From positions 1 to 36,924 of IMG/VR virus record IMGVR_UViG_3300025098_000132: a DNA stretch of 36,924 nucleotides, one strand, 5' to 3'. This document shows, piece by piece, positions 1 through 36,924 of this stretch. The notes beneath the pieces were generated by a model, which worked only from the letters and a program-made list of their open reading frames with translations, had not been told where the DNA came from and did no database searches. Both the position numbers and the translations under genes were made by a program. The DNA comes from a virus. Each line of letters starts with the position of its first letter. Position 1 is the stretch's first letter.

Positions 1-2
1 AG

Positions 3-1319
3 TGGGAAAGACCCGATAATATATTAAACAACTGGAGAGTTACAAAAACATGTTTACGATTAGGTAGTAGGATTATAGGTAAATGTATGATGGGCTCAAC
101 ATCTAACGCATTAGACAAAGGTGGAGAAAACTTTAAAAAATTATATGGAGCATCAGACGTTACTAAGCGAAACAGAAATGGACAGACAGCGTCTGGCTTA
201 TATTCTCTTTTTATCCCAATGGAGTGGAACTACGAAGGATTTATTGATGAGCACGGAAGCCCAGTCTTCAATACTCCGGATCATGAAGTCTTCGATCCAC
301 ATGGGGAATTAATAGATATAGGTGTTATAGACAGTTGGCAAAACGAAGCTGACGGTTTAAAAAACGATCAAGATGCGTTAAACGAATTTTACAGACAGTT
401 TCCAAGAACTACTGAGCATGCATTTAGAGATGAGACTAAAAACAGTATATTTAATTTAGTTAAACTATACGAGCAAATAGATTACAACGAAGAAATGTCT
501 ACAACGTTAGGTATTACTAAAGGTAATTTTCAATGGGTAAACGGCATTAAAGATTCAACAGTAATATTTTACCCAGACCCAAAAGGTAGGTTTAAAGTAA
601 GCTGGGTACCGCCAACAAATATACAGAACAAAGTTGTAATAAAAAACGGTATTAAATATCCTGGTAATGAACACATGGGTGCTTTTGGTTGTGATAGCTA
701 CGATATATCAGGAACAGTAGATGGTGTAGGTTCTAAAGGTGCTTTGCACGGGCTAACAAAGTTTAGTATGGAAGACGCTCCAGCTAATCAGTTTTTTTTA
801 GAATACTTAGCAAGACCACAAACTGCAGAGATATTCTTTGAAGATGTTTTAATGGCACTAGTATTTTATGGGATGCCTATACTCGCAGAGAACAATAAAC
901 CTCGTCTATTGTATTATTTAAGACGTAGAGGTTACAGAGGTTTTAGTATGAATAGGCCTGATAAAATATGGAACAAATTATCTACTGCAGAGAAAGAAAT
1001 AGGTGGTATACCTAACTCAAGCGAAGATATAAAACAAGCTCACGCCGCAGCAATTGAAATGTATATACAAGATCATGTTGGTATGAAACAAGATGGTACA
1101 TTTGGTAGTTGTTATTTCAATGAATTACTAAATGACTGGGCTAAGTTTGATATAAACAAAAGAACAAAGCATGACGCTTCTATAAGCTCTGGTTTAGCTA
1201 TTATGGCAAACAACAGGCATTTATATAGGCCTAACGCAAAAGTTGAAAAACCTAAACTAAACATAAGTATTGCTAAATACTCAAACAAAGGCAGTACATC
1301 TAAATTAATTAAAGAATAA
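3..1319 (+). CDS. terL: Terminase large subunit, C-terminal part (5' truncated)
   Basis: The frame is open from the first bases of the window, so this is the C-terminal part of a longer gene; the ATG at 87 is internal. TerL is the packaging motor ATPase and headful nuclease that docks on the portal. The start of the fragment has the GSTSNALDKGGENFKKL stretch usual near the end of the ATPase half. A nuclease domain of RNase H-like type follows, with candidate metal-binding acids in the GCDSYD stretch (Asp codons 693 and 702), ILAENN (Glu codon 888) and the terminal KHDAS (Asp codon 1173). The Walker A and B motifs must lie upstream of the window. Its stop is 2 bases from the portal start, so the two are probably translated together. 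Assignment rests on motif layout plus position directly before the portal; the exact catalytic residues are inferred. Confidence 0.9.
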   Translation, partial: WERPDNILNNWRVTKTCLRLGSRIIGKCMMGSTSNALDKGGENFKKLYGASDVTKRNRNGQTASGLYSLFIPMEWNYEGFIDEHGSPVFNTPDHEVFDPHGELIDIGVIDSWQNEADGLKNDQDALNEFYRQFPRTTEHAFRDETKNSIFNLVKLYEQIDYNEEMSTTLGITKGNFQWVNGIKDSTVIFYPDPKGRFKVSWVPPTNIQNKVVIKNGIKYPGNEHMGAFGCDSYDISGTVDGVGSKGALHGLTKFSMEDAPANQFFLEYLARPQTAEIFFEDVLMALVFYGMPILAENNKPRLLYYLRRRGYRGFSMNRPDKIWNKLSTAEKEIGGIPNSSEDIKQAHAAAIEMYIQDHVGMKQDGTFGSCYFNELLNDWAKFDINKRTKHDASISSGLAIMANNRHLYRPNAKVEKPKLNISIAKYSNKGSTSKLIKE

Positions 1320-1321
1320 AT

Positions 1322-3730
1322 ATGATCACAAAAAGTTATTTTCCTTCTCAAGTAGTTAGTGACCTGGAAAAAATGAGCTATGATTATGGTTTGAAAGTAG
1401 CTAAAGCTATTGAAGCAGAGTGGTTTCACACTGAGAGAGGAAGTAATAGGTATAAAACTAATCATAATAATTTTCATAATTTAAGACTATATGCTAGAGG
1501 TGAGCAGTCGATACAGAAATATAAGGACGAGTTATCTATAAACGGTGATTTGTCCTATTTAAATTTAGACTGGAAACCAGTACCTATTATACCTAAGTTT
1601 GTAGATATTGTTGTAAATGGTATTGCAGAAAGAACGTATGACATAAAAGCTTATTCACAAGACCCGTATGGCGTAGAAAAACGCACGCAATACATGGAAT
1701 CTATACTAGCCGACATGAGGTCAAAAGAGTTAAATGATTACGCAGCAGAAGCTTTTGGTATTGACATATATGAAAATGATCCCGAAACTTTACCTGGGTC
1801 TGAAGAGGAGTTAAAGCTACACATGCAATTAACTTACAAGCAAGCTGTAGAGATAGCAGAAGAACAAGCTATTAATGTTTTGCTTGAAGGTAGTAAATAC
1901 GAATTAATTAAAAAACAATTTTATTACGATCTTACAGTTTTAGGTATAGGTGCTGTTAAAACAAGCTTTAATACGTCTGAAGGTGTTGTTGTTAATTATG
2001 TTGACCCTACTGATTTAGTTTACTCATACACTGAATCACCATATTTTGATGATATATACTATGTTGGTGAGGTAAAGTCTATACCAATAAATGAGCTTGT
2101 AAAACAATTTCCACACTTACAACATGAAGATTTAGAAGATATAGTTAAAAACAAACACTACCACAAATCTAACTACAACCAGGGTTACAACGAAAACGAA
2201 CAAGACAACAATAAAGTTCAAGTTTTATATTTTAATTATAAAACATATATGAACGAGGTTTATAAGGTAAAAGAAACTGGTACAGGTGCTGATAAGATAC
2301 TACCAAAAGATGACACGTTTAATCCACCTAAAGATGCTGATAACTTTGGTAAATTACATAGGTCAATAGAATGTCTGTATGATGGGGCTATGATTTTAGG
2401 CACGGATAAGTTGTTAAAGTGGGAAATGGCTAAAAACATGATGAGGCCAAAAAGTGATTTTACTAAAGTTAAAATGAACTACGCTATTGTTGCTCCTCGC
2501 ATGTACAAAGGTCGTATAGAGTCTTTAGTACAACGTATAACTGGTTTTGCAGATATGATACAGCTTACTCATTTAAAACTACAACAAGTATTATCACGTT
2601 TAGTTCCAGATGGTGTTTATTTAGATGCTGATGGTTTAGCTGAAATAGATTTAGGTAACGGAACAAATTACAACCCACAAGAAGCTTTAAACATGTTCTT
2701 TCAAACAGGTAGTGTTATTGGTAGATCATTTACTTCTGAAGGCGATATGAATCCTGGTAAAGTGCCAATACAAGAAATACAATCAGGTTCTGGTGGTCAG
2801 AAAATGCAAAGTTTAATTGGTACGTATAACTATTATTTGCAAATGATTAGAGATACGACAGGTCTTAACGAGGCTAGAGATGGTAGTATGCCAGATAAAA
2901 ACGCTTTAGTAGGTGTGCAAAAATTAGCTGCGGCTAATTCTAATACAGCAACGAGACACATATTGCAAGCCGGTTTGTATTTAACAGCTGAAGCAGCAGA
3001 ATGTTTGTCGCTTAGAATATCTGATATACTAGAGTATTCACCAACTGCCGAGGCATTTGTTCAAGCTATAGGTGCTCACAATGTTGCTACATTAGAAGAA
3101 ATGTCTGAACTTCACCTATATGATTTTGGTATATTTATAGAGCTAATGCCTGATGAAGAGGAAAAAGCTATGTTAGAGCAGAATATACAAATGGCATTAC
3201 AACAACAGTTAATAGAGCTTACAGATGCTATTGATCTTAGAGAAATTAAAAATGTTAAACTAGCTAATCAACTACTTAAAATACGTAGAGAGCAAAAGCT
3301 AGAAAAAGATCAAGCTATAGCGCAACAAAATATTCAAGCACAAGCCGAAGCTAACATGCAGACACAACAAGCATCTGCACAGCTTGAAGTTCAAAAAGAA
3401 CAAGCTAAAGCACAAGCAGAGGCGCAACTTGAACAAATGAAAGCTCAGATGGAAGCTCAAAAAATGGAGCAAGAAGTCATGCATAAAAAAGAACTTATGC
3501 AATTAGAGTTTCAAATGAATATGCAGCTTAAACAAATGGAAACTCAAAACGTTCAAGCAAAAGAAAAAGAAAAAGAAGATCGTAAAGACGAAAGAACAAG
3601 AATACAAGCATCACAACAAAGTGAGCTTATAGATCAAAGAAAAAGTGAAAAACCACCTAAAAACTTTGAGTCCGCAGGTAATGATATATTAGGAGGCGGA
3701 TTTGATTTAGGTTCATTTGATCCTAGATAA
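1322..3730 (+). CDS. Portal protein
   Basis: This 802-residue protein lies between TerL and the scaffold/MCP pair. It carries the hydrophobic motif DWKPVPIIPKFVDIVVNGI near residues 80-100, which I associate with portals of crAss-like and other marine podoviruses. The dodecameric portal forms the DNA channel at one capsid vertex and binds terminase and the ring proteins. Residues about 655-775 are an almost uninterrupted Gln/Glu/Lys/Met-rich helix with heptad character, followed by a Gly-rich tail ending GSFDPR. By analogy with the P22 portal this could build a long helical barrel into the capsid. The length is normal for this portal type. The start ATG at 1322 follows an AT-rich leader without Shine-Dalgarno. 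Confidence 0.88.
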   Translation: MITKSYFPSQVVSDLEKMSYDYGLKVAKAIEAEWFHTERGSNRYKTNHNNFHNLRLYARGEQSIQKYKDELSINGDLSYLNLDWKPVPIIPKFVDIVVNGIAERTYDIKAYSQDPYGVEKRTQYMESILADMRSKELNDYAAEAFGIDIYENDPETLPGSEEELKLHMQLTYKQAVEIAEEQAINVLLEGSKYELIKKQFYYDLTVLGIGAVKTSFNTSEGVVVNYVDPTDLVYSYTESPYFDDIYYVGEVKSIPINELVKQFPHLQHEDLEDIVKNKHYHKSNYNQGYNENEQDNNKVQVLYFNYKTYMNEVYKVKETGTGADKILPKDDTFNPPKDADNFGKLHRSIECLYDGAMILGTDKLLKWEMAKNMMRPKSDFTKVKMNYAIVAPRMYKGRIESLVQRITGFADMIQLTHLKLQQVLSRLVPDGVYLDADGLAEIDLGNGTNYNPQEALNMFFQTGSVIGRSFTSEGDMNPGKVPIQEIQSGSGGQKMQSLIGTYNYYLQMIRDTTGLNEARDGSMPDKNALVGVQKLAAANSNTATRHILQAGLYLTAEAAECLSLRISDILEYSPTAEAFVQAIGAHNVATLEEMSELHLYDFGIFIELMPDEEEKAMLEQNIQMALQQQLIELTDAIDLREIKNVKLANQLLKIRREQKLEKDQAIAQQNIQAQAEANMQTQQASAQLEVQKEQAKAQAEAQLEQMKAQMEAQKMEQEVMHKKELMQLEFQMNMQLKQMETQNVQAKEKEKEDRKDERTRIQASQQSELIDQRKSEKPPKNFESAGNDILGGGFDLGSFDPR

Positions 3731-3747
3731 CAATTATTAATTATTAT

Positions 3748-3769
3748 TATATTATATTATGGCAAAAAA
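3748..3769 (+). promoter_or_regulatory. A/T-only translation-initiation leader, copy 1
   Basis: The stretch ending ATTATATTATGGCAAAAAA spans the scaffold start codon. The same 22 bases recur exactly at 6538-6559 around the start of the gene after the MCP. Both genes therefore begin MAKK. There is no purine-rich Shine-Dalgarno site. It may be a shared initiation region or include a promoter -10-like segment; the sequence does not decide between these. Confidence 0.45.
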
Positions 3770-4949
3770 GAAAACAAAAGAAGTAGTAGAAAAGGCTGCT
3801 GAAGACAACGTAACAAAAGTTGATCTTAAACAAACAAAAAAAGATGATGAAGTCATCAAAGTAAATTTAGACAAACCACCAACACCAAAAGAAGATGAAG
3901 TTAAAGAGGAGATTAAAAAAGATAACGCTGATAACAGCGGAGTGGTTGAGCTCGTTGAAGACGCCGACACCACAGAAAAACAAGAAGAAGTACAACCGGA
4001 AGCTGAAACACAAGAAACTCCAGTATTAGAAGAGATTACTGAGGAAGAGGTTAAAGAAGAAACAGAAGAATTAACTGAACAAGTTGAAGAAGCTGTAGCT
4101 GAAGCTCAAGAAACTGGTAAGGCGATACCAGAGAATTTACAAAAAGTTGTAGATTTTATGGAAGAAACTGGAGGTACACTAGAAGATTATGTGCGTCTTA
4201 ATCAAGACTATTCTAGCTACGATGATATGACAGTACTTAGAGAGTACTATAAACAAACAAAATCTCACTTAACAGATGATGAAATTAGTTTTTTAATGGA
4301 AGACTCATTTTCATACGACGAAGAAGAAGATGAAGAAAGAGAGATTAAAAAGAAAAAGATAGCGTTAAAAGAGCAAGTTGCCAACGCTAAAAGCCACTTA
4401 GACGGGCAAAAGTCTAAATACTATGAAGAAATTAAAGCTGGTTCTAGGTTAACTGCCGAACAACAAAAAGCTGTAAACTTCTTTAATAGATATAACAAAG
4501 AGTCGGAAGAGACTAATAAAATAGCGGAAAAACAAACTAACACTTTTAAATTAAAAACTCAACAAGTTTTTAACGATAAATTCAAAGGTTTTGAATACAA
4601 CGTCGGAGATAAGAGGTATAGGTTTAATGTGAAAAATGCTAATGAGGTTAAAGAAACTCAAGGTGATATTAATAATTTTGTCAAGAAGTTCTTGAATGAA
4701 AATAATGAAATGTCAGATGCCAAAGGTTATCATAAATCTTTATTTACAGCAATGAATCCCGACGCTATTGCTAATCACTTTTATGAACAAGGAAAAGCTG
4801 ATGCTATGAAAGATAGTGTTGCTAAGGCTAAAAACGTAAGTATGGATCCAAGGCAATCATTTTCTAACGATAACACAAGCGGTCCTAAAGTAAGAGTGCT
4901 TAACGATGACACTTCTCCAACTTTTAAGTTTAAAATTAAAAATAAATAA
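3759..4949 (+). CDS. Putative capsid scaffold protein
   Basis: This 396-residue, highly charged protein lies between portal and MCP, the normal place of a scaffold. Residues about 1-130 are low-complexity Lys/Glu/Asp-rich and probably disordered. A central segment (YVRLNQDYSSYDD, then LTDDEISFLMED around 150-185) is followed by an acidic DEEEDEE run and a charged helical part. The C-terminus is basic (KFKIKNK), which fits a scaffold that binds the inner capsid shell electrostatically. Scaffolds guide procapsid assembly and leave before DNA packaging. No protease active site was recognised here or nearby, so whether it is cleaved is unknown. Function is inferred from position and composition, with dim recollection of similar proteins in marine phages. 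Confidence 0.72.
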   Translation: MAKKKTKEVVEKAAEDNVTKVDLKQTKKDDEVIKVNLDKPPTPKEDEVKEEIKKDNADNSGVVELVEDADTTEKQEEVQPEAETQETPVLEEITEEEVKEETEELTEQVEEAVAEAQETGKAIPENLQKVVDFMEETGGTLEDYVRLNQDYSSYDDMTVLREYYKQTKSHLTDDEISFLMEDSFSYDEEEDEEREIKKKKIALKEQVANAKSHLDGQKSKYYEEIKAGSRLTAEQQKAVNFFNRYNKESEETNKIAEKQTNTFKLKTQQVFNDKFKGFEYNVGDKRYRFNVKNANEVKETQGDINNFVKKFLNENNEMSDAKGYHKSLFTAMNPDAIANHFYEQGKADAMKDSVAKAKNVSMDPRQSFSNDNTSGPKVRVLNDDTSPTFKFKIKNK

Positions 4950-4970
4950 CTAATTTAAAATTAAAAAATT

Positions 4971-6476
4971 ATGAGTATTACTGCTGGAAGTTTGTTAAAC
5001 AGTGTACCTGCTTCACAAAAGCAAACACTTGCAACAAACTATTTAGATCTTGCGTCAACTGCAAATGAAGGTTGGGCGCAACAATATTTACCAGACCTAA
5101 TGGAAAAAGAAGCTGAAGTTTTCGGACCGAGAACTATTTCAGGTTTCTTAAATCAAGTTGGGGCTGAAGAGGCTATGACTGCTGACCAAGTTGTTTGGTC
5201 TGAGCAATCAAGACTACACCTTTCTTATAAAGGTCACATTCACGATGTAGATGCTACAGGTGGAGGTTCAATTGATATTGAAGCTGATATTGACGAAACT
5301 TCTGGTTTTGACGCTACTAAACACGGTATTAGACTTAACGATACTGTTATTGTAGCAAACTCTGAAGCTGTAGTAAAATGTATCGTTTCTAATGTAAGTG
5401 GCGCTAGAATCGTAGTAAGACCTTACGGTTTTATTACTTTAGCTGCTGCAGGTATGTCAACAGAAAGTGGAACTAAAGACACTACTATATTAGTTTATGG
5501 TTCTGAGTATGGAAAAGCTACTGGTTACTATACTAATGACGCTGCTTCTACTGAAGCTACTACTAGAGGTGCTAATGAGCCAACTTTTAAATCTTTTACT
5601 AATAAGCCTATTATTATGAAAGATTACTACGAAGTATCTGGTTCTGACGCTTCAAGAGTAGGTTGGGTAGAAGTTTCTGCTGAAAACGGACAATCAGGTT
5701 ACTTATGGTACTTAAAAGCTGAAGCTGATACTAGAGCTCGTTTTACTGACTACATTGAAATGGCAATGTTAGAAGGTGAGAAAAATGACGATACTTCTGC
5801 TGGTGTTGAGCTTTTAGTTGATAGTTACTTAAGATCTGACGGTGATGTGTTTGGTACTGAAGGTTTATTCCAAGCTATTACAAAAAGAGGTAACGTAACT
5901 TCTGGAGTAACTGGTGTTAACGCTTCTACTGATTTAGCTGAATTTGATGCTATCTTAGCTGAGTTTGATAAGCAAGGTGCTATTGAAGAATACATGATGT
6001 TTGTTAACAGATCTACTAGCTTAGCTATGGACGATATGTTAGCTTCAATGAATTCTTACGGTGCTGGTGGTACATCTTACGGTGTATTCAACAACTCTGA
6101 AGATATGGCGTTAAATTTAGGTTTCACTGGTTTCAGAAGAGGTTCTTATGACTTCTACAAGTCTGACTTCAGATACTTAAATGATTTAGCTACAAGAGGT
6201 GGTATTAACGCTGCTAATGCTTCAGAAGCAATTAGAGGAGTTATGATTCCTGCTGGTACTTCTTCAGTTTATGATCAAACTGTTGGGGCGAGCATGAAGA
6301 GACCTTTCTTACACGTTAGATATAGAGCTTCGCAAACTGATGACCGAAGAATGAAGTCTTGGGTTACTGGTTCTGTAGGAGCTGCTACATCTGCTTTAGA
6401 TGCAATGCAACTACACTTCTTGACTGAAAGATGTTTAATTACTCAAGGTGCTAACAATTTCATGTTAATGAAATAA
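4971..6476 (+). CDS. Major capsid protein
   Basis: This 501-residue protein follows the scaffold. It begins with a helical N-arm (SLLNSVPASQKQTLATNYLD) and the stretch EVFGPRTISGFLNQVGAEEA, which I recognise from capsid proteins of marine and crAss-like podoviruses. Residues about 80-230 are beta-rich and Gly/Ala/Thr-rich and look like an insertion or surface domain; a helix/strand mixture consistent with an HK97-type fold follows. The gene shows strongly biased codon use (GCT, GTT, TCT, ACT, GGT, AGA) and is cleaner than its neighbours. It is followed at once by the strongest hairpin terminator of the window. Both fit the most abundant virion protein. The HK97 fold itself is an inference. 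Confidence 0.88.
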   Translation: MSITAGSLLNSVPASQKQTLATNYLDLASTANEGWAQQYLPDLMEKEAEVFGPRTISGFLNQVGAEEAMTADQVVWSEQSRLHLSYKGHIHDVDATGGGSIDIEADIDETSGFDATKHGIRLNDTVIVANSEAVVKCIVSNVSGARIVVRPYGFITLAAAGMSTESGTKDTTILVYGSEYGKATGYYTNDAASTEATTRGANEPTFKSFTNKPIIMKDYYEVSGSDASRVGWVEVSAENGQSGYLWYLKAEADTRARFTDYIEMAMLEGEKNDDTSAGVELLVDSYLRSDGDVFGTEGLFQAITKRGNVTSGVTGVNASTDLAEFDAILAEFDKQGAIEEYMMFVNRSTSLAMDDMLASMNSYGAGGTSYGVFNNSEDMALNLGFTGFRRGSYDFYKSDFRYLNDLATRGGINAANASEAIRGVMIPAGTSSVYDQTVGASMKRPFLHVRYRASQTDDRRMKSWVTGSVGAATSALDAMQLHFLTERCLITQGANNFMLMK

Positions 6477-6489
6477 GCACTTTTTATTT

Positions 6490-6528
6490 AAGGGATCGAG
6501 GCTTCGGCCTCGACCCTTTATTTTATTA
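6490..6528 (+). terminator. Rho-independent terminator after the MCP
   Basis: A GC-rich stem (left arm 6490-6502, right arm 6507-6518) closes on a C(UUCG)G tetraloop, one of the most stable RNA loops. A single bulged A at 6495 interrupts the left arm. A T-rich run (TTTATTTTATT) follows. It sits 14 bases after the MCP stop and is the only strong intrinsic terminator in the window. It probably uncouples very high MCP expression from the downstream tail genes, or protects the MCP mRNA 3' end. Confidence 0.88.
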
Positions 6529-6537
6529 ATTTTATTA

Positions 6538-6559
6538 TATATTATATTATGGCAAAAAA
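6538..6559 (+). promoter_or_regulatory. A/T-only translation-initiation leader, copy 2
   Basis: An exact 22-base copy of the sequence at 3748-3769, placed identically around the ATG of the gene behind the MCP terminator. The duplication suggests functional constraint on initiation, or past duplication of a leader. It lies directly after the terminator, so a promoter overlapping it is possible, but no bacteroidal -7/-33 pair could be identified. Confidence 0.45.
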
Positions 6560-7358
6560 ACAAGAAAAGGTAGAGGTACCTGTTGTTGAAACACCAGTTG
6601 TTGAAACACCAAAACCTAAGAAAGCTGAACCTAAAAAACCTAAATGGGAAATAAAAGATAGAATATACTATTTAAAAAAGATGAAGCCATTGTCTTATCA
6701 ACTAAAAAGCTCTAACGTTTATTGGTTTGATGAGGAAAAAGGTTATGAAAGAGAATTAAAATATTGTGAAAACCAGACAACTTCGTTTGTGGACGAAATG
6801 AAAGGTGATCAAAGATTATCTCATATTATCTTTAGAAATGGTAATTTATTTGTTCCTAAAGAAAAAACAGTTTTACAAAAACTATTGTCGTTATATCACC
6901 CATATAGAGACAAAATGTATTACGAGTTTAAACCTGCTCAAAAAGCAGAAAAAGAAATAGAAATACTAGAATTAGAAGCAGATGCAATTGTTATAGCTAG
7001 AGACATGGATATTGAGATGGCAGAGGCTATTATGCGTGTAGAAAAAGGTTCTAGCGTGTCTAAGATGAGTTCTAAAGAACTTAAAAGAGATTTACTAGTA
7101 TTTGCTAGAAACAATCCTGCCTTGTTCTTAGAATTAGCTACTGATGACAATGTTCAACTTAGAAATTTTGGTATTAAAGCAACAGAGCTTGGTATTATTA
7201 AACTAAGCTCAGATCAAAGAAACTTTTTATGGGGATCAAATGATAGACCTATAATGGTAGTTCCTTTTGACGAACACCCATACACTGCTTTAGCGCATTG
7301 GTTTAAGACTGATGAAGGTATGGAAATCTATTCAAATATAGAAAAACGATTAAATTAA
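6549..7358 (+). CDS. Head-associated protein of unknown function
   Basis: This 269-residue protein is encoded between MCP and the connector genes. Residues 1-37 are Lys/Pro/Val-rich, with a repeated VVETP motif, and likely disordered. A compact alpha/beta body follows. A conserved-looking helical stretch, SSKELKRDLLVFARNNPALF, then NVQLRNFGIKATELGIIKL lie at about residues 175-225, and the end VVPFDEHPYTALAHWFKTDEG recalls a protein found after the MCP in marine phages. No enzyme motif is seen. Position suggests a capsid accessory or head-completion role, but I do not know its function. It starts after the MCP terminator and uses the same leader as the scaffold gene. Confidence 0.65.
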   Translation: MAKKQEKVEVPVVETPVVETPKPKKAEPKKPKWEIKDRIYYLKKMKPLSYQLKSSNVYWFDEEKGYERELKYCENQTTSFVDEMKGDQRLSHIIFRNGNLFVPKEKTVLQKLLSLYHPYRDKMYYEFKPAQKAEKEIEILELEADAIVIARDMDIEMAEAIMRVEKGSSVSKMSSKELKRDLLVFARNNPALFLELATDDNVQLRNFGIKATELGIIKLSSDQRNFLWGSNDRPIMVVPFDEHPYTALAHWFKTDEGMEIYSNIEKRLN

Positions 7359-7371
7359 TCAAACTGTAGGA

Positions 7372-7395
7372 GCGGTCGCTCTACGGGGCGACTGC
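7372..7395 (+). other. GC-rich stem-loop between two small head genes
   Basis: Arms 7372-7379 and 7388-7395 pair over 8 base pairs with one G-U pair, with an 8-base loop. A competing pairing of GTAG (7366-7369) with CTAC (7381-7384) is also possible. No U-tract follows, so an ordinary intrinsic terminator is unlikely. It may be an mRNA-processing or stability element upstream of the 54-residue gene. Confidence 0.5.
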
Positions 7396-7419
7396 AACTA
7401 CTATTAAATAAAATACAAT

Positions 7420-7584
7420 ATGAAATCACAAGGACTAGGAGATACAATAGAAAAATTTACAACAACAACAGGTATAAAATCATTTACACAATACTTAAGC
7501 AAAAACGGTGTGTTTGGCAAAAAAGGATGTGGATGTAATAAAAGAAAAGAAGCGTTAAACAAAGCGTTTCCTTATAAAAAATAA
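7420..7584 (+). CDS. Small conserved-type phage protein with CGC motif (54 aa)
   Basis: An ATG at 7420 opens a 54-codon frame ending in TAA at 7582-7584, 6 bases before the ring protein gene. The product starts MKSQGLGDTIEKFTTTTGIK, then has a basic Gly/Cys segment GKKGCGCNKRKEALNKAFPY. I recall small proteins with a CxCxxRKxxLNxxFPY end in many tailed phages, usually within structural operons, with unknown function. The two cysteines are close together; metal binding is possible but would normally need more ligands. The tidy fit between neighbouring genes and the A-rich leader support a real gene. Confidence 0.78.
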   Translation: MKSQGLGDTIEKFTTTTGIKSFTQYLSKNGVFGKKGCGCNKRKEALNKAFPYKK

Positions 7585-7590
7585 AAAAAT

Positions 7591-8316
7591 ATGATAAGGG
7601 TAGACACAGTATATCAAAGAGTTTTAGCTTTAGCTAACAAAGAACAAAGAGGTTATATAACACCTCAAGAGTTTAACTTATTTGCTGGTCATGCCCAAAC
7701 AGCTATTTTCGAGCAATATTTTTATGACTTAAATCAATTTAGTAGAAGTAAAGGCAGTAGTGATGAGCTTGCTGACATGGCGGATATATTGCAAGAAAAA
7801 ATTGCTACATTTAAAAAATCTACGACGTTAACATCTGGTACGTTAACAGGCCAGTACAATCTACCTACAGATTTATATAGACTAGGCACTGTAACACATA
7901 GATATTTAAACTATGCATATGAAGCTGAAAAAATAAGTTACAATGAGTACTTAAATATTAACAACACATATTTGGCAAGACCAACTGAAAAAAGACCAGT
8001 TTATACAAGTATTGGTGGTCCAGCTGGTAGTCCAATTGAAGGTGTTATACATATATATCCTGCTACTGGTAATAATGTTTCAGCAACCTACGTTAGAAAG
8101 CCGCTAGATCCTAACTGGACATACGTGGTTGTTGGTGATAAAGCTCTGTACAATTCAACAGCTTTAGATCATCAAGATTTTGAATTACACCCTTCTGAAG
8201 AAGCTAGCCTTGTTTTAAAAATATTATTACTAGCTGGCATACAGCTTAAAACACCACAACTCTCTCAACAAGCAGGCCAAGAAGATATGAAAAATATTCA
8301 ACAAGAAAAAGCATAA
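7591..8316 (+). CDS. Head-tail connector (portal-proximal ring) protein
   Basis: This 241-residue protein begins with IRVDTVYQRVLALANKEQRG followed by YITPQEFNLFAGHAQTAIFEQYF. I recognise this N-terminus from the head-tail adaptor/ring proteins of crAss-like phages and marine flavobacterial podoviruses. A helical N-terminal half is followed by a beta-rich part (YNLPTDLYRLGTVTHRY, then VIHIYPATGNNVSATYVRKP). A C-terminal helix (SEEASLVLKILLLAGIQL) precedes a Gln-rich tail. Such proteins stack under the portal and carry the tail. It is closely spaced with the following gene (4 bases between stop and start), a second connector-type protein. The role is from family recognition plus position. Confidence 0.75.
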   Translation: MIRVDTVYQRVLALANKEQRGYITPQEFNLFAGHAQTAIFEQYFYDLNQFSRSKGSSDELADMADILQEKIATFKKSTTLTSGTLTGQYNLPTDLYRLGTVTHRYLNYAYEAEKISYNEYLNINNTYLARPTEKRPVYTSIGGPAGSPIEGVIHIYPATGNNVSATYVRKPLDPNWTYVVVGDKALYNSTALDHQDFELHPSEEASLVLKILLLAGIQLKTPQLSQQAGQEDMKNIQQEKA

Positions 8317-8320
8317 ATAA

Positions 8321-9592
8321 ATGGGACTATTAAATCAAACAGAAAACACATATTATAGTAATGAAAAAAATAGTGGTAGTTATCAATTTATTTCTTTAGA
8401 TGATGTTATAGCTAATTTCATTGTTTCATATGTCGGTCAAGACAAGTTAATTCCTAAAGCAAGAAAAGCTGACGTGCAGTTTCACGCTATGCGTTCAATG
8501 CAAGAATTAAGCTTTGACACTTTTAAATCTATAAAATCTCAAGAACTAGTAGTTCCTCCTTCACTTTCTTTAATGCTACCGCAAGATTATGTAAATTATA
8601 CTAATATTTCTTGCGTTGACAGCTCTGGAATACAAAAAACTTTACACCCTACATCAAAAGTTTCAAATCCTCAGAAAAAAGGTAGTTTAATAAGCAATGG
8701 AAATATAAACGAAAATGCTGATGGATTTACATTTTCTAACAACACTTTAGCTTTTACTGACGTTAAAGATTCTTCTGGTGGAGCAATACTAGCGACAAGC
8801 TCTCCTGTTGGCACAAGAATAACTATACCTGTAAATGTAACACAAGGTAGTGATTATACAATTTCTTTTGACGTAGCAAATCCAGACCCAAACATAACTG
8901 TACCTTTGTTTGCTAGCGGTATTGTAGATATTTCTTTGTACGGTAAAAAAGGACACAAAGTTGTTAAATCAATTCCAATAACAGCTGGTTCTAGAATAAT
9001 ACCACTAAACTTAAACATTAATGATCCAGATTATGTTGTTACAACAGATGTAACTACAAATTCTCTTGTAATAGAAGTAACAGCTACCATGGAGGCTATT
9101 ATTGATAATATTATTTTAATAGAAAATAGAACTAGTAAAAAAGTAATATCTAAATCTTGGAGTAATTATAAGTCACAAACATCAAGCAATACAAACAATA
9201 ACTACGAAGACTACAATAGATTTACAGCTGAAGGCCGTAGATATGGTATAGAACCACAACATGCTCAGGGTAATGGCACTTTTTTTATAGACCACAACAC
9301 GCTTTATTTTAGTTCAGACTTAAATGGTAAAACAATTGTTATAAAATATATAAGCGATGGCATTGCGACAGACGCTGATATGATGGTACATAAGCTAGCT
9401 GAAGAAGCTGTGTACAAGTGTATAGCATACGCAATGTTGTCAACAAGAAGTAATATACCAGAGTATATAGTTCAGAGGTATAGAAAAGAAAAATTTGCAT
9501 CAACTAGAAGAGCAAAACTAAGACTATCTAATATAAAATTAGAAGAATTAACTCAAATACTTAGAGGTAAATCTAAACAAATAAAACACTAG
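8321..9592 (+). CDS. Connector/tail ring protein with inserted beta domain
   Basis: The 423-residue product has a framework typical of the second connector of crAss-like and marine podoviruses. The N-terminal part (to about residue 117) contains LIPKARKADVQFHAMRSMQE and LMLPQDYVNYTNIS. The C-terminal part (from about 272) contains the ADMMVHKLAEEAVYKCIAYA helix and a basic RRAKLRL end. Between them, about residues 120-270 look like a separate beta-sandwich, with Thr/Ser/Asn/Asp-rich strands such as DYTISFDVANP and SLVIEVTATM ending in IIDNIIL. This resembles carbohydrate-binding or jelly-roll modules. The insertion is inferred by comparison from memory. It is followed after 3 bases by the muzzle gene. 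Confidence 0.72.
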   Translation: MGLLNQTENTYYSNEKNSGSYQFISLDDVIANFIVSYVGQDKLIPKARKADVQFHAMRSMQELSFDTFKSIKSQELVVPPSLSLMLPQDYVNYTNISCVDSSGIQKTLHPTSKVSNPQKKGSLISNGNINENADGFTFSNNTLAFTDVKDSSGGAILATSSPVGTRITIPVNVTQGSDYTISFDVANPDPNITVPLFASGIVDISLYGKKGHKVVKSIPITAGSRIIPLNLNINDPDYVVTTDVTTNSLVIEVTATMEAIIDNIILIENRTSKKVISKSWSNYKSQTSSNTNNNYEDYNRFTAEGRRYGIEPQHAQGNGTFFIDHNTLYFSSDLNGKTIVIKYISDGIATDADMMVHKLAEEAVYKCIAYAMLSTRSNIPEYIVQRYRKEKFASTRRAKLRLSNIKLEELTQILRGKSKQIKH

Positions 9593-9595
9593 ATC

Positions 9596-12500
9596 ATGCC
9601 AGAAATTAAAAACAATTTCACTCGAGGTATAATGAATAAAGACCTTGATGAGAGGTTAGTGCCTGTTGGTGAATACACAGATGCGATGAACATTCAAGTG
9701 ACAACATCTGATGGTTCTGACGTTGGTGCGTTGCAAAATATTTTAGGTAATCAAAAGTTGTCAAATGTTTTTGGTGAATTGTATAATTCTACTCCAACTT
9801 GTGTAGGTACAGTTGCCGATGAAAAAAATGATGCTATTTATTGGTTAGTAAATTCTAAAATATATCAAGACCCAGCTAGAGCCTTACCAGTAAGCCCTTC
9901 TGTAGCAAAAGATTTAATTTTAGAGTATAAAGACAACACTCTAAGCCCTGTTGTTGTTGATGTTAATAGAGTAGTTTTAACTTTAAACGATCAAGCTGGT
10001 GGTGGTAGTCCTCAAGGTGGTGGACCGCTGTCTTTAAATCCAGTTATATTTAACATGGACCACGTTGATTACTTAACGCAAACGGTTAATAGCTCAACAT
10101 CTTTAAGTGGCTTGCCACCAACAAACGACCCAGACTCTAAATTAGTTATGAGTATTTATTATGGAGATACTACACCTCCTACTTTAACTCAACCTAATCT
10201 TGATTACGCCGCTGCTATAGCACACCGTCAAGCTTTGTACGGTATTCACGCTGGTATGACTGTAACAATAACAGAGCTTAACACACCAAATGTAGTTTCT
10301 AGTGATCTTGAAGTAACTCAAGTTATATTTTTAACTGCAACAAACGAAGTTGTAATTTATTTTAGAACAGAAAACTCTAATAGTGTTTTTGGTGGTGTTC
10401 CTCTTGGGGTTGGAAACATGGGTGATATACAATTTGATTTTATAAAGCCAACACCAGTTTTAAATTTTAAAGTAGATGAGAACTTAGGTGGTATTCAACT
10501 AATAACAGGTATAAATATATTAGATGATAACTTATTTTTTACTGACAATAAAAACGAGCCTAAAAAAATAAATATACCTAGGTTTAAAGAAGGTACTGTT
10601 GACATGCACACACACACCTCTATTGTTAATGAAGATAGAGGTTTTAGCTCTTACAATAGAAATCAAAAAACTCCTATAGAAGAATACCACGCTACGGTAA
10701 TAAAAAAATCACCACTATCTGCCCCTAACTTAAAGATGATTAGTACTGCTGGTGAAAACATCTCTTGCTTTGCGATGAAAACTAGTGGAAACAGCAATTC
10801 AACAAATTTTGAAGAAAGTAGCACGAATGTTGTAAAAGCGAGGTTTACAGAGCATACACTTTCTGTTATAAATGATAGAAACGTGCCTTTTAACTGGTTA
10901 GTTGGTGATGTTATATTGTTAAAATCTACTAGCGCGAATATAAACTCTACACCAAATCCAAATCTTTTACCTATAACAGACGATTTTGAAGTTAGAGCTA
11001 GAATTGTTTCTTTTGATAACACTCTTGGTAACGTTGGTGGTATTGGGCAAGAAGTAAAGTTGGTAATAGAAATATTATCTATTGACCCAGAAACTCCTCA
11101 ATCTGAAGATGTTGTTTTTGCTGTTAGTAAAGAAGACATATCTGAAAAATTATTTGAAAATAAGTTTTGTAGGTTTGGTTATAGATGGAAGTATATTGAT
11201 GGAGAGTATTCTTGTTTTTCACCTTTTTCTGAAATAGCATTTGTACCTGGTAATTTTGATCACCACCCTACAAAAGGTTATAATTTAGCAATGTCAAATA
11301 GAATTAAAGAGTTAGTTATTCAAGATTTTGTTACTCCTGATATGCCTGAAGACGTTGTAGAGCTTGATATACTTTATAAAGAAACTACATCACCTAACGT
11401 GTACGTTGTAGAAACACTAAGACAAAACGACCCTATTGAACCTACCTACGTTTCTTCTGTAACAAATTTATCTGAGAATTCTTGGAATGACTACGGCTCT
11501 GCTTATGATATAGGTCCAAATGGAACTAGTCTTATAAGCCAATTAGATTTAGATTATTGTAAAACAAAAGGTTCTTACAAAGTAAAATCTGAATTAATAT
11601 TTAAAATGTTACCTTCAAACCAATTACTAAGAGCTTTTGATAACGTACCAAAAAAAGCTTTAGCCCAAGAGATTGTTGGTAATAGACTTTTATACGGTAA
11701 CTACGAGCAAAATTTTAACTTAACAAATCATAAGATTAAATTTGGAAGTTTTGCTGCTGCAAGCTACGATCCTATTGGAGAGCAAGGTACGCTTGGTAAA
11801 AAATCAATTAAATCATTAAGAGAATATCAAGTTGGTGTAGTTTACACTGATGACTACGGTAGAGAAACACCTGTCATTACAGACGAAACAGGTGGGTATA
11901 GAGCACCGAAATTTATTGCAAGTGATTACAACAACTTACAAGTAAAAATAAACGGCTTGCAACCAGACTTTGCTAAATACTATAAGTTTTACATAAAAGA
12001 AACTTCTAACGAGTATTATAATCTACCCATGGATAGAATGTATGACGGTTTAGATGGTAGTGTTTGGATTAGTTTTCCTTCTGCTGATAGAAACAAAGTT
12101 GATGAAGATACTTACTTAATACTTAAAAAAGGTAACGGTGAAAACAACGCTGTTAGTCAAGAGGCTAAATACAAAATATTAGCCATTGACAACGAGCCTA
12201 ACTACGCTATAAAAGAAACTAAAAAACTACTAGGTAAACTTTCACTAACACCTAACAGTGCTTCTTTTCCAGGAGGTCAATCTGTTACTTCTCCAACAGC
12301 ATCTCCTGCGGGTACAGATAGTTTTGTTTTTACACTGCTAGACGCTAACCCACCTCTTTATTCTGATAGAACGTTAAAAACTATTGATGAAAATACAAAC
12401 AAATTAAAATTTAGATTTGTAGGAAGTGAACATAACGGCACTACAAAAGGTAATGTTTCAAGAATGCATGACATATCAAGTATTACAAAAGAGCCAGAAG

Positions 12501-15265
12501 ACACAACTACACCTGATATAACATTTAATGTAAAACTTAAAGATCTTATTGATGACGATCCTGGAACAACAGATTTTGACGACCACTTTACATTTGACAG
12601 CGCTCAAGCAAACTGGAGTGGGAGTGGTCAAAACCTTACTCCACCTGGAACAATAGTGCCTAACGAAACATATTCTTATATAGAGTTTTATGAGTTTGTT
12701 GAAGAAAATAAAAAAGAGTATGAAGGAAGATTTTTTGTTAAAATAAATGCTGATCAGGTTGTAATAGATAATTTTACAAAACCGCAAAACGAAGATGACT
12801 ATTTAACTTTAACAAGCATGCCTTTGTTTTTTCTAGACAATACCTCTGGTACTCAGTTTGTTCCTGTTCAAAACACAAATGACGAGCTTGTTACTGGTGT
12901 TAGTAATACGGATGGTGTTATGGACACTTATAGTGAATGGTCAACATTTTTAAGTAGTATATTTCCTACTGTTGCTGCAAAAAATAAAAAATACAGATGG
13001 TTTATTGATAAAACAAACTATTATGCTCCAGCTAAAAAAACAGGTAGTAAGTATGTTTTAGACTCTAGCCCTTCTCCAGATGATTTATTAGCTGGCAGTG
13101 GAAATGCTGGAACTGCTTACGGGATTAGCAATCCAGGTATAAATACCGCAAGAAACCAAGGTGTTGATACGGTTGATAAAAGTATAGATATTTCTTATTT
13201 TGGTATAGAAAATGAAGAGTATGATTTACCTGCGCATGCAGAAGCTCTTGTAGACACTTTGAAAGAGGGTAACTTTATACAATTAGGTACTGATACAGAC
13301 TATTACAAAATAACAAAAGTAAGAAGACAAAATTTTGTAAATTACAACTTTAATACTGTAGACCACGGCTATCTTAGTTATAGTGACTTTGGGGCGATAC
13401 GCGCAGCTTCACAAAGAAGAGCAACTTTTAGAATTTTTTTAGAACAAGCTATTGGTCTAGGTTCAAATACAACTAATTACAATCCTGAAGCTGTTGCAGA
13501 CCACAACACGCCTGTAAGTTTGAGAGTGTATAGCACGTTTAACGGTTTTGAAGAAGAAAATTTAATAGACGAAAACCCAGCTATTTGGGAGACAGAGCCG
13601 AAAGAAGATGTTGGTTTAGATATTTATTATGAAGCCTCTAACAAGCTGCCAATAAAAATAAACAAGTATGTTGATCAATTGTTTATACCTGTCGGCTCTG
13701 AAATTACTACACATTCTAGTGTTGGAACTGGTGCTTTTGACAGATCTACATTAGATCAAAATGGTAGTGAAAAAATGATAGTTAAACGTAACAATAACGG
13801 TTATTTAACAGTAAGCGAGGTTAACCACACAAATAATTTGCTTTTAGTAAACAATACTTTGTTAAAAATAAAACACCCAGTTACTGGTAAAAGTATGACT
13901 GTTAACGTTAGTAAAGCACCATACCAAAGCAGCCAAACAACTGGTAGTGCACCTACTAACAACTACTATAGCAACACAACTACATTTTTTGTAGAAACAA
14001 ATCACAATGGAACAAGGGAGCTAGATTTTAGTAATTGTTTTTCTTTTGGTAATGGCGTTGAATCTGATAGAATTAGAGATACTTTTAACCTACCAACAAT
14101 AGATAACGGTGTTAAGGTTTCAACTGTTTTAGACGAACCGTTTGAAGTAGAAAGAAGAAGCAGTGGATTGATATATTCTGGTATATACAATAGTAATTCT
14201 GGAGTTAACAATACTAACCAATTTTTACAAGCAGAAAAAATAACAAAAGATATAAATCCTACTTACGGTAGCATACAAAAACTACACACAAGAGATGATG
14301 ATGTTTTAGTATTGTGTGAGGATAAGGTGTTAAGAGTAATGGCAGAAAAAGATGCTTTGTTTAATGCAGATGGAAGTATGAACGTTACGACTTCAAATAA
14401 AGTTTTAGGTCATGCAGAACCTTTTGTTGGTGATTATGGTATTTCAAAAAACCCAGAGTCTTTTTGTTCAGAAGAATTTAGAAGTTATTTTGTAGATAAA
14501 ACAAGAAGAGCTGTTTTAAGATTATCACGAGATGGTATAACTGCAATATCTGAGTATGGTATGGTTGATTGGTTTCAAGACAACTTAAATGATTACGATT
14601 TAATAATAGGTAGTTATGATGATCGTAAAAAACAATACAATGTAACTTTAAGAAATTACAATAACATCTACGACACTGTTACAAATACTATCAACCAAAT
14701 ACCTGATATAAGTAGTTTAAACACTGGTGTTACAATATCTTATAGCGAAAAAAATAGAGGTTGGGTAAGTTTTAAATCTTTTATACCTGATATTGGTTTG
14801 AGTTGCGCTAGCAAGTATTACACTTTTAATAGTGGTGAGTTATATGAACATCATATAGAAGGGTCTTACAATACTTTTTATGGAAATCCAGTTGAATCTG
14901 AAGTTACTTTTTTAATGAATGAGTCACCTAGTTCTGTAAAAAGTTATAAAACTTTAAACTACGAAGGTACACAAACAAGGGTTATTCAAAACATAGATGT
15001 TAAAGACAGAGATTACTATAACTTAAACAATGTTAGTGGTTGGTATTGTGATAGTATAAAAACTGTAGTTGATGACCAAGAAGTTTCTGTAGGTTTTGTG
15101 CCAGAATTTATAAAAAAAGAAGGTAAGTGGTTTAATCATATAAAAGGAAAGCAAGATAATTTAAACTTAAGCAACTTTAACCTTCAAGGACTTGGTGTTG
15201 CAATTAGCACAGGGCCAGCGCCTAGCTTCCAGCTTTCAATACAAGATTCTAATGATGACGATTAA
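9596..15265 (+). CDS. Large tail muzzle/stabilisation protein (P22 gp10-like role)
   Basis: This 1889-residue virion protein starts MPEIKNNFTRGIMNKDLDER, then LVPVGEYTDAMNIQVTTSDG and VGALQNILGN. That opening is characteristic of long tail-tube-B/stabilisation proteins of marine and crAss-like podoviruses. The middle is a long series of beta-rich domains. The region around 1560-1700 has the matching signature VLVLCEDKVLRVMAEKDALF, YGISKNPESFCSEEFRSYF, then VDKTRRAVLRLSRDGITAIS, consistent with a propeller-like body closing on itself. It is expected to form the distal tail nozzle and anchor fibres. P22 gp10 is about 470 residues, so this is roughly four times longer because of additional beta domains. 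No enzymatic motif was noticed. Four ATGs cluster near the start; 9596 gives the conserved N-terminus. Confidence 0.78.
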   Translation: MPEIKNNFTRGIMNKDLDERLVPVGEYTDAMNIQVTTSDGSDVGALQNILGNQKLSNVFGELYNSTPTCVGTVADEKNDAIYWLVNSKIYQDPARALPVSPSVAKDLILEYKDNTLSPVVVDVNRVVLTLNDQAGGGSPQGGGPLSLNPVIFNMDHVDYLTQTVNSSTSLSGLPPTNDPDSKLVMSIYYGDTTPPTLTQPNLDYAAAIAHRQALYGIHAGMTVTITELNTPNVVSSDLEVTQVIFLTATNEVVIYFRTENSNSVFGGVPLGVGNMGDIQFDFIKPTPVLNFKVDENLGGIQLITGINILDDNLFFTDNKNEPKKINIPRFKEGTVDMHTHTSIVNEDRGFSSYNRNQKTPIEEYHATVIKKSPLSAPNLKMISTAGENISCFAMKTSGNSNSTNFEESSTNVVKARFTEHTLSVINDRNVPFNWLVGDVILLKSTSANINSTPNPNLLPITDDFEVRARIVSFDNTLGNVGGIGQEVKLVIEILSIDPETPQSEDVVFAVSKEDISEKLFENKFCRFGYRWKYIDGEYSCFSPFSEIAFVPGNFDHHPTKGYNLAMSNRIKELVIQDFVTPDMPEDVVELDILYKETTSPNVYVVETLRQNDPIEPTYVSSVTNLSENSWNDYGSAYDIGPNGTSLISQLDLDYCKTKGSYKVKSELIFKMLPSNQLLRAFDNVPKKALAQEIVGNRLLYGNYEQNFNLTNHKIKFGSFAAASYDPIGEQGTLGKKSIKSLREYQVGVVYTDDYGRETPVITDETGGYRAPKFIASDYNNLQVKINGLQPDFAKYYKFYIKETSNEYYNLPMDRMYDGLDGSVWISFPSADRNKVDEDTYLILKKGNGENNAVSQEAKYKILAIDNEPNYAIKETKKLLGKLSLTPNSASFPGGQSVTSPTASPAGTDSFVFTLLDANPPLYSDRTLKTIDENTNKLKFRFVGSEHNGTTKGNVSRMHDISSITKEPEDTTTPDITFNVKLKDLIDDDPGTTDFDDHFTFDSAQANWSGSGQNLTPPGTIVPNETYSYIEFYEFVEENKKEYEGRFFVKINADQVVIDNFTKPQNEDDYLTLTSMPLFFLDNTSGTQFVPVQNTNDELVTGVSNTDGVMDTYSEWSTFLSSIFPTVAAKNKKYRWFIDKTNYYAPAKKTGSKYVLDSSPSPDDLLAGSGNAGTAYGISNPGINTARNQGVDTVDKSIDISYFGIENEEYDLPAHAEALVDTLKEGNFIQLGTDTDYYKITKVRRQNFVNYNFNTVDHGYLSYSDFGAIRAASQRRATFRIFLEQAIGLGSNTTNYNPEAVADHNTPVSLRVYSTFNGFEEENLIDENPAIWETEPKEDVGLDIYYEASNKLPIKINKYVDQLFIPVGSEITTHSSVGTGAFDRSTLDQNGSEKMIVKRNNNGYLTVSEVNHTNNLLLVNNTLLKIKHPVTGKSMTVNVSKAPYQSSQTTGSAPTNNYYSNTTTFFVETNHNGTRELDFSNCFSFGNGVESDRIRDTFNLPTIDNGVKVSTVLDEPFEVERRSSGLIYSGIYNSNSGVNNTNQFLQAEKITKDINPTYGSIQKLHTRDDDVLVLCEDKVLRVMAEKDALFNADGSMNVTTSNKVLGHAEPFVGDYGISKNPESFCSEEFRSYFVDKTRRAVLRLSRDGITAISEYGMVDWFQDNLNDYDLIIGSYDDRKKQYNVTLRNYNNIYDTVTNTINQIPDISSLNTGVTISYSEKNRGWVSFKSFIPDIGLSCASKYYTFNSGELYEHHIEGSYNTFYGNPVESEVTFLMNESPSSVKSYKTLNYEGTQTRVIQNIDVKDRDYYNLNNVSGWYCDSIKTVVDDQEVSVGFVPEFIKKEGKWFNHIKGKQDNLNLSNFNLQGLGVAISTGPAPSFQLSIQDSNDDD

Positions 15266-15275
15266 ATTTAATTAA

Positions 15276-18200
15276 ATGCCTTTTACTACTAATCCTAACA
15301 ATAAATATACAGTAAGCATAATAACTGACCCTACAGGTGGAGATGGTATGTCTACGCCTAGTGGTTATGAATCTGTTTATGTAATGGAAATAATACCAAA
15401 TCCTGGTGAAGTTATTATTGCTGGTGATTTGACAGTAGATTCTAACTCTTTTCAACCTGGTACTCCACCACAACCTTCTTTACACAGTATAACACCTGTT
15501 AATGGGCTTTTTCAACTGCAAGAGTATTTTATGCAGAGCCCTGCCGGACACCCAGAGATTGATGTTATTGGTTTGTATGAAGTTTATGTTGATGATGTAG
15601 GTAATGAGTGGGATTATACGCAAGGGCCTCAGCCTTCAATAACTACTAACACAAACCCTATAAAGTTAAGGTTATACATTTCTCTTGCTACTAGTTTTAC
15701 TACAACAATTCCTATTGCTGACACTAATATATTTTTAGATATAGACTTAGCGTCTTTAACACCTATATATGGTTGTACAGACCCAACGGCTTTTAATTAC
15801 AACGCGTTAGCAAATACTGACGATGGTAGCTGTACACCTATTGTTGTTGGTTGTATGGATGCTTTATCAGATACTTATGATGCTACAGCTAACACGCCTG
15901 ACGCTACTTTGTGTGAATATTGGGGTTGTATAGATTCTGGTGCTACAAACTACGGTGTAAACTACACGCATGATTGTGGTGGTAACTTAACAAGTATTGA
16001 TACAACTTGCTGTCAATATGCTGGCGCATGTAACACACCTATAAATCTTACATCAGGTGCTATTTCTTTAAATTACGATTCTCCTAATAACGTTGATTGT
16101 AGTGGTATGCCTGGTAGTGCTGATGATTCTTGTTGTCATTACGCAGTGCCAGATTGCTTAGATGTTACGGCGAGCAACTACCACTACAACGTAGCTAGCA
16201 ATACTGTAAATGGTACTGCTTTTGATATAGATTGTAATGGTGATTTAAATGGTACAGACTACAACTGTTGCAATTATATAACAAACTCTTGTGTCGACGG
16301 AGGTCAATGGGCTTTAAGCCCTTACCCAGGAGTACAAGCTGACAACTATGACCCTAATGGTACACATGACTGTCAAGGTAACGATATAAGTACTTCTTAT
16401 TACACTAGTTTAATTCAATCTCAAGGTCTTTGGAATAACTGTTGTACATATACTATAGACGGCTGCATGGACGATTCAAATAGTGGGCAAGACACTTATT
16501 CGTTCTCTAATTTTGCTGGATTTGGCGGTTTTGCAGTAAACAGCCGTTGGATTAATACCAATACATATAATTTTTGTGTAGGTTTTACATCCCCTGGAAC
16601 AAGTCCTCAACAGCTGTATTATAGCGGTATTACTGGTTGTTTTTATTCAAACGGGTATGAGTATGAAAACTACAATCCAGATGCAACAGTTACGAATCTT
16701 AATACTTGCATAAAAGGTGGTTGTATGGACGATGGTACTTTAGATGTTAATGCTGGAGATCCTTACACTAGTCCTTACCCTGGTATTGCTCCAGAGAATT
16801 ATGATTCTCGCGCAACGTATGACAATGGAACTTGTGTTTACATGGGCTGCATGGATCCAAACTCTAGTAATTATGATTCATTTGCAAATGTTGATAGTGT
16901 TTTAACAACTCCAGTCGAACTAAGACAATTTCTTAGGGGAAATCACGTTGTTCCTCCAGTACCAGCTTACGACCCTGCAAATGGTATTGTTGGTGATTGT
17001 GCTGGTGGTTATAACTTAGGTTGTACAGACCCAACATCTTCAAACTATGACGCAACAGCAACAGTTGATGATGGTTCTTGTTGTGTAGATGGATGTATGG
17101 ACGATGGTAGTTTGTTAATAGCAAATGGAGATCCTTACGATAGCCCTTACCCTGGTCAATCCGCAGATGTTGTTAACCCACTAGCAACATGTGACGACGG
17201 TACTTATTGTACTTATACTAATATTACTTCTGGATGTACAGATCCAACAGCTTTTAATTACGATCCACTAGCAATTACAGATGATGGTTCTTGCTATTGG
17301 GAAGGTTGTGCTGAAGCCGCTGTTGATTTCGCAGGTAATATAGCGGCAACAAATTATTTGCATGACTGCCAAGGTGTTGATAGGTCTAGCGCATTTTATT
17401 CTAATCCTCTTAGTAATTTTCACCCTTCAGCCGAATGTAATGTACAAACTAATTACCCTGGAACAAGAAATAACGCTTGTGAATACCAGTGCCCTACATA
17501 CACCGCTACTGTAGACTCAAGCACTGGCGGTATAGTTATAGATATTGACGCTACAAACATGCCCAACACAGGATTACCAACAATTGAAGTTCGTTTTCGT
17601 TACGGAGAGGTTGGCACACAAGTTAATACGTGGCAAGGTTATGGTGTAAGGGCTAGAATAAATGCTGCTACAGCTCAACTTACTTACGATAGAGCTTCGG
17701 GCTGGACAGCAGGAAATGGAGCGAGTAATATCACCAGCTTTTACCCTAGCTCTAACTTTACAATCTGGAAAAGTTATAACACTGCTATGCAACCCATAAC
17801 TTTTGCAAACACTCCAAATGAAGTGGCTTACACTATAAACGCTTCGGCTTTTGTTGCCAAGCCCGGCCAGAACACCGCACCACTACCTAATTTTGGTTGG
17901 TATTGGGGCTCTAATGGTGGTATGTCAACGTGCAGGCAAACACTTTTTTCAGCTGGTTTTGCATACCGCCTTGGTTGTACGGACCCATTAGCAGGTAATT
18001 ATGATTCGTTAGCTACGGTTGACGATGGTAGTTGTACCTACCCTTGTGATTGTGGGAGTAACTTTACTATTTCACAATCTTTAGTTATAGACTCTTGTGG
18101 CGCAAGAATATTAGCTACTATTGACAACACTACAACTGACCCAGCTTGTATTCCTTGTGAATTTCCTAGTCTAATATCACTAATAGTTGATGAAAACGTA

Positions 18201-19568
18201 ACACCTCCATTGTGGACTAATGACCAATTGTACGTAGAAGCTTTTAACTTTTATAATAATTTTGGTAATTTATCGTTTCAATCAGGTCAACCTCTGACTA
18301 CACCACTAAGGATATGGGACGCTAACGCATCGTATTTAGGTGGTTCTGGTAGTAATTTTGCAAATATAACCGACTATCCAATAGTGTTAGAATGGTTTAT
18401 AACTACAAACCCTAGTGGTCCTGAAATTAATACCGATTCAACTTCCCCTGAGTATGATTATGATATAGACGGTAGGGTATATTATACGAAATTAGAATTT
18501 GCATCCGGAATGGGCGCTGTAACATCTGCGCCGCTAAACGTTAGTTATACGCCTTCGATTGGTTGTGGTGATTCTAACGCTATAAACTTTGTTCAAGGTA
18601 CAACATGCCCTAGTTCTTCAAGTTGTTATTTTTGCCCTGACAGTACAAGCTCTAATGCTATAGCTGGAGTAAATATGGTTAACGACTTTACTGTTGACAT
18701 ACAAGCGGTAAGCAATTTAGTTAGTGGTCCTACTTACACGGCTACACACAACCCATTGTCACCTACAGGTGGAAGCCCTGTTCCACCAGACAATTTTACT
18801 TGGTCTTTTACTAATGTAAATCACGGTCCTCAAGGAGATATTACTGGTACTTTTAGTGGAAGCACTATTACAGCATCGCCAACATATCCTGCCAGTTTAG
18901 CAGACTTTGACGATCCACTTGCTTCTGCATATCCTCCAGGATATACAATAGTTGAAAATGGTACGACTTACAACTGCTCAGGAATACCATCAACATCTCA
19001 CTTGGTTACACTTACTTTAGAGTGGTTAGATCCCAACACTGGAAACTCTGCTTGTACTGTTAGTAGTCCTTATGGCAATTTAACTCCTGAGCCTTTTTAC
19101 TTTGCTTATGGATGCACAGATCCTCTAGCTTTTAATTATGGTGGTCCTTGTGTTACTATAGATGATGGTTCTTGTACTCCTGCAGTGTATGGTTGTTTGT
19201 GTTCTAGTGCTATTAATTACTTTCCTGGAGCTAATATTGATGATGGGTCTTGTATTTATGCTGGATGTACATCTACTGATCCAGGTCCTAACCCTGATAT
19301 AAATGGTTTTTGTTCTAACGCTGTTTTTGACAGTTCTATTTACACTTGCGGAAACTCTTTATCGGCTTATACTAGTTATGGTACTTATTATGAATATAAT
19401 TCTATGGGAATTTATGTTGGAGTTGCAAACACACCTGCAACTGGAATTCCAACAACATCATTAAATACTGGCCACGCGTGTGGTAATGTTACCGCTGGTC
19501 TTGCCAATATTGGTTATAGCTCTTCAAATTATGATCCACTAGCCACCATTAATAATGGTACTTGTTAA
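15276..19568 (+). CDS. Cys-rich repeat tail appendage / adhesin candidate
   Basis: The 1430-residue protein has no signal peptide. Residues 1-165 form a beta-rich Cys-free head that may attach to the tail. From residue 166 to the C-terminus it is built largely from Cys-containing repeats that start GC[TM]D, have NY in the middle and end DDGSC, in short (about 21 residues) and longer variants. Several longer variants contain a SPYPG segment. A Cys-poor beta domain lies at about 740-895. The protein ends NNGTC, exactly at a repeat end. The gene follows the muzzle by 10 bases and precedes other appendage genes, so a receptor-binding fibre or virion decoration is most likely. The same repeat forms most of the T9SS-sorted protein at 33126. 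Binding target unknown. Confidence 0.7.
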   Translation: MPFTTNPNNKYTVSIITDPTGGDGMSTPSGYESVYVMEIIPNPGEVIIAGDLTVDSNSFQPGTPPQPSLHSITPVNGLFQLQEYFMQSPAGHPEIDVIGLYEVYVDDVGNEWDYTQGPQPSITTNTNPIKLRLYISLATSFTTTIPIADTNIFLDIDLASLTPIYGCTDPTAFNYNALANTDDGSCTPIVVGCMDALSDTYDATANTPDATLCEYWGCIDSGATNYGVNYTHDCGGNLTSIDTTCCQYAGACNTPINLTSGAISLNYDSPNNVDCSGMPGSADDSCCHYAVPDCLDVTASNYHYNVASNTVNGTAFDIDCNGDLNGTDYNCCNYITNSCVDGGQWALSPYPGVQADNYDPNGTHDCQGNDISTSYYTSLIQSQGLWNNCCTYTIDGCMDDSNSGQDTYSFSNFAGFGGFAVNSRWINTNTYNFCVGFTSPGTSPQQLYYSGITGCFYSNGYEYENYNPDATVTNLNTCIKGGCMDDGTLDVNAGDPYTSPYPGIAPENYDSRATYDNGTCVYMGCMDPNSSNYDSFANVDSVLTTPVELRQFLRGNHVVPPVPAYDPANGIVGDCAGGYNLGCTDPTSSNYDATATVDDGSCCVDGCMDDGSLLIANGDPYDSPYPGQSADVVNPLATCDDGTYCTYTNITSGCTDPTAFNYDPLAITDDGSCYWEGCAEAAVDFAGNIAATNYLHDCQGVDRSSAFYSNPLSNFHPSAECNVQTNYPGTRNNACEYQCPTYTATVDSSTGGIVIDIDATNMPNTGLPTIEVRFRYGEVGTQVNTWQGYGVRARINAATAQLTYDRASGWTAGNGASNITSFYPSSNFTIWKSYNTAMQPITFANTPNEVAYTINASAFVAKPGQNTAPLPNFGWYWGSNGGMSTCRQTLFSAGFAYRLGCTDPLAGNYDSLATVDDGSCTYPCDCGSNFTISQSLVIDSCGARILATIDNTTTDPACIPCEFPSLISLIVDENVTPPLWTNDQLYVEAFNFYNNFGNLSFQSGQPLTTPLRIWDANASYLGGSGSNFANITDYPIVLEWFITTNPSGPEINTDSTSPEYDYDIDGRVYYTKLEFASGMGAVTSAPLNVSYTPSIGCGDSNAINFVQGTTCPSSSSCYFCPDSTSSNAIAGVNMVNDFTVDIQAVSNLVSGPTYTATHNPLSPTGGSPVPPDNFTWSFTNVNHGPQGDITGTFSGSTITASPTYPASLADFDDPLASAYPPGYTIVENGTTYNCSGIPSTSHLVTLTLEWLDPNTGNSACTVSSPYGNLTPEPFYFAYGCTDPLAFNYGGPCVTIDDGSCTPAVYGCLCSSAINYFPGANIDDGSCIYAGCTSTDPGPNPDINGFCSNAVFDSSIYTCGNSLSAYTSYGTYYEYNSMGIYVGVANTPATGIPTTSLNTGHACGNVTAGLANIGYSSSNYDPLATINNGTC
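15771..19565 (+). repeat. Coding Cys repeats (GC[TM]D...DDGSC) in appendage gene
   Basis: Clear short units begin at 15771, 17019, 17232, 17973, 19110 and 19191. Divergent or longer units begin near 15849, 16458, 16719, 16845 and 17091, and a final half unit ends at 19565. The longer units at about 16719 and 17091 share a GDPY.SPYPG core. Units differ at synonymous positions, so they are old copies rather than a recent expansion. The DDG/DNG turn before the last Cys resembles Ca-binding turns, but this is only an inference. Confidence 0.85.
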
Positions 19569-19581
19569 CAAATAAATAAAT

Positions 19582-21489
19582 ATGACTAGAAATATACCTG
19601 TTATAGTAAATTTTAAAACAACGGAAATTACCGATGCAAATCACACGTCTACTTTAAAAGGTGGTTTGTTAAACAATAGCACTTTAAGCTCTTTGTTTAC
19701 AGAAACAACATCTACATCTGGCTCTAAAAAAACAAATGTTTATTCTGGTTCTGTTGTTACAAACCTTAATAACAACATATTTACAAAAACTTTTACAGCA
19801 AGTAGCGGTAGTTATTATAGTTTTAAACCTACTTTTGAAATTAAATCAAAAAATGAAAAGTTTTATACTGTTGAAGAATCTTCTAACAATATAGTTATAA
19901 ACACAACTGGCTCTATAGCTGGTACTAAAGTTTCTGTTAAAAGTACAGAAGGTATACTAAAAGGCATGGTTGTTTCAACACAAAATAATTCTACAATAGC
20001 AGATACGAACTATGTAAAAGTAGTGTCTATTGATGGGCCTAAGCAACTTACGATAAGTAGTGGTTCTTTTAGCGCTGCCGCTGGAAGCTCTTTACAGTTT
20101 AAAAGTAGTTCTAGTGATGGTAAATTATTTGTAAAAACTTTTACCATCTCTTACAATGCTGATGTAGGTCGTTCTTTACTTAACAATGACATTATAGATT
20201 TTAAACACGTTACAAGTAGTTTGCCAGCTGCAAACGTAAACTCTGTTCTTATTGATAAGTTTGTAAGAGATATTTCTATTAATACATTGGATATATCTCA
20301 CAACGGAGAACAAAGAACTTTACAAGTTTTAGGAGATGCTAGCGCAGTTTTTAGCTTGACAATAACAAAGCTAGGTGAAGCGGTTGGTAGTTCTAGCGTA
20401 GCGGATAAAACTTATGATTTTACTAGCGAAACGTTTACAGCCTCTTCAACAACGCTTGCAAATCAAACTATAGATAGTACTGGTGTGTATAGCACAGATA
20501 TAATTTTTCCAGCTATTACAGCTGTAGACGAATATCAATTTACAATAACGGCTGGTAGTAATACAACTTTATACAGCCCTGTTTTTGGAGAGTCGCCTTC
20601 AACACCAACTTTCTCAATAAAACAATTTCCTAAAACCACAGTGACAATCACACTGGCTTCTTCGGAAAATGCTTCTAGCTATGTCAATAGCGGTAGTAAT
20701 TATGGTGTTACAAACGTAACGTCTACAGGTTCAAGAAACTCTTCTGAGGCTGGTGATGACTTTATTATTAACTGGACAGTTACTGCAACTAATGTTGCTG
20801 GAAATGCTTTAAATATAAAAAGACAGCCTTTAGTTATAGATTTTAAAGGTGCTAATGGATTTGTTTATAGAGTTGCTGATGGAGCTTTTTCTGATACAGC
20901 AACAATAGATGTAGAAACTACTGGTCACTCTTCAATTAGCAATAAAATTTCTTATGGAACTGAAGGTTTAGTTGCTGGCATGACTTTAAATAATATTGCT
21001 ATTAGTAGTATAACAGATAATAATACTATTGTGTTTGCATCAGCACAATCAAGTATTGCTAATCACGAAAATTTATTTTTTGACAACGGTGGTACAAAAG
21101 TAGAGTTTAGCAATATAAACGTTTCTATTCAAAGCACTTTTGCAACTTCAACTGCCACTTCAAGCACAACGTCAACTTTAACGGCTGTTTCTGGTAGCAG
21201 TTTATTTGGTTTAAAAACAGCAGACACAGCTGCTAACAAGTCTAAGTTAATAGGTGGGTTTTTTACAAAAGCAGATGCAGAAACTGATACAGTGTTAGAG
21301 GCGTTTAACCCAGCTAGTGGTGCGGCCACTTTTAGTACAGCGCAAAATTTTCAAGCTGATACACAATTAGAGTTTAACACATCACAAACAGCTGTTATTA
21401 CAGCTACAGGTAGAGTTGTTAGTTACGGAGATATAGACGCGACAATAACATTAGAATTAGACAATATACTAAATTTAGGAACATCATAA
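19582..21489 (+). CDS. Beta-rich virion appendage protein, function unknown
   Basis: This 635-residue Ser/Thr/Asn-rich, beta-dominated protein has almost no Cys and no signal peptide. Two related motifs are visible. One near residues 125-160 reads GILKGMVVSTQ, then VKVVSIDGPKQLTISSG. A second near 450-490 reads GLVAGMTLNNIAISSITDNN, then TIVFASAQS. Such G-M-x-V...S-I-x-x-x repeats are common in marine phage tail proteins. The Asn/Thr-rich composition fits a trimeric fibre or baseplate appendage. It lies between the Cys-rich repeat protein and a small virion protein, in the tail appendage block. I do not recognise a specific family. Confidence 0.6.
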   Translation: MTRNIPVIVNFKTTEITDANHTSTLKGGLLNNSTLSSLFTETTSTSGSKKTNVYSGSVVTNLNNNIFTKTFTASSGSYYSFKPTFEIKSKNEKFYTVEESSNNIVINTTGSIAGTKVSVKSTEGILKGMVVSTQNNSTIADTNYVKVVSIDGPKQLTISSGSFSAAAGSSLQFKSSSSDGKLFVKTFTISYNADVGRSLLNNDIIDFKHVTSSLPAANVNSVLIDKFVRDISINTLDISHNGEQRTLQVLGDASAVFSLTITKLGEAVGSSSVADKTYDFTSETFTASSTTLANQTIDSTGVYSTDIIFPAITAVDEYQFTITAGSNTTLYSPVFGESPSTPTFSIKQFPKTTVTITLASSENASSYVNSGSNYGVTNVTSTGSRNSSEAGDDFIINWTVTATNVAGNALNIKRQPLVIDFKGANGFVYRVADGAFSDTATIDVETTGHSSISNKISYGTEGLVAGMTLNNIAISSITDNNTIVFASAQSSIANHENLFFDNGGTKVEFSNINVSIQSTFATSTATSSTTSTLTAVSGSSLFGLKTADTAANKSKLIGGFFTKADAETDTVLEAFNPASGAATFSTAQNFQADTQLEFNTSQTAVITATGRVVSYGDIDATITLELDNILNLGTS

Positions 21490-21498
21490 AAAAATAAT

Positions 21499-21846
21499 AT
21501 GCCAGTAACACTTAATTTTTCACAACAAGTAAACACGTCATTACAAGTAGGTGATTTAGTTTATGAGTTAACAATGAATCCAAGTACAATAGGTGGTTTT
21601 TCAACTTCCCAAATATTTCAACCTTTACTTTTAGGCGAGTGTCTAGAAGTAAACTTTGATACTATAGTTGTAGATGCTACTTCTTTTACTAGTGGTAACT
21701 TTGTATTGTTTCAAAAAGACGTTACAGTAAATACTTCTGGCATAAAAGGTTATTATGCAAAGTTTAATTTTAAAAACGATGCATCAACAACAAAAAAAGT
21801 AGAACTTTTTTCAGTATCTTCTGAATTGACAGAAAGTAGTAAATAA
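21499..21846 (+). CDS. Small beta-rich virion-type protein (115 aa)
   Basis: This 115-residue protein starts MPVTLNFSQQVNTSLQVGDL and looks like one compact beta domain with a single Cys. It sits 9 bases after the appendage protein and before the ejection-protein block. It has no signal peptide or membrane segment. Small beta proteins like this occur in marine phage structural operons, possibly as a fibre tip, adaptor or capsid decoration. I cannot choose between these. The codon pattern matches its neighbours, and the 54-base gap after it contains only an implausible 11-codon frame. Confidence 0.55.
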   Translation: MPVTLNFSQQVNTSLQVGDLVYELTMNPSTIGGFSTSQIFQPLLLGECLEVNFDTIVVDATSFTSGNFVLFQKDVTVNTSGIKGYYAKFNFKNDASTTKKVELFSVSSELTESSK

Positions 21847-21900
21847 TACGTAAAAAGTGTAATTATAAATAAATAAACATGAATTTAAAAAATAATCACT

Positions 21901-22773
21901 ATGCCAGTAGGTAAAAAGAAAAGTCCAGCTAAATTTGTAGGCGCTGTAGCTCTTGGTTTAGGAGTTGTACAAGGCGCTACTTCTATTATTGGTGGTATAC
22001 AAGAAAGAAAAAGATTAAGAAGAGAAAACGAAATAGCTCAAGGTCAATATAGAGATATGAAGGAAGATCTTAAAAGTTTAAAAATAACAAACCCTTACAA
22101 AGATTTAAACACCACGTTTGAAAATACTTTTGAAGATATGACTGTTAATCAACAGCAGGCCCAGTTTCAAGCTCAACAAGGTGCTCAAGCTAGAGCAAAC
22201 TTATTATCTAATTTAAGAAGCGCTGCTGGAGGTAGTGGTATAGCAGGTTTAGCACAGGCAATTGCAAACCAACAACAAACACAAGTACAACAAATATCTG
22301 CTAGCATAGGACAGCAAGAAGCTGCAAATCAAAGAGCTTCAGCTCAAGGAGCTATGAATGTTCAGCGTATGACGCAGCAAGCTCAAGAAACAGTTGGTTA
22401 TGGAGATTATTTGAGGCAACAAAATGAAAATCAAAGACAAATGGATTTGATGAATTTAAAAGCTGGTAGACAGCAAGCACAAAGAGATTTTAGAAGTGCA
22501 ATGCAAGCGCAAAACCAAAAAATTACCGGTGGTATAGGTAGTATAGTTGGTGCTGGTTTACAAGGGTTTGCTTCGGGTGGTGGATTTACAAAAGGTGGTT
22601 TTAGCATGGACACGTTTTTAGGTAGAGAAAGTGGTGGAAGTTTTGCTAAAATTGGTGGAGATTTATTAAACGCTGACAATATAATACAAGGACCTACCAT
22701 AAGTGGTGTTGGTACGACTAAGTTTAATGATTTATCAAAACTTGGTCTTGAAAGAACTGAATTTAAACTTTAA
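21901..22773 (+). CDS. Internal virion / ejection-type protein, Gln-rich
   Basis: The 290-residue product has a short basic start, then an Ala/Gly/Val-rich hydrophobic helix (about residues 12-35) and IQERKRLRRENEIAQGQYRD. A long Gln/Ala-rich helical region runs to about 205. A Gly-rich amphipathic segment (ITGGIGSIVGAGLQGFASGG) follows, then a flexible tail. T7 gp14-like internal proteins likewise combine one membrane-compatible helix with helical rods; here the similarity is of style only. It begins the set of three consecutive helix-rich genes ending in the giant protein. A role in DNA ejection across the envelope is inferred. It is followed after 3 bases by the next gene. Confidence 0.55.
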   Translation: MPVGKKKSPAKFVGAVALGLGVVQGATSIIGGIQERKRLRRENEIAQGQYRDMKEDLKSLKITNPYKDLNTTFENTFEDMTVNQQQAQFQAQQGAQARANLLSNLRSAAGGSGIAGLAQAIANQQQTQVQQISASIGQQEAANQRASAQGAMNVQRMTQQAQETVGYGDYLRQQNENQRQMDLMNLKAGRQQAQRDFRSAMQAQNQKITGGIGSIVGAGLQGFASGGGFTKGGFSMDTFLGRESGGSFAKIGGDLLNADNIIQGPTISGVGTTKFNDLSKLGLERTEFKL

Positions 22774-22776
22774 ATT

Positions 22777-24036
22777 ATGGCAATAGATTTTTACAAATTA
22801 GGAAGACAATCAGGTGCTACTACACCTAAAGATCAACAAAGTGGATTTGAAGCTTTTGTAGGCGGTGCGACTAAACCACTAGAAACTATGTTGGCTAATA
22901 GTAAGGCTGCAACAGCTGCTTTAACAGCGGCTATGCCATCAGGCGTTGCTATTGAAAAAGTGCCTGAACAATTAAGAGGTCAAGTTAGTCAATATTTAAC
23001 TAACAACAAAAAGGCTTATACTGATGCTGCTAAAGTTGTAGCTTCTGGCATAAACCCACAAAGCCAAAGATATAAAGAAGCTGTTGAGACAATCAACAAA
23101 GTAAACACTAGGTTTGAAAATTTAAGCAACAACTTAGAAAACATTGCTATATCAAGAAAAGCTGCTTTAGACGATCCTAGCTACTCACCTATGACAAATG
23201 ACGAAGATGCTTTGATATACAGCGATTTGGCTAATGGATCTTTATATGATACAATGTCAATAAACGACGATGGTAGCTTTAACTACATGGATGCTCAAGG
23301 TCAATCAAAACCATTTAAAGATTTTAGAGTAGAAAAACAAAGTTTTGTTGGCCAACAAGCTTATCTAGGAATGGTAGAAGATTTGCAAAAACAAGCCTTA
23401 AAAAAAGGTGCTAGTTTTGATTCTTTAGAAGGTAAATATCAACAAACTACAGATGCTTTGTTTGATAAGTTAGGCCCTAGAGGAGCTTTAGATTATGCTT
23501 TTGCAGATGACGTGTTTATGGAAAAGTTTATGAAAGATAATCCAAAAATTAAAGGTGGTATAAACACTGTAAAGAAAAATCCTGGAAAACTTATAGAAGC
23601 TTATAAAAAATATAATATGGACCAGTTAAGACAAGAGTTTATAGATGCTCCTAAATATGAAGAACCTGCTATTAAGTTTACTGCTAAAGGATATGAAAAT
23701 CAAGCCAAAAAGAGACAAGAAAAAAGAAAGTTTGGAAAAATGTTTAAAAACAATCAGCAACCACCACCACAAGAAATGGTTAGGTACTTAAACAATATAA
23801 ATCAAAACACAAGAGATTTTGCTATGTCAGGACAACCAGGCTCAAAACAAGGTACTTTAAAAGATTCAACAGGCAAGGTTATGCCACCAGGTATTTATAT
23901 TAAAAAGAGAGTTGCTAATACTGACAATACTGAAAGCTTTATTTGGGAACAAATAAACAGCTCGGGTGCTCCATTTACTTTAAGTTGGGACATGGCAGAA
24001 GATTATTTAAATTATGACTTAATAGCTTTAGACTAA
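22777..24036 (+). CDS. Internal virion-type helical protein, function unknown
   Basis: This 419-residue, predominantly helical protein starts MAIDFYKLGRQSGATTPKDQ. Residues about 30-130 are Ala/Lys/Asn-rich helices with MLANSKAATAALTAAMPSG. Residues 200-310 are charged helices. A very basic segment (KKRQEKRKFGKMFKNNQQPP) lies around 310-330 and could contact DNA. The C-terminal 90 residues look like a beta module (GIYIKKRVANTDNTESFIWE). It lies one base upstream of the giant protein gene and directly after the Gln-rich protein, so the three are probably expressed together and packaged together. No catalytic motif was found. Confidence 0.5.
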   Translation: MAIDFYKLGRQSGATTPKDQQSGFEAFVGGATKPLETMLANSKAATAALTAAMPSGVAIEKVPEQLRGQVSQYLTNNKKAYTDAAKVVASGINPQSQRYKEAVETINKVNTRFENLSNNLENIAISRKAALDDPSYSPMTNDEDALIYSDLANGSLYDTMSINDDGSFNYMDAQGQSKPFKDFRVEKQSFVGQQAYLGMVEDLQKQALKKGASFDSLEGKYQQTTDALFDKLGPRGALDYAFADDVFMEKFMKDNPKIKGGINTVKKNPGKLIEAYKKYNMDQLRQEFIDAPKYEEPAIKFTAKGYENQAKKRQEKRKFGKMFKNNQQPPPQEMVRYLNNINQNTRDFAMSGQPGSKQGTLKDSTGKVMPPGIYIKKRVANTDNTESFIWEQINSSGAPFTLSWDMAEDYLNYDLIALD

Positions 24037-24037
24037 T

Positions 24038-27000
24038 ATGAGCGAATACGAAAACGACCCATATAACATCCGAGCAGTTGATGCCACAGGTAGTGACACT
24101 ACTACTTACGATCCATATACCGTTATTTCTAGCGAACAACGTAAAAAACAAAGAGAAAAACAAGAGCTTGACAATACTGAAGAAATGTCAAATTGGGAAA
24201 GTTTTAAAAATAGCTTATACAACGCTTTTGAAATGATAGATGATGTTGATGAGTTTTATGGCGTTGGTACTGGCGATAAAAGCGTTGCAGAAGTTGCTGA
24301 AGAAGGTAATTTAGGTGCTTATTCAGGCATGAGTATTGCTCGTACAATTATTTATGAAAATATTTTTGGTAGAGAAAATGTTAAAGAAATGGCAATTAAA
24401 TACCCAAGTCTTTTTAAAACATTTTTATCATCTGATTCTGAAACTTTTAAAAAAGTATTAGAAAACTTTGAAATTGAAAAGCAGCAACAAAAGAAAACAA
24501 AAACTTTTGCAGAAGCTGATAGTTTTACTGATTATCTTACTGTAGTTGGTGGTTCAGTTGTTAATGTTTTAGGTTCTGTTGGCTATAACCTTGGTACTTT
24601 GGGTACTGGTTTTTTTGTAGAATTTGCTGCAGACAATTTTATAACAGCTAACGAAGCAAAAGCAAAATCAAAAGGAAAAAGTATAGATCAACTTTTAAAA
24701 GATGGAGAAGCAGATGTTGATGCACCAGTAAGAATTGCCGCTCTTCAAGCAGGCTTAGAATATGTAGGTTTTTCTAAAATTATGAAGCCTTTTAAAGTTA
24801 GCAAAACTATAAATAAAAAAGTTGGAAAATTTTTAACTAAAAGTTATAAAAACAATAAAAATTTAAGAATTGGTTTAGATATTATTTCTACAGGAAAAAC
24901 TGAAGCTTTAACTGAAATGGGTCAAACTGGTTTAGAAATTTACAATAAGGAGTTATCAGAAGCAAAAGCTAAAAATGAAGACATAAATGCTTTTGAATCT
25001 GTGCTTAAAGGTATGTTTAGTCCAGAAGGAGTTGAATCTGGTTTGCAAGGTTTTTTTGGTGGCGGTGGTTTAAAAGGTGCTGGTTATTCAGCAAAAACAT
25101 TAAGTAACGTTAGAAAAACAGAAAAAGACATAGACGTTGAGGCAGATTTAAATAAGTTTGTTGATTTAACAAAAAGATATAATTTAGCAAAAGACGAAGA
25201 TGTTAAATCTTCTATTAAAGAACAGTTAGATGGTTTAGAAAAAACTATTAAAGGTAAAATAAAAAAAGGTAATGACATTTACAACTCTTTATCATCAAAA
25301 AACATAAAAGACATTGAAAACTTAAGTGATTTAGCTGATGTTGCTGCTTTTAGAGCAAACAAATTAATTGAAAAATTTAAAGAAGGTAAAATATCTAAAG
25401 AAGATTTTAGCGTTGCAATTGAAGGTCTTAGCAATCAATACAAAAAAAATAAACAATCAATAAAAGAGATAATACTAAACAGAAATATAGAGTTTGCTAA
25501 AAAAGAAGGTAAAAAGATAGGTAAAAATGTTGATGTTGTAGACAATACTCAAAACTTCCAAAAAATATATGAAGAGATAGTACCTGAAAATCAAATTAAA
25601 AAAGATGATGACGGTAACATAATAAATATTGAAGATAGAGATGGTTTTATTTTTGGTGATCAAATATATATTAACAAAACTGTTGCAAGAGAAAAAGGCG
25701 CTATAAGTGTAGGTTCGCATGAATTATTGCATGGTATAATAGGTAACTCTTTCACAAGTTTAGACACTAAAGATAAAATTAAACTTGGCAAAAGCTTTAT
25801 CAGCGTTTTAAACGCAGAGCAAGAAGCTGCTGTTAGAAAAAGATTAAAAGAAAGTTATGGTTTAGAAGGTGATGCTATATTTCAATCAGAAGAAATGTTT
25901 ACAGCTTTTTCTGACGCTATTGCAAAAAAAGAAATATCTTTTAATGAAAACGTTTTTAGTCAATTAAAAAACGCAATACAAGAAATTCTTAGAAAGTTTG
26001 GTATAAATAAAGAGTTTGAAAATGGTAGACAAGTATATAACTTTTTAAAAGAATACCAGTCAAATGTTAAAGAAGGCAAGCTAGGTGAAAGAGTCACTAG
26101 TTTTGCAAAAAAACAAGATAAAAGTACTGTTAAAAAAGATTCTAGATCTAGTCTTATTGAAGATATAAACAAATTACAACAAGGTGCAACTACTAAAGCT
26201 GAGTTTCAACAATCAAATATATTTAACAATGTATTTAAAGCAATACAGTCTGGCGGTGCTATAAACAACTATATAAGAAGTTTACAAATGAGTCCTGAAA
26301 AAACTAGGGAAACTATAGACTCTGTAACTGATCGTTTAATTAACTTTGACCCTGCAGCTAAAAGAAAAGATGGTAGTGTTATTGGACCAGAAGGTCTTGG
26401 TGAATTTGTAATGGCTAACGTAGGTTTTGGTAAATTAGATGCTGCAAAATCATTAGCTGTTAAAGCTGAAAAAACAAAGAAAGAAGTTAAAATTGATTCA
26501 AAAGAAGCTAAAGAATTAGAAGATAAACCAACTACTAAAACACAAACTAAACAAGGGCCTAAAGCTAGGGTTTTAAAAAGTTTAGCAGACATAAACATTA
26601 ACAATAGAGAAGTTATATCTTCAACAGCTAGGGCAGAGATAAATGCTTTAATAGAACAAAACCCAAAAAACTTAGAAGAAAAAATAAGTAAAATTATAGA
26701 CAAAGAAATAACTAAAGCTGTAAAAGCTCAAATGGGTAAAATTTCTAATGTAAAAGGTGAAGTTGTAGTAAGTGAAGAATACAAAGCTTTTATTGCTTTA
26801 AATTATGAAAACATTGTAAAAAGTTTAGATGTTACAACTATAAAAAACAATTATAAAACTTTATTTGAGCTAACTGAAATAGGTAAAGAAGATAGAAAAA
26901 CTAAAAAGTCAGACAAGCCTAGTCTTAAAAAAGACAGTAATTATAGAAAAGGTATTTTTAAAATAGAAACTAATAAAGCTAAGTTTACTAAATTTTTTAC

Positions 27001-30000
27001 AGAAGGTGGTTACACTACTTTACTTGCTAGACAAAAAGGATTAGCAAATCAAATAGCTAAAGGAATAGTTGAAAATGTTGTTAACAATGAAATTATCAAC
27101 AACTCAAACAATATAGACGCTGTTTTAAAAGCAGAGATTCAAAACTTATCAAACCAACTAAACAAACAAAAAAACGAAGTTGTAGGAAACTATGCTGATC
27201 AAATTAAATTTAGCAACACTCAAGGACAAAAAGCTTTGCAACAAGCAGGTAATTTAGTTAATTTAACTGGAAATAATGCAATAACAGATGTGTGGAATTT
27301 AGAAACTCAACAACCTATTAAAGGTAAATATATCCCTGAAGTTGTACAAATTGTGTGGAACCAAGTTTTAAAAGGTAATATTTACTCAGACAAGTCTAAA
27401 GCACTTGTTGATATTATTAGAAAAATACCTAAAAATATTATAAAAGGAAACTTAGGTACAGCTTTGGAAACTTTTAAAATTAACGTTGGTGTTCAGGCTG
27501 CTAAAAAATATGAAGGACTTACGATGTTAGGTGAGTGGGTTCAAGAAGGTGGTATACCTGATTTTTTTGCAGATATATTCGGTAATGCGCTATATGCAGA
27601 GGCTAAGTTTGCAACTTCAAGAGGTGGTAAGGTAAGTACAAATTTTACAAATTGGAAAACTGGTAAGTTTAAAATAAATAAAAGACTAGAAGGTAATATT
27701 GAGTTTGTAGAAAAAAGTGTTAAAAAAGCATTAAAAAACTCTAAACAGTTAGTTAAAGATTTAAAAGATTTAGGCTTTGACCTTGCAGATCAAGACACAG
27801 TGGTTGATTTAGAGACGCACGCAGAGTTAGGCGCTAAAAAAGCTGTTGTTTCAGACACAAGCGTTGTTGTTGGTGCGGATTATATAGGTAGAATATATGC
27901 AAATAAAGAATATCCTGTTTATTTAATAGATATAGATGGTGCTGGCTTGTACTATATGCCTGGCGACCCTTTTATAGAGGCTTTAGCTAAAGAGTTGGGT
28001 ATACCTAAACTAGAAGGTAATTTTCCTTTAATAACAAGAATACTTCCACAAAGTGTAAAAGAAAATGGTGAGAAAATAGGTTATAAATATAAGCTTACAA
28101 CAGAACCACTTATAGATCCTAAAAACTTAAAAGTTAAATCTGATTTTTCACTTTCAGATATAAAAACTTTTGACGCTATAATGAACAGTAAGGCTGTTGC
28201 AAATCTTAAAAAAGAACAAGAAGCTAAAAATAAAACAAAGTTTAGTAAATCTGTAAATTTTTCAAGAACTATTAACGATCCTAAAGGTATTACTGTTTTG
28301 GATTTTGACGACACGCTAGCTACAACTAAATCACTAGTTAAGTTTACAACACCGGAAGGTACTACTGGAACTTTAAATGCTGAAGAGTATGCTAATTCAT
28401 ACGAAGGTTTATTAGACAAAGGTTATGTGTTTGATTTTTCTGACTTTAACAAAGTTGTAAAAGGTAAGTTAGCACCGTTGTTTAACAAAGCTATAAAACT
28501 ACAAAGTAAGTTTGGTCCTGAAAATATGTTTGTACTAACGGCAAGGCCACCACAAGCACAAAAAGCTATATTTGATTTTTTAAAAGCTAACGGTTTAAAT
28601 ATACCTTTAAAAAATATAACTGGTCTTGGTAATTCTACTGCAGAGGCAAAAGCGCTATGGGTTGCTGATAAAGTTGGTGAAGGTTTTAATGACTTTTACT
28701 TTGCTGATGATGCGTTGCAAAACGTACAGGCTGTTAAAAACATGCTAGATCAATTTGATGTTAAATCAAAAGTACAACAAGCTAAGGTTAAATTTAGCAA
28801 CACTTTAAGTGATAAATTTAATGATCAATTAGAAAATGTTACTGGTATTAAATCTTTTAAACGTTTTGAAAGAACTAAAGCAAGAAAACGTGGTGCTGAA
28901 AAAGGTAAGTTTAGATTATTTATACCACCATCTCATGAAGACTTTGTTGGGCTATTATACAACTTCATGGGCAAAGGAAAAGAAGGTGACGCGCATAGAG
29001 ATTTTTTAGAACAAGCTTTAATTAGACCCTTAAATAGAGCGTATAAAGAAGTAGATACTGCAAAACAAGCTGTAGCAAACGATTACAAAGCTTTAAACAA
29101 ACAAATGCCTGAAGTTAACAAAATGCTTTCTAAAAAAACACCAGATGGTGATTTTACATATCAAGACGCGATAAGGGTGTATTTATGGGACAAGCATGGT
29201 TATAAAATACCTGGACTAAGTCCTATTGATCAAAAAAATTTAGTTGATTTAGTTAAAAGCGACGGCAGTTTGCAGTCATATGCAGAAACTTTAAACGTAA
29301 TATCTAAACAAGAAGCATATGTAGATCCAGGCCCTAATTGGGAAACTGGTAATATAAGAATAGACTTAGTAGACGCTACAGGTAGAGTTGGTAGAGCTAG
29401 TTACTTTGCAGAGTTTCAAGAGAATGCAGACATAATGTTTTCTGAAGAAAATTTAAACAAAATTGAAGCTGCTTACGGTACTGCTTTTAGAGAGGCTTTA
29501 GAAGATATGTTACACAGAATTAAAACAGGTGTTAACAGACCAAAAGGTTCTAGTGCAAAACCAAATATATTTATGAATTGGTTAAACGCTTCTGTTGCAG
29601 GTGTCATGTTTTTAAACGTAAGATCTTCTTTGCTACAACAAATGTCTAACGTTAACTATTTAAATTTTGCTGACAATAATATACTAGCAGCAGGTTTAGC
29701 TTTTGCTAATCAACCACAATATTGGAAAGACTTTGCAATGATATTTAACTCTGACATGCTAAAGCAAAGACGTGGTGGTTTACAAACAGATATTAATGGT
29801 GCTGAACTCGCTGAAGCTATTAAAAAAGCTAGACCAGGAAACTTATTTGACCAAGTGGCTATTATAGTTGGTAAAGCTCTTAGACTTGGTTTTTTACCTA
29901 CACAAATTGGTGATAACATTGCAATTGCTACAGGTGGAGCTGCTTTTTATAGAAATAGAGTTAACAAATATATTAAAGATGGTTTAAGCAAAAAAGAAGC

Positions 30001-30895
30001 TGAAGCAAAAGCCTTTACAGATTTTCAAAATATAACGCAATCAACACAGCAGTCTGCAAGACCTGACATGACATCACAACAACAGTCAAGCTGGATAGGT
30101 AAATTAATATTAAACTTTTTAAATACACCGTCGCAGTATAATAGAATAATTAAAAAAGCAGGTTCTGATATTCTTAACAGAAGAATAACACCACCTAATA
30201 CTTCTTTAATGCAAAGTAATATGTCTAATGCCTCTAGAATATTATATTATGGTGCCGCACAAAACTTAATATTTTACAGTTTACAAACAGCGTTGTTTGC
30301 TGTAATGTTTGGCGATGAAGATGAAGATGAAGAAAAAAGAGCTGAGCAATATTTAAAGAAAAAAGAAAGAGTTATAAATGGATCTATTGACACTATATTA
30401 AGAGGTTCTGGTATATACGGAGTTGCAGTTTCTACTTTAAAAAACATGGCTATTAAGTTTATGGAGCAAAGAGAAAAAGGCTACAACCCAGATGAAAGTG
30501 CTGTTATAATGGAAATGCTGAACTTTTCTCCTGTTGTAGGTATTAAAGCCAGAAGAATTGTTAATGCTGAAAAAACTTTAAATTACAATAAAAAAGTAAT
30601 TGAAGAAATGGAAACACTTGATATTGATAATCCATTGTGGTCCGCTGTTACAAACTATACACAAACTATAACTACGGCACCTGTAAATAAAATATACCAA
30701 AAAATTATAAATCTTAGAAACGCAGCTGACAACGATTACACAGCTTTGCAAAGAATATTATTTTTTAGTGGTTACACTACCTGGAGTTTAAACCTTGGTG
30801 ATACTAAAAAAATGAAAGAAATAAAAGAAAAGGTAAAATCTAAAAACAAAAAACCTAAAAAAGCTAGAAAATCTACAATAAAATTGTCTTTATAG
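24038..30895 (+). CDS. Giant internal/ejection-type virion protein with zincin and HAD motifs
   Basis: The 2285-residue protein is the largest in the window. Residues 166-198 are Gly/Val-rich and hydrophobic. A metalloprotease-like motif HELLH occupies residues 561-565, with SEE at 617-619 (third ligand candidate). A HAD-type phosphatase set follows: VLDFDDTL (Asp1422, Asp1424), then VLTARPP (Thr1501) and DFYFADDA (Asp1557-Asp1558). Then comes a large helical C-terminal region (about 1600-2250) containing NWLNASVAGVMFLNVRSSLL, and a hydrophobic LIFYSLQTALFAVMFGD segment (about 2075-2091) before an acidic DEDEDEE run. The C-terminus is Lys-rich. Size, position after two helical virion proteins and membrane-compatible segments suggest an injected protein. 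A tape measure is unlikely because no long-tail genes are present. The crAss-type RNA polymerase DFDGD motif was not found. I recall similar C-terminal halves in marine phages, function unknown. Confidence 0.72.
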   Translation: MSEYENDPYNIRAVDATGSDTTTYDPYTVISSEQRKKQREKQELDNTEEMSNWESFKNSLYNAFEMIDDVDEFYGVGTGDKSVAEVAEEGNLGAYSGMSIARTIIYENIFGRENVKEMAIKYPSLFKTFLSSDSETFKKVLENFEIEKQQQKKTKTFAEADSFTDYLTVVGGSVVNVLGSVGYNLGTLGTGFFVEFAADNFITANEAKAKSKGKSIDQLLKDGEADVDAPVRIAALQAGLEYVGFSKIMKPFKVSKTINKKVGKFLTKSYKNNKNLRIGLDIISTGKTEALTEMGQTGLEIYNKELSEAKAKNEDINAFESVLKGMFSPEGVESGLQGFFGGGGLKGAGYSAKTLSNVRKTEKDIDVEADLNKFVDLTKRYNLAKDEDVKSSIKEQLDGLEKTIKGKIKKGNDIYNSLSSKNIKDIENLSDLADVAAFRANKLIEKFKEGKISKEDFSVAIEGLSNQYKKNKQSIKEIILNRNIEFAKKEGKKIGKNVDVVDNTQNFQKIYEEIVPENQIKKDDDGNIINIEDRDGFIFGDQIYINKTVAREKGAISVGSHELLHGIIGNSFTSLDTKDKIKLGKSFISVLNAEQEAAVRKRLKESYGLEGDAIFQSEEMFTAFSDAIAKKEISFNENVFSQLKNAIQEILRKFGINKEFENGRQVYNFLKEYQSNVKEGKLGERVTSFAKKQDKSTVKKDSRSSLIEDINKLQQGATTKAEFQQSNIFNNVFKAIQSGGAINNYIRSLQMSPEKTRETIDSVTDRLINFDPAAKRKDGSVIGPEGLGEFVMANVGFGKLDAAKSLAVKAEKTKKEVKIDSKEAKELEDKPTTKTQTKQGPKARVLKSLADININNREVISSTARAEINALIEQNPKNLEEKISKIIDKEITKAVKAQMGKISNVKGEVVVSEEYKAFIALNYENIVKSLDVTTIKNNYKTLFELTEIGKEDRKTKKSDKPSLKKDSNYRKGIFKIETNKAKFTKFFTEGGYTTLLARQKGLANQIAKGIVENVVNNEIINNSNNIDAVLKAEIQNLSNQLNKQKNEVVGNYADQIKFSNTQGQKALQQAGNLVNLTGNNAITDVWNLETQQPIKGKYIPEVVQIVWNQVLKGNIYSDKSKALVDIIRKIPKNIIKGNLGTALETFKINVGVQAAKKYEGLTMLGEWVQEGGIPDFFADIFGNALYAEAKFATSRGGKVSTNFTNWKTGKFKINKRLEGNIEFVEKSVKKALKNSKQLVKDLKDLGFDLADQDTVVDLETHAELGAKKAVVSDTSVVVGADYIGRIYANKEYPVYLIDIDGAGLYYMPGDPFIEALAKELGIPKLEGNFPLITRILPQSVKENGEKIGYKYKLTTEPLIDPKNLKVKSDFSLSDIKTFDAIMNSKAVANLKKEQEAKNKTKFSKSVNFSRTINDPKGITVLDFDDTLATTKSLVKFTTPEGTTGTLNAEEYANSYEGLLDKGYVFDFSDFNKVVKGKLAPLFNKAIKLQSKFGPENMFVLTARPPQAQKAIFDFLKANGLNIPLKNITGLGNSTAEAKALWVADKVGEGFNDFYFADDALQNVQAVKNMLDQFDVKSKVQQAKVKFSNTLSDKFNDQLENVTGIKSFKRFERTKARKRGAEKGKFRLFIPPSHEDFVGLLYNFMGKGKEGDAHRDFLEQALIRPLNRAYKEVDTAKQAVANDYKALNKQMPEVNKMLSKKTPDGDFTYQDAIRVYLWDKHGYKIPGLSPIDQKNLVDLVKSDGSLQSYAETLNVISKQEAYVDPGPNWETGNIRIDLVDATGRVGRASYFAEFQENADIMFSEENLNKIEAAYGTAFREALEDMLHRIKTGVNRPKGSSAKPNIFMNWLNASVAGVMFLNVRSSLLQQMSNVNYLNFADNNILAAGLAFANQPQYWKDFAMIFNSDMLKQRRGGLQTDINGAELAEAIKKARPGNLFDQVAIIVGKALRLGFLPTQIGDNIAIATGGAAFYRNRVNKYIKDGLSKKEAEAKAFTDFQNITQSTQQSARPDMTSQQQSSWIGKLILNFLNTPSQYNRIIKKAGSDILNRRITPPNTSLMQSNMSNASRILYYGAAQNLIFYSLQTALFAVMFGDEDEDEEKRAEQYLKKKERVINGSIDTILRGSGIYGVAVSTLKNMAIKFMEQREKGYNPDESAVIMEMLNFSPVVGIKARRIVNAEKTLNYNKKVIEEMETLDIDNPLWSAVTNYTQTITTAPVNKIYQKIINLRNAADNDYTALQRILFFSGYTTWSLNLGDTKKMKEIKEKVKSKNKKPKKARKSTIKLSL

Positions 30896-30911
30896 GTGTG
30901 AAAAAAATAAT

Positions 30912-31961
30912 ATGAAAAAACTAATAATAATATTGCTAACAACTTTAGTTGCTTGTGCAGCACCAAAAGAGTGTTGTTCACAGAACTTTAAAAAGTATTT
31001 TAAATTTGCTACGTTTTATGCTGCGGCTAACGGTGGTAACTCTGTATCAGATATAGATGTATTTTCTGTAACTAATGGTTTAGAAACCGTAACAGTAGAA
31101 ACTCCTTACGATTACAACCTAGCTTTAGGTATACGTAAAATTGCTAGGTTTGGTTATGAGAACAGGGCAAGTACATTTTACGATGGCACAGAAGAATCAT
31201 GGTCAGACGGTGCTAGTATTGGTAAAGTACGTGGCTTAGAATTTTTATTTGAGGTAGATTATAAAAGACAACAAGGTAATGAATATTTAGATCAGCATCA
31301 TTTTATAAGATTTGTAGATAATAAGTATATACTAAAAGGTGAATACTTAGAAGATGGTTTTGCTGATATTAAATATGTTGAAATGTCAGAAAGATATAGA
31401 TATAAAGTTAATGACAAATTGTCCTTTAATGCTGGGCTTGCTCAAAGGTTATCCGAACCGTACGGATATGATCCCTTGGCGGAGTGGATGCTAAGCAATG
31501 GCAATATACATTACACTTACCTAGCACTGCAAGAAGGCTATAATGTCGATGTAGCTGCTAGTGAGTATTTTTCTCCTAGTGGAGAACTCGTTGCTACAAG
31601 CAAAGAGGTTTGGGAAGAGGTTGTTATACCTACAATGTTAGCTGATTATACCGAGAGAAAACGTAATGAATTAAGCCAGATAATACAACACTCTGTTGTT
31701 ATAGGTTTTGATTACTATCACTATACAAAATCATTTTGGTCGCATGCTTGGGCTAACTTAATGCCTTGGCACTATAATGATGGCGGTGAGTTTTCTTACC
31801 ATACTTACAACGATGGTCAGTGGTTAGATTATAATGGTGGCTTAATACTTGGTTACAAGGTGAACAAGTCGCTAGGAACGTTTGTAGAAGGTAAATATAA
31901 CAAATACTGGAATCGTAAGTGGTATGACTTTAAATTTGGAGTAAACTACGTAATCTTTTAA
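30912..31961 (+). CDS. Exported outer-membrane beta-barrel-like protein
   Basis: The 349-residue protein starts with a signal sequence MKKLIIILLTTLVACAAPKE. It has a possible lipobox (LVAC, Cys15), though ordinary signal peptidase cleavage just after the CCSQ stretch is also possible. The body is rich in aromatic and alternating beta strands separated by Gly/Asn/Asp turns (FNAGLAQRLSEPYGYD, WLDYNGGLILGYKVN, GTFVEGKYNKYW). It ends GVNYVIF: a terminal Phe preceded by alternating hydrophobics, the usual BAM insertion signal. It starts 16 bases after the giant virion gene and opens the envelope cassette. I recall similar proteins in uncultured marine flavophages. Possible jobs are superinfection exclusion or surface alteration; a lysis role is less likely. 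Confidence 0.65.
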   Translation: MKKLIIILLTTLVACAAPKECCSQNFKKYFKFATFYAAANGGNSVSDIDVFSVTNGLETVTVETPYDYNLALGIRKIARFGYENRASTFYDGTEESWSDGASIGKVRGLEFLFEVDYKRQQGNEYLDQHHFIRFVDNKYILKGEYLEDGFADIKYVEMSERYRYKVNDKLSFNAGLAQRLSEPYGYDPLAEWMLSNGNIHYTYLALQEGYNVDVAASEYFSPSGELVATSKEVWEEVVIPTMLADYTERKRNELSQIIQHSVVIGFDYYHYTKSFWSHAWANLMPWHYNDGGEFSYHTYNDGQWLDYNGGLILGYKVNKSLGTFVEGKYNKYWNRKWYDFKFGVNYVIF

Positions 31962-31980
31962 CTATAACAAATTTACAAAA

Positions 31981-32256
31981 ATGGCAAGAGAATTAAACGA
32001 AGATACTGGCTTTAATATAAGCATTAAAACACTGATAGCAGTTGGCTTTGCATTGTCTGGTATTATAGGTATGTGGTTTGCTTTACAAGCAGATATAGCT
32101 GAAGCAAAAGAGCTTCCAAAACCTGATGTAACTCGCATGGAGTTTAACATGAAGGATATTAACGTTAGAAACACTATTATGGAGACTAGAGACGACGTTA
32201 AAAAACTTGAAGAAAGATTAATCAGAATGGAAGACAAAATAGATGATTTAAGATAA
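31981..32256 (+). CDS. Single-span membrane protein with coiled coil (holin or spanin candidate)
   Basis: This 91-residue protein has a short polar N-terminus, one hydrophobic segment at about residues 14-38 (TLIAVGFALSGIIGMWFALQ) and a charged helical C-terminus. The last 35 residues show heptad-like Leu/Met/Ile spacing and end LEERLIRMEDKIDDLR. The coiled coil is probably periplasmic if the short N-terminus stays inside; the topology is not certain. Small proteins of this layout are holin or i-spanin candidates in phages. Alternatively it may anchor a complex with the neighbouring exported proteins. Its stop is separated by a single base from the next start, which argues for co-translation. 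Confidence 0.6.
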   Translation: MARELNEDTGFNISIKTLIAVGFALSGIIGMWFALQADIAEAKELPKPDVTRMEFNMKDINVRNTIMETRDDVKKLEERLIRMEDKIDDLR

Positions 32257-32257
32257 T

Positions 32258-32581
32258 ATGAAATATTTTTTAGTAACATTAATGCTGGTATGTAACAGCG
32301 CTTTTTCACAAGTTGTTGTCACTCAGTTTAATGCTGACTGGAACTCCGCTAATGACGTTGAATGGTTTCAGAAACTAAATGATTGTGATTTAGCTAAAGT
32401 AGATATAGTTAAAGAAACAAAGCTACAAGAAAAACATAAAATAGTTATAGTACCTACTATAATTATATTTAAAGATGGCGAAGAAATAAAAAGGTATCAA
32501 GCAGATCTTAGCTTTAAAATGCTTGCGACAAGAAAAGAAATACAAAATTTTATTAACGAACAGATAATGAGTGATTTTTAA
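32258..32581 (+). CDS. Exported thioredoxin-fold protein lacking catalytic cysteines
   Basis: The 107-residue product has a signal peptide (about residues 1-18, ending SAFSQ) and an 89-residue thioredoxin-like body. The order is strand VVVTQFNADW, helix, strand LAKVDIVKETKL, then the conserved IVPTIIIFKDGEEIKRY with the cis-Pro position (Pro66), and a final helix. Where active thioredoxins have W-C-x-x-C, this one reads W28-N-S-A-N32, so redox chemistry is excluded. Remaining cysteines are Cys12, inside the signal peptide, and Cys43. The mature protein should be periplasmic. A binding or chaperone-like role for exported partners is plausible, but this is inference. Its stop codon overlaps the next start (TAATG). 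Confidence 0.7.
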   Translation: MKYFLVTLMLVCNSAFSQVVVTQFNADWNSANDVEWFQKLNDCDLAKVDIVKETKLQEKHKIVIVPTIIIFKDGEEIKRYQADLSFKMLATRKEIQNFINEQIMSDF

Positions 32582-33129
32582 TGAGAAAACTTCTAGTTTT
32601 TCTTTTAATGTTTTCTTGTGCTAAAGAACAAGATGACTTAGGATTTAGAACGTATGTAATACCTGAAGGTGCACATAGTTCTGGCAGTTATTTTAATCAC
32701 CCTACAAATTCAAGAATAGACTTTGATTTCATGTTAGATGAGTCTGCAATTTATACTAGTGAAATACCAGAGAATCAATACGACGTAAATAAGATTTACG
32801 GCTTTAGCGATTTTGGTGTTAGACATCAAAAATACTCTATAAGATTAGGTTGGAGGTATTTAAACAATGAGCTAGAACTTTGTTGGTTAAGACACGAAGA
32901 AGGTAGACATACAGCTGCTACTATAAGAACTATAGAACCAGATGTATCTTACAATGCTACGATAGATATTAAGACGTTTTACTACATTATAACTATAGAT
33001 GGTGATACAACTATGGTTAGAAGAAGACCAGAAGGAAACTGGGGTTTAATTAAAAGATATTATTTATACCCTTATTTTGGCGGTAATGAATACGCGCCAC
33101 ACGACATTACAATTAAGATAAAAGAATGA
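32581..33129 (+). CDS. Phage-encoded lipoprotein, beta-sandwich type
   Basis: The start ATG shares its A with the previous stop. The 182-residue product begins MRKLLVFLLMFSCAKEQDDL with a lipobox-like MFSC (Cys13). The mature part is beta-rich: RIDFDFMLDESAIY, YSIRLGWRYLNNELELCWLR, then YNATIDIKTFYYIITIDGDT, and ends HDITIKIKE. This looks like a concanavalin- or jelly-roll-like sandwich. The residues after the Cys (A-K-E-Q-D-D) resemble, imperfectly, the Lys plus acidic export signal that sends Bacteroidota lipoproteins to the outer surface. It probably sits in the outer membrane, possibly facing out. Its stop overlaps the next start (ATGA). Function unknown; lipoproteins that block superinfection are one precedent class. 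Confidence 0.62.
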   Translation: MRKLLVFLLMFSCAKEQDDLGFRTYVIPEGAHSSGSYFNHPTNSRIDFDFMLDESAIYTSEIPENQYDVNKIYGFSDFGVRHQKYSIRLGWRYLNNELELCWLRHEEGRHTAATIRTIEPDVSYNATIDIKTFYYIITIDGDTTMVRRRPEGNWGLIKRYYLYPYFGGNEYAPHDITIKIKE

Positions 33130-35270
33130 AGAAATTACTACTACTTATATTTTTATTACCAATATTTTTGTTTGCGCAAGGACCTTGCACGCCTACATTA
33201 ATTAATATAAACTTAGATCAATACCCAGAAGAAACTACTTGGGATATTCAAGACACTTTAGGTAATGTAATTGTATCTGGTGGTCCATATAATAACGCAC
33301 CAAACTACGAGCCACAATTTATTGTAAATTGTTTACCACCTGGTGAAATGGCTTTTACTATATACGACTTGTACGGAGATGGTTTAGAAGGTAGCTTGTG
33401 GGGTGGACAAGATGGTTCTTATTATATCATGCAGTGTGGCGATACGTTGGTGTATGGCGACTCTGCTGCTTTTGGTTATGATACTACACATGTGTTTATA
33501 TCTGCTCCTTGTCCTCCACCACCAACAGTTCTTGGTTGCATGGACGATGATTACTTAGAATATAATCCATTAGCTAATGTTAGCGATAGTAGCTGCAGCA
33601 CACTAGTAATTTATGGTTGTACTGATAGTACAATGTATAATTACGACTCTCTAGCAAACTCAATGGAATACATCGATCAATGTACTTACGACCTTATATT
33701 ACACGATTTAATAGGTGATGGTTGGGTTTTTGGAACTGTGTTGGAAGTTTACCAAGATGCTGACACCACTGCTTTTTTCATGGCAAATGGTGGTTTTAAC
33801 GAATCGTTTACTATAGACTTATATGCACCAGCACAAGTTAATGCTAGACTTATTATTAGTCAACAAGCACAATTTACAGCTGTACAATGTGGGTTTACTT
33901 TAATAGGACCTGATGGTGATACAGCATTATCTGTTCAACCACCTTTTATACAAACATTTTTTACATACCAAGGAAATACTTACTGTGGTGATATATGTGA
34001 AGAAAAAATATACGGTTGTTTAGACAGCTTGGCATTTAATTATATTGACAGTGCTAACACGGCTGATGACTGCTTTTACTACCCTGGTTGTATATCTCCA
34101 GCGTACTTAGAATATCATGTTGATACAGCTAATGCTTATTACACAGACATAAACATACAAGACAGTTGTGAAACTCTAGCTATGTTTGGTTGTACTGACA
34201 CTTTAGCTTTTAATTATGATACTAGCGCTAATGTAGACAACGGTGGTTGTTTGCCTGTAGTTATAGGTTGTATGCAGCCAGTAGCGTTTAATTATAATCC
34301 ACTAGCTAATACACCTGATACTTGTATACCAGTTATATTTGGTTGTACAAACGCAACGTCATTAAACTACGATAGCTTAGCTAATACAGATGATGGTAGT
34401 TGTATTGCAATAGTGTTTGGTTGTACTGACCCTGTGGCTTTTAACTTTATGCCACAAGCAAATGTTGATGATGGTAGCTGCGTACCTGTTGTTTATGGCT
34501 GTACAGATCCTACCATGTTTAACTATAATCAATTAGCAAATGTAGACAATGGTTCTTGTATACCTTTTGTTTATGGCTGTATGGACTCAACACAATTTAA
34601 TTATAACCCACTTGCAAATGCAACCAACAATAGTATTCCTTGCGTTCCTTTTATATATGGCTGCACGGATCCTTCTGCTCTCAATTACGACCAGCAAGCT
34701 AACACGGAGGATTTTAGTTGTATTGCCTTTGTTTATGGGTGTATGGATAGTTTGGCTCTTAATTACGATGCACTGGCTAACACGGATAACGGTTCGTGTA
34801 TTTCTGTCGTTGTGGGTTGCATGGATCAAGCAGCGTATAACTATAATGGAAATGCTAATGTTGACGATCCTGTATCTTGTCTTTACAGCGCAGGTTGCAT
34901 TACTGGTGATAGCATACCTTACTGGCTTAACGATCCGTGTTACGCCTGGGTTATAGACATTGACGAATATTGCTGTGAAAATGAGTGGGACACAGTGTGT
35001 CAAGCCACATATAATTATTGTGACGGTACTTGGTCAGGGCCATTACCTTCAAGAATACAAAACAACATAGCGGTATATCCTAACCCTACAAACCAGTTGA
35101 TCAATATAAATAAAAATGTTGATGCAGAAGTTTACAACAACGTAGGTGAAATACTAATATCTAAAAAACAAATAAACGTCTTAGATGTGTCCAGGTTAAC
35201 TCCTGGAGCATACGTGTTACGTTTAAAACACGATAACAAATACATTTACAAACAAATAATAAAAAAATAA
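33126..35270 (+). CDS. Type IX-secreted Cys-repeat surface protein encoded by the phage
   Basis: The 714-residue protein has a signal peptide (about 1-18, ending LFAQ) and a beta domain at about 19-130 with ININLDQYPEETTWDIQDTL and FTIYDLYGDGLEGSLWGG, a module I know from Flavobacteriia secreted proteins. Residues 137-585 hold about 13 repeats beginning GC[TM]D or a variant, having NY, and ending near DDGSC; a second beta domain interrupts them at about 190-290. A Cys cluster DEYCCENEWDTVCQATYNYC precedes the end. Residues 648-714 form a T9SS type A sorting domain: IAVYPNPTNQLININ, a mid EVYNNVGEILISKK, and TPGAYVLRLKHDNK ending IYKQIIKK. Sec export followed by T9SS transport and surface release or anchoring is expected. 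It is translationally coupled (ATGA) to the lipoprotein gene. The repeat is shared with the virion-type gene at 15276. Confidence 0.85.
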   Translation: MKKLLLLIFLLPIFLFAQGPCTPTLININLDQYPEETTWDIQDTLGNVIVSGGPYNNAPNYEPQFIVNCLPPGEMAFTIYDLYGDGLEGSLWGGQDGSYYIMQCGDTLVYGDSAAFGYDTTHVFISAPCPPPPTVLGCMDDDYLEYNPLANVSDSSCSTLVIYGCTDSTMYNYDSLANSMEYIDQCTYDLILHDLIGDGWVFGTVLEVYQDADTTAFFMANGGFNESFTIDLYAPAQVNARLIISQQAQFTAVQCGFTLIGPDGDTALSVQPPFIQTFFTYQGNTYCGDICEEKIYGCLDSLAFNYIDSANTADDCFYYPGCISPAYLEYHVDTANAYYTDINIQDSCETLAMFGCTDTLAFNYDTSANVDNGGCLPVVIGCMQPVAFNYNPLANTPDTCIPVIFGCTNATSLNYDSLANTDDGSCIAIVFGCTDPVAFNFMPQANVDDGSCVPVVYGCTDPTMFNYNQLANVDNGSCIPFVYGCMDSTQFNYNPLANATNNSIPCVPFIYGCTDPSALNYDQQANTEDFSCIAFVYGCMDSLALNYDALANTDNGSCISVVVGCMDQAAYNYNGNANVDDPVSCLYSAGCITGDSIPYWLNDPCYAWVIDIDEYCCENEWDTVCQATYNYCDGTWSGPLPSRIQNNIAVYPNPTNQLININKNVDAEVYNNVGEILISKKQINVLDVSRLTPGAYVLRLKHDNKYIYKQIIKK
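33534..34880 (+). repeat. About 13 coding Cys repeats in the T9SS-sorted protein
   Basis: Units of about 21 residues run from 33534 to 34880, interrupted near 33690-34010 by a beta domain. Most begin GCTD or GCMD. Between 34320 and 34825 they lie head to tail with an 8- to 9-residue linker ([IF]VYG or similar) before each unit. Synonymous codons differ strongly from unit to unit, and units 10-12 (about 34660-34825) are visibly richer in G and C. Confidence 0.88.
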
Positions 35271-35274
35271 AACT

Positions 35275-35679
35275 ATGGCAACAGTAACAGCAGCGGTAAC
35301 GCTAACTAGTGCAGCAGATGATTTACTAACAAGTGCTTTATCATTGTCTGATTCTGCAAGTATAACAGCTACGCACACTACAGGTTTAGCTAGAAGACCT
35401 ATAACTTCTACAGCGGTAGGAACAGCTTCAGGGCAGGTAACACTGTACACTGCAGATGATTTCGCTGCAATATCTTATATTTACATTAAAAACACAGATA
35501 CAACGTCTACAGACTATATATATGTTTTTAACGACACTACATCTGGAGATCCAGTAATGCTAAAGCTTGGTGGTGGTGAGTGGGCTTTTTTACCTACAAT
35601 AGCAGACAAAACATTAAAGTGTTACGCAACAACTTCTGGAACAGTTGTAGAGTGGATGGTTTTTGGTACAGATCAATAA
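35275..35679 (+). CDS. Small beta-rich virion-type protein, paralogue A
   Basis: This 134-residue protein, MATVTAAVTLTSAADDLLTS, is a Thr/Ala/Ser-rich beta protein with no signal peptide. It shares its plan with the next gene: an N-terminal MAT.TA.(V/I)TL, LSLS...T, a GLA(R)R.ITS-like segment, a YIKN or YLKN strand, and a Gly-Gly-(E/D)W-x-F-x-P segment near residue 100-105. Small proteins like this occur in marine phage structural operons and may decorate the capsid or tail. It follows the T9SS gene after 4 bases but lacks export signals, so it belongs functionally to the virion genes rather than the envelope cassette. Confidence 0.6.
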   Translation: MATVTAAVTLTSAADDLLTSALSLSDSASITATHTTGLARRPITSTAVGTASGQVTLYTADDFAAISYIYIKNTDTTSTDYIYVFNDTTSGDPVMLKLGGGEWAFLPTIADKTLKCYATTSGTVVEWMVFGTDQ

Positions 35680-35708
35680 GAATAATTAATTAATAACAAA
35701 ATATAAAA

Positions 35709-36110
35709 ATGGCAACAACAACTGCAACAATAACATTAAACAGCGGCGACATAACTGGAGCTGGTTTATCTTTGTCTACTACAACTACTTTAACCAAAGC
35801 TGATAGTAATGAAGGTTTAGAAATGACACAAGGTGTTGGGCGTAAAGTTACAACTTCAAATTCAGAGTACGTTCTTTATAACGGTGGTGATTACACAGCT
35901 AACAAAGGACATAAAGTTTATTTAAAAAACATGTCAAGCTCTAACATGGAGTACATGACTGTTACTATAAACGCTGAAGAAGTAGGTAGACTTTACGGTG
36001 GTGACTGGATGTTTTTTCCTTACGGCGCTCACGATGCTGATAATGATGTAAAAATTACTCCTAGTGCTTCAACATCGATGACTCTTGAATACGCTATATT
36101 CCACGAATAA
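35709..36110 (+). CDS. Small beta-rich virion-type protein, paralogue B
   Basis: This 133-residue protein starts MATTTATITLNSGDITGAGL and is a diverged tandem copy of its upstream neighbour. Shared features are LSLST..TLTK, GLEMTQGVGRKVTTS, LYNGGDYTANKGHKVYLKN and RLYGGDWMFFPYG. The last of these aligns with the GGGEWAFLP segment of paralogue A. It has no Cys and no signal peptide. The stop codon overlaps the next start (TAATG). Virion decoration is likely but unproven. Confidence 0.6.
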   Translation: MATTTATITLNSGDITGAGLSLSTTTTLTKADSNEGLEMTQGVGRKVTTSNSEYVLYNGGDYTANKGHKVYLKNMSSSNMEYMTVTINAEEVGRLYGGDWMFFPYGAHDADNDVKITPSASTSMTLEYAIFHE

Positions 36111-36418
36111 TGGCTTTTTCAGCGCATAAAAATATTACTAACAACTCTACTGTAGAGCTTTTTTCTGCTAGTTCAAATCCAGGTAAAATAAGTTCTTTAG
36201 CCGTTGCTAACACTAATGACTCTAACGCAACTTTTTGTGATTTGTTTTTAAACGACGGTGTAGACACTTTTTATGTTTTAAAAAATGCGCTTATACCTAA
36301 AGGAACAACATTAATTGTAGAGAAAGAAGCTTTTAATTTATCTATAAATCATGGTTTGTACATAAAGCTAACAGGCGATAGCTCTTCAACAAGCTCCGCA
36401 ACAGTAACAATAAAATAA
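36110..36418 (+). CDS. Small beta-rich protein (102 aa)
   Basis: The 102-residue protein, MAFSAHKNITNNSTVELFSA, is one beta domain (KISSLAVANTNDSNATFCDL, then YVLKNALIPKGTTLIVEKEA) ending in SATVTIK. The layout resembles small virion accessory proteins in marine phages. Its start overlaps the upstream stop and its stop overlaps the start of the peptidase (TAATG), so all three are co-translated. Specific function unknown. Confidence 0.55.
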   Translation: MAFSAHKNITNNSTVELFSASSNPGKISSLAVANTNDSNATFCDLFLNDGVDTFYVLKNALIPKGTTLIVEKEAFNLSINHGLYIKLTGDSSSTSSATVTIK

Positions 36419-36876
36419 TGAGTATAAGTAAACACATAAGTTATAAAGAAGGCGTGTATAGCAGAACAGCTTTGCGTCGTGGTATAAAAAACAATCCTAA
36501 CGCAGAGCAAATGGAAAACATGGTTGCTATTGCTGAAGAAGTTTTTGAGCCTTTACGTATGTGGGTAGGTGGACCTATAAAGATTAATAGTTTTTTCAGG
36601 TCACCAGAACTAAACAAAGCAATAGGTGGTAGTGGTAAATCACAACATTGTCACGGGCAGGCCATAGATCTAGACGATACTTTTGGTAAAGCTACTAACG
36701 CTGAAATGTACGAGTTTATAAAACAAAACTTAGACTTTGACCAAATGATTTGGGAGTTTGGTGACGACAAGAATCCTGACTGGGTTCATGTAAGCTACGT
36801 CTCACCTGATCAAAATAGAAAAAGATGTTTAAAAGCTTACAAAAAAAGTGGTAAAACTAACTACGAAATAATTTAA
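36418..36876 (+). CDS. M15-family peptidase, endolysin candidate
   Basis: This 152-residue protein matches the zinc D-Ala-D-Ala carboxypeptidase/L-Ala-D-Glu endopeptidase fold (M15, Peptidase_M15_3 type). Ligand motifs are SQHCHGQAIDLD (His77 and Asp84) and DWVHVSY (His124); Glu113 in IWEFGD is a catalytic base candidate. INSFFRSPELNKAIGGSGKS precedes the first motif, as in the family. The expected reaction is cleavage of peptidoglycan stem peptides at the end of infection. There is no signal peptide, so it would need a holin, for which the gene at 31981 is the best local candidate. A structural, virion-associated lysin is the alternative. Confidence 0.85.
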   Translation: MSISKHISYKEGVYSRTALRRGIKNNPNAEQMENMVAIAEEVFEPLRMWVGGPIKINSFFRSPELNKAIGGSGKSQHCHGQAIDLDDTFGKATNAEMYEFIKQNLDFDQMIWEFGDDKNPDWVHVSYVSPDQNRKRCLKAYKKSGKTNYEII

Positions 36877-36880
36877 TTAA

Positions 36881-36924
36881 ATGAAATATATTGGGGAAAC
36901 AGTAATGCACAAACCTATTATAGG
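36881..36924 (+). CDS. Start of a further gene, truncated by window edge
   Basis: An ATG at 36881, 4 bases after the peptidase stop, opens a frame (MKYIGETVMHKPII) that runs off the end of the window. Only 14 complete codons are visible, so no product can be named. The tight spacing and A/T-only leader are like those of the other genes. Confidence 0.5.
   Translation, partial: MKYIGETVMHKPII

Follow-up and report, generated by a model that had tools for sequence, protein, structure and literature searches.

Use of the host type IX secretion system (T9SS) by phage proteins has been proposed earlier. In Cryophage (Nat Commun 2020), three variable genes encode type A sorting domains; use of the host T9SS was proposed for them, and superinfection exclusion was suggested as the role of the cargo genes (PMC7468147). 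Proteins with T9SS sorting domains were also noted in 2019, without follow-up, in cluster 2 of the crAss-like phages (PMC6949934). A preliminary description of the locus reported here had stated that no described phage protein using this route was known, which is wrong in view of these two studies, where phage-encoded T9SS cargo is already present. Our searches add the isolate Flavobacterium phage immuto (L155 5506–6237, MW353176.1), whose protein QQO91933 combines a cohesin domain, a signal peptide and a type A tail (PF18962, 39.3 bits), and phage genomes of 642 and 735 kb with type A domains above the cut-off (LR756502.1 325937–326134; LR756501.1 48860–49051 and 654257–654469). On the bacterial side, the sorting domains of NucA and FspA (8glk, 8glj) have been solved trapped in the T9SS translocon of F. 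johnsoniae (PMC10994853). Short CTDs of 43–55 residues, which form a single sheet of three strands corresponding to strands 3, 6 and 7 of the long CTDs, have been reported from Prevotella intermedia; cleavage and glycosylation of their cargo were shown, and no other species of the phylum was reported to possess both CTD lengths (PMC11969387). A leader followed by Gln at +1 is known as the 'Bacteroidetes Q-rule' (PMC5837995), and phage proteins obeying it have been described (PMC10367356).

The stretch of DNA analysed here (the window, 36,924 nucleotides, IMG/VR record IMGVR_UViG_3300025098_000132) encodes TerL, portal, a virion structural protein and an M15 endolysin according to Pfam and PHROGs, as well as a 1889-aa protein with the crAss-like muzzle domain PF25729 crAss_MUZ_C (31.1 bits, cut-off 27). 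By these hallmark genes the window is assigned to the crAss-like phages (Crassvirales). Over its full length, the portal shows 42–53% identity to the portals of the best-matching named relatives, namely MW202828, Maribacter phage Panino and the Flavobacterium elemo phages, and the portals of Cellulophaga and Tenacibaculum phages match too. The gene of the 714-aa protein that is the subject of this study is present in 46 related IMG/VR loci, with divergence down to about 41% identity. Most of these loci share their neighbours, which are an exported protein of 349 aa, a small membrane protein and an exported thioredoxin-like protein, with the gene of a very large protein lying upstream and that of the M15 endolysin downstream. 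There is some variation in gene order, and a number of loci are fragmentary. In the window, four small exported or membrane genes at 30912–33129 travel with the T9SS-protein gene. A PHROGs search with the 714-aa protein gave no match. When the whole protein was compared with named phages by tblastn, the matches were confined to the repeats (cyanophage S-CAM3 and one marine virus contig), and tblastn in named phages with the 349-aa neighbour and the 1430-aa repeat protein listed in Table 1 gave none.

Table 1. Coordinates of the exported-protein gene, its parts and associated genes in the window.
Feature	Position	Strand	Basis
1430-aa protein among virion genes, without signal peptide, with five copies of the cysteine repeat of the exported protein	15276..19568	+	
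349-aa exported protein of the cassette	30912..31961	+	Conserved neighbour; no Pfam/PHROG match
91-aa protein, one apparent N-terminal membrane segment	31981..32256	+	Conserved neighbour; PHROGs of unknown function
Thioredoxin-like protein with signal peptide	32258..32581	+	PF00085, 29.4 bits; conserved neighbour
Putative lipoprotein of 182 aa whose leader ends in FSC; some family members have it	32581..33129	+	Sequence
Whole gene of the exported protein (714 aa, T9SS type A sorting domain)	33126..35270	+	Profile matches; 46 related viral loci
Signal peptide, residues 1–17, Gln at +1 (Q-rule)	33126..33176	+	Sequence; same pattern in 41 of 43 relatives
First beta-sandwich domain, residues 20–128	33183..33509	+	AlphaFold pLDDT mostly 68–88
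Eleven cysteine-rich GC(T/M)D..NY..AN..DGSC repeats	33615..34880	+	Pattern search
Second beta-sandwich domain (GDGW type), residues 180–290	33663..33995	+	AlphaFold pLDDT about 85
PCYAWVIDIDEYCCENEWDTVCQ..Y..C module, highly conserved among family members	34932..35030	+	Family comparison
Junction where window/L022 DNA similarity ends, site of tail exchange	35033..35072	+	
T9SS type A sorting domain, residues 650–714	35073..35267	+	TIGR04183, PF18962, 8glk_D sequence match, AlphaFold model, fold search

The coordinates, strand and length of the open reading frame are as first described, and its ATG shares bases with the stop codon of the gene before it. The N-terminus (MKKLLLLIFLLPIFLFA, then Q) is a textbook leader as judged by sequence pattern, which bears out the signal peptide proposed earlier. 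Leader and Gln are kept in 41 of the 43 family members that begin with Met; in the two exceptions (L032 and L033) the true start is probably located further upstream. The leaders of six relatives (L010–L012, L014, L015 and L017) end in ..CxxxKxCCGQ, unlike the usual family leader, and resemble the leader of the adjoining 349-aa gene (..ACAAPKECCSQ). It is possible that these represent a leader exchange or a lipoprotein variant.

At the other end of the protein, the YPNP motif (residues 651–654) is followed by TPGAYVLRL and IYKQIIKK, and the sorting domain runs to the stop codon, occupying the extreme C-terminus (residues 650–714 of 714). The TIGR04183 search by which the preliminary description had proposed to check its type A assignment gives E 3.4e-9 and 36.5 bits (cut-off 23 bits) for residues 650–714 over positions 1–72 of the 72 in the profile, and PF18962 gives E 1.4e-9 and 38.5 bits (cut-off 27 bits). 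It is the sole type A domain in the 36.9-kb record. The domain matches that of NucA (8glk_D) by sequence with E 6e-4. The AlphaFold model of residues 650–714 (pLDDT about 80) is an Ig-like beta-sandwich, for which the fold search returns NucA 8glk_D (probability 1.00, TM 0.70, 28% identity) and FspA 8glj_D (TM 0.71), and less well the RgpB domain 7pq4. Between the window and L030, the nearest relative with the same tail, dN/dS of the tail is 0.10, and that of the body is 0.12 (0.09 against L022); all three values indicate purifying selection. SprA is found above cut-off in 235 of the 296 genomes of the likely host order. Exit of the 714-aa protein from the cell via the T9SS, as the preliminary description had suggested, is well supported by the sorting domain, the leader and the match to translocon-bound domains.

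The body of the protein is modular. The AlphaFold model of the whole protein has a mean pLDDT of 50 and is of low quality except in the domains, and the top rows of a whole-protein fold search (otoferlin and similar) were discarded as chance joins of several domains with rmsd near 20. The first cysteine repeat, at 33615, is separate from the main array at 34014–34880. Relatives of residues 21–290 are present in 122 of the 296 genomes of the Flavobacteriales order. The best cellular one is L190, a protein of 996 aa with 35% identity and a type A tail; L188 also has a type A tail, and many other cellular relatives (for example L193 and L194) bear the short tail. The cysteine repeat unit occurs in L081, L106 and L152, host surface proteins that end in type A tails. 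Because relatives of both the body and the repeats occur in host proteins, the 714-aa protein is a mosaic of host surface modules. The repeat is common to the 1430-aa protein (15276–19568) and the exported protein, which might reflect a shared binding partner. Similarity of the repeats at the DNA level between these two genes was not accepted as proof of gene conversion.

Comparison of the family reveals that one body is joined to two exchangeable tails. The type A tail is present in eight of the 40 family records (the window, L030, L011, L012 and L014–L017), and the other 32 have a short tail of 41 residues, for example KKLVAITDLLGRPTKIIKNKLLFYIYSDGSVERKLIKQ. Among the 39 records searched apart from the window, seven end in type A and 32 in the short tail; each of them has one of the two, and none has both. 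The body of the window is 95% identical to that of L022 in protein columns and 92% at the DNA level, but L022 has the short tail, and the DNA similarity ends at the junction given in Table 1. A tree built without the tail requires the tail type to have changed at least three times, and the branches that force these changes are well supported. It is most likely that the export route has been kept across the family and only the tag was swapped. Neither tail was found in the portal-based named relatives Maribacter phage Panino, elemo and MW202828, and tblastn of the short tail against named phages gave no match.

The short tail is also a cellular feature. A genome scan gave 193 cellular stretches, and the 78 loci kept are nearly all from marine Flavobacteriales-type genomes. 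In the cellular proteins that were read, the match stops 0–7 residues before the stop codon, and complete ORFs mostly start with a signal peptide ending in a small residue and Gln. In the 15 genomes compared there are 1–51 short-tail proteins against 31–134 type A proteins per genome, the maximum of 51 copies being reached in a genome of 1.9 Mb. The tail is uncommon in the phylum as a whole (2 of 296 sampled genomes) but present in 96 of the 296 genomes of the order Flavobacteriales. A cellular esterase-like family occurs with either tail. Six of the cellular esterase-like proteins (L165, L166, L168, L169, L173 and L174) end in a variant, ..IDLLGRE..KGFQLFIYDDGSVEKKYFLE, which suggests that the profile used does not capture the whole of the short-tail family.

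What the short tail does decides how far the export reading extends beyond the type A holders. Searches of Pfam and NCBIfam, including TIGR04183 and PF18962, gave no match up to E 10, the exact peptides were not found in the literature, a fold search with the short-tail model gave nothing significant, and the alignment of the cellular tails by themselves with type A is weak (probability 13.7%). These results would fit another kind of C-terminal anchor or fold element, in which case most of the family would not use the T9SS. SprA is moreover undetected in 7 of the 96 tail-bearing genomes. However, it is detected in the remaining 89 (Fisher p 9e-5); ancestry and tiny endosymbiont-sized genomes confound this co-occurrence, which is therefore taken as support only. 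G001 and G003, where SprA was not detected, still hold 52 and 35 type A domains, so that its absence probably reflects incomplete assembly. Possible homology of the short tail to motifs B, D and E of long CTDs was assessed by alignment: against the second half of type A, the phage tails score 25.8 (probability 74%), whereas 100 column-shuffled controls reach at most 13.9. AlphaFold modelling of an 82-residue C-terminal fragment bearing the tail (mean pLDDT 82) predicts three strands (47–51, 64–70 and 75–80), like the T9SS short CTDs of P. intermedia (PMC11969387). With 41 residues at the C-terminus of signal-peptide proteins, the tail falls within the 40–55 residues that delimit short CTDs. 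The repeated natural exchange with type A on one phage body and the occurrence of either tail on related host bodies also argue against an unrelated anchor, which we consider unlikely. The 41-residue tail is most likely a short T9SS sorting domain. Secretion of the short-tail proteins via the T9SS is likely, because they fit the short CTDs of P. intermedia and because related cellular bodies carry either tail. On balance, the short tail is probably a working T9SS signal that public family libraries have missed, common in marine Flavobacteriales and their phages and representing a second lineage after P. intermedia, with the phages swapping long and short forms on one cargo, possibly to suit the host machinery.

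The type A form itself could be read differently. The gene lies between structural genes and the endolysin, and the putative virion protein at 15276–19568 has the same repeats, as would be expected if the 714-aa protein were a fibre or decoration of the virion and its sorting domain a borrowed fold with no role in export. But the Sec leader found in nearly all relatives would remove the protein from the cytoplasm, where virions are assembled, and the sorting domain never lies anywhere but at the very C-terminus, where the one thing that takes its place is a different terminal tag borne by host secreted proteins; a virion component is thus quite improbable. Resemblance of the modules to host surface proteins might also mean that the gene was recently acquired from a host and is carried by chance, with no function for the phage. 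Such passive carriage is highly improbable for a gene that is under purifying selection and holds a fixed place in dozens of phages as divergent as about 41% identity. The preliminary description had itself named host DNA misassembled into the phage contig as a finding that would overturn it. This is ruled out, its likelihood being practically negligible, because independent viral contigs share the gene and its neighbours (46 related viral loci), and the start codon overlaps the preceding phage gene. The earlier identification of the DNA as phage is supported.

With export as the preferred reading, the 714-aa protein is very probably a phage-borne imitation of a host surface protein, sent by Sec and then by the host T9SS to the surface or the medium. 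The domains, conservation, synteny, selection and structural match are observed or computed, and we infer the steps of export from knowledge of the T9SS. The protein would be made on infection of a marine Flavobacteriales-type host and carried by Sec over the inner membrane, where the leader would be cut off to expose the N-terminal Gln. The C-terminal domain would then pass it to the host T9SS translocon (SprA/PorV), which would place the body, with its two beta-sandwich domains, cysteine-rich repeats and CC..WD..C module, on the surface or in the medium. In the relatives, the same body would leave by means of the short tail as the probable T9SS signal. Location of the gene between structural genes and endolysin suggests that production may be late, during virion assembly. 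From the location and the domain content we tentatively propose late remodelling of the infected cell surface, which could perhaps hide or occupy receptors against re-adsorption of sister virions (superinfection exclusion).

As far as the literature shows, a conserved T9SS-cargo family across marine crAss-like phages is new, and so are the two interchangeable tails, the short one being a probable T9SS signal of marine Flavobacteriales that has gone unannotated. T9SS display of phage proteins outside Bacteroidota cells would accordingly be a conserved trait of a phage group and not an oddity of a single genome. The tail exchange amounts to a natural domain-swap experiment and points to an overlooked short secretion signal; if this is confirmed, current counts for the secretomes of abundant marine bacteria are too low.

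Cryophage resembles the window family in having phage genes with type A domains and a proposed use of the T9SS. However, Cryophage is a single phage whose cargo comprises a PA14 protein and enzymes that are variable, whereas the present family is conserved, occupies a fixed locus in many phages, has no recognised enzyme domain and possesses two exchangeable tails. The crAss-like cluster 2 is similar in having T9SS sorting-domain proteins near head genes but differs in that these are BACON-type proteins of gut phages. QQO91933 of immuto shares the signal peptide and the type A domain in an isolated phage, which offers an experimental system for phage T9SS cargo, although it is a protein of 243 aa with an unrelated body, encoded near nucleotide-metabolism genes in a different phage genus. 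NucA and FspA of F. johnsoniae are alike in fold and sequence of the sorting domain but are bacterial substrates with other bodies (PMC10994853). The short CTDs of P. intermedia agree with the short tail of the relatives in length, in the three predicted strands and in motif order; they were reported from that species alone, whereas the short tail is found in marine Flavobacteriales and their phages.
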